Origin: Sanghuangporus weigelae
Lineage: Eukaryota > Basidiomycota > Agaricomycetes > Hymenochaetales > Hymenochaetaceae
Length of the DNA stretch: 64,000 nucleotides
Reading direction: 5' to 3'
Assembly: GCA_033182465.1 (NCBI GenBank)
Contig: CP137325.1
Coordinates: 2,046,001-2,110,000, forward strand
The notes below the pieces were generated by a model, which made no database searches, was not told the DNA's origin, and worked only from the letters and a program-made list of their open reading frames with translations. A program made the position numbers and the translations under genes. Positions 1 to 64,000 of this stretch are shown here, piece after piece. Positions within the stretch are counted from its first letter, which is position 1. The number at the start of each line of letters is the position of its first letter.

Positions 1-54
1 GTTTTTCCATATTATACACACTAACTTTATTTACAAACAACGACGACTGCTTCA

Positions 55-1057
55 ATGTCAACTATCGAAGTTGAGAGCGTGCAGGCTACTCCTCCCGTGG
101 GGGTGGATGCTGCTCTCCGTGCTGCCGACGATCCAGCTTTCGTCGGAGAACCAACACTTTTTCAGCAGGAATTCTCTCTTGTTGGAAGAGTTGCTACTGT
201 CACAGGTGGTGGACGTGGCTTGGGACTTGAGATGGCTCAGGCACTTGCGGAAGCTGGTGCAACAGTTTATTGTCTTGCCAAGAGCATGGATCCGACTGAT
301 ACATGGAGAGCCGCGCAGGAGTACGTATTAAAGCTGGCCCAAGCGAAGTCTTCTCGTCTCGAATACAGGAGTGTCGATGTTTCGGACCAAAAGGCGATCT
401 GGGCTGCCATGGAAGATATAGCAAACAAAGAGGGTCGTATTGATATCTGCGTGGCGGCAGCTGGCATTGGCGGGGTTGTGTCCTGTCTCGAAGTTTCTGC
501 GGAACAGTTTGAGGAGACCATCAACGTCAATGTAAACGGTGCATTCTACACAGCACAAGGAGCCGCGAGGCAAATGAAGAAGCGGGGAGTTCCCGGCAGC
601 ATTATTTTCGTTTCATCCATAGCTGCCAGCGTCTCTCTACAGGGCACGCCAGCCACGCCTTATTGCGCAAGCAAAGCGGCATGTAATCAGATGGCGCGTT
701 GCATGGCTATGGAGCTTGGGCAGTATGGAATTCGAGTCAACTCTCTGTCCCCAGGGTATATCCCTACCGAGTAAGTCACTCAGATTGATCGCAAAGCTTC
801 TTCTGATGTCACCTCTTCCAGCTTCAATCAGAAATATATTGATGCTGATCCGAAGGTCGGAGAGATGTGGGCATCCCAAAACTACTTTGGACGACTGGGA
901 AAACGCTCCGAGATGAGGGGTATAGCTGTTTGGTTAGCATCCGATTCATCTACGTTCTGCACAGGAAGCGAGTGAGTTGAGTTTGTCTTCGACTCACTGG
1001 GCCAAACCTAACTTGAGATTTAGCATAGTGATAGATGGCGGACACCGTGCTTGGTGA
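55..1057 (+). CDS. Short-chain dehydrogenase/reductase (SDR), sorbose reductase-like
   Basis: Predicted exons 55..770, 822..971 and 1024..1057 give 299 residues. All three coding pieces meet in frame, with GT..AG introns of 51 and 52 bases. The nucleotide-binding motif TGGGRGLG lies near residue 50, followed by an AAAG motif in the NAG position. The catalytic serine is in IIFVSSIAAS and the YxxxK pair is in YCASKAA. The end GSDIVIDGGHRAW is a classic SDR C-terminus and confirms the last exon. The family reduces or oxidises alcohol and ketone groups with NAD(P)H. The closest fungal types I know are Sou1-like sorbose or L-xylulose reductases and mannitol dehydrogenases, so a cytosolic sugar-alcohol role is likely but the substrate is inferred. 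The gene looks intact. The 54 bases before the ATG are AT-rich leader. Confidence 0.9.
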
Positions 1058-1251
1058 AGTAGAAATGTCTGGCGAATATAGGCGGTGATTTGCAGCTGTA
1101 CTTGTTTGATGTGCCGCAACTGATCTTCGATTAGCCTGCTTCTGAAAAACCTGAATAAATATTCGTGGAGCCGACTGATAGTCATACAATATACTATACA
1201 CATCGTATGGAAACACATAGACATCGCGATAAGATGACTTCAAGTTCTGAC

Positions 1252-2946
1252 CTAACAAGAAACGTCTGAACAGACGAACAATGCACCAAAGTCATTCTCC
1301 AGGTTTCGAATACATCGGTCAATAATGATTCGCCCTGGTCCAAAGTTATGCTGGACGACGACGGCTTTGATGATTTGCAGCAGCCCGATCGTGTATGGAT
1401 TCGCATCGGTGACCCGTATGTAATCAATCTGCCTGCAGCGGTCTTGTTCAGATTTCCAGCAAACGGTAATGCAATTTGAAAGCACGAATGTCTCCAGACT
1501 ACTGGGGACATTTGACAGCATGTCACGAATGGCCTCGGCGACGATTGGAGACATAGATTTGTTGCCTCCTCTTCCTTGAGTCACGTCGATTGCGACACTG
1601 AGAGATCTAAGGCGTCTCTGCCGCTGCATAAACTGGATTGCTACTCTGCTCCATCCTCTGAAGTCCACATCTTCTACAGAACTCGCGGTTTCGTAGTCCA
1701 TATCAAAGGCACGATGGTGCATTTCGTCCATCCATGAACTAGCCTTCATATCAAAAGATACCTCCGATACGTTTTCGCAAGATAGATTCGATAGGATGCG
1801 GTTTAGTAACGAGGTTGAGGTTTTCCCGGCGGCATGAATCGATAGAGAGCGGAGATTGGGCAAGTTTACAGCCGGATCGAGCCTATCGCCTTGCCAGGCG
1901 GAGGTTTGCGCGAACGAAAATTTGACTTTCTTCAGCCCAGGAAGTGAGCCCAGGAAAGAGAGAAGATCATCTACATGGATAGAGTCTTCGTCAAAACTCA
2001 GCTCGCATTGGGCAATGCCTGTCCCGGGTAGAGGGTGTGGAACGAAGTTTGCCTCCAAGAAGCGCAGGTGAGGCATAGTCCAAGTTTCATAAATATGCAC
2101 ATTTGGTTGACCAAAGCCGTTCTGAGCAGTACGTTCGTTACGAATGTATTTCGACCACGTCATACCAAGGCAACTGAGAACGGGGAGATGAATCGCGTCG
2201 AATTGAGGTCGCAAGATGGGATCATTAACAGGAGAAATTGTGACTTCTTGAAGTCGTGCGGAGTGATCAAGTACGCCATTTACGTTGGGAGCGAAGTACA
2301 TGATTGGTTCGATTCGTGCCTTGAGAGGCATAACCCCGCTACGTTCCACAATCGTCTTGATCTGCCTAGGCGTCGTGTTCACCGTCAGAGGGAACTTTGC
2401 CCAAATCTCCGGGGAAGAGAGCAACACGGATCGGAATCGAGTACATACTTCACATAGCTGGACGGCTTCAGACAACGTTGAGGCAGCGTGCCAAAGTATG
2501 CGAGATAGCAATTCGTCTGGCAATCTAGCCAGTCCAAGATGCATTGCGATTGTTTCTATGCTCTTTTCTGTGCGCTCGATTGCTTCTTCCAGGGAATCAG
2601 TGAGAGCACGAAGTGTGCTTAAGATGCCTTTGAACCTCCTAGACTGACTTCGTGAAGCTCTGAATGACTCCAGAAAGTCTTCGCAGGAAGCGATACGAGG
2701 AAGGTCACCACTGCAGAAGCATATGAGTTAAACAAGAAAACGGAAGTTGTAAATTAATCACCTGGCATTATAAACCGAGTCCCATATATCGTTGGTATCC
2801 AGCGCACTTCTGCTGCTTCCCGTCAGAATCCCATTCAAAAAACCAAGCAGTGTTTGAATATCGTCTCTGTGGAACTTAACGGGCCGGATTGTTGGCATGA
2901 CTGTGCTCGTTTCTGTACTAAAAGGTGAAGCAAAAAGTCTGCACAT
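1252..2946 (-). CDS. F-box protein with N-terminal coiled coil
   Basis: Predicted exons are 2762..2946 and 1252..2710, with a 51-base GT..AG intron; the reading frame runs straight through the junction. The first residues include a helical, charged segment (SLEEAIERTEKSIETIAM), then an F-box-like stretch LARLPDELLSRILWHA. About 400 residues follow with leucine-rich, irregular repeats. This coiled coil plus F-box plus diverged LRR plan is one of the largest families of agaricomycetes. The F-box binds Skp1 in SCF ubiquitin ligases and the C-terminal part selects the substrate, which is unknown here. The start could be 2946 or the inner ATG at 2898 (MPTIRPVK); the second looks more like the usual family start. 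No clear break is seen. Confidence 0.8.
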
Positions 2947-3304
2947 TGACAGAAATGAAGCTGCGGACAGACAGCATTTGCGACATGTTGATCTAAAGGC
3001 TGAGTAGCTAGCTTTTAAGTTTGTTTATTGAATTGGTAGAGACGAGCGGTGATTAAGGCCTTCTCGGAGACCGAGGTTCCTCGGCAGATTCAAACAAGCG
3101 GCTACCAGCAGTTTTTCAACTTTTTGTTTATCCTGCAACACACCGACATCATTGATCGGAGACGTCTCCATGACTGTGATTTACGTGATGGTTGAAATCC
3201 GTAAGGTATCTCAAATTGCGATACCATAGCTTCCGACAGACGGACAACAAGAACCAAGAATTGTACGGAATCAGAATAAAATTAATTCGGTTGAGAGCAA
3301 TCGA
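2947..3304. other. Intergenic region, no gene seen
   Basis: Space between the divergent start of the F-box gene and the 3' end of the hydrolase gene. A stretch at 3033-3107 faintly recalls a class II tRNA but fails on the T arm. Nothing else supportable is seen. Confidence 0.6.
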
Positions 3305-4570
3305 CTACACGGACTGTTCAACAAAGCGCTTGATGACATCTACAGTCTCTGACCGCTCCGCTTCGTCGCTGAAAACAGCCACATAATCATGCCAGGCGTC
3401 CTTCTCTTCGTAATAAATCACCTTGTCTTCACCCATCGAATTCTTCATCCTCCGGTAAAGTTCCCTGCATTGATCTAGAAGAACCTCGACATCGCCCGCA
3501 TCAATGAATGTCCGTGGGAAGCCCTCGAAGCTCACGTTTTCGAGGTACAAGCTTGCAGGCGAAATGTAAGGAGTTTGAGACGTAATGTCTGGCCCAAATG
3601 GTTCAATGAATGCAGGCGGTGCGTCAACCGCGTGAGGTGTTCGGAACAGCGTGATCGTATCATACTTGGCGTTCGTGTAAAGGGATGATCCTTCGTACCA
3701 GTGAGAGCCACTCATGTCAGCCCAAGGAGAGAGCAGGACTAGGGCAGAGGGCACATCTGGCAAATTCGGAATGGTCCCTTTGTATTCGAGCAAGTACCGT
3801 GTTAAGGCCAGGGCGAGATTTGCCCCTGCAGAATTACCTGCAATGATGATCTGATTGGAAGAATATCCCAGCTTATTTATCAAGTAGCTGTAGCCTGAAA
3901 TTGCATCGATTAAAGCAGAAGGGAACTGCCCTCTCGTCGGTTCGGGAGGGATAGATGTAAGTCTGTACTCGAGGTTGAACGTCCGAATTACAGACGGGCA
4001 CGAATCGAGAAATGCATGGCAGATATTCGAGCACGGATGATTCGGGTGCGCAGAAGCCATTGTGTAACCTCCGCCATGAAGGAAGTAGACAATTTTCTCG
4101 TCCTCGTCGGGCTTTTGTTCGACCACGATGTTCGAGCCTTTTTTGTGCATCCAGTAGCCAGGAACCCTTTCTGCACCTACACCCGCCGTCTCCGCCCATT
4201 CTTTGATTTTTCCAGTAACGAGATCTGGTGCACTGTCCACGTAGACTCCATTCGCTGCCTCGCTGCTGTCAAAGTTCTGGTCTGAGGTCGGGGTAGAGAA
4301 CAGTTTCATCGATCTGCATATTACATAATTAGGTCAGAACCAGAACAAACAAGAGCCGGAGATTATCATTCACGATCGTTCTAAGCCAACCAACCATGCG
4401 CGGATGAATTGTAGAAACACGGCCTTCTTTAATGTCCATGACTTGCGCGTACGCTGAGCAGGTGTCAGGTTTGTGATTACCCACCATGGCAGGCGGAGAA
4501 ACATTGTCCCAAGCCAGAACCAAGCGTAGGGCCGCTGTAGAGAGGGAGCGACTCTGGTGCGGTAGGACAT
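3305..4570 (-). CDS. Alpha/beta hydrolase fold-3 esterase (hormone-sensitive lipase family)
   Basis: Predicted exons 4374..4570 and 3305..4313 join in frame over a 60-base GT..AG intron and give 401 residues. The oxyanion-hole motif HGGGY sits near residue 140, the nucleophile elbow GNSAG near residue 235, and the C-terminal acid and histidine region ends in DAGDVEVLLDQ and EKDAWHDYV. These mark the HSL (fold-3) group of esterases and deacetylases. The N-terminal exon is hydrophobic and aromatic (AWFWLGTMFLRLPWW), followed by a basic patch, which suggests a membrane anchor like that of the yeast sterol deacetylase Say1. Hydrolysis of a lipid or sterol ester at the endoplasmic reticulum is a reasonable inference; the substrate is unknown. 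The gene looks intact. Confidence 0.87.
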
Positions 4571-5305
4571 GAGTAGTGCTATTCCGAGTCTTGGTTGAAA
4601 ATAAAGCTGATACCGGTACTGGGTGGCAGGGGGAAGTATACTCCTTTATATGAGATTATTTGAAAGCTAACTTGATTGTCCGTGCAGCACGCATCCCACA
4701 AGCTGGCTTCCAACCCCATTTCGAAGGATAGCGTGTTCTACTTCTCCCTTGCGCATGCCAGTGAAGCGCATCATATAGGACATACGAGAATCTTCCGCCG
4801 GTGAAGATGTGATTTCTTCGGGTGTTCTCTCGGCATCAGCGGGCTATTCGGCAACCGAAGACCACCTCTCCGTTCTTCGGATTTGCAAAAGTGCTGTTCC
4901 TTTTCCATGATTTTTTTTTCAAATGCGCATCATTTGCAAATTACTGAGTACAGATCGGTTGATGGCTTGTAGCCAAACCTCATTAGCTGGCTTTGATGAA
5001 GTATTTGAGCTAAATACCCATGTCTCTCTACTCCGGTACCGGCGTAAGTTCAACTGGACACCCCGCTCACACTCTCCGTTCTGCGATATGGCATCCGCAA
5101 GCGGCATATCTGTGTCCCAGGTCGATTCAACAGTGAGCCTTGCATCCATCTTTATCTTTTAATACTGACATAGCTGCGGTAGTTTGGCTGTTTATTCCTT
5201 TCAGCCGTGTGCGTTCCTAAGACCCAAATGATTGCTCGAGGTCAATTACTAACAAGATGTCTTGTAGCTTTACCTCTGTGTAAGCCAACCTAATCGTTCT
5301 ACAAG
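4571..5305. other. Intergenic region between divergent genes
   Basis: Shared upstream region of the hydrolase gene and the DUF6534 gene. It holds a short open stretch starting at 5089 (MASASGISVSQVDST) that resembles the polar leader of DUF6534 proteins, but I could not find a splice path linking it to the next exon. No other gene is seen. Confidence 0.5.
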
Positions 5306-6552
5306 ATGAATGCTCACTTAAACTGGGCCTTAAGCCTGTGGGGCGTCGGGTGCCTTCAGTTATTCTTATATTACGAAGTAAGTAACCTAAAGTGGTGTTC
5401 TAATCGGGGTATACCCACATTGCGATTCGCAATAGAACTATTGGAAAACCGATAAGAACTGGCTCAAGGTGTACCTACTCGTGATATGGGTGCTGGACAC
5501 GGCTCATCAAATTATGCTCCTGCACGCGGAATATTTACTGCTTGTAAGGAGCCTCGCCGATGTAGCATACCTAAGCCGTTTGCCGAAGTCAGTATTCCAT
5601 CTTATAAGAAGTCTATTGTTTATCCCTTTGCAGGTCAGGAACAAGCACTGCCATAGTTACTACCATTATCGATGCTCTAGTCCAAGCTATGTTCGTTCGG
5701 CGCAGTTGGCATCGTGAGTGACTCAGATTTATCTTCACAACGAAGTTCACGGCCCGGAAGTAAGCAATAGAAACCGCATGCTTGTTGGGATCCTCTCTAT
5801 CGCCATTCTGGGACAATTTATAGTCAACCTGTGGTACTTCAGCCAGATCATCATCTTGACCGAATTGTCACAGCTATCAACGGTTGTTCATGTTGATCTG
5901 GCTCTAAACAGCACCATGGCCTTCACGGATACACTACTTGCTGCTGCGCTCATGTGGCTACTGTGGAGTTCGCACTCCGGGATCAAACGGACTGCACCCA
6001 TCCTAAATCGCCTCATCGCGTATACCGTCGGAACTGGGCTTGTCACTTCTCTGTGCGCAATCACGGGCCTGATTGGCGCTATAGTTTCACCGAATGCCCT
6101 TATCTACTTGCTTATGAACTTGATTCTTCCCAAACGTGAGTGTTTTGCTATTCTATGGCATAGATGAGTGGAGCTGATACATCTCTCCCAGTGTACTTCA
6201 ATTGTTTGCTTGCTTCGTTCGTTGACTTTGCCCCATAAACTGCAATCGGGACTGACTTTACTTAGATTGAACGCTCGTTCTCGCCTCCGCGGTGCTCTGA
6301 GCAACGATGTAGGTGGTCTAAGTATCCATCTTGATAATTACCCATCAACGTCAAATGGAAGTTCAAACATCACGCCGCGCTCGTTTAATAAGGTATTTAC
6401 GCCTCCTTTTCTGCCTTACAATTCCCCCCCCCCACGCCAAGTTGCAGGTCTCAAGCTCTAGGGTGATCGAATGCAGAGTAGATATCGACATAGAGCCTGA
6501 GAGCAATCCACATTCAGTGAGTCATTCGATCCTGTGGGAAGAGCTGAACTGA
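5306..6552 (+). CDS. DUF6534 multi-pass membrane protein
   Basis: Predicted exons 5306..5377, 5436..5587, 5634..5713, 5761..6135, 6192..6216, 6266..6392 and 6448..6552 are consistent in phase and give 311 residues. The order of membrane segments and the motifs LWGVGCLQLFLYYE, KNWLKVYLLVIWVLDTAHQ, IVTTIIDALVQAMFVRR and LLASLNARSRLRG match the DUF6534 family of agaricomycetes, which has about seven membrane helices. Function of the family is unknown. The usual protein starts about 25 residues earlier with a polar leader and part of helix 1, so an upstream exon may be missing from this model. The C-terminal tail is polar and probably cytosolic. Confidence is good for the family and lower for the start. 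Confidence 0.75.
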
Positions 6553-7642
6553 TGCCATCATCTCTAAGAAGTCCGCAAGCAAAGCTTCGTTGTCTGACAA
6601 TGATTCGGCAGGTATCCATTGCTTGCGTGCTTAGGTTCATACCATTGTATGGTTATAGGTCTCTGTGAGTGCACTGGTCAGCTGCGCAGTCGCATTTCAT
6701 GACCACATTTCGGCGAAGAACAGACGATAGTACTAAAGGACATGCGAAGCGGCAACTTCTGATTTCACCTTCCATTCCTCGCAGAATGCAGATGGAAGTC
6801 CTTAAATTATTGAAATTGTAGCAATTCGCCTGACTATGGATGTTGTATGGATGTATGTATAACGCTTGAACGAACTTGAGGATTGAGACTGCGGAAGCAT
6901 AACCTGAATGCTTGTAGCTCCGATAACTTATTTTTCAGACAGAGCCATCAAGATCCCAACAACACGGACACGCTCTACTTCGGAATAATCTGAGTTACGT
7001 GTATAATCAACTGCGAAGCTTACCGGTCCTGATGGATCATGACAGTATTCTCTATTATTTGAAATGGCCACTGATACGTCATTTCCCGCCTCTTTTCGCA
7101 TTACTAGTAACTTCGCCCTCACTATTAGCAAGTTAAGAGTCGGATGGGTCCAGGACAAGAAAAGCCCGACCGTTTGAATTTTGACATTGAAAGCGATGGA
7201 CTATCTGACAATGTCTCCGTCGGGCTCCCAGGGACTGAACTTTCATCACTTTTGCACGGAGGGGTGGATTTCTCTCCTCTTGGACAATCCTACGGCCATC
7301 TATCACACCCACGTACGATACATTTACTTACCTTCCCGTCTGAAACAATCGCGTGCAAGTCAGTGCAGTATGTAAGCTACGGAAAACCTAATCTTCTCTT
7401 CGAAGATTTCTTTCACCGATCACCAAATCTCCCTAGCACAAAGGAAAGCGCTTTGTTGTGTTTTGTTTTCGATTGCTCATGGCGCCAGAATTCATTCCTG
7501 CAATTAGGGGTTTCTTTCTAAAATATCGAGCTACGGGTTTATACGTCTGCAAACGGCAGTCTGCTCAACGCATGCATATCTAGATCTATCAAGAGGCGTT
7601 CTGCCGCAGATCCACAGTACAGAGCAGAAAATTGCACTTAAG
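6553..7642. other. Intergenic region, no gene seen
   Basis: About 1.1 kb between the convergent ends of the DUF6534 gene and the first kinase gene. Open stretches here are short, lack family motifs and do not splice into a sensible protein. Confidence 0.6.
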
Positions 7643-9995
7643 TCATGTGGATCGTCCGTATCTAGTTTCTAGGCGTAGTAGCTCCCTACATGTGACGACG
7701 TCAGACAAACACATTGCTGAACCAGTTGGACACCTACATAATTTGACCTCACTTCTGCTTGCGGTTGCAAACATCCCACCCTTGGGATTAAAGTCGACGG
7801 AAATGACCTGGTCATTATGCTCGGTGAGAGTCCTCACTAGCTGCCCATACTTCAACGTCCATATCCGCGTTGATCCATCCTTCGAACTGCTCGCAACCCA
7901 TTTCGCGTCCTTTCCCAGTGCGATACTAGTGACTTTGACAGCATGACCGGTGAACTCTAGTGGAGGGATACGATCCGCTGTGACGTGCCATTTTTTGATC
8001 AAATTTCCACCACAACCAACTATCCTTTTGCCACTGGGAGAGAAAACGAGAGATTTGACGGGCCCAGAAAGTCCATCGAGTCTCCGGGTGAGCGACATTG
8101 TGTGCTCATCCCAGATTCTCACGATCGAGTCTCTGCCGCCGGTGGCGATACTCTGTGAATCAGGAGACACTGCCAGACTAATAGCTGCGGCTTGTGGACC
8201 GTCACCCGATAGCTTACGTTCGAGACGAGAGTAAGTGTCCCTTATACGAGAGCTACCGTCCAGTAGGGAGTATACGACGTATCTTCCCGACGGAGCACAT
8301 GCTAGAGATAGGATTTCGTAATTCGCTTTTGGGAAAGAATCCAGAATTTCTTTTCGAAAGATGCTCCAAACCTGCAGCGTTGTCAATCACTGTTATTGCT
8401 AAATTAGCATCTTATCCGAAGGAAATCACGCACTCGAACTGTTCTGTCCGAAGCTGAGGTTACCAAGACATCCGGATCGTGATTACAGCTTAGATTTAGA
8501 ACGCGATTCTCCGCTGTACCGGAAACGCCATGGTCCAGCTCGCTGTAAAGTACAATCTGAGATCCGAAATATCAACGGTGTGGTCTACTCACGAATCAAA
8601 TTGACCCGACTGAGCATCATACAAGCGGACAAAACGATCAAATGCTACTGCCACGAAAGCTCCATCTGCGGTAAAGCGTGCGCAGCGAACTTCCCTAATT
8701 CGAATAGAAATATTTTGTATAGCCTGGTGCAATAGGTAGACGATCGAGACCTACTCATGGTTGAACGCTCTAACTTTATGGTCAAGCTTGACGGTTAGAG
8801 CAGGAGAGACTAAAAAGTAGACCAAACTCAGCATTATGCGTTGTTGAATTATGCAGACGAACCTCGGCCATTCTGAAGATTCGTGGACCCATTGCGTTCA
8901 AGATGATCCTCTATGTGCTCATTTGGGCATAGCATCTTCAATGCCTCATGCATAGTTATTCGTTCCTCTGGGTTTAAGTTCCAGCATTCTTCGTACACTT
9001 TCTTAAGCAGTAAACTACTCGGCCTCTTGGGATCAGGGATATCGAACAGCGGAAGTTTACCCCTGCCGATAATTAATAGAACCTGTTTCTCTATCTTGTA
9101 CTGGTAGTAAGGTATCTTTCGCATCAGGAGTTCCTTGATGAGAACGATTGAGTCAGTTTCTGATGAAACGTTGATGGAAACTTACGTAGATTGTCATTCC
9201 GAAAGCCCAAACGTCTGTCTCCTTGGAATGGGTATTTGACCCAGCTACAAGTTCATAGGCCAGCCAACGAACGGTTCCTTTTTCTCTGGAGCTTGGTCGT
9301 CCCAGTTCTAGACTTGCTTCAATAATGCGTGATGAACCAAAATCGCAGATGATTGCTTTTGGAGGGATCGAATCGGAAACCAGCACGTTTTCCTGGATAT
9401 CGTCATAAGCACGTGAATTTCCTTCGGATAGGCCGTACTCACGCCCTTTATGTCGGAGTGTATCGCATCCATTTTGTGTAGATAGTTCAGTCCTTTCGCT
9501 ATGCCAACGATCTTGTCCCGTTAAGATTCAGAATAAGACTGAGACGAACAAACGCACAAGATCAAAGACATCATAGTCTTTGTTTTCCGTCACAAATTTC
9601 CATGCAGAACCCCTTTCCATCCACTCTGAGATGAGAGACGGATATCCGAGATCATCGAAGGCGTAGCCAAGAAGGAAAGCAACGTTATCATGCTTCAGTT
9701 TTGACCAGATGTAAATCTCTTTTTCAAAAAGCTAGTCACAATATGAGCAACTAATAAAATCCAGGAGGAACAAAGTTCGCACCTGCTTTATGTCCGAACC
9801 GAGATGAAAGCGTATGTGTTTGATGGCTACCTTCTTTCGCTTCTGCGAGTTCGGCTGTCGTACAAAACCAATAGAGACGTCCGAAAACATGCCCTTGCCT
9901 CCAATCTTCTTCTGGTCATAGATGGTCCCCGAAAGATCGAGGCCTTTGAGCCTATCGACCACATCCTGACTGATACCAAACTCCCTTAGATTCAT
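7643..9995 (-). CDS. TKL-type protein kinase fused to Tup1-like WD40 propeller (kinase A1)
   Basis: Nine exons (9783..9995, 9558..9731, 9443..9511, 9186..9392, 8863..9133, 8755..8809, 8593..8694, 8434..8542, 7643..8371) agree in phase and give 642 residues. A short leader ending LKGLDLSGTI precedes the kinase. Glycine loop IGGKGMFSDV, beta-3 lysine in VAIKH, alpha-C glutamate in LFEKEIYIW, catalytic loop HSDIKG, DFG in ICDFGSS, and LAYEL in place of APE are all present. The C-terminal half has WD40 blades such as DSIVRIWDEHTMSLTRRL and DGSTRIWTLKYGQLVRTL, in the order and style of the Tup1 corepressor propeller. Catalytic Asp, Lys and DFG are kept, so activity is expected; H-S-D makes it a non-RD kinase. 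It is the minus-strand neighbour of kinase A2, with starts facing apart across 0.5 kb. Target and partners are unknown. Confidence 0.85.
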
Positions 9996-10489
9996 TGCCA
10001 GAAGGCGATTACGACGACGACGTTCAGTTGGTCTGAAAACTGTGAGCGCAGTTCAGTTAAGGGAGGCAGTACACGCATAGCGCACGCCATTTAAGCGATG
10101 TGCTCATGGTGACGACCAGACCTTTGTTGCATGTACAGCCTTGTACAAGTTAAGATTCATCATTGCAACAACTGATATTCACATTCTTCGGCCATGCGCA
10201 GGTCAGGATCTTACAGGAGGATCAAGAGATGCATCGAGCGAGGCGCTGAGTCGGACGTTCTGTATCCAAGAAAAGGGATTTCGGCGAGAGTTTGGATCCG
10301 AAGATTGGAGTCAGAATGAATTGCGGAACCAAAGCAATACAGTGATAGGCGCCTATTTCCTGTTTTGGTATATTGGTACATTACCTCATGCGTGGCGACT
10401 ACATAAGCCTTACTTACGTCTGAGCTACTTTCACACACTTCTGATCCCCCGAAGCTGGTCTCCCGCCTCTGTACCAGCACCCTCCGTCA
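9996..10489. promoter_or_regulatory. Shared upstream region of divergent kinases A1 and A2
   Basis: 494 bases between two head-to-head kinase starts. No gene is seen. By position it must hold both promoters, but I see no clear TATA box. Confidence 0.4.
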
Positions 10490-11970
10490 ATGGCGTGCGT
10501 ATAAATTCTAAAAAATACGCGGATAAATTCATCTCATCTCTGGAATTCTCTCAGGCCTGAGACCTGGTCGCAATGTAGCGGCCCAGTCCGTCAGGAGCTT
10601 CCTGAGGACCTCGTTCACAATCGCAACTTTGTCAGCGGGACGGCATACTCTGACTTGTACAAAGCGTCGAGGGCAAGCGGAAGCAAGATGGCCATCAAAC
10701 GCCTGAGATTCTACACCGAGAAGGACAAGAATATGGTACGTGGACCTTTGTATTGACTTCCGTCTTGTATCCTGCCCTGAGCCATGTCGTAGCTTATTGA
10801 CGAGTTACACGTGTGGTCCAGCCTTCGCCATGAGAATGTGTTGCGACTGAGTGGATATTCCTTTGATTCATATGGATATCCGTTAGTCGTTACTGACTGG
10901 ATGGATGACGGATCCGCTTGGGATTATGTCAATTCTAATCCGGACTGCGACGTTGTACGACTGGTAAGCCCTATTCATTTCTATCGGTTATTCATTGATG
11001 CGACCTTTTCTTTTCTCTAAGCTTACAGAAACTGCAAGTGGCTTGGCGTACATTCATGACATGCAAGCAGTGCATTCGGATGTCAAGGCTGTGTGTACAC
11101 TAGACGTCTCCATTCATAGCGCACCGGTCTTATTCTTTTGTTTCCTTACAGGATAATGTTCTCGTATCACGTGATGGCCACGCCCGGCTCTCCGATTTTG
11201 GCGTTTCTCGCATGGTCTCGACAAGCTCGAGCATGGCAAACCTCAGTACTGGTCCCTCGGGAACAATACGCTACCTACCGCTCGAATTTTTTTCAGGTTC
11301 AGGTGAGGAATTGATGTACACTACAAAGTCTGATGTATGGGCTTTCGGAATGACCGTATATGTAAGCTCTGTTAATTGCTCATGAGTCTCTGCTTGCTAA
11401 TGGGAGGCGGCGTTTTAAAAGGAACTCATGACGCGGAAACGCCCGTATGATGGTTTCTCGGAAGATGAAATATGCTTAGCTATTATGGACGCGGAGCTAC
11501 CCTCATTCCCTGAATCAAATGAATCCTACTCTACTCCAACTCGAAAAATGGCCGTACAACAAGGCCTCAAGGGAATATGCAATGACTGCTGGATTATCGA
11601 CCCGGGCCCTCGTGCTGACATGGAGTCCATCGTCTCCAGGCTGGGCCGAATCTGTACTTATAGTTCTGACGGAGATAAAATGTTCGCGCAGGACCGACGA
11701 ACACCAGCTCGCTCGGGCACGGCTGACAGTAGTTCTTCCTCATCCTCGTCCTCATCTGATTACACACTTTGCGACTCTGAGTCGGGCCAGTGTAAGACAT
11801 TCAGGAAAGAAGGCGAGGATAGTCTTTACTTCGATGGTGTAACCGGGAAAGACGGCATGCACTGCGCCCAAGGCGTACAGGTGTTACCTCAAACCCGAAG
11901 TCCGTCACTATGGAGTACGTTCGTGGATCAGATTCTCTCTGCGTTAAGATTTTTTCACTTCGTGAAGTAA
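10490..11970 (+). CDS. TKL-type protein kinase with Ser-rich tail, apparent frame break (kinase A2)
   Basis: Predicted exons are 10490..10494, 10555..10736, 10793..10963, 11022..11090, 11152..11361 and 11422..11970. Conserved parts: FVSGTAYSDLYKA (glycine loop), MAIKRLRF (beta-3 Lys), HSDVKA, SDFGVSRM, LPLEF, SDVWAFGMTVY and NDCWIIDPGPRADM. The tail holds a run of ten serines and ends in aromatic residues. The glycine-loop part and the beta-3 part lie in different frames: exons 1 and 2 sum to one base too many, and the shift falls near 10660-10685 (GCGGGAAGC). Either the gene carries a one-base insertion, the assembly has an error, or translation starts at the ATG at 10688 and the N-lobe is shortened. 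The rest is open and in phase. It lies head-to-head with A1 and 1.2 kb before A3. Confidence 0.75.
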
Positions 11971-13149
11971 AGAGAGTCTTTGGGTTAGGGTAAGCTCGGT
12001 ATTCTTACTTTATTGGGCAGTGTATTCTGACTGCATGTTAATCGTTAGGCAACGGTGAAAGGATGCATCTGATGATCTTAGTGACTTGTTACCTTTCGCA
12101 TTGATACGGTATCTATTTTCTGTCTTTTCCATCACTATATACTACCTGCATTGTCAACTCGTTATGTCCTATGTTATGTTGTATTCTTACGTTATCGCAT
12201 TTGCCTTGCTCCCATACAGACCACTTTCCAAATTTGTTTTGTTGAAGTCAAGAGCGGCGACCACCAATGCACCCCAATTGCATCTATCAAAGTTACTCCT
12301 CAATTTTCTATTTCCGCTGGGTCTGTGCATCTGATATGAGAGACGCTTTGACGGATTCACAGATCCATCTAATCCAGAGCCACTGCCCTATTAAGACGGG
12401 TTATCCATGAATGAACAACTTGTATGCAGTGTTCGTTTCGTTATCCGCTAAAGCCGCAGTAGTACCTGACGGTGGTACAGCGTCTAAGCGCTTATTCAGT
12501 CCCTGCTTTTTTTTGTTTGGCTCAGGATCAAACCTAGAACTGCAATCGTACGTTCGCTACTGCTTAATAGATAAGGTAGGGGGCTATTTCAAGTCCGAAT
12601 TATGGTTAGGTTCAAGCAATATGTGAACCTTGCCCGACGATCGGACGAACTTGGGTAATACGGAATCCGTCTTCCTTGCACCCATATCAGGCAGATCCCG
12701 AGGAGCGTGTCACACAATATCGAACAGGGGGTCTTTCGTAAGTATCATTTGTACTGCGTAGCGCCGTTCAATGTTCAATCACGGGAATACCTCATTGAAA
12801 CTGGAGATCTAGGCATCGCTTCTCGACTGCACGTAACTCGTGCATGGAGGTTCCCAGCTTCGATTTGATTATACCGGCTTCTTGCAATAAAAGATGGAAC
12901 TCTTGCTGTCCACATGGTCTACATGATGGTGATTTGATTGGAGGAATGAGCTTGGTGTATTCCTATGCTGCACACTTCACTCCGGTTAGGCGCTTGTCGA
13001 TGCTCTGGATCTCTAACTCTTGATCGAGCCCTCCGATAGCCCCGGGGTGTACACGACCTTTGCAGACTCTGGCAGCGGTTCTTTTCTCGTACTCCACCGC
13101 ACCAACGTCGTCGCGTGAAACGTAGACTACACTCTCTCGACGTGCGACG
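11971..13149. other. Intergenic region with a fragment of a dispersed repeat
   Basis: No gene is seen. At about 12455-12570 a stretch (tacctgacggtggtacagcg, then aagcgctta and a C-rich part) matches 28537-28640 with similar spacing, so a fragment of a dispersed element lies here. Confidence 0.55.
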
Positions 13150-14324
13150 ATGGCTACTGCCCAGCTACTCGAAGTCGCATCCGGCCCTCAGAATCTGGCG
13201 AAATTCGGTATAAACCAGGAGGTGATTGACAGACTGCAAGGCCTTGACCTTTCAGGTCGAGTCCACGATGCCAAAATCCTTTGCGGAGCCGGCGCGTACG
13301 CTGATGTATCTCAGGGAGAGCTGAAGCCTCTGGTTCTGGATGGTACTACTACCCCGATAGCCATCAAGCGCATGCGCTTTCATCTTCGTGATGATATTCG
13401 CGAAGTGAGTACTTCAGCTTTTTTCTTGGCTTCTCTCAAGGCCTCATTACCACGACATTCTGTAGCTTTTCCAAGAGGAAATCTATGTCTGGTCCAAGTT
13501 CAATCACGAAAACGTCATTCGCTTACTCGGGTATTCTTTCGATACCTACGGTTATCCTTTGCTCATCTCAAACTGGATGAGAGATGGGTCCGCGTGGGCT
13601 TTTGTGAATTCCCATAGGGAGGCTGATGTCTTACCGCTGGTAGGCAGGTTTCATTTATCTATCTGCATAATGAAAATAACCAATAGTAGATCGTCGGAAT
13701 AGCGAAAGGGTTGAAATACTTGCATGAAGAAATGGACGCGATCCATTCGGACATCAAAGGGGTACGTCATTTTTGCATGGCGCAGAATTCATATGCTGAT
13801 TCCGTCAAGATAAATGTGCTTGTTTCCAGCTCCAACCCTCCTCACGCGATCATCTGCGACTTTGGGATGTCGAGGATTGTAAACGCAAGCTTGTCATTGG
13901 GGAGACCGAGTCCGACAATGAGTGGGACTACTCACTGGTTAGCTTATGAAGCATTCCAACACGACGAACAGCATAATCAGCCCAACTTTGAGTTTACATA
14001 CACGAAGAAAATGGATGTTTGGGCATTCGGTATGACGGTCTACGTAAGATCCTTATCTTTTTTTAATAGTCGAAGAAGAGATACTCACTCGTGTGTCTTT
14101 CCAAGGAACTCTTTTCGCGAAGGGCGCCCTATCACAAATACCGTAGCCAATTGCAGGTCATACAGGCAATCACATCGCGTCAACTTCCGCATTTTGATCA
14201 TGATATGGGTGACCATCGTGGTGAATTGTTCAAGAATATATGTCAGGGATGCTGGAAGTTCGACCCAGAGGAAAGAATCACCATTCGCAGGGTATTGGGC
14301 ATGCTGCCTCGTGATGGCCATTGA
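13150..14324 (+). CDS. TKL-type protein kinase, compact form (kinase A3)
   Basis: Five exons (13150..13404, 13466..13639, 13690..13761, 13810..14043, 14106..14324) are all phase 0 and give 317 residues. The leader LQGLDLSGRV and glycine loop LCGAGAYADV precede beta-3 AIKRMRF; then come LFQEEIYVW, HSDIKG, ICDFGMSRI, LAYEA, MDVWAFGMTVY and GCWKFDPEERITI. The protein stops right after the kinase domain, with no WD40 part, unlike A1. It is nearest to A1 in sequence (DVIDRL versus EVIDRL, shared LSLGRPSP/LELGRPSS in the activation segment), so A1 and A3 look like recent duplicates of one kinase module. Catalytic residues are complete with H-S-D in the loop. Cytosolic location is likely since no signal or membrane segment is seen. 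Confidence 0.85.
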
Positions 14325-16873
14325 TTGTGAAGGAGAGAGGAAACTGGACGTTTCAACAATCGTCAAGGGTTGCGGTTCTTTTGCGTAATGATCCTGAACT
14401 CGACGAGAGATTGGGACTACGAAGGGTTAGATACTTTGGCATAGATATGATCGCCTAAACGAATTTTATCTGTAGTTTTACATACGTGGACAAAACAAAC
14501 CTACCTTTTGTCGGGTCATCTGAAGGCACTGACACTTGGTTACTCACCTGGAGCTACGCAGACGAGAGGTCTCGAATTTGACCTGACCATTTCTAAATAT
14601 CCGATTCTTTTTTCGCAGTATTCACTCTTTCTCCCGATTCCAGCACCATATTGGCGCAGTGCAGACCAGAAACTGAGTAAGTGCTTGAAATTCGTATTTG
14701 ACGGAGTCAGATCTATGATTCCACTAGTTATCCCCAGTCGTTTCACATAGATGCTGTCAGATGGCATCGTGTATCTTCTGTCCGTCATAGCCTATATGGC
14801 TCTGAAGCTATAACTTCCTTCTTCCACTTCAGTTCCAGGTATACGTTCGCAGGAGTATCCGCACTGATCGACCCTTTGCCTTTACGAGGTCGACGCGGTG
14901 AAGAGCCTGAAAGCGATATCCACATATATGGAGCGGTTATACATCAAGTGCTATAAACCCTGGAATTTGTTGTGATCAGCATTGAGGAATGAGCTAGTAG
15001 AACGACAACAACTAGATAAGCGAACCACGTTTCCGCTGGCCTGATAGGAAAAGTACACTCGGAATGGAGGAATAAAGCGAAACTGACTCAGCAGTGTCAA
15101 CATCGCTTTCATCTTCGCCAGAGTCACAGGTTCGCAGGGCCGATACAATACAGACAGGGAAGATGACGGTTTTTGTCAAAGGTCACGCTAATGTCGCGTT
15201 GACCAGATGACGTGACCAGACGCGTCAAATAATTCCCACGACTTCATAATTGTAGATGAGGCCAACCCTTCGCCTTCGCATTCATTCACCTCTTCCCCAT
15301 TTGTGCCTTCAGCTCAACCTCAAAGCTACTTCACGATAGCTACTGCGGCACTCCTGTAATCGCGTCTTTCAATCACCCAATCTGTCCATTATGGTCTGTG
15401 TAAACAATTCCGGTGAGGAAAGGTCTCGATCGAACAACTGACACGTTGTCCCAATCGCACTTCGAAGGTACACAAAATGCACCTTTCCACTCTTTGAAGG
15501 GACCGGATCACCATGCTCACTGATGAAGGCCCATTAACGTCGACGAAAGGCATTCTCACGTCTCATGAAGACCAGATCGAGCAATGGGCAACGTGAAAGT
15601 CGGTGTACATGACGAGTCATAGCCAGTCGAAACCAATTCGTATTGCTATCTGCTTCTTGGTGTGGATACGTGGCATGAAAATGAAGACAGGGAAAATGTC
15701 CCACTTCCAGAACACAATCCTTCAGTAATCCCGTTTACGCTTGAAAAATGTCAATCTTCGAGACGACTCTGTCTCGAAGCATCTCATCATGCTCCTGGGG
15801 ATCTATCTCGAATTCTGGACAAGTCCGTATGAGTTCCTTGTGTAGCTAAATCGAGTCAGTATGGAACATTTGATCGAGCGAGACACACGTACGTGGCTCT
15901 CATTTCAATATAATGATGAGTCCATCGGATCTATGCTATCAAGCGTACTGACATGTTCTTTGCACGCTATGTCCTGTAGGCCCTCAAATACGCATCCCTA
16001 AGAAAGCTCTGAAACTTCGGGATTCATCCAGGCCGCCTAGAGCATTGCTTCCTGTCCTTCTGACAATCGCTGAATCTGCATGAACTTTCCGATATCTCTG
16101 CGTGCACTTTGTTGACCTGTGAAAGCTAGCCGAGTGGTGTCGTCAATCCGCGCCTTCGGGACCAAAGCAAAGCTTATCGGCCTCGGTGAAGAATCGTTTA
16201 TCGATAACATGTCAAATCGCTTCTCATGCAAACGCTTGGTAGCGGCTGTCACTAAATAGGAACTTTTTGGGGACAAACAAAGTAGGTCCGAGGTAACTGT
16301 CTGGCTTGAGGAGCAACATTGACGAGCATTTGTGATCCGTCTGTGCGCACCTACAAGTCATGTCGAATTCTCGATAATGAATGCTCAGCCGCGCAGTTCA
16401 TCGTCAAGCCCTTCTTTCTTTGAATATATGTAAAGGCAGTCAGCGAGATTTTCCAAAGACAAAAGACGAAGTGCGTGACCCTCCAGTTGAGACTGCAAGA
16501 CAGCATGATTTGGTGCGATGGCCTCAGCAGGGACCTCTGTCCTCTTGCGCTGCTGGCTGACACCATGTCCATGCTCGGCTGATACTCTGAAACAGTGATC
16601 CAAAATCCACCCAATTCGGACACATTTTTGACCTGCCTACGCCGGTTTGTCCGGACACTCAACCTCCGTTTTGGAGCTGCCCTTTATCGGTATTGCCGTG
16701 GGCTAGCGTGGCCTCCCTGCCTTTCCCAAGGCAGTTGTTTTTAGCAAGCGTTTGCAACCTGCCGAAACGGGCCGCGACTGGACAGAACGTCTTCGTGCCA
16801 CGGTGGCTAATTGTGGACGTCAGGGAGAATGCCATATTGCTGGGTCTATGGAAATATGGCTTGTCCGCTGAGA
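14325..16873. other. Long intergenic region with a short shared fragment and a possible decayed gene
   Basis: No confident gene. 14511-14575 is about 85 percent identical to 20701-20765 (gggtcatctgaaggcactga at its start). On the minus strand, 16603-16385 and 16276-16037 contain helical-looking open stretches (QSQLEGHALRLLSLENLADC) that could be exons of a decayed gene, but no family is recognised. The remainder is without signal. Confidence 0.45.
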
Positions 16874-16880
16874 TATAAAT
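16874..16880 (+). promoter_or_regulatory. TATA box of the small-protein gene at 17104
   Basis: TATAAAT about 30 bases before a likely transcript start near 16905. Two intron-like pieces follow before the coding exon, so the leader is probably spliced. Confidence 0.5.
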
Positions 16881-17103
16881 GCCCCTCCTTTCGAAGGGGA
16901 AGCTACAATCCGCCTCCAATGAGAACTTGCTCCATCCCAAAGTACGTATTCACTATTCCGTACCGATCGCGAGTCAATGTTAGCTAACGCTTAGGACATC
17001 TAGCTTATATTTCAGTGTTTATACTGCATAAAGGTACGCCCTGCCGTATGAATCCACGATTCCGTATCGTTCTCGAGATAATGTTGGCTAACGTTGACCG
17101 TAG

Positions 17104-17466
17104 ATGCAAAGATTTATACAAAAGGTGAACGACTCCGTTGTCTCATCCAACGGATGGAAGAAGCTCGCTCGCCCTACCGTCCGCCGGGGCTTAACAGCTT
17201 ACCCCAAGGATCCCGCCGAGCAGCAAAGGCTCGGCGTCCGCTACGATTACGACGGCGAGGTGATTGGGGAGGACGGCATCGTCTACCACAAGTTCCAGAT
17301 GCAGCCTAACGCAGGCAATGCCTTGCCCTCGACCATTAAGAACTGGAGGGTCGCGAACGGCGGCACTCACGCCGTCATGACAAATGTGCTTGTGAAGAAA
17401 GACGGTACGAAGGAGGATGTGGAAGATGCGCTAGCAGAGGCTCACAAGAAGATTATGGGCAGGTAG
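17104..17466 (+). CDS. Small conserved-looking protein of unknown function
   Basis: A 120-residue reading frame starting right after a splice acceptor (gaccgtag at 17095-17102). Codon use is strongly biased to C-ending codons, unlike the flanks, which in fungi marks real and well-expressed genes. The protein is hydrophilic, without signal peptide or membrane helix. It contains RLGVRYDYDGEVIGEDGIVY and ends in a helix rich in Glu and Lys (EDVEDALAEAHKKIMGR). I do not recognise the family. The leader at about 16905-17102 contains two introns that resemble each other (see findings). A longer protein beginning at the ATG at 16920 does not stay open with the splice sites I can see, so the start at 17104 is preferred. 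Confidence 0.65.
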   Translation: MQRFIQKVNDSVVSSNGWKKLARPTVRRGLTAYPKDPAEQQRLGVRYDYDGEVIGEDGIVYHKFQMQPNAGNALPSTIKNWRVANGGTHAVMTNVLVKKDGTKEDVEDALAEAHKKIMGR

Positions 17467-18397
17467 AGGTGTTCCTCTCCCTTAACTCCAGATTCCGCGC
17501 CATGCTTGTCGTTTTCTCAAGGGTCTTTCGTTGCTTATGTCGATATGTGTGCTTGTATCTCGGTTGCCTCTGCCTCGTTCTGAATTTGATCTTGTTACTT
17601 GTCTCTGGACGTTGTTAAGTAGAAGTCGAGGACATGCGGCGAGCATCGATGTCCTCCGTCTTCCTCTCTTTCCCAGCATTTTCATGCCATTCGCAGCGTG
17701 ATTTTAAGTTGAGCGTCAACAAGACGACTGTGCAGCTGATCTAGGGAAAGGGCGAGCCCTGCTCCGGGACTTCTTGTCTGCCGTGTTGTGTACGCCGATC
17801 AAACTTATTATCGATTAGGTATGTAGGTAGTGTGCCCGAGCCTGCTACTATAGGAGAGAAAACTTAAATGAGCTTGTAGAACTAGTTACCACAGGTAAAC
17901 TCGGCGCGTACGTCCTGGGGATTGATTGGTGGAAATGATGTAGCACATCATATTTCCAAATATAGGAATTTTATTCAGTTTGTCAGCGACTATCATTCAT
18001 CATCCCTGCATTACCAAGTCTATTCCATATCCGGGTTGTTCCCAACTAACAACTCTGTAGTCTGATCTTTGCCTGCCAAAGCGCTGATAATAACTTTCTA
18101 GCTCTGCTTATATGGTAAGCCTACCAACTCAAACTTGAGACCTGAGTTCTGGCCGCAACATCGTGGGAACTCACTGTGGAAACTGTAGAATCTGGAAACT
18201 CAGAGTTTCCTCTCATACCATACCTGGGCCCGGCCCGGGCGTGCTGGTTGGCCACATACATTAATACTGGCATGCTCTGCCTTGGGAGCGCGAGGCTCGT
18301 CTTCAACTCACTGAAAGCTCCAGTCGCACTGCGCTCGTTCAGGAGCTGCATCTCCACCACGACACGTTTTTTGGTGCCACGTCGCGCCTTCTTCGTC
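17467..18397. other. Intergenic region, no gene seen
   Basis: 3' flank of the small-protein gene and upstream region of the phosphotransferase gene. No supported gene or repeat. Confidence 0.6.
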
Positions 18398-20120
18398 ATG
18401 GCAAATTCTCATGACGATTTTTTCAACTACACATCAGGGCGCTGGGCGTAAGTCTCATACATATTGTTCTATGGAGTATATTTCTGACCCGTAAATACAA
18501 CTTGTTCAGATTTAATGATGCTCTTCGCCACGCAGAGCGGAGGCTCGTTTTCGACGTCGAGGAGCTACGTCGACTTGCAGCGCAGTCCGTTGGTCGAAGT
18601 CCTGCTGATATCATCAACTTATCAAAGCTCGCCGAGGGCGGATTCAACCGCACCTTCCTCATCACCATGCGCGACGACTTTCAAATGGTCGCTCGCATTC
18701 CGTACCCAGCTACGGTCCCCAAATACTACGCTGTGGCTAGCGAAGTGGCCACAATGGAGTTCCTCCGTTCCTCTGGGCTCCCTGTTCCGCAGGTTTACGG
18801 ATATTCGCCTGCGTCGGACAATGCGGCGAAGACCGAGTACGTCTTCATGGAATTTATGAGAGGTACAAAACTCAGTGATGTATGGCTGGAGCTGGAGGAA
18901 TCGGATATCGTTTCAATCTTACACCAACTTGTTCAACTCGAGTCTCAAATGATGTCGATCTCCTTCCCCGCTGGCGGAAGCCTCTACTACGCACATGACC
19001 TAGAGAAGGTGGTTGGGAGGACCGCCATCCCACTTAAGGACGAGCGTTTCTGCGTTGGTCCAGATACGAGACTGTCTATGTGGTATGGCAGGAGATTACA
19101 GCTCAACGTAGACCGGGGACCATGTACGCCGCTTTCTGCTTTTTTTCTGTTACGTTCATGAACCAACCGATTACTAAAGACGAAAGCGCCAAGGCAGCGC
19201 TCGTAGCCGGAGCCCGCAAGGAACTGGCTTATCTCGAGCAGTTCGGCCAACCGCTCTTGCCGTTCCGGCGTGAGAGGAGAGATGGTTACCAGTACCAGGA
19301 GCAGTCTCCGTCGGCCCACATCGAGAACTTGAAGCACTATCTTCTCATCGCATCGTCACTTGTCCCTAAGGACCCTGCCCTAGGTCGTTTCTGCATCCGC
19401 CATCCAGACCTCCAGCAGAACAATGTCGTCGTTCGGAGGTCGTCCGACTCTGGCTGGCAGATCGTCAGCCTGCTCGACTGGCAACACGCCTCCATCCTGC
19501 CCCTGTTTCTCCTTGCCGGCGTACCCCAACGGCTCCAGAACCACGATGATCCTGTCTCGCAATCTATGATGCCGCCTTCGTTACCGGAGAACTTCGACGA
19601 GTTGGATGAAACCGAGCGAAGCGAAGCGGAGGAAGTCTACCGTCGTCGCCTCGTCCATTACCACTACGTCAAGAACACAGAGGAGTGCAACAAGCCCCAT
19701 TACGATGCCATGACGGACCCCATGTGCGTACTCCGTAGCCGCCTCTTCGACTACGCCGGTAACCCGTGGGAGGGCGAGACTCTCGAGCTGAAGACTGTGC
19801 TGATACGAGCAACGGAGAGATGGGAGACGCTTACGGGGGAAGGCGTGCCGTGTCCAGTCGTGTTCGACGCTGAGGACGTAAGCGAGACGATGAAGCTGAA
19901 TGAAGTACAGAGCAAAGCAGACAAGGCTTTCGAGGTGTGGCAGAACATGCTCGGCCTCGGGCCGGAGGGCTGGGTGCCCACTCAGTACTACGAGGAGGCG
20001 GTGGCACTCTGCAAGCAGATGAAGGAGGAGGCGTTGACGGAGGTCACGTCGGAGGAGGAACGTGCGGAAATCATAGCGCACTGGCCTTGGGACGATATGG
20101 ACGAAGGGAAATATATATAA
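18398..20120 (+). CDS. Aminoglycoside-phosphotransferase-fold kinase, Aim9-like
   Basis: Exons 18398..18447, 18510..19123 and 19180..20120 agree in phase and give 534 residues. The N-lobe has LAEGGFNRTFLITM and MVARIPYP (ATP-binding Lys region is diverged), then YVFMEFMRGTKL at the hinge. The Brenner-type catalytic motif is RFCIRHPDLQQNNVVV (H-x-D) and the metal-binding motif is SLLDWQHASILPLFL. This is the fungal group annotated as phosphotransferase family or altered inheritance of mitochondria protein 9. The C-terminal 180 residues are acidic and helical, ending HWPWDDMDEG, typical for that group. Yeast Aim9 is mitochondrial; the substrate is unknown. No obvious N-terminal presequence is seen in this model. 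Codon use is GC-rich and the gene looks intact. Confidence 0.85.
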
Positions 20121-21271
20121 CGAATCGAGCTAGATATTCCGCGATGCTGTATCTTGTCTGTTGTTACATTTATGGCCAGTCTTCAGCTTTCTGTCATGCA
20201 TATTCATTTCTGATCGCACACATTTTGTAATCATTCGCGCTGGTCGTAGCGTTATGGCACCGTTCGTAAAAGACGGGAGAATATAAGGCAAAATAGTAGT
20301 ACATGATGCGTGATTTTCGTCTCCGCTTAATGGTATCTCGACGCAGGAGCTACCCTCTAGAAGAAGAATAAAAAGAAAAGAGAAAAAAAAAAAAAAACAA
20401 GACGCGGCATACCATGGAGGCATATATATAGCAACTCTGATTCTCGGTCCGGCGACGGTCGAAAAAGCGGCAAACGCCATCCATCAGGTTTTCATCATAT
20501 CGTAAACCTGTCCTCTGCTTCGACGACTGGGTTGTTCTCCTCCCGAATCCCGCTGTCCGCTCACTAGACAGATTAAGACTTCTCTTGGTATATCGCTGAC
20601 CGACCTTCTTCACAATAGTGCATCGTAACTCGTTTCTTTGCTCTTGTCGTTGACTCTTACAAGCCGTTTTATTAGTGTCTCGACGTCTCCAAGCCCAACT
20701 TTTATTGGGTCATCTGAAGGTACTGACACTGGGTTATTCGCCTGGATCTACGCAGACGAAAGCCCTCGAAGTTGGCTTGGCGCAAAATTGGACCAAGGCC
20801 TTTACTTGTTTACTCCTTTTCACGTGACTAAGCCATTGACGCGATCGTCCGTAAGCAGAGAAGTTTGCTTCTTGTCTTGGCATTCTGAGAGCCAGGAGAG
20901 ACTTATACATATTCCTTCGTCAAAGTACGAACAACTTCTACGTTTGTAAACCGTCGCTGTGGAAGCTGACAAGTGCCTGATTCTCTCCAGGATGACTGCA
21001 ATCAGATTGTCCAGGCGTGTGATCTAAATATGCAGGAGAAAGCTGCAGAGGAGGATGCAAAAATGACTGGTATGAGGAGCTCTTGTTTTAGCACAGAATA
21101 TCCTTGACTACTGCCTGTCTGGGATTTTCCAAATGCAAACTCTGTTAATCTGACATACTGGGCAGAGTTGCCGGACGACCGCTGTGATGTCAACTGGCAC
21201 CTGGATATCATTCTCGAGACACGTTCACAAATTACATTTAATGAACATCTAGTTTGTACTTGTGGCATTTG
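20121..21271. other. Intergenic region with poly(A) tract and short duplicated fragment
   Basis: Holds a 15-base A run at 20383-20397 and the fragment 20701-20765, which matches 14511-14575. In this copy the fragment can be read as GSSEGTDTGLFAWIYADE, and the same frame in the other copy gives GSSEGTDTWLLTWSYADE, so it may come from a coding exon. No full gene is supported. Confidence 0.45.
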
Positions 21272-24200
21272 TTAGATATTACGATCCGTACGTGCAGGAA
21301 CCTTGTCATTTCTTCCCATTAACTTTCCTCCGAAAATATCTAGGCAGGACACGCTCAACGAAGTAGAATATGCACTACGTGGGCGCAAGGTCAGCGAGCT
21401 CAACATTAAATTGGCGGTCTCAACACTTACTCCAAATAAGCGAAAGACAGCTAGACCAAAGGTTGAGAAGAGGATGACCTTGAAGTACACGCGCTGCTTC
21501 TTTTGCAGAGATTCCTTATCCGCCTTGTAGTCTCCACTCGATAGACCGGTCTCGTTCTGAATGGATATAGCGAGAATAATATTTGACATCAGCCACGCAC
21601 CCGAAACAAGTGTTCGGACCGTCCTATCCTTGTCATCCGAAGTCGGCTCCTCACGTAAAACCTTTGCGTTTAAGAGACTTTCTCTTTTGTCGTTAATCCA
21701 TGTTTCCGCTTCTTGAAAGGCAGTATTCGGTATGTCCGCGCCATTTTGTGTCGAATTTTCAGTTGGTTCGTTCTGTCTCTCCTCCTCTTTAGGTGTAGCA
21801 TCCGTATTCCCCCGTCCCTTCCCTCCATCTCCAAAGCTTTTTGTTCCCCATGAAACATCGTGCAAATTACAAAATGCATAGACACTAAGGGCATTCGTGA
21901 AACTCAACGTGAGTAACATGTACTGAATTAGACTCGAAAACATGTGCCAAGGATCGCACTAGAAGCTACGTCAGTGTAATGAAATACTGAAGGAACGAGG
22001 GAACCATACGAGTAACAGAGAAGCGACAATATTTATCACATATGTCGCAAGCACTGAAATGATGAGATCCCACCCGAAAGAACTCAGTATATCCCCTATG
22101 GTCATCTTCTTCTTCACCTGATTCTTGATGGCCTGTTTATCGGATAGCTTCAGCAGAGACCACGTCTCTTCGAGAAATGGTACAAACCTCAAATGTGTTC
22201 AAGATAGAAAGGACAATGAGGAGTATCGAGAAGACAGCGTAAATCCTGAGTAAAGAAGATTAGTAACAGTACATGCATGTCCGCAATGTACTGACCACAC
22301 AGTGACTCGATAGAATAATTTCTCGCCCTTCAGCCTGTTGCCAAGCGCAAAGAAAAACTGAAACCCCAAGACTACCAGATAGACGCCTTTGAGAACAATT
22401 CCTATCCAATACAACTTCGAAGCACTTATGAGGAACACTACAACACACAACACACTATCGTACTCACAGATTCGGTGTGCCAAGACTTGTGCATATGGTG
22501 GTCCGGAAGGTTCAGAGGGAAGTCAATGATGATCGAGAAAGTAAGCCAAACATTCGCCAGAGAAAACCACGAGAATAGAATCTGGATAAAATTATACTAT
22601 GGCATAGAGATTCAGCATACTGTCTCATAGGTAGCTAACTCGATCACGTACCAATGCTTGTATAAAGAGAGCAAGCTTGCGCAGCTTACCATGGTCGGTC
22701 TTGAGGAACTTCACGGAATAAAAAATTGCGTAAAGTGCAGCCGCAAATGATCCATTCAACCAACGACGACGCTGAGCGATAAATTCTGCAATAGATTCTA
22801 CGGAAATCGGACCTTTCATCAAAAAAGGCTTGTCATAGGTTCTAATGGACTCGCCTGGTACATCGGTTTCGGCCTTGCTATGTCTCACATATGTCGAAGT
22901 CCATTTTTTGTTAGCCTGTTTGACTAGCGCAAAACAAAGGATACGATCCTCAGCAAGAAACATGTTCCTAGCGAAGATATTACGTAGCAAGGCATGATCG
23001 CCATTGAAATATTCATCCAATGGCCCCTTTTCAATCGCTTCGTAACGGTACGCTGAAAATGCGCCAGGAAGAACTGACACATTACCAAAAGACGATTCAA
23101 AGGGCTTGTCGAGGATGTTGGACATCTTGTACTCAAAGTTCTGTGCTGCGACAAGAAAGTTGGAAAGTTTCCTCCAACCCTGCGTCATTGCAACAATTTC
23201 GCCGCAAGCACCGCCAAGGTTGACATCATTTTTGAAAGCCTCCCACAAATAATAGATCGACTTATATCCCAGTTTCGTTCCGACATCTAGAAGAATGCAA
23301 ACCTCCGGCTACGTTTGAAACATGAGCTCTGACGGGATGCAAGGAAGTACAACTACACAGGAACTCACCTTAAGCATCCCACCAATGGCTCTGAATAACC
23401 ATTTGTGAGAGTCGATCTTTTGCCGATTCCTCGCCTTAATGATGAGGATGATTCGCACCGGCGCCAGCTTGTTCAGATCATCGGCTTTAGGCCTCTCGAG
23501 AATGAGCGAAGAAGGGTCGAATGAGACCCGTATTGTATACTGAGAAGATTTATGTAAACAACAATAGCTGCGAAAGGAATCTTAAATTTGCTCACCTCGA
23601 AGATGTGAGCAACAGTATGTTCTCCTTGCACTTCCTTCTTTTTAGCAGAACTTTGGTAAACTCCGAGAATAGTATACATTTTCAACACATCACTATCATC
23701 CTTCAGAGGCTCATCAATAATAATGGCGACATGGATCTCCTTCCAATCAGGTAATAGACGGTTTTCAGGATCTTGTGGAGCGGTCCCACAAATATCGCGT
23801 ATGTTTTCCATGACGGCATGAAGGGTCCGCGCATGAAAAACCATACCCTCATTGTACGCCGTTATGCCAATGAGCAACTTCGACTCGCCGTCCGTTTTGC
23901 GCAAGGAATAGCCATCTTTTTCTGTGAACTTGTCCGGCTCGCAGGTAGCAGCTGTGTAACGCATCTGCCTAATATGAGCGAGTAAATGTTATTGCTGAAT
24001 AATAAAAATTCAAACGGTATCTTTACGAGAATTCTTTGTCGTTTGCGCTATTTGCGCCGTTTGTCCATTTATCTTCAATCGCCTTACGTGCCTTATCTGA
24101 GACAGTATATTCCTTGATGTGTTTGTCACAGGTAGAGCCATCATTCTTGCCTGGTTCAGTTGGAGGCTTCGCTTGCGTTTTGAGCGTACCGGGTTCTGGG

Positions 24201-25101
24201 ATGACATTTTCACGCCTAAAAGAGTTTATGAGACACAAAACTTGGAGACACGAACATATACAATCCGAAAACCTAGCGCAGAGGGGTTTTCTGCCCAATA
24301 GAAGAGAGAATGGCACTTACTGGCGAGTATCAGTGTTATCGAGACCGGTCGCACTGAGAACCCTGGTATCATCGACGTTGTTAGGAAGCTTGGGCTGATG
24401 GGACGCACGTCGATGCCGCAAGATGTTTTCGGCATTCTCGGGTCTGAAAGAGTCTGTAAGATGATACAAGATCCGCAGACACAAACCCAGCAAAACTAGT
24501 TATACCTACGTTGTCTGAATAATAATGGTATCTGCATTGTAGTTCACAGTGTGAGCGGTGAACTCTGTATGAGCTGGAGGGGGGCCGGCCGGATTGATGA
24601 AGACTGAGGACTGGAAAGCGGCTGCGGGATCGCTAAAGAGCTTTAACACATCAGGAATGTATTGTCCATTTTTGCGCAACGTCCTCAAGCTGTCCAGCAC
24701 AAAGCCTCTTTCATCTTTGGACACTTCTGCACGATCCTTGTCCAAGATTTCTTCGACTTTTTGGACGATATCTGGAATCTGAGACCTAAAATAATTTGTG
24801 AGATACAAAACCACGACCGTAGGCGAAGCTAAAGGAATAGCAAATGCGATTGATGAAAGAACGGCGCATACGAATTAATGACTTCAGGTCCAGCCCTTGC
24901 CTTTCTATCACTCCTACCTTTCCCTGTAGTGCGGAACTCTGACTTTGGTGTGGCGGAGACGCTCTTGGTTGGTTCGAGTGGAGGCTGCTGGGTCTCTTCG
25001 ATTGCAGCAGGCGTCTTAGTGGAGGAGCCAGTAGAGTCAGGTGGTTGTTGAGTATTTGGCATTTTGCGTTGAGCCTGAGCTGAGGATGAGGGAAACTTCA
25101 A
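21272..25101 (-). CDS. Chitin synthase (class I-III type core) with unusual N-terminal region
   Basis: A multi-exon gene read from 25101 (or the inner ATG at 25061) down to 21272. Family signatures appear in order: [110 protein letters not shown], then membrane segments and [13 protein letters not shown] near the C-terminus. The catalytic EDR and QRRRW motifs are present, so it should polymerise N-acetylglucosamine from UDP-GlcNAc into chitin at the plasma membrane. The usual VSDGR after the first strand reads IIIDEPLKD, a divergent form that keeps the Asp. About 250 residues ahead of the core are low in similarity to anything I know and rich in Pro, Thr and Glu. All exon junctions I checked from 25.1 to 22.6 kb keep frame. 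Confidence 0.85.
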
Positions 25102-26370
25102 TGGTCAGTGGGCTGTGTCAAGAAGAAAAGGGGCTCTGAGATAATAGATAGAGGCCCCAGCTAAATAACAGATACTCATTCGGGATTGCTGATCCCAGGC
25201 CAGCATCCGAGTAGGCCTTGCTCTAAACTCGTGTCGCATGGCCTGGATGGAGTCGGAATAGCCAATAAATGCAATTGACTTATTCTGTTTGCTTGGGATT
25301 AGGCACACCGTTTAAACCATGAAACTCCGATGCCGATGACAGTGGGCTCTGTTTGGTTCCGAGTCCCTGTCAGCAACTTTTTTGACACGTTGTGCAAATT
25401 ACAGCATCTTACAGAGTATTCCCGCCGCACACGAGCATCACGTCCTCGACTGTGTACGATGATCTTATTTGAAAAGGTGATAATGGATGGGGTAATGTAG
25501 CAATGATAATAGCTTTTGGGAGATAACGAGTTTTTGTCGACGGTGCGTGGTTCTTGCCGAAGGTCGGGGAATTCGATGTTCCAAGATAATCCGTGAGCAC
25601 TTATAGAACACGATCAAAAGCCCGAGGAGTTGTGAGTAACTGCGTCCTAAAATCACTCCACGTTTCAACTTTGCGCACTGAAAGAAAGTTGGATACGATC
25701 CTTTTAAACGTGACCTTGTGATTTTGGCTACTGAAGGAAGTTTAGTGGACTGGAAGATGATTTTGGTTTCTTACTTATGCAGAATGCTTGCGATATCCTT
25801 CCTTTGCTGTCCTGATTGCACGCGAGAGAGCCTCTGAGCCCTGTATGTAATCATTAATCAGCATTGACTGCTTGTGCTGTCTTTGAATTGTAATGGAGAT
25901 CTCGCGCAGATGCTCGATATGCGCGCTGGGAAGAATACACACTAAGACCCGATGAAGTCATACAGGGTCGATAGGGGTTCTGGACGGTAACTTCTGTCAA
26001 TATTAAGTCGTATGAAATTGGCACTGCTTCTCTGATTGCAACGTTCGGATAAGACGTACAAAGCTCGCGAATATTGAAAAAGGATATCACTCGGTTTTCG
26101 CGGCTGTTATGATAATGCCTTTCATTGCGAAGCCTTGAAGTGTAGAACTCGCTACTCTTGAGATACTCTTGAGATGCTAGTGTGCAGAGATTACAACGTT
26201 CTTGTTACGTAAACATTTTCTTCAACCAGATTACACAATGCATTCGCCGCGTCCGTGAACCCCCCATCGCCGCTGAGAAGAGCATTTTCTTGTCAAACAC
26301 AAACTGAGAAAAATCATTCCGTAATCGAGACACAAGTCTGAATATATGGGAAATCAATGGACTAACGCAG

Positions 26371-27000
26371 GGCTAGGCATCGTTGTACCGACTACTGTAA
26401 ACAAAAAAATATATACTTCGTTCGGGATTGTCTTCCTAGGTCCAATCTTCTGAGGGCCAGTAGCGCTCGGGCTTAGCAACAACTCAGCAACTTATCCTTC
26501 AGGGTCCGTGCTCACCGCAACCAATCATCTACGCCACCTTTCGCTTTACACCGTTCCTATTCATTTATCTATTGTACCGTGCTTCGTAGGCATCGCCTTG
26601 ACAAGAATAACATCGAGTACATGTACCTTGCAGTATCAAAAAACTCAGATCTGTCTTGGAAGCACAGTGGTGAGGTGATGGTGCGTGGTTGAGCTTGAGC
26701 ACGTGTATCGTTTTGACGCCGACCTTGAAGCCTCGTTTCCTTTCACCAATCGGAGTATCGGAGAAAGAAAAACTTATGGGTTCTTATTATCCACACCAAA
26801 TTGATATGAGATTGCAATTTGCTATTGTACGGCAACAATCGATACAATCTACCGTAAGTAGGCCATAACTGGATATGATTTGTCGTAATGTGTAATATGT
26901 CCTACTGTAGATTGTTTGTGATGCGGCCCATGTACGCCTACTCACTGTACTTTCAGTGATTGATCCAGTGATATCGGAATCGCCGTACCGCACTCATCGG
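26371..27000. repeat. Unknown dispersed repeat, copy 1
   Basis: Shares many blocks in the same order with 28690-29330: tacttcgttcgggatt, then tctgtcttggaagcacagtg, then tttgacgccgaccttgaagc and caccaatcgga. Both can be read around a peptide LSWKHS, so an old coding element or gene copy is possible. No terminal repeats found. Confidence 0.6.
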
Positions 27001-28536
27001 ACAGTAAAATGTATCTAAGGCAATAGAAATTACTACAATTCATGACTATCCGGTTATAACCATGCAATTTACTCACATCAAAATCCGCAAGACCTGGAGC
27101 CTCCGTATCGAGATTACTTCCTCGAAGCTCCACTTTCATCCATAGGTATCGTACAGAGATCCATCACCGGAATCGAATCGAGCTTGCAGAGACCCTAGAG
27201 CTTCTTCTTTCGTGCTTCGCCAAGTCCTCCCAATCATTATGCAATGTCGTCTAACACGTTGTGCGTTCGCATCTCTTGATCTTCCCGAGGATCTTCCTGA
27301 GGATGTTGCTGATACGCCACTTGCTGCTGCTGCTATTGCAGAGCAGCTTTTGTCTGCATACTACAACGTTGAAATTGCACAAGACGATGATCCAAAGTCG
27401 TATCCCATCGGCAGGGCAGGTTGGCTCGGATGGTCCCCGGAGGATAGCATGTCTCAGCACTTGCAGTGGACTAGTTGGTGATTGCATTAAGGAAGTAAGA
27501 AACTGGTCCGGAAGGAAGAGACGCGGCTGCGGATAATGGTCCAGTGTTGGTAATTGGTTCATTTGGAACTGAGAGTTGCATACGGCACGAGATCGGGGGC
27601 GAGCGGTCAGCGACTTTTTTGTAGACATGGAACAAAAACTTCTGCCAGGGATTGAAACGTTTACTATGGAGAAGCGGAAGTTTAAACGCAAAAATTACAC
27701 ACCTACATCTAGCCACCAGCACTCGAGAAATACGGTACCCTGCCCTTGCATGCCAAAGACCATCTGATGCTGCGCTTGCACGTGAAAGCTCGAGCAGCCG
27801 CACAGGCTTAATCACAGGAGACGTTGATGGATAGAGGTCCGTTTGAGGAACTAGAACTCCCGGAGAGCTTGTTGAGCGACGATTCTGGGAGCGCACGAAG
27901 CTGAGATGGCACGGAACAATGCTCTGCATAGCCCTTTCTGGAATTTGCGCAGACAAAGAATGTCCATGATCATGCCCAATGTTGTCCATGGTACAAAATA
28001 AGAGAGATGGGACCCGGTTCCAACGAAAAGCTCGTGAGCGCAGCTCGGGTGTCGATTGCGAGACTCCCGCCTGAACCAGGCATCGAGTAGCTAAACGGAA
28101 GGGAAGCAGCTGTGTCTGATCCTGAGATTAAGATCCTTCGGATTCGCTCATATTGAAGTCTGTAAGGTCCGCAACCTCCACTTGGGATACACCTTTCCAG
28201 CCCCGTTCATATGCCTTCAGACGTCGCAAAGCGATCCGTCGCCCGACATTATATCGAGCTCGCTAAAGTCCTCCAAGTCGACTGTCGATGCAGGCCAAGA
28301 CATGCTTGTCGTACTGTACTGGTGGTGATAGTCGACCTATTTCGACTCGCGCGCAACTCGTATCCGTCGTCGAGATTATATGATCAATTAATTAATCCCG
28401 TGACTTATTTTTCCTATTCAGGCAGTATTATATCATTTATTTTATTATGCCTGCCCTGCCACACGTCCACTGGGTCGACATCCATGAACATCATACAACG
28501 GGATGTTCATTTCATTATCTACTATTGCCTGAACAA

Positions 28537-28640
28537 TACCTGACGGTAATACAGCATCTGGGCGCTTCGTCATAATTTAGTCCTTCCGGTTCAAGATCGG
28601 ACGTAAAAGCTGGAAACGTGTCTTCGCTACCGATCAAGAG
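28537..28640. repeat. Repeat fragment related to 12455-12570
   Basis: Matches the 12.5 kb fragment from tacctgacggtaatacagca to ttcgctac with a short gap, directly before repeat copy 2. Confidence 0.5.
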
Positions 28641-28689
28641 CCAATAAGTGCAAACGCTTTGTGGACTAGGTTATACTGCTAATTTGTGT

Positions 28690-29330
28690 GGAATCTAGGA
28701 ACCAATGTGGGTATCGCTGCACCAGCTTAAAAGAAAGATACACGTTATAATCATGATACTTCGTTCGGGATTATACCTTCTTAGGTCCTTCTTTTCCTTC
28801 AGCAACTCAATCAGCAAATGTTCTCCACTGTTCTTTTAGATGTACGATTCAGCCCAAAGATGATCCTAAGTCAGATGATGACCTCGATTATCTAGGCCAC
28901 CGTTTCGTTTCACTTTGCACGTCCGATTCATCGATCAAGGATGCATATTATATTGCGCCTCGTGGACTATGCCATTCCTAGAATAACTTCAAGCGTGTGA
29001 AGAAGCAAGGGGCTCATCTGTCTTGGAAGCATAGTAATGGGATGACGGTACGTGTCAAGAGCTTACCCTCGTGTATTACTTTGACGCCGTCCTTGAAGCC
29101 TCGTATGCTTGCGAATGCGATGCCTTATCGTTAAGTATTGGATAAGTACTATTTAGGAAGAAATTAACAAGAAACGTACAGCTTCGTATTGTCCTCACCA
29201 ATCGGAACCAGATTTTATCTGCTGCTACAGTATACCGAAACTGTCATAAGCCGGCCATAGTTGAATATGGTTCACGTAAGTATTTGTAATGTGGTCTATG
29301 CCTATCTACTCTCTGTGGTTCTTGTGAATA
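28690..29330. repeat. Unknown dispersed repeat, copy 2
   Basis: Same block order as 26371-27000 with tacttcgttcgggattatac, ctgtcttggaagcatagtaa and tttgacgccgtccttgaagc. Divergence is high and internal lengths differ, so both copies are old. Confidence 0.6.
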
Positions 29331-30567
29331 ATTCTGCTACGTTGGAGTCAGTGTCGCCACTCTTCCTCCAGGTGAGGAGGTCCCATCTGAATTTATTATG
29401 CATCAGACATTCCGACTATTTATACTGGCTGAAATGGATTATACTGCCAGCTCGGCTTGCTATGGTTCGGGCATGCATGGTGTATGTCAGTCGGTGAAAC
29501 ACTGTATCCCGCTCAAAATCGCCAGATCCATCTCAACCAGCTAAGAGCTCAATGCCTCCTCATGTCTATTCTGTCTGGTACAACTTGCAAGATCCAGTTA
29601 ACCTTTCATTTATTGTTTGTGAGTAGAAAAATTTCTTGCTATCTGTCAACGGTTCGGAGAACTTCGTCTGGATCAGGGCTAGGAGTGGAGAACATTATTG
29701 AATACTTGTAATTCGATGTAATATCCAGGAAGTTGTGGTTTACAGACCTTGAGATAAGTGGGCAGATGTATTCGATCCACTAGAGAAATATTCTCAGAGA
29801 ACAAAAGATAAATACTCCATTCGATTGTACTCGAGTCAGAAATGTCCGCCTTTTCTGATGAAAGCGCACTAAACTCTCAAGTTTTGGATCAAGCTCATCT
29901 CCATGGAATACTTATAACGTTTCCTTCCTTAGGACTCATCATTGATTCTGTCAGTTTCCCCATCCCCATAAAGTATGCCTTTTCATATCTCTAGTGGCGA
30001 GGTGCATCAGGTTAATTTTCATTTGCGATCTGCTTTGGCGCTGTCTCCGATGCCTCCTGATCTCTGATCTTTAGCTTTGTCCACCGATCAGCATCCAGTA
30101 GCCAAAAGAGTACTGAAACACCACTCATTTGGATTCCTTCCGCGCCTATACAGGCGAATTCCTCTTCTGGTGGGTCGTACACAGAATTGAAATTCTTCTT
30201 TCGCTGTGTGCTCTGAAGTTATCCAAAGTAGATCCGACATTCAGACGCTCTTCAAACCCGCTCAATCGGCATCTAAATCCATTCCGATTTTCTGGAGTAT
30301 GCGATCCTGAACATTGAGCTTCGTCTATGCACTGTATGTCTGGCCATCTCACCCTGCATCGCGTTCAAACCTATCGGTTCTTTGTAAAGCTAGTGAACCA
30401 AGGCCGAGGCAATAAGGTAAGTCGCAGATATCTGCCTACTTATTTGTTGCTTCTTCTCCAAAATAGAGCGCTGAAATACAAGTGGATAGACGCTTATTCT
30501 TATTTTGTCATGCAATATGCATGATCAGCGCAGAGCGTCTCTCGGTCCGTGTGTTCCTAAGTTATAA

Positions 30568-31360
30568 ATGCTCAAGTCCGTCTATGTAAATGGATACTGG
30601 ACCAGCATTTGTGCACCGTGATCCTTCCGAACTCCTCGCAGCATAGGAAAGCATAAATACCTCTACCTCAATGTAGGGATGCCACAGCGAACCTCTCAAA
30701 GAAATCAGCTTCGCACGAGGTACAGTACAGAGACCCAGTACTCGGACGCCTTTCACGATCAGAACTACAGTCAGTTTTTCTCCGCATGCTTATTCATTCC
30801 GCACTAATACACGGGCTAAGATGCCTCTCAATGATACAGTATTAAGAGATACTGACCATCCGGAAGGAAATCCACCAAAGGTCAGTTATTCCATTCGGAT
30901 CCAGAAAAGAAACAGATACTGATGCAGAAACAAGTATGAACACGTCGCGGAGATGAACCCGCGGGGTCGATCTCAGCCATCGGTAACGATCCAAACATCC
31001 TACGCCGAGAAACCAAATGCACGAGCTTTTGGATCTATCGATCGAGCGTTTGCTAATAGAATTCAGTGCTCTTTCAAAGGAGAAAATGACGATATGCACC
31101 TTCTCACTGCCGTTCTGGTGCCCGCCCTGCCGAGTTTCCACGTCTCGAATGCAGAAGTCTCATATTTCGAAGAAACTGAGGGTGCAAATGGTCTCACTAG
31201 TGCATGCCACTACAAAGGATATATCGGTCCCGAACGCATTCAGCTCGAGCTCACGCCAGTAGGGACTCGGACCATCATAGTCATCAAAGGCACTCTTGAG
31301 AAGAAGATGTCTGTCAAACACAGTATTACAGGAATCGGAGTTTGGGGGGCTCATGTATAG
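30568..31360 (+). CDS. Predicted small protein, unknown family
   Basis: Exons 30568..30585, 30677..30769, 30821..30880 and 30935..31360 are all phase 0 and give 198 residues. The introns are 91, 51 and 54 bases with GT..AG ends. The last exon is open for 142 codons and looks coding: alternating polar and hydrophobic residues as in a beta protein (MHLLTAVLVPALPSFHVSN, IQLELTPVGTRTIIVIKGTL). I do not recognise the family. It has no signal peptide in this model. The beta-rich end would fit a lectin-like or secreted-type fold, but this is only a guess. It stands alone in a gene-poor stretch. The first tiny exon is the weakest part; the ATG at 30821 is an alternative start. Confidence 0.5.
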
Positions 31361-32493
31361 GTGAGAAGTCATGAATATGGATCACTCACCTCGAATCGCG
31401 CTGATGTTGTGCCAAAAACACAGGGTACGCTGATGTTGACGTGGTTAGCTAATGATATGCCAGACTGAAATGTATCTGTCCTTGAATTACAAAGTAAACA
31501 CCTTTAAGCGTGAGCGACCTTGCGTAACGAGACATATAATGACCTCACCTTGATTGAGATGGGAGATGTATGGCTTCCAAAAAAAATATATATACTCTTG
31601 TTCGTTATTACTGTGAACAATAGGACTCGAAAAGATTCCTAAAGCTTTGTGACGAAGTGTAGTTATAGGACAGCTTTCGACCGATAAAGCTGTCGAACAC
31701 ACAAGCGGCGCCGCAAGCTCCGAATGTCAGAAATACACGTCAAACAGACGATGAGAGTCTCCGTATGGACGAGTCTGTCAGGCTTGGATACAAGCTCAAA
31801 TACGAAGATGCAAGACTGAACTTCTATCATATTTGTCATTTCCTTATCCTGCTCCGGAACATCCGTGCTCCGAAGAGTACATCGGAAGCAATGATGGCAA
31901 TAGTATCTGGGTGACGTGAGCTAAGTCATCTTGAAAATTTCTCCTTGAGCGAACCGCAGATTCCGGCTATGTAGGAATGGGATTGCATCGGAGAAGACCA
32001 TAGATAAGGCGATTTGCGGGCCGAGTTTGGTTGATCGAAGAGATGCTCCGCACAAAGTCGTTATTTTCCATAGTGTTGCATAGAAAACTATAGATATCGA
32101 CAGCTTCTCTGCTGATGTCAAAGACGAGAAAGCGGGATGCTGTTAACGATCGGAAAACAATGGATGAACATTAGTATTCGCTTCCTTAGGCAAATGCATC
32201 ACCCATGGGAACAAAGAACGCACTTAGGTACAGATGTAAAGCGCTCAGGGAATGGACCAGTGCTAGTTGCATGAAGCAGCGAACTGTTCATCCTCCAATT
32301 TGCGAAACAACGAAGTCACTGGCAGAAGCCACAAGTTCAGCCGTTCTCGTCCTGATCGCGTTCGAGTACGTGGACGGCATTAATTCTATCCTCCCGAGTC
32401 CCGACATCTCCGTGTGAGAACTTGACTATGACAAGGCGGCGATAGTCAATTGGAAACCACCGCTATGCGTACGTACTGTAAAGTAGTACTACG
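31361..32493. other. Intergenic region, no gene seen
   Basis: Short unsupported open stretches only. Confidence 0.5.
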
Positions 32494-32620
32494 TAGTGTT
32501 CCGACCGTATGCGTATAATGCGTATACGGCTTTCCGTATACGGGATACGGCCGTATCGTATAAGAGAAAAAGAAGAAAATATACGGCCCGTATAGAGTTG
32601 GGAAAGAAATGCCGTATACG
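32494..32620. repeat. Fragment rich in CGTATACG palindromes, related to the hAT-type MITEs
   Basis: Starts TAGTGTTCCG, one base from the TAGGGTTCCG-type terminus of the MITEs at 42-46 kb, then repeats of cgtatacggc and gatacggccgtatcgtat. No matching right end is found, so it is partial or diverged. It lies just left of the DIRS-like element. Confidence 0.45.
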
Positions 32621-33048
32621 GCATATGCGCCATCTGCGTCCTTCATTCCGTACTCGCTGTACAAGAAAGACAACATTTGTTTTGTTCTCTGTACTAGTGT
32701 CGTAATAATATACATTGCATTATCAAGAGAAAGAAGAGAGGAGAAGAGAAGAGGAGATGGGTGCCAGCCGCTGAAAGCGGCTCCGGCTCCCATCGTCACG
32801 CCCGGACCTACAAGTGGCAGAACAATCAGCTACGGGTCGTCACCCAGAGTGTAGGAGCCTGCGACGCGACGAGACGTAGCGAGAACCCACATGAGTAGGA
32901 GGCGGGCGGAAACACTCACAGATTTCACGGAAAAGTAAAGGAGGCCAATGCCGCAGAAGTGCAAGACCAGTTCGAGCCAAAGAGAATTAGGCTGATTCGG
33001 AGTGCATAAGAACAGAAGAGAACATTTTTTGGTTGAGACACTTACCAA
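32621..33048. other. Left flank of the DIRS-like element
   Basis: Contains a strong hairpin at about 32757-32795 (agccgctgaaagcggct core) and purine-rich DNA. It may hold the element's left terminal sequence, but no boundary is visible. Confidence 0.4.
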
Positions 33049-34100
33049 TTATCTTGGAGGGGGCATGGTTAATCGAACGAACTGATCATGCACTTCAGGG
33101 ATAGCCTGAAGGTAAGGGGCCAGAATTTGGGCATGTTTGCGCAGATATAAAGTAAAGGCATCAGATGCCCAATGTCCGATCGCCTTGACAACATCAAAGG
33201 GAACCCCACAAAGGAGATATTCTAATGTGGCGCCTATACGAATGCTATGGCCATGCAAAGGATTGAGGCCAGCCTCGTGGGCCGCTCGCTCAAGGCGCTT
33301 AAGGAACATGGACTTGGTAAGCGCCTGGTGACCGCTGTCAGTCCGAAAAGCAAAGAGAGGACCGTCGGGGGGAGGGAAATTTATGGCCAGATGGTTTTGA
33401 AATGCAGAGAAAGGGTCGCTAGGCCCATCTTGGGCGGCCCAAAAGACTTCTTCTCCGTTTGGTGCTGTTTTGGTGGTAGGCAGAGAGAAGGCACGTACTT
33501 GACGTCCTTGGCGGTCTGTTCGCTCAGAGACGTCTGATGGCTTGACATGAAGACGAGAGACAAATGCTGACTGATTTGGAACAGTGAATTCTCCAAGGCG
33601 AGCACAAGCATAAAAGGATGTTGTCAGGCAGGCAAAGACGGCAGCGTCTAGAGGATCTGAGAGGTCAAGGCAAGCATGAAGGGATTCAATTATTGCAGGC
33701 GTGTATGGCGCACGCAGTGGACGTTTGGAGGTTTCAGGGGTAAGAGCACCTGCACCGCGCAGGAGCGACTTGAGTTCAATTTCATTTATTTCCCATGGTA
33801 CACGATGGAGAACATGCCAGGCTCGAATGCCAAACACGTAGTTCGCAATTGAGGATGCTGAGTAAGAACCAGCCAGGGAGGCAATAAAACCAGCTAACAG
33901 ATCAGGGGAACAGGGTGCTCGAAGTTCCTCAGTGATATTTAAGTCATCGCAAAACCGATGAAATTGGGCAAGCCCAGAGCCATAAGTTTGCAATGTTGAT
34001 TCTTTGAGTGACAACGCAAGTACGTCAACCACACGGTTTTGTAGACCGAGGGGAATGACAGAGAGAGAGACCGTTGAAGGAGCCGGCTTCCAAAGCTTCA
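33049..34100 (-). CDS. Tyrosine recombinase domain of the DIRS-like element
   Basis: The region shows the Arg of box I in ACARLGEF, the H-x-x-R pair in GHSIRIG, and the final HWASDAFTLYLR with the catalytic Tyr. N-terminal SAM-like helices precede it. Such enzymes insert the circular DNA copy of the element without a DDE integrase. Confidence 0.85.
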
Positions 34101-34141
34101 GCCTTGATTTTGCCGGGACATCAGGACGCAGAGTTTGGGGG

Positions 34142-36397
34142 TCAAGAGCACCAGAACTGTTCGAAGTCTCGGAGCGATCGATCCTCATTATCGAAGAGCT
34201 CATCCAGGGGGCTCGAGATGGGGGCCTTCTTCGGCTTGGGGAGCACGCTGGGAGCCGGCTGGTCGGAGATCTCACCAAAGAGAACTGGCTCAAGGAAGGG
34301 AGTGAGCACCGACGGGAGAGAGATGATGGGGAGGCGAGGCCCTGGAGTGTAGATGCCCCGAGAGGGCTGGTCAGCAGGGTTGGAGGCTGATTGAATGTAT
34401 CGGAGAATGAGCGAGAGGTCATTCTCCGAAACAAGCGCGTGGACACGTTTGAGGACGTCGTTGACAGCCTTGTTTCGACTCCGCCCAGCCCGCCATCCAC
34501 CAAGGACGACTGTATTGTCACAGTAGATCTTGACCTTGCTGCCATAGGGTAAGGTGAGTAGGAGAGTGCGGAGGAGGAGCTCGACTCCGACAGCTTCAGC
34601 CCACGCAATCTCGCGACCATCTTTCTTCCAGCCCGGCCGTAAACGGTATGCGCCCCAAGAGTGGAGTTGGAAGAGGCCGATTCCAAAGCCTGAACTTGCG
34701 TCTGAGTATGCATAGAGTTCAGGGAACTCGTCAGTGGAGGGGATTCGACGGGAGAGCGTTGGAGAGGAGAGCTGGGCTGTCCACCAGTCAAGTTCGTCCC
34801 GGACTGACTTCGCAGGTCGGTGAAGACAGTCTGGACGACTACCGTAAGTTGGTAGCATGGATTCCAGGCCGAACAGGTAAGCCTGGCCCGCAGGGAGGAC
34901 ATGACTAGCATGGAGTAGCTTTCCATAAAGTTCTTGGACGTCTTTGAGAGTGTGTCGCCGTCTGGAATGCCACTGTTGGATGGCCAACATGTATTTTGAG
35001 GTTTTCGCAGCACTAAGCGCAACAGTTTTGGTGTCCAAGTCCCAGAGGAAACCCAGGTACGTGACTGTCGAAGCAAAGGGGGTAGTTTTCTCAGGTTTCC
35101 AAGGGACACTAAGACGAAGGGAAATCTGGTCAACATGACCTGACGAATAAGCATACAAAGAATCGTTTGAATAAATCGTTGATTCAGGAAGAGAAGGGGT
35201 TTGAGAAGAGAGAGCAGCAAGCGATCTGAGTGGAAACTCCATACTGTCGGAAAATTCCTCGAGACGGCCATCAGGAAGAGAATCACCAATGAAAAGAAAA
35301 CGAGATCGGACTTGTAAGCGTCCGATTTGTTTGACTCGGCCAGCCCATACGGTACGCTTTTGATTATATGAATGTAACTCAGACCGTAGAACACGAAGAA
35401 AAAGAAAATCGTCGACCCATTTGATGATGGGTCCGACTCCATAACCTGATAGGATATCACAAAAGGCATCTGCCAGGAGTCCCCAGACTCCACCTGCAGA
35501 AGAGAGACCAAAGGAATTCGCAACATTGAGTGCGAAGCGATCATTCTCTGATAGACGGATGACAACACCCGGCCATTGGTCTGGGGCCAAAGAAATGGTG
35601 CGAAAAGCATCAGCAACATCGCGACAGGACCCTTGAGAATTAGGAGGAAGTCGAAGTAAGAGTAGGGAAGCCGTGAGGAATGAGCCCCAGGTACAAGGGA
35701 AGAGGTCTGAATCAATACGAGAGTTAATAGACGAGACGGAAATGGAAGGCGAAATAAGCCTCTGGTTGTAAGGAAAGGATAGGTTCTGTACCAGACGAAA
35801 TTTGTCCGAATTGGGTTTGGGCACAAGGGAGAGAGGGGATGATTGAAACGGCCCAATAAGGGCTTCCAGTTGAGAGCGTGAAAAAGGGCCGAAATAACGG
35901 CCGGCCGAGAATTCCGCAGAAACAATGGAGTCAAATATATCTTGATGTTTGTATAGCGAAGCGGAGTTCGAGGGACAGAAAGAATGAGTAATCGCAGGGA
36001 CACCCGCTTGAAATCCATTATAAAGAAAAGGTATAAGGGTGGGGTAGCGAGAAAGGAGGTCAAAACGAAGCAAGTCGGAATGCCACTCAGAATAATTATA
36101 TGGGGAGGAAGGAGGGAATCTATTTCTGAGCGAGTTTGCATCCTGTTGCTCCATGGGTTGGAGACCCACACCCGGAACATTCGTGTAGGTAAGGGTGTCG
36201 AGTGGAACATCCAACAAGAAGTTGGAAGCGGATACAGACAGGTTGGCCTGCTCGGTTGAGCAGGGCAGCCCCAGGTCCTCGATGACAGCGGGTGGGCTGG
36301 GAGCCATCCCAGAGCTTCGCTCTGGAGCATGACTGGACATCGTGGTCCCCAAAACCAAGGCAGACGGCACAAACGATGGGGATCGCGTTTGCGCCAT
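34142..36397 (-). CDS. Reverse transcriptase and RNase H region of the DIRS-like element
   Basis: Palm motifs include SLVPKPNSDKFRLVQNLS, the Asp in SCRDVADAFRTISLAPDQ, and IIKWVDDFLF, a VDD form of the YxDD box. The RNase H part has AYSDASSGFGIG, an acidic AWAEAVGVELLL, and IYCDNTVVLGG. The set is typical of DIRS and related retrotransposons. Confidence 0.85.
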   Translation of the reverse strand: MAQTRSPSFVPSALVLGTTMSSHAPERSSGMAPSPPAVIEDLGLPCSTEQANLSVSASNFLLDVPLDTLTYTNVPGVGLQPMEQQDANSLRNRFPPSSPYNYSEWHSDLLRFDLLSRYPTLIPFLYNGFQAGVPAITHSFCPSNSASLYKHQDIFDSIVSAEFSAGRYFGPFSRSQLEALIGPFQSSPLSLVPKPNSDKFRLVQNLSFPYNQRLISPSISVSSINSRIDSDLFPCTWGSFLTASLLLLRLPPNSQGSCRDVADAFRTISLAPDQWPGVVIRLSENDRFALNVANSFGLSSAGGVWGLLADAFCDILSGYGVGPIIKWVDDFLFLRVLRSELHSYNQKRTVWAGRVKQIGRLQVRSRFLFIGDSLPDGRLEEFSDSMEFPLRSLAALSSQTPSLPESTIYSNDSLYAYSSGHVDQISLRLSVPWKPEKTTPFASTVTYLGFLWDLDTKTVALSAAKTSKYMLAIQQWHSRRRHTLKDVQELYGKLLHASHVLPAGQAYLFGLESMLPTYGSRPDCLHRPAKSVRDELDWWTAQLSSPTLSRRIPSTDEFPELYAYSDASSGFGIGLFQLHSWGAYRLRPGWKKDGREIAWAEAVGVELLLRTLLLTLPYGSKVKIYCDNTVVLGGWRAGRSRNKAVNDVLKRVHALVSENDLSLILRYIQSASNPADQPSRGIYTPGPRLPIISLPSVLTPFLEPVLFGEISDQPAPSVLPKPKKAPISSPLDELFDNEDRSLRDFEQFWCS

Positions 36398-38219
36398 GCC
36401 GAAAAGGCTCGGCCTTTCGAGGCCGAAAGGAAGAAGATGTGAGCGGTGGGGAGTTTACAGTGTCTGTGCCGAAACGACGCTTTCGAGAACCAGTGACCCT
36501 GGGTGGGGCAGCTGAGCTCGAAGCCTGATGGAAAGATGCATGGGCATACAGACAGACGGACAGACAGACAGACAGACAGATAGACAGACAGAGAGAAATA
36601 CAAACAGACATGTTTGCAACAGAGGAGTGAATCATCGCAGAAAGGCGGCATCACAGTCAGATAGGACAGCGGCATCGCAGAAAAGCGGCATCACAACCAG
36701 ACAGAGTTGTGGAACAAGAAGATCATCACCAAAAGGTGGCATCGCAGAAAGGCGGCATCACAACCAGAAAGAGTTGTGGGACAAGAAGATCATCACCGAA
36801 AAGGTGGCATCGCAGAAAGGCGGCATCGCAATCAGAAAGGATTGCGGAACAAGATAGATATATATAGGTGATAAAAGGGGAAAAGAAGAGTATATCGTAC
36901 ATATGAAGGATGATGAGACCATGTACAGGAGAGGCAGAGATGAGACGACAACTTACGGACGTGGAGGCCATGAGTTGTTGGAGTTCGGTGCATTGCTTTA
37001 GATGCTGAGCCGCTTGGAGTTCCTGTAGGATCTGATTGAACATAATCTCATCAACCCGATTGACAAAAGGGTGGGCGCCGGTCTTTTCGAGGTCATTGTG
37101 CCACATAGTGCGAATGCGAGCAAGGTAGACCAACAGAGGGTGCTGGCCATTGATAGTCGGATGAAGGTTGGACGGATGGGAAAGAATATTGTGAAAAAGG
37201 TCATCCCACATATCAATGACTTCGGGTGGCCACTGAGCATTGCGAATAGCATCAAGAAAGTTGAGTTGAGCTTCCCTGAACTGGTGTAGGTCGAGCATGT
37301 CGTCTGAGGGAACCTTCTTGGAGAGAAATGACGAGGTAGCTGGAACCAGAGCAGAAGCGCCGTCGACAACCTCCAGACGATAGGAGTGGTCAGTCAGAGA
37401 CTGCTGGTGTGAGTCAACTTGGCTCTTGAGACCGCGAGTTGTGAAATGGAAAAGAGGGACGTGTTGAAGCTTACGAAGCCGGGCCTCAATGGAGGAATGC
37501 AAGACATGAGTCGACCGACGGTCTTGAAGAAGATCAGGACCAAACTGAAAAGCATCGGGAACCGGAGCAGCAGCAGCAGCAGCAATGACGGGAGGCGCAA
37601 CGATATGAGCGGCAGCAACAAAGGGAAGGTGGGTGGCAGCAGCAGCTGCCGGAGGAGGGAATACTGGAGCGGCAGCCGGAACGGGGACGCGCGGTAACGG
37701 AGCTGGGGCCGGAGCAGGAGCAGCGGTGAGAGCAGCAGTAGAAGCAGCAGCAGCAGCAGCAGCAGCAGATGGTGCGATGGCGATATCAGCAGGTGCAGGG
37801 GCCGCAATCTGGATGAGGGGGATCGGCGACGCGGGGCGTGAGTTTGCACAAGAGCCAGCCGACGGAGCCAGAGAAGCACCAGAGTTTTCTGGTGCCTGAT
37901 TTGCAGCGGCACCAAGATCAACAGCCGAGGACGGACCAGCGACGGGAGCAGAAGAGGCGGGAGCCGAGAGAGAGTGACTTGCCTGATTAGAACCGTATGT
38001 GTTCCACCATATCTTAGCCTGAGCTGTCCAAATCCGCCAAGTCTGTTCCATAAACCACTTAATTTCAGCATCATCCAAGTTACTCAGAGTTCGTTTGTAG
38101 TCTCGCCGAGCGTCGTCGTAAAGAGCCGAGGAGAAATCGGGCATGGGTATGAGGTCCGGGTCGCACGGAATTCGGTCAGGGTGAGGTGGCACAGCATTAC
38201 GACGTGTGCTGATGGCCAT
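36120..38219 (-). CDS. Gag-like region of the DIRS-like element
   Basis: Contains an N-terminal helical part, Ala/Pro-rich linkers and two zinc-knuckle-like motifs (CAVCLGFGDHDVQSC and CSGCGSPTHGATGC). Assigned from position upstream of the reverse transcriptase and from the knuckles; sequence similarity to named gag families is not claimed. Confidence 0.55.
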
Positions 38220-38343
38220 ACTGACAGAGTTTGAAGAAGAGCAAACTAAACGAATGTATAAAACGGAGATACGGAACACGAGCAATGAGAGTTTCGGTAT
38301 TTGAAATGAAATTTGCGACAAAGTTTCTTAGCTACGAGGTGAC

Positions 38344-38402
38344 GCGTCGGAGGTGATGGTAGGAACGAAAGAAGCTTCGGCTTCTTCCGTCACCTCCGAC
38401 GC
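38344..38402. repeat. Inverted repeat beside the DIRS-like element
   Basis: Arms gcgtcggaggtga and tcacctccgacgc are perfect reverse complements separated by about 33 bases. This could be a terminal feature of the neighbouring element or an independent hairpin. Confidence 0.6.
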
Positions 38403-38589
38403 AGACCTAAATCTTCGGTCTGACTTGCCACACCGAAGATTGTCATCTCATCGCCTTTTAGTATCTGCATACGCTAATCGTATATATGACTATAGAGGGT
38501 GCCTTGCATCTTGTTTGCACCACAAACGCTCAAGGTGGTCCAGTTGTCATATTCGGACGAGAAAGGGACTCGAAATTACAACGTACGTA

Positions 38590-40235
38590 GTTCAGTCCTC
38601 TAGTCTCATTCTGTTTCTCATGCATCCCTACTTGTTTCCGTGCGAATCCTTGAGTCCCTGACTAACAGGACTCAGATACTGGGGACTGGACTCGTGCGGT
38701 GCAACGCACAGTGACGTAGCGAACTCCCAGAAACGACTGGGTTTATAACGTTCCCTTTTTCTTTTCTCATCTCCGCTTTCGACCAAGACACCTCTGCCCT
38801 CTGTCGATCTTGCCAACATAAGATCGTCAGTCAACAAAAAAAGTCAGGAGGGTTGATGTTGCTTTTGGTTGAGTATGTTACTCGAATGATAACGGGGATT
38901 ATATCGCAACGACCGGATTGCAAGCATGGAAGTAGGTGGTTTTTCTCTATTTAGGCAGTCCAAACCGCATATTCGCTCGTACACAACAATGACAATAGCA
39001 AACATCTAGATAGAATGTTGATTTCTATCCCCCGCTACAGTCCGAGATCCTGCAGTTTGTAGCGCTTGGACTCGAAATGGAAGCCATAGAACCCCCGTGC
39101 CCACTTACAATAGGTTTCATAAGCATCTTGGAACGACGCCAAGGCGCTCAATGCGCGATTGTGGGCGTCCACAGTCGCATTTGCAATGGCGCAGAGCGAT
39201 TCGTATACTGATATGTTGCGGTTGCGAGCAGTGAGCCATACCAAATTTTCTTCTGCCTCTCCGTCCAAATCTTCCTTGTAGAAGGACCATATGTCACTTT
39301 GAAATTGATGTCAAGTGATGGCCAAATTCTGCGCAATAAAGTACGTACTTGAGAGTGCATACACAGTATGCAATGTCTGGAAGTGCAAATATCCAAGAAT
39401 GGACAGGCATGCTTGCAGGAAAGATGAAGGCAGTATAGGCATTGCCAATTCCCGAGAGACGACGGAAGAATACAGGATATTCCGTGGCAGATGTCGGCAT
39501 CTACAGAGACATCAATTAAAGCGACGCTTTAAAAATGAGCCTTCGACTGTGCCCACTCACAGGAACTCCGAGAACATCGTACTGAATCAGAAGCGAGGAC
39601 ACGTAATCGAGCGCACTCGTCAATATAATATTACAAGCCACAGCATTGTGAAATCGGGACGTCTCCAGCAGAAGAGCAGCAAAGTCATCCAGTACCTTGA
39701 GCTGCTGAGGTTGACGAGCAACAAATCGAGGCACAAACTCCCGGATTGCATCGATATGGGATAAAAACAGGTCGTCAAGATAGGTCACAAAGCCTGTGAA
39801 TAAGGCGATGTATATTCTAACGCTTTCATCACGTAGGTGAGAATAGCTTGTTGCCGCTATCGTCGCACCAACCCCTATGGAGCGACGAAGAACTGCATCA
39901 TCGGCCAAAAGGTAGCCTCTAGCTGATGCTTCAGCAATACAGAGGGCTTCAAATTTAGCGATTGGTTGTTCGGAGCCTTGATAATGAATATCGCATCGTT
40001 CCAAGAGTGTAACGATAAGGTTGCGCAGCGACGCACTATCAGTCTGACACAATAAAGTCAATGATGCGGATGAATCGATATTGACAAATATCAAAATGAA
40101 AGGAAATCGTACCGGGGGAGATATGTTTTCAGTCTGTGATTCACGAACGTCAGTGTTTGATAGAGAAGGCATGATCGAAGAAGCTGAGGGGGGCTGAGGG
40201 TGTGTAGTGTAACACTCAGAATAGTTACAGCTTTA
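38590..40235. repeat. Segmental duplication, copy 1 (carries the intact terpene synthase)
   Basis: Similar over its length to 49215-50960, beyond the gene on both sides. In the 3' flank gactaacaggactcagatac matches gactaacagcgctcagatac. The match fades about 60 bases upstream of the start codon. Confidence 0.7.
39035..40172 (-). CDS. TRI5-like terpene synthase, intact
   Basis: Exons 40113..40172, 39561..40043, 39349..39500 and 39035..39296 agree in phase and give 318 residues, close to the length of agaricomycete trichodiene-synthase-like enzymes. The acidic metal-binding motif is in FTGFVTYLDDLF. The NSE-type motif NDIWSFYKED is formed exactly across the third splice junction and is complete. 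YPVFFRRLSGIGNAYTAF and the C-terminal helices fit class I terpene cyclases. It should ionise farnesyl diphosphate and cyclise it to a sesquiterpene; the product cannot be told. The first intron is a multiple of three and open, so unspliced RNA would also read through. Two decayed copies lie at 42.5 and 49.7 kb, and a P450 at 46.7 kb, which suggests a former terpenoid gene cluster. Confidence 0.85.
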
Positions 40236-41938
40236 TACTGAGACAGACGTAATTTCACCATTCGTTTTTGACGCGAGCAGCTGTAAAACACAAACAATTT
40301 CATCGCTCAACGAAAACCCCAAACATTTCGCATGATCTAGATTGTAAAGTCGATGTTTCAACGTAGATTTCGTATGCACGGATGGGGGAGCACTAGGCCA
40401 TTTAGTCTAATGAATCTGGGTGATTTTAGAGAGATCTCGAAGATGAGAAATTGTCCAATGCAAGGGTGGTTGTAGAGTCGGAAAATCAGCCTCAGGGTTG
40501 TTGGAGTTAAAACCATTAAAGCGAGCGCTTACGGCGGTGTAAGCACGCACTCTGGCGATGTACCGTTTTCTGAGAAAGGCTGAAAAAAAGTGTGAACTAG
40601 AAGGATAAACCACGAACCATGAATAATCTAAATCTAGTTTGCATACATCAATCGGGTAGACACCTCATTCGTGGTGAACCCAAGTTCGGATGTAATGATA
40701 GTTCTGGCATGAAACACATCGATCCGAGTTGGTATCTCAGAGGAACGTCAGGTAGTCACCGATGGAACCCAAAACCTACATGTAATTCAGAGAGGGAACA
40801 GAACTCGCCAGCCACCAATGGAGCCCCAAAGCTCCATAGTACACGTCCGAGACGGAACAGAACCCTTGTCAGTCGGAGTATCATGTCATCCATGAACGAG
40901 ATGCACCTCCGTGCATGACTACATTTAATCTGCGGCATGTAATGCGTGCGTAAAATACAGATGGGAGGCAATTATACCAAAGGCGACGAGTTTGTACTGA
41001 CGCGACGTGACGAGATGACAAAACTATCCCTTAGTCAAGAAATGAGAATCTGCTAACTGATGCGACTCGGACATACTGGACGCGTCGAAGGGCGTAATTT
41101 GCTGGGTTCGAATTTCGATCGAGGCCCTGGTGAGTATGTTTGCTTGGGTCCTTAAAGTACCAGATATAGATTCTACGGCGATGAATCAGATGCGATCACG
41201 TGCGGCGCCATTTAGTTTATTTCGCGCGCGTAAATTGAAGCAATGTAATGCGAAATGCATCAGACCGAACCTGTATCCGAGCGCTAGGAGCACGCCGAGC
41301 ACGAAGGTGCCAGAATTGAAATCTATCTGCCATCCAGTCAGAAGATAAAGATCTCGATTAGGCTCATTACATACAACTGGAATCCGTGGAACCCATAGTA
41401 GTAGCAGCTACCGCTGGGACCGCAACGACGATAGAACCGTTTTTTGTCTGGCGCCACGCGGAGCTTTCTGTAGCGCGAGCGTCCCCGTGTAGTTGCCATC
41501 GCGGGGGGTTGTTGTAGAATGCGTGACGAACACGTGAGTACAAGTAATACGTCGACTTCGCGGTACATTCCCTGCTCCTCTATACGATGATGGTGATGGT
41601 GATGTGAAGCAGGCGCAATTGTTGTGACACAAGCTTGATCGTCGCGTCACATGCAACCTCATGATCCGACTACGCTTTACTATCTATCCTCATTCCTCTC
41701 TATTGCGCCCTCGTTCCTTATTTCTTGGCTATGGTATATATTAGCAGGACTAATGTACGGTACGCTATCCGTTTGCCCTACAAGCTCACCGGGGTACAAA
41801 CGTGATTATTGATTTGTATCTTTGACCTCTGTTGCGTGTTTCGCTCTCTCGGGTCGCCTCAAACTCCGACAGCTGTACCAGGAGCTCCCGCAGCGCAACA
41901 TTAGCATGCATAAACTGCCTGAGTTGGCTGATGTCGGT
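40236..41938. other. Intergenic region, possible gene remnant at its right end
   Basis: No confident gene. 41938-41790 on the minus strand stays open across the site where the MITE sits (LRQFMHANVALRELLVQLSE), continuing with 42535-42460. An old exon may therefore have been split by the MITE. Family not recognised. Confidence 0.4.
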
Positions 41939-42459
41939 AGGGTTTCGCGCGTATATTTGATTTGGAAGTGAGATACGGATACGCGCGTATACTATACGGT
42001 GTATACGGGACCATATCAACAATATCATTTTTTGACCATTGCACATCATGTTTGGGCCTAGAAAATACTTTCATCGAGTCGAGGATACCTAATACAAATA
42101 TTAATCTGTGCATAAACAACGAGATTCTGTCAGATACAGATAAGGTAGTATGAAATTACATAATTTTTGCATTATAAGCGAGACAACCTTGAATCCGAAC
42201 ACGGTACTCAGATCATACGCCAACAGTAAGATTTTGGTGAGTAACGTCTCGTTTAAAAAAAAAGGGGAGCAAATTTCTTATTCAAGTCCGGGATTTCCTA
42301 CCGTTTTCAGCCCCCCAAAGTATACGCCGTATACGCCAAACTTCAAGTTTCTGAAACGCATACAAGCGTATACTTCAGTTGCTTGAGCTGATACGCATAC
42401 GCGCGTATAGCGTATACATCGTATCATATACTCTATATACGATACGCTGCGGAACCCTA
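41939..42459. mobile_element. hAT-type MITE, 521 bp, TSD GATGTCGG/GATGCCGG
   Basis: Ends TAGGGTTTCGCGCGTAT and (reverse) TAGGGTTCCGCAGCGTATC are imperfect inverted repeats. The 8 bases before (41931-41938) and after (42460-42467) match at 7 of 8. The interior is AT-rich with cgtatacg palindromes near both ends and codes for nothing. An 8-base target duplication with YARGG-type ends is the hallmark of hAT transposons. Confidence 0.75.
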
Positions 42460-42534
42460 GATGCCGGGCACCCAAGAAGGACCTGCATCCTCTGCAGTGA
42501 CATGTATTGGAATGGGGGCAGGTGCTTGAGGACG

Positions 42535-42837
42535 GGAAAATCGCAAGGCTGCATCATTGTCCAAAAGGTAGCCTCTAGTTGATGCTTCAGCAATACAGAG
42601 GGCCTCAAGTTTTGCCTTGGGCTGTCCGGAGCTTTGATAATGAATATCGCATCGTTTCAAGGGTATAACGATAAAGTCCGAGCAGCGACGCTCTATCAGT
42701 CTGACACAACAAAGTCAATGATGCAGATGAGTCGATACTAACAAATATTAAAATAAATGTCAATCTTACCAGCCTACCAGGGCAAATATGTTTTCAGACT
42801 GTAATTCACGAGCGCTAGTGTTTGACAGAGAGGGCAT
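42535..42837 (-). pseudogene. Terpene synthase fragment (5' part only)
   Basis: The stretch from the ATG position (42837) into exon 2 is strongly similar to the intact gene: CDIHYQSSGQPKAKLEALCI and EASTRGYLLDNDAALR. It stops abruptly near 42540 and unrelated sequence follows; no metal-binding motifs remain. The first-intron region is also altered. It is a truncated copy, part of the duplicated segment with the FMN dehydrogenase remnant downstream. Confidence 0.8.
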
Positions 42838-43191
42838 GATCGGAGAAGCTGAGCGGGCTGGGGTGTATAGATTTACACTCTGAAAAGTTGCGATTCCGTG
42901 CTCAGCGGGCAAAACACCATAGCTTTCGATATCATTTTCCATATTTGGAATATGGAGAACGATATCCCAATCACTGTGGCTTATAGGTTATGAGCGCGAA
43001 GTTGTGGTGATGAGCTGGAGGGATTTCAGCATTTGTCTAAATCGTTCGCTGGCATTTGCGACGAGGATAACGGCGTCCTAAAGCAGGTGAATCTACTTGG
43101 CAGAGCGCCAATTCTATGCAATGTAAGAGATTCTTTGCCATCCAGTGAGCATTTGCATGGAAAAACATGCGCCCAAATCGCTACCTCGCCG
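42838..43191. repeat. Spacer shared by the two terpene synthase/FMN dehydrogenase remnants
   Basis: Matches 50896-51260 at high identity, for example ttgacagagagggcatgatc and agctttcgatatcattttcc. No gene inside. The match resumes after the MITE. Confidence 0.75.
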
Positions 43192-43349
43192 TAGGGCTCC
43201 GCGCGTATCCGTAAAGTAAAGATACGGCTCGCATCGTATACGGATACGGCCGTGTCCGTACTGCTCTGTGGAAGCAAATATACGGCCGTCCCCGTACGGG
43301 GACCTTGTTTATACGCACGTAGCCGTATACCGGTACGCGGGGAGCCCTA
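43192..43349. mobile_element. hAT-type MITE, 158 bp, perfect TSD CCTCGCCG
   Basis: Ends TAGGGCTCCGCGCGTATCCG and (reverse) TAGGGCTCCCCGCGTACCG. The flanks 43184-43191 and 43350-43357 are both CCTCGCCG. The interior is built of gatacggccgtgtccgtac-like palindromes. The matching spot of the second segmental copy (about 51275-51285) has no insert. Confidence 0.88.
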
Positions 43350-43479
43350 CCTCGCCGATATCTGAGGACTGCTTTTAGCCATGCCCTCTTCCAGATCTTT
43401 GGACATACTTTCGTGTAGTCCGGCATTGCACCTACTGACCAGTTTGACTCATAAAAAAAAGTATATCAATCATAATGTT

Positions 43480-45395
43480 GATTTTTGAACCGGAAATTCA
43501 TCTAGGACGTGTGGCACGCCGATGCGTGTGGTCGATCAAAGTCTGGCTACAGCAACAATCCACTCTCTCGACGTTCATGATGAAGGTTCGTCAATGCATC
43601 GTTACGATCCGTACTCTGATGGGCACACCGTTTCTGGAACGAGTTCTTCAACTCAGTTACGCTAACAGACGCATACCAATTATTGATCTCAGTCTCAAGT
43701 ATCCGAATGAGACGTTCCATGCCTGCATCTCCGTAACCCCGTGGTAACAAGTCCGTGAATGCTGAGTTATATGTAGTCCACGATAACAGGTATCGACTCG
43801 GAAGGCAGAGAGACCCACGCTTTGAGCATATAGGAAAGGTCGACCTATACCAAAGGCCTTCGCACCAAGGCAAAGTGCCTTCAGTCCGTCTATTTTCATT
43901 GGCTCACCTGTCCCGGGTCGAACTCCGTCATCCATGTAAGCTAGGTGAATGTGCTAGCAACCTAGTAACCATCCTCTCTGTCTCACTATCTGTACGAAAT
44001 GATAGCATTCCTTCTAATCTAGAGAATATGTCTGGTCGCTCTCTACGAAGTCGGTAAAGTACTTCTATCGATGGCATCGAGCAAAATGACGAGGATGATG
44101 CGGCATTTATTTTGTTGCTTCAAATGGTCTTACTCACTTGCTCATAATTCCAGTTGGCGCCCTGCATAAAGCATATCAGATATTGAGAAACAATAACCTA
44201 CGTGAATAACCACCACCATGACTGGAGATAAGGATGAAATCAACGCCTGCTTCGGCAGCAAGTATAGTATCATCAACGTATTGAAAGCCTTCAAGGACTA
44301 GGGGAGCTTTGTAATGCTTCTCAATTTCTCAACCGCGGGATAGTCTTCAAATTCAAGTCAGAACAACAAAACATGGGTTACTCGTGCCGGAAGCCTACCT
44401 TCTCCCACGACATATCTTCATCAACACCAACAAGTCTTGCCACGGGCTCTTCGATACCTTTCTCATAATCAACCTTGGGGTCCATAGGTGTGTCAGGATT
44501 CGCTTGCTTTCTTGCCTCCCTTTCCGCCTCTCTCTCTTGTCTGCCAATACGAAGGGCGTTCGAAGGTTCAACCACCAACGGGAGCATCAACAGTCAAGAA
44601 GATCGCCCTGTACCCAAGTCTTTCCGTTTCACGAGTACGGTCCGAAGTGCGCTCGCCCTTGAAAATGTACAGCTGAAAGAACAGCGGTTGAGATTCTGAG
44701 ACACGCGCTTTGGCTATCTCCGAGTATGTGAAGGACGCAGACTATCTGATTGACCCTGGTCCTCCCACTCGCGCGCGTTATGCTTAGTTCACCATCAGGA
44801 TATTCTTGTTTAACTTGGTCAGTAGCAGAGACGATTATAGGAATGGTAGATCGGGAGCCTAGAATTGAAGTAGATGGGCCACATGCCGAGATAGGCCGCA
44901 GGCCCATGGATTGAAGAAGAACCGCGAAAAACCGCGGATATTCTCTTCATGAGCTATGAACAAAGACCATAAGGACGAGGGCAGGCACCACCAATATGAC
45001 ATGCACTCACCAACTCTATCGTCAGCCGCCGACGCGAAGAAGGCCCAAGCCTTGTGCGACAAGCTTATCTTGCGACACATTTAGCACTCGATCCAGTGGC
45101 GGTTTCCCTTTCTGAGCTAGTTCCGCGTGAATCTCATCTTGCACCTTTCTCCCCTCCTTTGCTTGACCAATCGCCTGAGTCGAAGCAGCATCGAGTGAGC
45201 TGAGATAATTTATTGGGGGCGTATTGTCCGCAATCGCGCTGGGAGGATGAGTTGCGTCCTATTTGAGCAAGAGTTTTGCTCCGTCAGGGTAGCTCTGAAT
45301 GTGATATCAAGATTGCAATGAATGAATAACATGAAAATGCTGACTATCAGAACTCGATCACATCGCAAACTTCATTTATTTTGAATGATGATCTG
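43480..45395 (-). pseudogene. Cytochrome b2-like FMN dehydrogenase, decayed copy 1
   Basis: Pieces of the family occur in order on the minus strand but in different frames with stops between. They are: a cytochrome b5-like scrap (NEVCDVIEF, then PDGAK) near 45380-45280, HEENIRGFSRFFFNPWA near 44940, STIPIIVSATD and PDGELSITRASGRT near 44830-44760, and DGLKALCLGAKAFGIGRPFL near 43880. The last is MERLIRILETEIN near 43700. Together they match flavocytochrome b2 (L-lactate dehydrogenase type), whose family has an N-terminal heme domain and an FMN barrel. The middle of the barrel, including the catalytic region, is largely unreadable. It is a dead gene, next to the terpene synthase fragment as in the other copy. 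Confidence 0.75.
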
Positions 45396-45441
45396 GCATA
45401 GACCTTTCAATTACAAGAGTAGATTGATTATACGTTCCAAG

Positions 45442-46055
45442 TAGGGCTCCGTGCGTATCCGTAAATTACGGATACGGCCCGCATCGTATACGCATACGGC
45501 CGTGTCCGTACTGGCTGATTATACGGGCCGTATTTTTACGGCCGTACCCGTACCAAGGGTCGGAGAAAAAGACCTCGCCGTATCCGCCGTATCCGGATGA
45601 AGGGGTCCGGCTGTCAATTTCACCAATATTGCACCAATATTTTGCTCAAATTTGAGAATCAAGACCCAAAATTATAAGGGGTGAATACCACTAATATAGA
45701 ACTTCTTGGCCAACATTTGGACTTGTAAAGTCTGGTCCGCATCGCCACAGGTATATTAGTAAGCTCCAGAATATATGGAATAATACAAGAAGATGAAGAA
45801 ATGCCTTGAACTCACCAATATAAGTCATGGATTAAGATTTACAACACTCTATTAACTAAATTACAGTAGAAATTGGCTACCAAATCCCTTAAATAGATGT
45901 TTCATGAGGAAGGTTTCGTATACGGCGGATACGCCGTATACGGGCATCCCGTATCCGTACCGACCAGTGGAGGGCACTTATACGGGCCGTAAAAGTCCCC
46001 GTATGAGTGCCGCATATATACGCGCGTGCCCGTATACGATACGCACGGAGCCCTA
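45442..46055. mobile_element. hAT-type MITE, 614 bp, perfect TSD GTTCCAAG
   Basis: Ends TAGGGCTCCGTGCGTATCCG and (reverse) TAGGGCTCCGTGCGTATCG. The flanks 45434-45441 and 46056-46063 are both GTTCCAAG. Each end carries about 100 bases of cgtatacgg-type palindromes; the middle is AT-rich and non-coding, with no transposase. Confidence 0.88.
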
Positions 46056-46063
46056 GTTCCAAG

Positions 46064-46717
46064 AAGTGGGTGACACACTGTGTATTACATAATCTCGGTA
46101 AATTACGTAAAGAATCGGAAATCTTCAGGGTCGCGCTGAACTTTTTATACCCCGGAGGCAAAAAGGAATGTTGTGGCCTATATAACTCTCTGTATCGTTT
46201 TTTGTATTTGAAATATGATCCGATTGGAAATATCAATGAGATCGCAAAGCTGAACTGTGACTAACATTGGCGGAGGCATGCATAATAAGCGAAATATTTT
46301 GGGAGAAAGCGGCATGAGATACGAGTTCTATAGAAAATTCTATGGACCGCGCACGCGAAACCCTTTGACCACTACGATATTGTCTCTTTACTATACGACA
46401 TATTGGCCATCCCTTTCCGTTCACTGGCATGAGCAGCGCTATCAAAGGATCCGGCGCCCGTCTTTGAGGCCAAGATGAACCCTCAACACACTCTCATCGC
46501 TGTTGAGCTCAGCGCTGACTCGGATATCAAGTTTGTCTTTGGTGTTTCAAGCTGCCTAGTGTCCATGAATTGACTGTTCAATCACGACTCAGCGTCTCCA
46601 CAGATCTTGTTATATCGAGGCATTGAAAATTGAAATCGCCTCAGGCCTGAACAAGGAAAGAGATCCTCTGACATTTCAGTATTGGATCAACAACCGCGCC
46701 TTATAATGTCAATAGGG
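46064..46717. other. Intergenic region upstream of the P450
   Basis: No gene is seen; a promoter must lie at the right end. Confidence 0.5.
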
Positions 46718-46725
46718 TATAAATA
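46718..46725 (+). promoter_or_regulatory. TATA box of the P450 gene
   Basis: TATAAATA about 49 bases before the ATG at 46767 and only 22 before the ATG at 46740, which favours the second ATG as the true start. Confidence 0.55.
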
Positions 46726-46766
46726 CCCTACCCAACTCCATGCCCAACTGGCCCTACCCCAACATC

Positions 46767-48920
46767 ATGGCATATCTCGCGCTACCGCTGGGCGCAGCGA
46801 CTCTGCTTGCTTGCTATGTCGTCACTCGATTCTTGCGAAGAAGGGGCAATCTTCCTCCAGGTCCACCGGGGCTCCCGATACTTGGCAATGCCCTGGAAAT
46901 CTTGCAGACTCGGGTGTGGAAGACCTTCGCCGACTGGGGTGGCTTGTATGGTGAGCTACAATCACTCCCTATCTTATTCACCGCTAACATCAGACATTTT
47001 GCAAGGTCCTGTTACTTATGCTGAAGCGCTAGGGCGTCCGATGATTATCATCAATACCGTTGACGCCGCTCGCGACCTGATGGAAAAGAAGGGCGCAATT
47101 TTTTCTAATAGGCCAAAGTTGCCTACTCTTGGAATGTGACTCGGTACCTATTTCCGGAAAGTCATCTACTAACGGTACATAGGATAGGATGGGACGTTAC
47201 CCTCCCGCTGCTACAATATAATAGCCCTCGATACCGTACTCAAAGGCGCCTGATGCAGGAACATCTTGGGCCATCTACCATTCGTTCTTTTGATAATGTA
47301 ATGGAAGAGCGCGTTCAGATTTTCCTCAATCGACTGCTTATTTCGCCGGATGAGTTCCATCAAGATATTCTTGGGTAGGTGACTGCAATTTTGTGTATGG
47401 TCTCATTCTCTAACATTACTCGATAGACATGTTGCTAGTATAAATCTCGTGGCCATCTATGGTCATAAAGTATCCTGCAACCCTTCCAAGGATCCTTTTG
47501 TTATGATGAATGACGAAGCAGTGAAGATGACAGTGTCAACGGGTAACCTGGGTTCAACAATCATAGATCTGTTTCCCTTCCGTCTGTTCTCCAGATTTTT
47601 TCCTCTTCAGTTTTCTCAAATCTTTTCCCTGACAGTCCGCCATTTGCCGCCCTGGTTTCCAGGCATGGGACTCAAACAAAAGGCCCTGCTGGCGCGTGAC
47701 GCCAAGTCGAAGGCATTTTCGTTGCCTTATGAAGGTGCGATGTCCAGAAAGGTATGCATATGGTCTTTGTACTTCGTATGAAGGTATCTGACGGCCTTCA
47801 TTTGATCAAAGGTCTCAGGAACCACAGATCCCGCTTTGTTGTACAAGATCTTCGACAATTATAGCCTTGCTAGTGGCATGAATTCGCAAGAGGAAGGGGA
47901 CATAAAAACCTTTGCTGGAACTTTCTATTTGGGTGAGCTGGATGAATCCTCTTAAAGCCCATCGGCTCTGACACTCAACGAATTAGTTGGTACCGAAACA
48001 GTAGGCCGCATCTCCCCCTTACGTAGAGCTACTAGCAGCTGATACATTCGCGGAGACGACCACTGCTCTTACAGTATTTTTCTTCATGATGGTCTCTAAC
48101 CGGCATGTCCAGAGGCGTGCTCAGGAGGAAATCGACAAAATAGTTGGCCATGATTGCCTCCCGTCATTCAGTGACAGAGCAAATCTCCCATTCATCGATT
48201 GTATTGTGAAGGAAGTTCTGAGGTACATCAGATTCGAATACTACTTACCACGTTACTAACTTTAGTGCCGCAGATTTCATCCTCCTGTTCCTCTCGGTAT
48301 ACCTCACGAGTCTACTCGGGCGCACGAATATCGTGGATGGGACATTCCAGGGCAAGCAATGGTCATTGCAAACATCTGGTAAGCTTTGGTTATGCAGTCC
48401 AAGAGATTTTGGATTTCACTTTGGTGGAATGACAGGCAAATGATGAGAGATGCGCAATCCTTCCCCGACCCAGAGAAATTCGACCCGGACAGACATGCCG
48501 CTCATTCTAAGACCCCTTATGATCCTGTTGCTCCCGTCTTCGGCTTCGGAAGAAGGTAGGCTTGTCTATTCATCTATTTTCGGGACCAACTACTTCACGA
48601 CAAACTCAATTTCACCACTAGGGTCTGCCCAGGTCGCGCATTCGCAGAATCTGTGATGTGGATAACGATAGCAAACGTTCTGGCGGCGTTCGATATTTCT
48701 CCATGGAAGGATCCGGTTACTGGAGAGGAGGTTCTCCCTGTTGCTGATAACAAAAGCAATATTATCAAGTAGGAACATTTTCTTCGCATCACCTGCCAGT
48801 GGTACATGCTGATTTGCATCCTCTCTTTTTAGTAACATTCCTCCATTTAAGTGTAGGATTCTTCCAAGGAAAAGTAAGCTTGCACAGATTAGCGGAAATT
48901 CTGGACTCGACTCAGCATAA
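46767..48920 (+). CDS. Cytochrome P450 monooxygenase
   Basis: A multi-exon P450 starting MAYLALPLGAATLLACYVV, a signal anchor, followed by the hinge RRRGNLPPGPPGLPILGNAL. Further motifs are helix C region RYRTQRRLMQEHLG, helix I region ending ETTTALTVFF, the ExxR in IVKEVLRC, the region DPEKFDPDRH, and the heme-binding loop FGFGRRVCPGRAF with its Cys. All junctions I checked keep frame, and the last exon ends GNSGLDSA at the stop. The style is that of large agaricomycete clans such as CYP5144 or CYP5037. It would hydroxylate a small molecule at the ER membrane. The helix I AGxDT motif reads YLADTF across a splice site and lacks a Gly, so activity is not certain. It lies between the two terpene synthase duplicates and could act on their product. 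Confidence 0.85.
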
Positions 48921-49214
48921 AGTATCCGGAATTGTTCTGTAAAGGATACAAATAGATATCAAGTTTGAATTGCATTTATACATCAGAAAGACGTGAATAT
49001 TGAAAACGAAAACACTTCTGTAAGTAGCAGGGGTCAACTATCTTTTCAGGACACTATTTTCCGTGATTAGGCAGCACACCGACTTATCTGCACTTGTTTC
49101 TGGGGAGCCGCGCTCATTGTTCGCTCATAGCCCTGTCCTTTCTTCGTTTTCTGTCCCGTCTCTCCTAGGTCCTGTCAGTGTGACAGTGCGTTTGACATCT
49201 CAAGAAATGATGAC

Positions 49215-50960
49215 GACGTCTGTACTTCAGTTCTCTATTTTAATTCTGCATCTCTAGTTAGTTCCGATGGTATGAATCCTTGACTAACAGCGCTCAGATA
49301 CCGGGGACAAAACTCGCACGGTGCAACACACAGAGACGTAGCAAACCTTCAGAAACAACCGGGCTTCTAACGCCCCCAGTTGCTTTCCTCACCACCGCTT
49401 TCAATCAGGGTGGTCTATCCTCTATCGATCTTGCAGTCTTTAAGGTCTTTATCTTTAGTCACTCGCGAAGGTTGATCTTGACTTTGGTTAGATACATATG
49501 TAGCTCGAATGATAATGGTGGTATGTCGCAATCGCAAGCATGGAAGTAGTATGTAATTTGTCTCCATTTCAGCAGTCCAAACTGCGTAACCGTTCCTACG
49601 CAGTCACGACAAATGGCAAATATCTCTATTTGTGATCCGCACGTACACAACAATGGCAAACGGTAAATATCTAGATGGAGAGTTAATTTCTAGCTCCATA
49701 CAGTCCGAGATCCTGCAATTTCTAGCGCTTGGACTAGAAATGGAAGCCATAACGGCCCCACACAAAATTACAATAGGCTTCATAAGTGCTTATCTTGGAA
49801 CGACGATCCTGGGTGTCCACAGTCTCATTTGTGATTGCGCAGAGCAATTCATACGCTGATATGTCACGGTTGCGAGCAGTGAGCCATACCAAAGCATCTT
49901 TTCCCCTCCGGCCAGGTCCTACTAGTAGAGGGACAATGAATCACTTTGAAAATCGGTGTCAAGTGATGCTCAAATTCTGCGCAATAAAATCTGTACTTGA
50001 AAGGGTTCACACAGTATGCAATATCTAGGAGTGCATATCCAAGAAAGGACAGGCACTCTGGCAGGAAAGATGAAGGCAGAATAAGCATTCCCAACTCCGG
50101 AGAGGTGCCGGAAGAATATAGGATATTTTGTGGCTGATGCCGGTATCTACGGGTAAATCAATTATTGCGACCCCTCCAAGAGCCCTGGAATATGCCCACT
50201 CATAGGAACTCCGAGAGCATTGTAACTTATTGGAACGGAATCGGGTCCAAGAAATCGAGGGTACTCGTCAAAATGATATCACAAGCTACATAATTGAAGG
50301 AAGAATCGGGGCATCTTCAGCAGAACAACAGCTAAGTCGTCTACGAGCTTGAGCTGTTGAGGTTGACAAGCGCCAAATCGAGGCAAGGTTGAATATTCTA
50401 ACGCTTTCATCACGTATGTGAGAGTAGCTTGCTACTGCTATCGTGACACCAACCCCTATGCTGCGACGAAGAGCTGCATCATCGCCCAAAAGATAGCCTC
50501 TAGCTGATGCTTCGGCAATACAGAGGGCCTCAAATCTGGCGATGGGTTGTTCGGAGCCTTGATAATGAATATTGCATCGTTTCAAGGATGGAACGATAAA
50601 GTTGCGCAGCTACGCTCTATCAGTCTGAGTCTCTATGATTGACGATTGCTAACCGTTGTCCGGAGTATTGAAGATGCTAATCGATGGGCTTACGCGAAAT
50701 GGCTCGTCCTCACCAAAGAGAGTAATGCCATACTGAACGGATATAACTGCCCAGCGGCTCTAGTGGCACCATCTGGTGAATGTAAAAAATTCAATGATGC
50801 AGCCAAGTCGATATTGCCAAATATTGAATTGAAAGTAGGGGAGATATGTTTTCAGATTGTGATTCACGGGCGCTAGTGTTTGACAGAGAGGGCATGATCG
50901 GAAACGCTGAGCGGGCTGCAATGTATAGAGTTACACTCTGAAAAGTTATGGTTCCGTACT
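49215..50960. repeat. Segmental duplication, copy 2 (carries a decayed terpene synthase)
   Basis: Counterpart of 38590-40235. Matches run from the 3' flank (actcgcacggtgcaacacac) through the gene to upstream. Beyond 50880 it matches 42838 onward instead, so the two partial copies together show a longer original unit. Confidence 0.7.
49690..50895 (-). pseudogene. Terpene synthase pseudogene (full-length but broken)
   Basis: Similarity to the intact gene runs over the whole length: CNIHYQGSEQPIARFEALCI, EASARGYLLGDDAALRRSIG and SYSHIRDESVRI in exon 2, and the last exon region near 49700-49760. Exon 2 loses the frame after about residue 75, the segment with the first acidic metal-binding motif is deleted, and several short insertions and deletions affect the rest. 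The ATG position (50895) and intron 1 boundaries are shifted as well. It cannot encode an active cyclase. It pairs with the FMN dehydrogenase remnant downstream. Confidence 0.82.
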
Positions 50961-51590
50961 CAGCGGGCAAAACACCATAGCTTTCGATATCATTTTCCCT
51001 ATCTGAAATATGGAGAACGATATCCCAATCACTATTACTTATAGGTAATGAGCGCGAAATTGTGGTGATCAGTTGGAGCCTTGGAGGGATTACAGCATTT
51101 CTCTAATCCATCCATTCGCGACGAAGATAACGGCGATGTGCCGACTCCTAAAGATACAGGAAACGGGTGAGTTTACTTGGCAGAGCGCCAATATTATGCA
51201 ATGCCAGAGATTATTTTCCATCCAATGAGCATTTACATGGAAAAACTTGTGTCTAAATCGCTGACCTTGTTCTCCTATCTCGCTGATGTCTGAGGACTGT
51301 TTTTAGCCACGCTCTCTTCCGGATCTTTGGACAGAATTTCGTGTAGTCCGGCATTGTCCCTGGTGTCCAGTCTGACTCAAAAGAAAATAGCGAATCAATC
51401 ATCACGCTTATGTAGAAGTCATTATGAGGGAGGCACAATACCACCAAGCGGAAACGAGCCAAATAGAATTTATCCTAGCTATACCGGAATTCGAATTCTC
51501 TCTTCTTCAAAATCTCCGCGAAGTCAGTATTATCGGGTGAAAAAGCGAATTCGGAGCTGGAGTTCTACAGATGGTGCGAGCTCAGACAAG
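50961..51590. repeat. Spacer of segmental copy 2
   Basis: Matches 42900-43470 without the MITE. No gene. Confidence 0.7.
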
Positions 51591-51599
51591 GGATAAAGG

Positions 51600-53010
51600 T
51601 ATGGCGAGCAACAGGAAGCTGCATCTCACCGTGCTTTCGATGTTACATCCAGTATTGCGCTGTGACTCCGCAACGAGACGGATGAGTTTGAGGTGGTCGA
51701 AGTAGAAAAACCGCCAACTTACTCCTGACTTCAATCCGTTGAATACAGATACAAAGTGTAACGTCTGGCGTACTATTGAACGAGCAATTCGTCCAGGACA
51801 TGTGGGACATTGGAGCGTGTCATTGCTTAGAATTTGGCCATTTGTGGCTGCCAATCCAATCGCTCGATCTTCATGATGGGGATTCATCAAAACATCGCTC
51901 AGACCCGTACAATGATGGGCACTTTCTGGAACGAGTTCTTTGACTTTCGCTGCACGTAACAGGCGCATACCAAGTGTGATCTCGGTCTCGCTTATCCAAA
52001 TGATACGTTCCCGCATCTCCGCAAGCCTGTAGTATCAAGTTCGTGAATGCCGAGTTACGATGCCAGTTAGTCCGCGATAGCAGAGAGCGAAGAACGACGA
52101 AACTCACGCTTTGACATAGAGGAAAGGTCGACCAGTACGGACGACCTTTGCACCAAGGTAAAGTGCCTCTAATACATCCGCACAAGAAAAGTTGAGTTAC
52201 ACATGCGCGATAGATCTCCTCATCGGTTTATCTGTCTCGCGTCGGACTCCGCCATCCATGTAAACTGCAAAATGTCGTTAGTAACCATACCCTCCGTCTC
52301 GCTGTCTGTACAAAATGATGGCATACTTTCAAATCTAGAGAATATATCGGGTCGCCGTCCACGAAGTCTTCCCACATGCGCGCGTTATGTTCAATTCACC
52401 TTCAAGATGTCTTTGCTTAATCTAACCCGTTGCGCACACAACAATAGTGGTAGTAGATCGAAAGCCTAACTTTGAAGTAGATGGGTCACGTGCAGAAATA
52501 GGACGAAGAACCCATGCGTTGAAGGAGAACCTCGAAGAACCGCGGATATTCTCTTCGTGCGCTATGTACAAAAACAAAGACCATAATGACGAGGGCAGGC
52601 GAAAACAGTAATGAGATGCACCCACCGACCCGTCATCAGCCGCCGATGCGAAGAAGGCCCAAGCCTTGTGCGACACATTTAGCACTCAACTCAGTGGCGG
52701 TGTCTCTTTCTCAGGTAGTTCCACGCGAATCTCATCCTGCGTCTGCTTCTTCTCTTTCTTAGCTTGACTAATCGCATGCGCAGAACCAGCATCGAGTGAA
52801 CCGAGGTGCTTTGCTGGAGGTGTATTGTCCGCAATTGCGCTGAGAGGATGGATTGACTTTCCTGTATATTTAAGCATGATATTCGCTCCACCAAAAGCGG
52901 CGTCAGCTAGTGTATCAACGCGACTTGTAACAGGACATGACTAACCGATAAGAATTCAGTCGCATCGTACACCTCGTTTCGGATGATATCCAGCATGACC
53001 TGTCAACTTG
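51600..53010 (-). pseudogene. Cytochrome b2-like FMN dehydrogenase, decayed copy 2
   Basis: From right to left: a b5-like scrap (CDATEFLS near 52960), GGANIMLKYTGKSIHPL, the hinge TPPAKHLGSLDAGSAHAI and KKTQ-type linker with RVELPEKETPPLS (52870-52690), SHKAWAFFASAADD, and HEENIRGSSRFSFNAW. Then come LRPISARDPSTSKLG, a RPYW-type scrap of the FMN-binding loop near 52140, and ERIIWISETEITLGMRLL near 52000-51940. The hinge and linker are better kept than in copy 1, but most of the FMN barrel, including the active site, is missing. Frames change several times. A dead gene; the family normally oxidises L-lactate or related 2-hydroxy acids. Confidence 0.75.
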
Positions 53011-53566
53011 TTCTTAGGAAACATAGTGAAGGCAACATTCTGTTTCGCTCGAGAGTAAGGAAGAGGTATATCGAGAGAACCATGGTCGGAAATCAAAAGA
53101 GTGTCTACGGCCAGCTGATGGAAGTTAGGTGAAGCTATTTGCGGGCCGGAGGTAGTAAGAATAAAACGAAGAGCGATCAAGATTAGAATACACAGCTACT
53201 GTCCGTGAACGAGCTTTATATTACATAATAGCAAAATGCCGTTCGAATAAGTTCGGACTTTTTGCTGGTAATCTAAGTTAGTCTCTCGTATCAAACGCTC
53301 CTTATACCAACGGATAGACGGCAACACATGTGTGGTAGAGGCTAATGAGGCCAGAGTCGAAGGTGAACGTCGGCTGATCGAGTTGTGCATCTGCAGAAAC
53401 GAAGGATGCAAGAGTTCATGCAACCACAAATTTCCTATTTCCCGTGAAGGTCTCCACTCGCACCGGGCCTGAATTAAGTCAGGATCGATATGGTGTAACG
53501 AACCTAGACAAAATGAGACGCACATATGACTCCTTTGTCTCCATGCCCGTGTCGGCACCACTGATC
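53011..53566. other. Intergenic region, no gene seen
   Basis: An open stretch at 53196-53561 on the minus strand is mostly 3' flank of the DNAJC17-like gene in another frame and shows no motif. Confidence 0.5.
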
Positions 53567-54910
53567 TCAGCTTTCTTTCGCTTCCTGTTCTCTAATCTCT
53601 CGCTCCAGACGTTCGCGTTCGGCCTGTCGCAATCTCATCAGCGTGAGCGACTCGTAGTCCAATCCTGTAACGACCGGAGCTGAATTGGAGAGTGGGGACG
53701 CATCTGGTAACGAGGGCTACAGTAGGCCATTAGCGAAAGTATCCAAAGGTAGCAGCAGGAAAGTCAACATACGAATGATTCCGGGAACGAAGAAAATGAT
53801 GATAAGTCCGACGACTTCGATACATTTGCCAACAACGCCTCAGTCCTTCCCGTTGTCCGAGGCGCGGAGTTCTGGCTTTGCACCCGTTCTTCCGAGGTAG
53901 ATTTCGCTTTCTTCGTGTCTAACATGCCTTTCCTCTTCAGCCATCCTAGGATGGGTGGCTCCCTTCCTTCTGCCCAGCTGATATCTACCCCGTCCAGCCT
54001 GCGATCCGTTCGACCACTTGCACACACAGCAGCAAATGCATCGCCAATTTGCCGGAATGGTACCAAAGCAACGCCTGACTTCGGAGGCTTTGTCGGAGCC
54101 TTCTTTGGAGATTTCAGAGAAAGGACAATAGATGAGGCGTCAACAGCGCCAAATTGGTCGAGTAGAGCAGCAAGAGCGTCCGATGAAGTGAGGTCGGGAT
54201 GCGATGATAACGAGTACTTGACTTTTACGGTAGTATCAAGGTGGCCTGTGAACAAGGGCGTCAGAGCAAATGATATCGATGAAGAGAATAGCGCCATACC
54301 TAATGAAGGAACGTCATCCTCATCCTCCGGAGAAGATTCAGAAGTTTTTTCGTCAACTTCCGTCTGCTTTCTTAGTGCCTCCATCTTCTCTTCGCGCATC
54401 TTTCTCCCTTGCTCCTTGATTCGTTCGATTTCCTGAGCTCGCTCTCTCTCCTCCTTCGCCTTGTCTGTCTTCTGACGCTTTGATGCCATCCGCTCTGCCT
54501 CTTCAAGGTCTGTCTGCATGGCCTTTCTTTTCTGGTCAAACTTCGAGAAGCGAGCCTTGCGAGCCTCTTTGGCCCGAACGGACGACGTGAGAGCAAGCCG
54601 CCGAAGCGGATCGAGCAAAAGCTCGTACGCCTGGTTGAGTTCATGGAACTTCTGTGCTACGAAGGAGCCTGTCAATAAGCCAGAAACATAACGTATTTCA
54701 ATCAGCGAGAAACATGCCTGCGAGAGGGTTGTTTGGATTCTAGAAAGAGAGTATGAGCTTAACAGAAGTCGGAAGCAAGATACGAGGACTTACTCTGTCA
54801 GGATGCACTTTGAGTGAAAGTTTCCTGTAAGCTGATTTTATCTCCTGGTCTGTGGCTTCGAGCCCAACATTGAGCAGCTCGTATGGACTCAATTCCTCCT
54901 CAGTCGACAT
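53567..54910 (-). CDS. DNAJC17/Cwf23-like J-domain protein with RRM
   Basis: Exons 54794..54910, 54718..54739, 53773..54668 and 53567..53716 agree in phase and give 394 residues. The J domain opens at [20 protein letters not shown] and has the HPD tripeptide in [15 protein letters not shown], formed across a 22-base microexon. A basic helix ([20 protein letters not shown]) and an RRM-like domain with [13 protein letters not shown] follow. The C-terminus [19 protein letters not shown] is the hallmark of the family. Human DNAJC17 and yeast Cwc23/fission yeast Cwf23 act with the spliceosome, so a nuclear splicing role is likely. The second intron begins with GC, not GT (GC..AG). The gene looks intact and is a conserved housekeeping anchor in this region. 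Confidence 0.88.
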
Positions 54911-55322
54911 TGCGGTTGAAGGCAAAGGTCAGTTACCCACGGAGACAATCAATCTCTTGTGATTTTGATTAGTCAGCAACTCTTACTTAGAACACGAAGA
55001 CTCGAATTGTACTAAGGAGTACTCTCGAATCTAACGCCCTTTCATCTGAGCTGATTCTGACAAGTATATTTATTGAACATGATGATGCATCGAATACGAA
55101 CAGATTCGAAATCTAGTCTTCCACATCGAGGGAGAAACACCTTGACCATTCCTCTTCGAGAAACGCGCCTGTGAAGTTTAATCGAGCGGGAGCTTCACAA
55201 CTGAACACTGCAGAGCTTCTTGGCCTTCTAATATGCTGTATCTCCTCCTGCCCCGCGTGCAACTTCAGGCTTTGCTGTTTTCATAATTCCCTGCATATAG
55301 GACAAGTCAACGAAGTATCATA
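54911..55322. other. Intergenic region, no gene seen
   Basis: Upstream region of the J-protein gene and 3' flank of kinase B1. Nothing else is seen. Confidence 0.55.
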
Positions 55323-58101
55323 TTATCGAATTGATATCTCACATATCCGTGCGTGCCTATCTGCACATCCGACGGAAACCCGACTGTCAGACTGACTAAA
55401 GCTGACCGAGAGAGCAGGACCGTATGAACACCGTAACATAAGCGCAACAGTCCCGGTACGGTTCTCTACGATACATATTGAATGGTCCTTCGAGACACTC
55501 GCAATCCATCTTCCATCTGGACTCATTGAAGCACCAATTATGCAGTCTCGGTGACCAAGGAATGCCATGACATTTACACTGCCACGTTCACCATCACGAA
55601 AAGCAAGCTTGGCTTCGAGACTACTGCTATCGGTCACGCCGTCAGGCCGACCTCCGGTAGGAGGATCGGGAAGTCTTCGCTTTGTCCTTGAGCACCGTAT
55701 CTCGACACGGTCGATATTGGTTATGTCATTCGCAGAACTCGACGATTTTTTTCCCGGAGGAAGTGGGAGACGACGACCAGGGACAGCAACAAGAGCACTT
55801 ATGTCCCATTGCTTAACCGTCCTATTAGCGCTTCCACTTAGGAGAAATGTACCATTCGGCGAGAACGAGACGCAAGATACAGACTCCTGATGACCTCTGA
55901 GTCTTTCTACAAGATTTCCGCTCTATATCTCCCAGATACGCACTACAGAATCCGAAGAGCCTGCAGCGACCAGCTTATCGTCCGGAGAGATTGCAACACA
56001 GTTCATTTCCGTGAAAACGCCAGGAGGCCCTTTAGACTGGAGAACCTTCTTTAGACCTTCGCCTACGTCCCAAATCCGTACAGCAGAGTCACTCGATGCG
56101 GAGACAATGAATTTCCCATTGTGAGAGAACTCAATCGAGTGTATCTTCCGTCGATGTCCTTGGAAGATGTGCCTGACTCGCCTTGTCATGATCTCCCATA
56201 CTTTAAATAAGAGAAGTGGAGTCAAGGATGCGTGTCTTTAGATAAGAGGCCAGTTTTACCTTGATAGAGTTACCTGCGGCTTCGAAAGCTATGTACCTGC
56301 CATCCGGGCTGAAGCAAAGACTTTGTATATATAAACCGGCGCTCGAATCTAAGCTTCCATCATATAAAGAGCTACTTCTGCGTTAAAAATAGTCTATGGA
56401 GACACAGCAATGCGCACCAGGTTCTTCGCCAAGTTTTTGTGTCGTATATCCTGATGATCCTCTTACAACACGCGGCAAGGAATTTACCATCTGCGGAAAA
56501 TCGAACACATTCGACGGGGCTAAGATATCATCATTAGGTTGTCTCCTCTTCCGAATTGTTTTACTCACCTTTCATGCTTCAGAGTCCGACCCAAATGCAC
56601 ATCATGTATCTGTTCTATGTATGGGTTTAAAACGGCGAACCATCCTTTGCCATCCTCCCTCAACTCTGCTTTCTTTGGGAACGAGCCAATTAACGGAGGT
56701 TGATGTACGACGAAGGCATAAGTATTATTAGTAGGGCCTTGCGTTGCACGAAGGGCAACCAGAACGGTTTCTCTGCTTGCTGGCGATTCCAAGGCAACAT
56801 CCAAAGATAAAAAAACCATGACGTCAATAGAAGAAATCATTTCAAGACCATAGAATCCGAACCGTTTTTAAGTCCATTCAAACCACTGTCCGAGATCACA
56901 GGTGGAGAACACCTAGTTGCATCTCCTGATCTCTTCTGGTTATAATCCTGAGCCACTTGTTTTGACGTCAGTCGAACAATAATGGCGTGCATGTCAGGTC
57001 TTCTATCAGGCTCGTGCTTCCAACAATCAAGGCAAATATCCCAGATATCTCGAGTTTGATCCAAAGTTTGCGAAGTTCGGTATTCAGATTGCTGAGGTAA
57101 AATTGGCATTTCGTGGAGTATTATGGCCGCTATGGACTGCGCGTCGGAAAGATCTGCATATGGCCTCTGCCTTGCAAATAGCTCCTAAAATTGTCATATC
57201 AGTAAATTTGTTCATCAAGGTGGATTTCCCAAATTTCTCACGAATACGGTCATGCCAAATGCCCAGACGTCACTAGATTTAGTATGGCCGACAGTTCGGG
57301 TTGAATACTCGAGGAGCTCGCAAGCAAGATAGCGTGATGTTCCTCTTATTCCGCTGCTGGGAATCACTATGCTTCGTGACGCACTTGTTATGCGAGCGCA
57401 TCCAAAATCGCACAGAAGAGCCTCACCGTCGGTCGATACCAGAACATTGTCCTACACGTGATGAATCAGAACGAAAAATGCCTTCAGCTCGTTGTAGTTC
57501 ACCGATTTAATGTCTGAGTGAACAATGCCTTGGTCATGTAAGTATGCAGGGCCACGAGCAATACCAACAATCTACTTGACTCATCAGGAATTCGTAATAG
57601 TCTACAAAGGACATTCTGACCAGTCGTAATATGTCGCATTGCACATGTGCTCTCACATATGACCATGCTGATCCTCTATCCATCCATTCCGAAATGAGAA
57701 GGGGATATCTGTATTCGTTAGCAAAAGCATAACCGAGCAAAGGGAGAACATGGGGATGATCGAGCTTCGACCATACGTAAATTTCTTTCTTAAAGAGCTG
57801 TAAAGGCGAGTTTCTGTGAGAAAGCCAGTGCAGTCATATTACCGTTTTGATGTCTTCCTTCAGATAGAATCGCAGGGGCTTGATAGCGACCCTTGTCTTC
57901 CCGCGACCTGGAAGGTTGCAACGTCCTTTGAAAACATCACCATAGCCTCCGCCTCCGATGAAATTCCTCTCCTTGAAGAGGACCAGCGAAGAGAGATCGA
58001 GGTGCTTTAACTGGTTGAGTATTTCAGGAACGATTTTTCTCTAACGGATTTGCATTTGACGCTTCATCACTCGAGCCGGAGTCTGAGCTCGAATCGTCCA
58101 T
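55323..58101 (-). CDS. TKL-type protein kinase fused to Tup1-like WD40 propeller (kinase B1)
   Basis: Same plan as kinase A1. The kinase has FIGGGGYGDVFKG, VAIKPLRF, LFKKEIYVWSKLDH, VHSDIKS, LLCDFGCARI, LACEL and SSDVWAFGMTVF, then CLDCWKHEPDRRPDMHAI. The C-terminal propeller has KVWEIMTRRVRHIFQGHRR, HSIEFSHNGKFIVSASSDSA, VRIWDVGEGLKKVL, ISPDDKLVAAGSSDSVVRIW and VSCVSFSPNGTFLLSGSANR. A linker with RRLPLPPG precedes FLGHRDCIIGASMSPDGRWI. Order and spacing fit the Tup1 propeller closely. The acidic leader MDDSSSDSGSSDEASNANPL from 58101 continues in frame with kinase B2's leader pattern, but a run of five A (about 58033-58037) puts it one base out of frame with VPEILNQLKHLDLS. This may be a sequencing error or a real break. 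The kinase and WD40 exons are open. Confidence 0.8.
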
Positions 58102-58434
58102 TAGTAGTTAGACGGATCTCATATGTCTTGCTAGTAGCGGGAATACGAGACCAGCATGAAACCAGAGTTGACCAACGACGTGGTGGAATGGGAAAGGCAT
58201 ATACGAGTTAGGGCTTAGCTATCTTATTACGTAAGTCGGTGTTGACGTAATTGATAAAGGCTGCTAAACTTAACCTTGGTCGACCAGCAGTGATGAAGAC
58301 CGTTAATGACATAATTCCCAATCAGGTTCAGAGGGATGGAGAGCGTTTGCTGCGGTATATTTCGAATGTCTCCTGATCTCCTCTTCGTATCGCTCGTAGT
58401 CTGAAATTGCCCTCGCAACGAAAAAAGTAACGAC
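58102..58434. other. Intergenic region between divergent genes
   Basis: Shared upstream region of kinase B1 and the coiled-coil gene. No gene is seen. Confidence 0.5.
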
Positions 58435-59294
58435 ATGTTCAGCGGTCTGCAGCGGCTTTGGAGTCGAAGGGATCGTAGGAAAGATGAAAATGACATGTTG
58501 GCAAGAAGAGCCGAAGCAGATGTGGGTCACATTTCTTTCTTGCTACTTCCCGTCGCAAAGAAATCGCTCAGAAACAGAAATATGGATCTGGGTACACAGC
58601 TGCAACCGGAATCCGAATCGGCGATGTAGGTTCTCATTACAAGCGTCTCCAGAACAAGGGTACAAGCAGACAAATTGTGAATGTTTCCAACATAGTCTCA
58701 GCGGCGCAGAGCTCCTGTGCCTGCAGCTGAGCCCAATGCACCTCCTCAGCCTGACCCGGCTGCTGCGAGACCAGCTGTCCCGGTGATACCAGTCCATGTA
58801 AGCGGGAATCATTGTGTATCTGACTATAACAAACTTGCGCTTGTAGAACGCTCCAGAGGTAGTACCTCTAGTAATACCGTCATCAGTTCTCGATGAGATA
58901 TTGCAACAATTACGAGCAAGTTGTCACCAATCCAGTATCATTCTACCACCAAAAGCACTTACATGGAACATCCCCAGGAAAGCCGTCGAGCTCAAGCAGC
59001 ACTAATTGACCAACAACGAGAGACCATACGCCACTTGAGGAACCTTGATGAATGGATGAGTCGAAGTGTGCGTGAGCGGGAAGATGATCTACAGCGACTC
59101 GCTTCCAACATCGAAGCTCTGGGTAACGAACTTCGAGATGAGCTCGGACGTCGTGGCAATGCAGCAACTGGTCTGTTCTCATAACGAGAAATCGAATGTC
59201 TCGAGATTGACGCTTCTTTGTTTTAGGTGCGCAGAGGCCTCTTCACGCGGGATCCGGTCGACCACGTCTACGCGCAACCAGAAGGAGAGCTTAG
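58435..59294 (+). CDS. Predicted small protein with proline-rich centre and coiled coil
   Basis: Exons 58435..58521, 58572..58659, 58727..58797, 58847..58858, 58936..59170 and 59227..59294 agree in phase and give 186 residues. The N-terminus is basic (MFSGLQRLWSRRDRRKDEND). The centre is rich in Pro and Ala (EPNAPPQPDPAAARPAVPV). The main exon is a heptad-rich coiled coil (QQRETIRHLRNLDEWMSRSV and IEALGNELRDELGRR), and the tail is very basic. I do not recognise the family. A 12-base exon is the least certain part. It lies between kinases B1 and B2 and points at the 3' end of B2. A scaffold role in the kinase group is only a guess. Confidence 0.5.
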
Positions 59295-59871
59295 CATTTT
59301 AGTTTCTATAGCGAAGCACCACTTAACCATTTCATTGCTTTTCAAAAAGGCTGGAAATGGCTGTGTCACAGGTATGTAAGATGCGTGGACTTCATGTCCA
59401 AAAGTAAACATTGTGTTGTCGTGGTTGAATGCCACATAGAAATGCTGAGCTCAGTCTGCGCCATACCACACTAATCCGGGACTGAACTGCACAGTGATAC
59501 TGAAACAGCAAAAACTACAAAAATCTGGTTATAACATAGTAAAACAGCGACACCGGAAAAAGTGGTACAAAGCGTATTGCGATTCAAAAAAATGTCATAA
59601 CCAACGATAAAGCGATGAAATGACTGAGCACAGCGAGAGCGAGGTAAAGCAGATACAAGAATACGCCACAAAGAAAAATATAAAAGTAGAGACACGTCAG
59701 CCAAAGGACTTCAGAACGATATATTTCCGATTTCAATTAAACAACGTCCTGCGGTATCGATGTTAGCTCACGCGCCGTTATATCGTTATCCATCTCCTGC
59801 CACTTCCATTCGCGTGAAAAAATCCGGACGTCATGCTCCCATCTAAGGGCATAATGCAATTGATGTCTAGC
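59295..59871. other. Region between convergent gene ends
   Basis: 3' flanks of the coiled-coil gene and kinase B2. No gene is seen. Confidence 0.55.
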
Positions 59872-62800
59872 TTAGCACGGCATCTGCATTGTATCTATAC
59901 GACAGATCCGCCTTAGCTCGTCGAGAACCGATTGCATTGAGGGACGATCTGTCGCATCATGCTTCCAGCAGTCATTGCAGAGACTCTTGATGACTTCCAA
60001 GGCACTAGATTCAATGCTTGAAACGAATGTGGACGGGAACTGAGGTAATGCACGTTTCATAATGGCATACACCACTTGCGTATCGAGTAGGTTGGCATAG
60101 GGACGCTCGTGCGTAAAGAGCTCCTTCAACAGAAAATCAGTGGTCTGAGCGACTTTCGTAGGTGAACTGTACGCACAAACGCCGTCATCCCGAATGCCCA
60201 CACATCCGTCTTTGTTGTATGGCTTCCGGAGACTTCCCCGCCTAAGTCCGGAGCCACAACAAGTTCATAAGCAAGGTATCGAGATGTTCCTTTGACACTT
60301 GAAGTTAATCTTGCATAACTTCGACTAGAGTCGACCATGCGCGAACACCCGAAGTCACATATGAGAGCATTGCCGAGGTCCGAGACCATGATATTATCCT
60401 AGATAATTTCTAGCGAACAATGTTCGAACAGCGAATAGAGATGACCATACCGATTTGATATCCGAGTGCACAATACTTAGCGAGTGAAGATACGTAAGGC
60501 CGCTGGCGATCCCAATTACCTGGAGAGGTCTTAGGCTATTGAACGTACACTCAGGCGAAGCAGAAATGAAGAACGTACAAGGTCCATTACGTTACATGAG
60601 GGATTCCTGGTAACATACTCCCAAGCAGACCCGTTTTCCATCCATTCCGAGATCATGAGCGGGAATCTAGTTGAATCGTCGACTGCAAATCCGAGGAGGG
60701 GGAGAATATTAGGGTGCTTTAGTTTCGACCAGACATATATTTCTCTTTCGAAAAGCTGCAAAAAACAAGTCGGAATCTAATCCAGTATCAGACAAGTTAA
60801 ACTACCTACGGTCTTTATGTCCTTTTTCCACCAGAAACGCAACCGCTTGATCGCTATTTTTACCTTTCTCTTTCCCGAGACCGCGCAGTTGCCTATCGAA
60901 ACGTCGCCATATGTGCCACCGCCGACGATTCTGGTATCCTTGAAAACGATGGAATGAGAAAGATCGAGATGAGCTAGTTCAGCAAGTATTTCGGGTGCAA
61001 CTGCCGTTAGTGGATTGGAATCCTCTCTCGGTGGGCCCTCAAGTGGTTCATCAGTGCGGAATCCTTCATCCTTCGGTTCGTCGCCAGAAAGTTCTTGTTC
61101 AAGGGCCCTTTGACCATCCTCGGATGACTCTTCTTTCCTATGCTCAAGCACACCTTCCGCATCCAGCTCTACAGTCTGCTCATCGTCAACCGCTCGGTCT
61201 TCATTCAGTGCGAGCTCGCGCATCTTAATGCTATCGGGCCTCCACAATGTATGTGCTGTAGCTTGTGTTGGCGGCTGATGCATGTTACTCGCAGTAATCG
61301 GTGCCTCCCGGCGTTGCTCAGCGAGCCTCCATTCCTCTCCCCTTCTCCTCTCCTCTCTGCTTTTCTGTTCTTCTGCAAGCTCCTGAGTCCTGCGTTTGAG
61401 TTCCTCTACTTTCACATTGAGCTCCTCGTGTTTACGACGCCGCGCATTGATCTCATGCTCCCTTTCCATTTCAAGCGAATTCTGCTGCGTCTCTGTCGTC
61501 GCCTCCTTCTTCAGGGCCCCCTCTTGCCGCATCCGCTCGACAATCTCACCCTTCTGACGACGTGATTTCCGCTCCTCTACCTCCTGCGTATGCCCACTTA
61601 GCTCATCTTCTTTCGTCGCAAGTTCGTCTTCCATGTGCCTCCGCATTTCCGCTTTTCGCTGGCGCTGCTGCACGAACAAGCTCTTCTGTTTCTCAAAGTC
61701 AGCTTCTTGAGCTAGTTTCGCAACTTTCAACAGTAATTTGCGCTGGAAGACGAGAGCTTCTTCCCTTTGACGCATCATTTCTTCCTCCTTCAACGCATCC
61801 TCTCCCTTTCGAAGCTGTTCTTCTTTCCGGTATTTGTCTGTACGACTCTCGGCTTCGTTCATGGACCTGAATTCTTCCCTGGTGCGCTGCTCTTCGAGCT
61901 CAAGCTTTCTCTGCTCCTCAAGCAAATATCGCCTCTCCATCAACGCTGCCTCCTTCCTGAGAAGTTCCAACTGACGAGTTTGCTCAGGATTCGCAGGCTC
62001 CCCATTCTCCAGTTCTCGTCTCCGCTCCGTTTCCCTCCGCCTCCGCTCCTCTTCTTGCCTCCGTCTCCGCTCCTTTTCGCGATGCTCTTGGTGTCGGAGT
62101 TCTTCCTTTCTGTAGAACGCCAGAGTCTCTTCTTGTCGTTGAAGCTCCTGGCGCTCTTCCTCTTGATGTCGAGCTTCCTTCTCTTGTTGGTCCGCGATAC
62201 GCTCGGTTTCTATAATTTCTTCCTCCTTGAGATGTTTCTCTCCAGGTCCTAACTGTCTCTGCTCCCCGGGAAAATACCGCAATTCCTCTCTGCGTGGTTC
62301 CAACTCGCGAGTCTGTCCAGAAATCACGTCTTCTCTTTCTTCGAACTCTCCTTTTCTTTTCCGCTCTGCTTCCAGCCTCTCCTCGTAGAGCCTGCGGTAC
62401 CGGAGCTCCTCTTCCCGTTGACGAAGAGCCAGGTCCTCCTCCCGTCGCTGCGTCTCCAGCGCCTTCTGAGTCAGCACCTTGCCTACTCCCTGAAGTTGTT
62501 TCCGGCGTCGCTCTGCGAGTCTCTCTGCTTCCAATTTGGTTCTAAGTTCCTCTTCCTTAATACGCCGCTCTTCAAGTATATGTGTTCTCCGAGCCTCAAG
62601 AAAATCCTGCCACTCCTTCCTGATCGGTTCCAATGGACGGGTCTGCCCATCAACCGTGGTAGCTTCGAGTCCCCGTTGGGAATGGTTTTTCTCCTCCGAC
62701 CAGCCCTCATCGTCACTTCTTCCCCTCACGAGCTCGCGTAAATTCGGTTCGGGGATACGTTGGTGATTTAAGAGTTCCGTTTCTCGGGTACGTTGAGTAG

Positions 62801-63584
62801 ATTCGGGTAGATCATGGTCATTGGAGACGCCCCTCTGCTGCTCAACATTTCGCTCTAGCCGTCTGGCGGATAGCAGGCCCTGTTCAGACACGCGCTCATC
62901 TTCCGGCGTTATGTGACCAGATGAAACGTTAGGCGAGATGGAAAGAGATGCGGGATATTGCTCAACATCTTCATCATCGTCCGTGAAGTTCCCAGTGTTA
63001 TCTTCATCGCCATCCGTCTCGGGATCTAACCCACGAAGTCTCCTCTCCCAGTCCTGAATATCGAGTTCTCCAATTTGCGGGACGTCCTTCAGTAACATTC
63101 CAAGATGATCCTCGTCCTCGTCATCACGGTGTTGTGGTATCCATCTTTCCACTGCTTGCTCAGATCTTCTCAAATGCTTCATAAATCCATCGCTGCGTTG
63201 TTGCTCGCCTAAAGAGTTTTCCTCTACGACCTCCTGATCTGCCTGCAATTGAGAGGTCGATGATCGTTGGCGTGGATTGCGCGCATCGGGGCGCCGAGAA
63301 GAAGTGTCGTTAACATTTGCGACGCCTCCTTTCCGCAATTCCTGCAGCTCGCGCGCGTAGGTGTCTTGGGTCGGAATCCATCGTTGATACGGAGTAGATT
63401 GTGTATGCCTTCGCTTCGGGACTGATACCATCGATCCCGAGTTCGCTGATGAAGATGGAAGCGTCTTCCTGCTCGTCCTGCTCGTTCCTTCATCCGAATC
63501 AGACGCATCGGGAGAGGTGCTAGGAGAAGCTGGCACGTTGCGAGGTCTTCGGCGAACTTCTGCACGAGAATATCCCTGACCCAT
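59872..63584 (-). CDS. TKL-type kinase with possible N-myristoylation site and very long coiled coil (kinase B2)
   Basis: Exons 60810..63584, 60579..60755, 60451..60519, 60177..60398 and 59872..60123 are all phase 0 and give 1164 residues. The start MGQGYSRAEV fits the MGxxxS N-myristoylation pattern. Residues about 15-250 are polar and Ser-rich with acidic patches; about 270-820 form a nearly unbroken charged coiled coil (EERRRRETERRRELENGEPA style). The kinase begins after PEILAELAHLDLSHSI with VGGGTYGDVSIG, IAIKRLRF, LFEREIYVWSKLKH, VHSDIKS, ICDFGCSRM, LAYEL, TDVWAFGMTAF and NDCWKHDATDRPSM, then ends within 15 residues. Catalytic residues are complete, with H-S-D. The plan suggests a membrane-bound, self-associating kinase. 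The coiled coil lies in one 2.8-kb exon, while the kinase keeps the intron pattern of its relatives, so the front part looks like a later addition. Confidence 0.88.
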
Positions 63585-64000
63585 CTTCGACTTCCGATGC
63601 GTTATGTCGGATCCTGGTTCAAAGGTATTTGGTTACTCCGTTGGTGCGAAGAACTAGCACTTACAGGTGATCTGACGGGTATAGCAAGGCTCTCCAGAAT
63701 TTAAGGAATGCCGGATGTTCTGCTTAATTCCACAAGAGAAAGGAGTAGTGAATATGTATCAACTGGTACGGAATACGAGCTCAGAGCCTCAGATCCACGG
63801 ACACGCTTGAAGCAGTATGTAGAGTGACCCGTCTCAGAAGACAGAGCTAAGTAAAAACGTGCGAACATCGATATCGCCATTCATTCAATTATCGGTGAGT
63901 GGCGGTAATTCTCAAGTTCCATGCGGCAGTGATGGTACTGGATTTCACAAATTATTACATAATATTCCCAATAGCTTGTCTAAGCACGCTTTGCACACAT
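63585..64000. other. Upstream region of kinase B2 to the window edge
   Basis: AT-rich; no gene is seen. The kinase promoter should lie here. Confidence 0.5.

Follow-up and report, generated by a model that had tools for sequence, protein, structure and literature searches.

The window analysed here is a stretch of 64,000 nucleotides from Sanghuangporus weigelae (C8 2046001-2110000), and it raises the question of whether a TKL-type kinase has been fused to a propeller that descends from the corepressor Tup1 and, if so, what the propeller would do for the kinase. A sequence-only reading had placed such a fusion at two loci of the window, had likened both propellers to Tup1 in blade order and had suggested that they could couple the kinase to DNA-bound repressors.

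Kinase loci of the window and their gene models

The window carries five kinase loci of one family (B1, K2, K3, A1, and A2; Table 1), and its genes are interrupted by short GT-AG introns of about 50 nt. The arrangement of a kinase followed by a Tup1-type propeller occurs twice, at B1 and A1, where Pfam places a WD40 propeller after the kinase on the same strand. Propeller remnants were also sought beside K2, K3, and A2, and nothing below E 0.27 emerged outside A1 and B1; likewise, whole-genome searches that covered 33.87 Mb in 13 contigs, judged by eye, revealed no propeller at further kinase loci among the matches listed. Both the A1 and the B1 kinases match PF07714 and hold the catalytic Lys, HxD, and DFG of a TKL-type domain, with the motifs VAIK, HSDIK, and DFG readable in the sequence, and the best 60 of 77 PDB matches of the kinase are a mix of receptor tyrosine kinases and Raf.

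Table 1. Positions in the window of the two kinase/propeller loci, their parts, and the neighbouring kinases
Feature	Position	Strand	Basis or remark
B1, predicted fused kinase/Tup1-type propeller gene, 642 aa	7643-9995	-	open spliced model; runs from 9995
B1 exons 1-5	9995-9783, 9731-9558, 9511-9443, 9392-9186, 9133-8863	-	
B1 exons 6-9	8809-8755, 8694-8593, 8542-8434, 8371-7643	-	
B1 kinase domain, residues 33-287, with VAIK, HSDIK, CDFG	8936-9899	-	PF07714 E 1.9e-39; coordinates from the exon table
B1 junction intron, 53 nt, GTTCGT...TTTTTAG, from kinase frame to propeller frame	8810-8862	-	by eye; identical in second copy
B1 seven-bladed propeller region; a single exon for blades 3-7	7643-8809	-	PF00400 WD40 E 1.9e-36; Tup1 blade order
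A1, kinase and Tup1-type propeller, probably a decaying gene	55323-58101	-	Pfam, reading-frame faults; runs from 58101
A1 kinase exons 58034-57844, 57797-57621, 57571-57503, 57451-57242, 57184-56843	56843-58034	-	PF07714 E 5.9e-42
A1 Tup1-type pre-propeller stretch and propeller	55323-56789	-	first boundary uncertain
A1 propeller-half exons	56789-56569, 56519-56418, 56374-56260, 56201-55323	-	
A1 in-frame TAG in blade 4	55923-55925	-	common to both A1 copies
A1 frame slip near gene start	58035-58040	-	absent from second copy
A1 intron with changed acceptor before the blade-3 exon (Tup1 position)	56202-56259	-	second copy keeps an acceptor
K2, neighbouring kinase, same family	10550-11650	+	starts at about 10550; no propeller found
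K3, neighbouring kinase, sister to the B1 kinase	13190-14370	+	starts at 13190; no propeller found
A2, neighbouring kinase, same family	59914-61004	-	starts at about 61004; no propeller found

A segmental duplication has left each fusion present twice. Second copies of A1 and A2 lie about 99 kb to the left, where the A1 stretch is 97% alike, and those of B1, K2, and K3 about 108 kb to the right, where the B1 stretch is 99% alike; moreover, two stretches of the window, taken as a test, have counterparts at roughly these offsets that are 99% and 87% identical. The duplication spans C8:1997405-2182853, its offsets being about 99 and 108 kb, and the pieces tested are 87% to 99% similar.

B1 reads open through eight GT-AG introns of 46-62 nt, and none of the three faults of A1 (slip, acceptor, and TAG) is seen in it. 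Its kinase domain ends at residue 287 and its propeller region starts at residue 312, so that 24 residues and one 53-nt intron lie between them and leave little room for a second promoter. This junction intron was found by eye; the intron scan yielded 0 candidates for B1, its anchor having overrun into the following intron. With a score of 5.4, the junction donor falls below 8 of the 13 donors used for training, a set that includes the B1 donor itself. The second copy (C8:2161846-2164176) keeps GT and AG at all eight introns and shows no coding indels relative to the first; the two copies differ by substitutions and an intron indel. In a test that comprises 20 changed codons in total, the 642 codons hold 12 synonymous and 8 replacement changes (dN/dS about 0.20, P 0.0005), of which 8 and 5 fall in the propeller part (dN/dS 0.20, P 0.0051) and 4 and 3 in the kinase part (dN/dS 0.21, P 0.044). 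By this computation, replacements have been selected against in the kinase half as well as in the propeller half of B1. At least B1, in its exon structure, reads as one predicted fused kinase/propeller gene, from which we infer a single transcript and a single protein.

A1, the copy flagged first, is the worse of the two arrangements. It fails to read through: the frame slips near 58036, the acceptor in front of the blade-3 exon is changed, although an alternative splice form is conceivable there, and a TAG lies at 55925-55923. The second copy of A1 (C8:2002144-2004867) is free of the slip and of the acceptor change and carries the TAG, which, being common to both copies, is hardly a single read error. 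Moreover, the terminal TGA of the A1 kinase frame overlaps an ATG of the propeller frame, and the intron scan found no strong short intron that joins the two: the best donor among the 12 listed of 29 candidate joins, which are 107-245 nt long, scores 3.4, the level of the weakest training donor. Between the A1 copies, 9 synonymous and 13 replacement codons are counted (P 0.051). A1 is probably decaying, at least in its propeller half, and may be regarded only as a former or uncertain fusion, whereas the predicted fusion is trusted for B1. The claim of two fused genes in the window is thus borne out in part: kinase and propeller are present at both loci and B1 forms one open spliced model, but 58101-55323 is not confirmed as one readable gene. 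As a separate observation, the 500 nt over the A1 kinase/propeller junction (56601-57100) show zero differences between the A copies, whereas the compared 3.6-kb A stretch is 3% different between them.

Origin of the propeller

The genome holds one full Tup1 gene as found here (Tup1a, C8:2227063-2229487), with a Tup_N domain and a propeller, located about 117-119 kb past the window end and some 21 kb short of the end of its contig. Moreover, a truncated Tup1 near-copy (L005, C1:4361898 to about 4363000), some 130 kb short of the C1 end, contains Tup_N and blade 1, and no propeller is seen in it after that blade.

The likeness to Tup1 had been put forward on the basis of blade order and of two strings, VRIWDVGEGLKKVL and FLGHRDCIIGASMSPDGRWI, which are indeed present in blades 3 and 6 of A1, respectively. 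The order was assessed by a register test in which every blade of A1 or B1 was scored against every blade of Tup1a over the 5040 permutations of order. The straight order is the best of the 5040 for A1 and B1 alike, scoring 735 in A1, where no other rotation exceeds 355, and 479 in B1, where none exceeds 300, and the blade nearest to each blade is its own counterpart in 6/7 rows and 7/7 columns for A1 and in 5/7 rows and 4/7 columns for B1. When B1 is compared directly with A1, 14 of the 5040 permutations are as good as the straight one or better, the straight one counted in. Conversely, the best rotation is the best permutation in none of 16 seven-blade control sets, which were drawn from seven genes for generic WD40 proteins in this genome and represent repeat-rich arrays rather than the range of WD40 families; their gap between the best and the second rotation is at most 0.10 of the mean, vs 0.98 for A1 and 0.61 for B1. 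A fixed pattern delimited the control blades, and those of A1, B1, and Tup1a were delimited manually. The blade order of both propellers is therefore that of Tup1, as had been proposed.

The gene structure of the propeller is also that of Tup1. Specifically, Tup1a, A1, and B1, aligned by eye, have three common intron places in the propeller, in phases 2, 2, and 0 (the first of them in B1 lies within one codon of a match), and in all three genes blades 3-7 are encoded by a single exon. A1 is 49% and B1 34% identical to the Tup1 of their own genome, and at the columns that distinguish Tup1a from yeast Tup1, A1 agrees with Tup1a over the yeast protein by 44 to 12 and B1 by 29 to 16, which suggests that the source was probably the Tup1 gene of their own lineage, copied as DNA with its introns.

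Similarity searches give a less uniform picture. In the whole genome, blade 1 of A1 retrieves the A copies first and next both Tup1 loci (E 2e-6), at 70% over 30 residues and 69% over 29, while the B copies, at 46% (E 0.003) and 48% (E 0.006), are no clearer than the next generic match, also at 0.006, so this search supports A1 only. The best genome match of the A1 propeller exon, besides its own copy, is Tup1a (52%, E 3e-44), with generic arrays from 2e-24 down. The whole B1 propeller instead ranks generic WD40 arrays ahead of Tup1, both in the genome (4e-21 vs 1.6e-15) and in the PDB. An N-terminal query of B1 places Tup1 first in the PDB (5e-15) with U5-40K a close second (2e-14), its best stretch on 1ERJ being out of register, and the A1 blade-1 query places a repeat-rich protein first by the summed score of 14 stretches, none of them above 4.5 bits, followed by the two Tup1 chains, each with one stretch of about 29 bits. 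Total-score rankings in the PDB and Pfam were rejected as a test of identity since a repeat-rich WD40 protein tops the PDB list by total score even for the true Tup1a, with a best single stretch of 104 bits vs 263-273 bits for yeast Tup1. As search rankings are unreliable or narrow for B1, its case rests on blade order and introns. Taken together, the computation shows, at the level of sequence, that the A1 and B1 propellers are Tup1-derived.

Role of the propeller and number of captures

The Tup_N domain has a role in the Cyc8-Tup1 complex. A whole-genome search with PF08581 (Tup_N) returned three matches, all at the two Tup1 loci, and none at A1 or B1, so the fusions should not enter the Cyc8-Tup1 complex in the way that Tup1 does. 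Moreover, the top face of WD40 propellers, Tup11 included, binds partners through the blade R1 residues and some of their neighbours, according to PMC3419727. At the putative R1 sites, deduced from the four-letter pattern given in that article, yeast Tup1 is identical to Tup1a at 7/7, A1 at 0/7, and B1 at 1/7, one B1 site falling in an alignment gap; with three further sites included, the counts are 10/10 for yeast and 2/10 for both A1 and B1. The putative partner-binding residues of the Tup1 top face are thus mostly replaced in both propellers, and the loss exceeds general divergence in A1 (P 0.0044) and not in B1 (P 0.17). Likewise, neither A1 nor B1 keeps the letters found at Y489 and N673 of yeast Tup1, which are experimentally determined functional residues according to PMC2614187. 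Conversely, Lys650 of yeast Tup1 is kept in both, and the blade-2 tyrosine is kept in A1. The suggested coupling to DNA-bound repressors is therefore not supported, and the propeller would most likely act as a docking module with new partners rather than in recruitment to the usual repressors.

The reading that we consider likely is that B1 is a kinase with a repurposed Tup1 propeller that serves as its docking module, and that A1 is a related, decaying arrangement. A TKL-type kinase, one of a cluster that lies toward one end of a long contig, would have gained the 3' part of a Tup1 gene at the DNA level, namely the propeller with its introns and without the N-terminal domain. The intact product, represented by B1, would consist of an N-terminal kinase with its catalytic residues, a short linker, and a seven-bladed Tup1-derived propeller that may dock the kinase to a partner other than the repressors usually bound by Tup1, while A1 would represent a related arrangement in decay, at least in its propeller half.

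The alternatives concern either the integrity of the genes or the nature of the propeller. Kinase and propeller may be two adjacent genes, or a kinase beside a decaying Tup1 fragment, and A1 fits this description through its overlapping TGA and ATG, the lack of a strong short intron between its halves, the TAG in both copies of its propeller, and the changed acceptor in the window copy; for B1, the distance of only 24 residues and a 53-nt intron between the domains and the selection against replacements in both halves argue otherwise, and on the whole this alternative is unlikely. A degenerate locus, in which each fusion is a pseudogene or an artefact that arose when a duplicated segment was assembled, would agree with the three lesions of A1 and with copies that are 97% and 99% alike and lie about 100 kb apart, but it is very unlikely given that B1 is intact and under selection in two copies that differ by substitutions and an intron indel and that the A1 TAG is found in both copies.

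As to the nature of the propeller, the convergent likeness of an ordinary WD40 domain to Tup1 is hardly credible: raw searches place generic arrays first for B1, and the A1 blade-1 search leaves B1 among the generic matches, but convergence is opposed by the blade register, judged against controls that are repeat-rich arrays, and by the common intron places. The recruitment of the kinase to DNA-bound repressors in the manner of Tup1 would accord with the descent of the propeller, and Lys650 in both loci and the blade-2 tyrosine in A1 are compatible with it; we nonetheless deem it decidedly improbable in view of the missing Tup_N match at the fusions, of top-face R1 residues retained at 0/7 sites in A1 and 1/7 in B1, and of the lost letters at the functional Y489 and N673 (PMC2614187).

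Whether the likely docking module arose by one capture or two was addressed with a kinase tree of 11 rows, the five window loci and six further loci taken from a search with 162 exon-level matches; the six outside rows were pieced together by matching to A1, at least one of them (L072) has a stretch that is seemingly out of frame, and the bootstrap did not settle. B1 is sister to K3 (100/100), and forcing A1 and B1 into one clade lowers the lnL by 40.6 (p 6e-5), in a comparison made after the tree was seen. Two changes of propeller state are needed, a count that holds for the sample of 11 kinases. As the A1 and B1 kinases are not sisters in this sample, the propeller was captured twice, or once and then repeatedly lost. 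The propeller tree (Tup1a, yeast Tup1, A1, and B1) gives a support of 36/0 for A1 with B1, the alternatives having p 0.377 and 0.379, and A1 and B1 have common letters against both Tup1s in 8 of 285 columns. It is a tentative proposal, somewhat short of probable, that two separate TKL-type kinase lineages in one region toward the contig end each captured the nearby Tup1 propeller, which would then be a recurrent kinase docking module freed from the partners of Tup1.

Relation to known proteins and further features of the genome

Proteins that contain a kinase and a WD40 propeller are already known as such. PkwA (PDB 5yzv), which we take to be a bacterial protein of this kind and whose chain is among the PDB matches of the propeller queries, resembles the fusions described here in joining a kinase and a WD40 propeller in one protein, and differs from them in that theirs is a fungal propeller with the blade order and introns of Tup1; in the light of these intron places, common descent of the kinase-propeller pair with PkwA is unlikely. 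Tup1 itself (the gene at C8:2227063-2229487 and the yeast protein, PDB 1ERJ) has the seven-bladed propeller, the blade order, and the intron places in common with A1 and B1, whereas the latter have no Tup_N match, a kinase in its place, and mostly replaced top-face residues.

The TKL kinases of the Agaricomycetes (among them the FslK lineage, PMC3937382, and the Laccaria expansion, PMC2838846) are similar in their PK_Tyr_Ser-Thr kinase, their arrangement in a gene cluster, and their catalytic motifs, while A1 and B1 differ from them in their C-terminal propeller, and the word WD40 is absent from the main text of both articles. No TKL-Tup1 fusion appeared in the titles or abstract starts of the open literature searched. 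In the present case, blade order and introns lead back to a single named donor gene of the propeller, whose binding face has changed since the capture. If B1 is expressed, it would show cleanly how a scaffold for repression became a module that targets a kinase, and the choice between single and double capture is testable in related fungi. There may also be implications for how tyrosine-kinase-related kinases, with functions that have yet to be worked out, expanded in mushroom-forming fungi (PMC3937382).

Elsewhere in the genome, C6, C7, and C10 contain many clustered WD40-array open frames, a good number of them 750-1365 codons long, which we take to recall NLR-type WD40 arrays. Within the window, a 951-codon open frame of skewed composition (60777-63632, minus strand) is by arithmetic in frame with the A2 kinase start and matches nothing in Pfam at E 0.001; it may represent a long extension at the N terminus of A2. 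Lastly, two open frames of 1213 and 533 codons (33049-36690 and 36726-38327, both on the minus strand) lie in a strongly skewed stretch, and the former has a Phage_integrase match (E 3.2e-4) that is below the curated cut-off; the frames of 33049-38327 are perhaps a tyrosine-recombinase mobile element.
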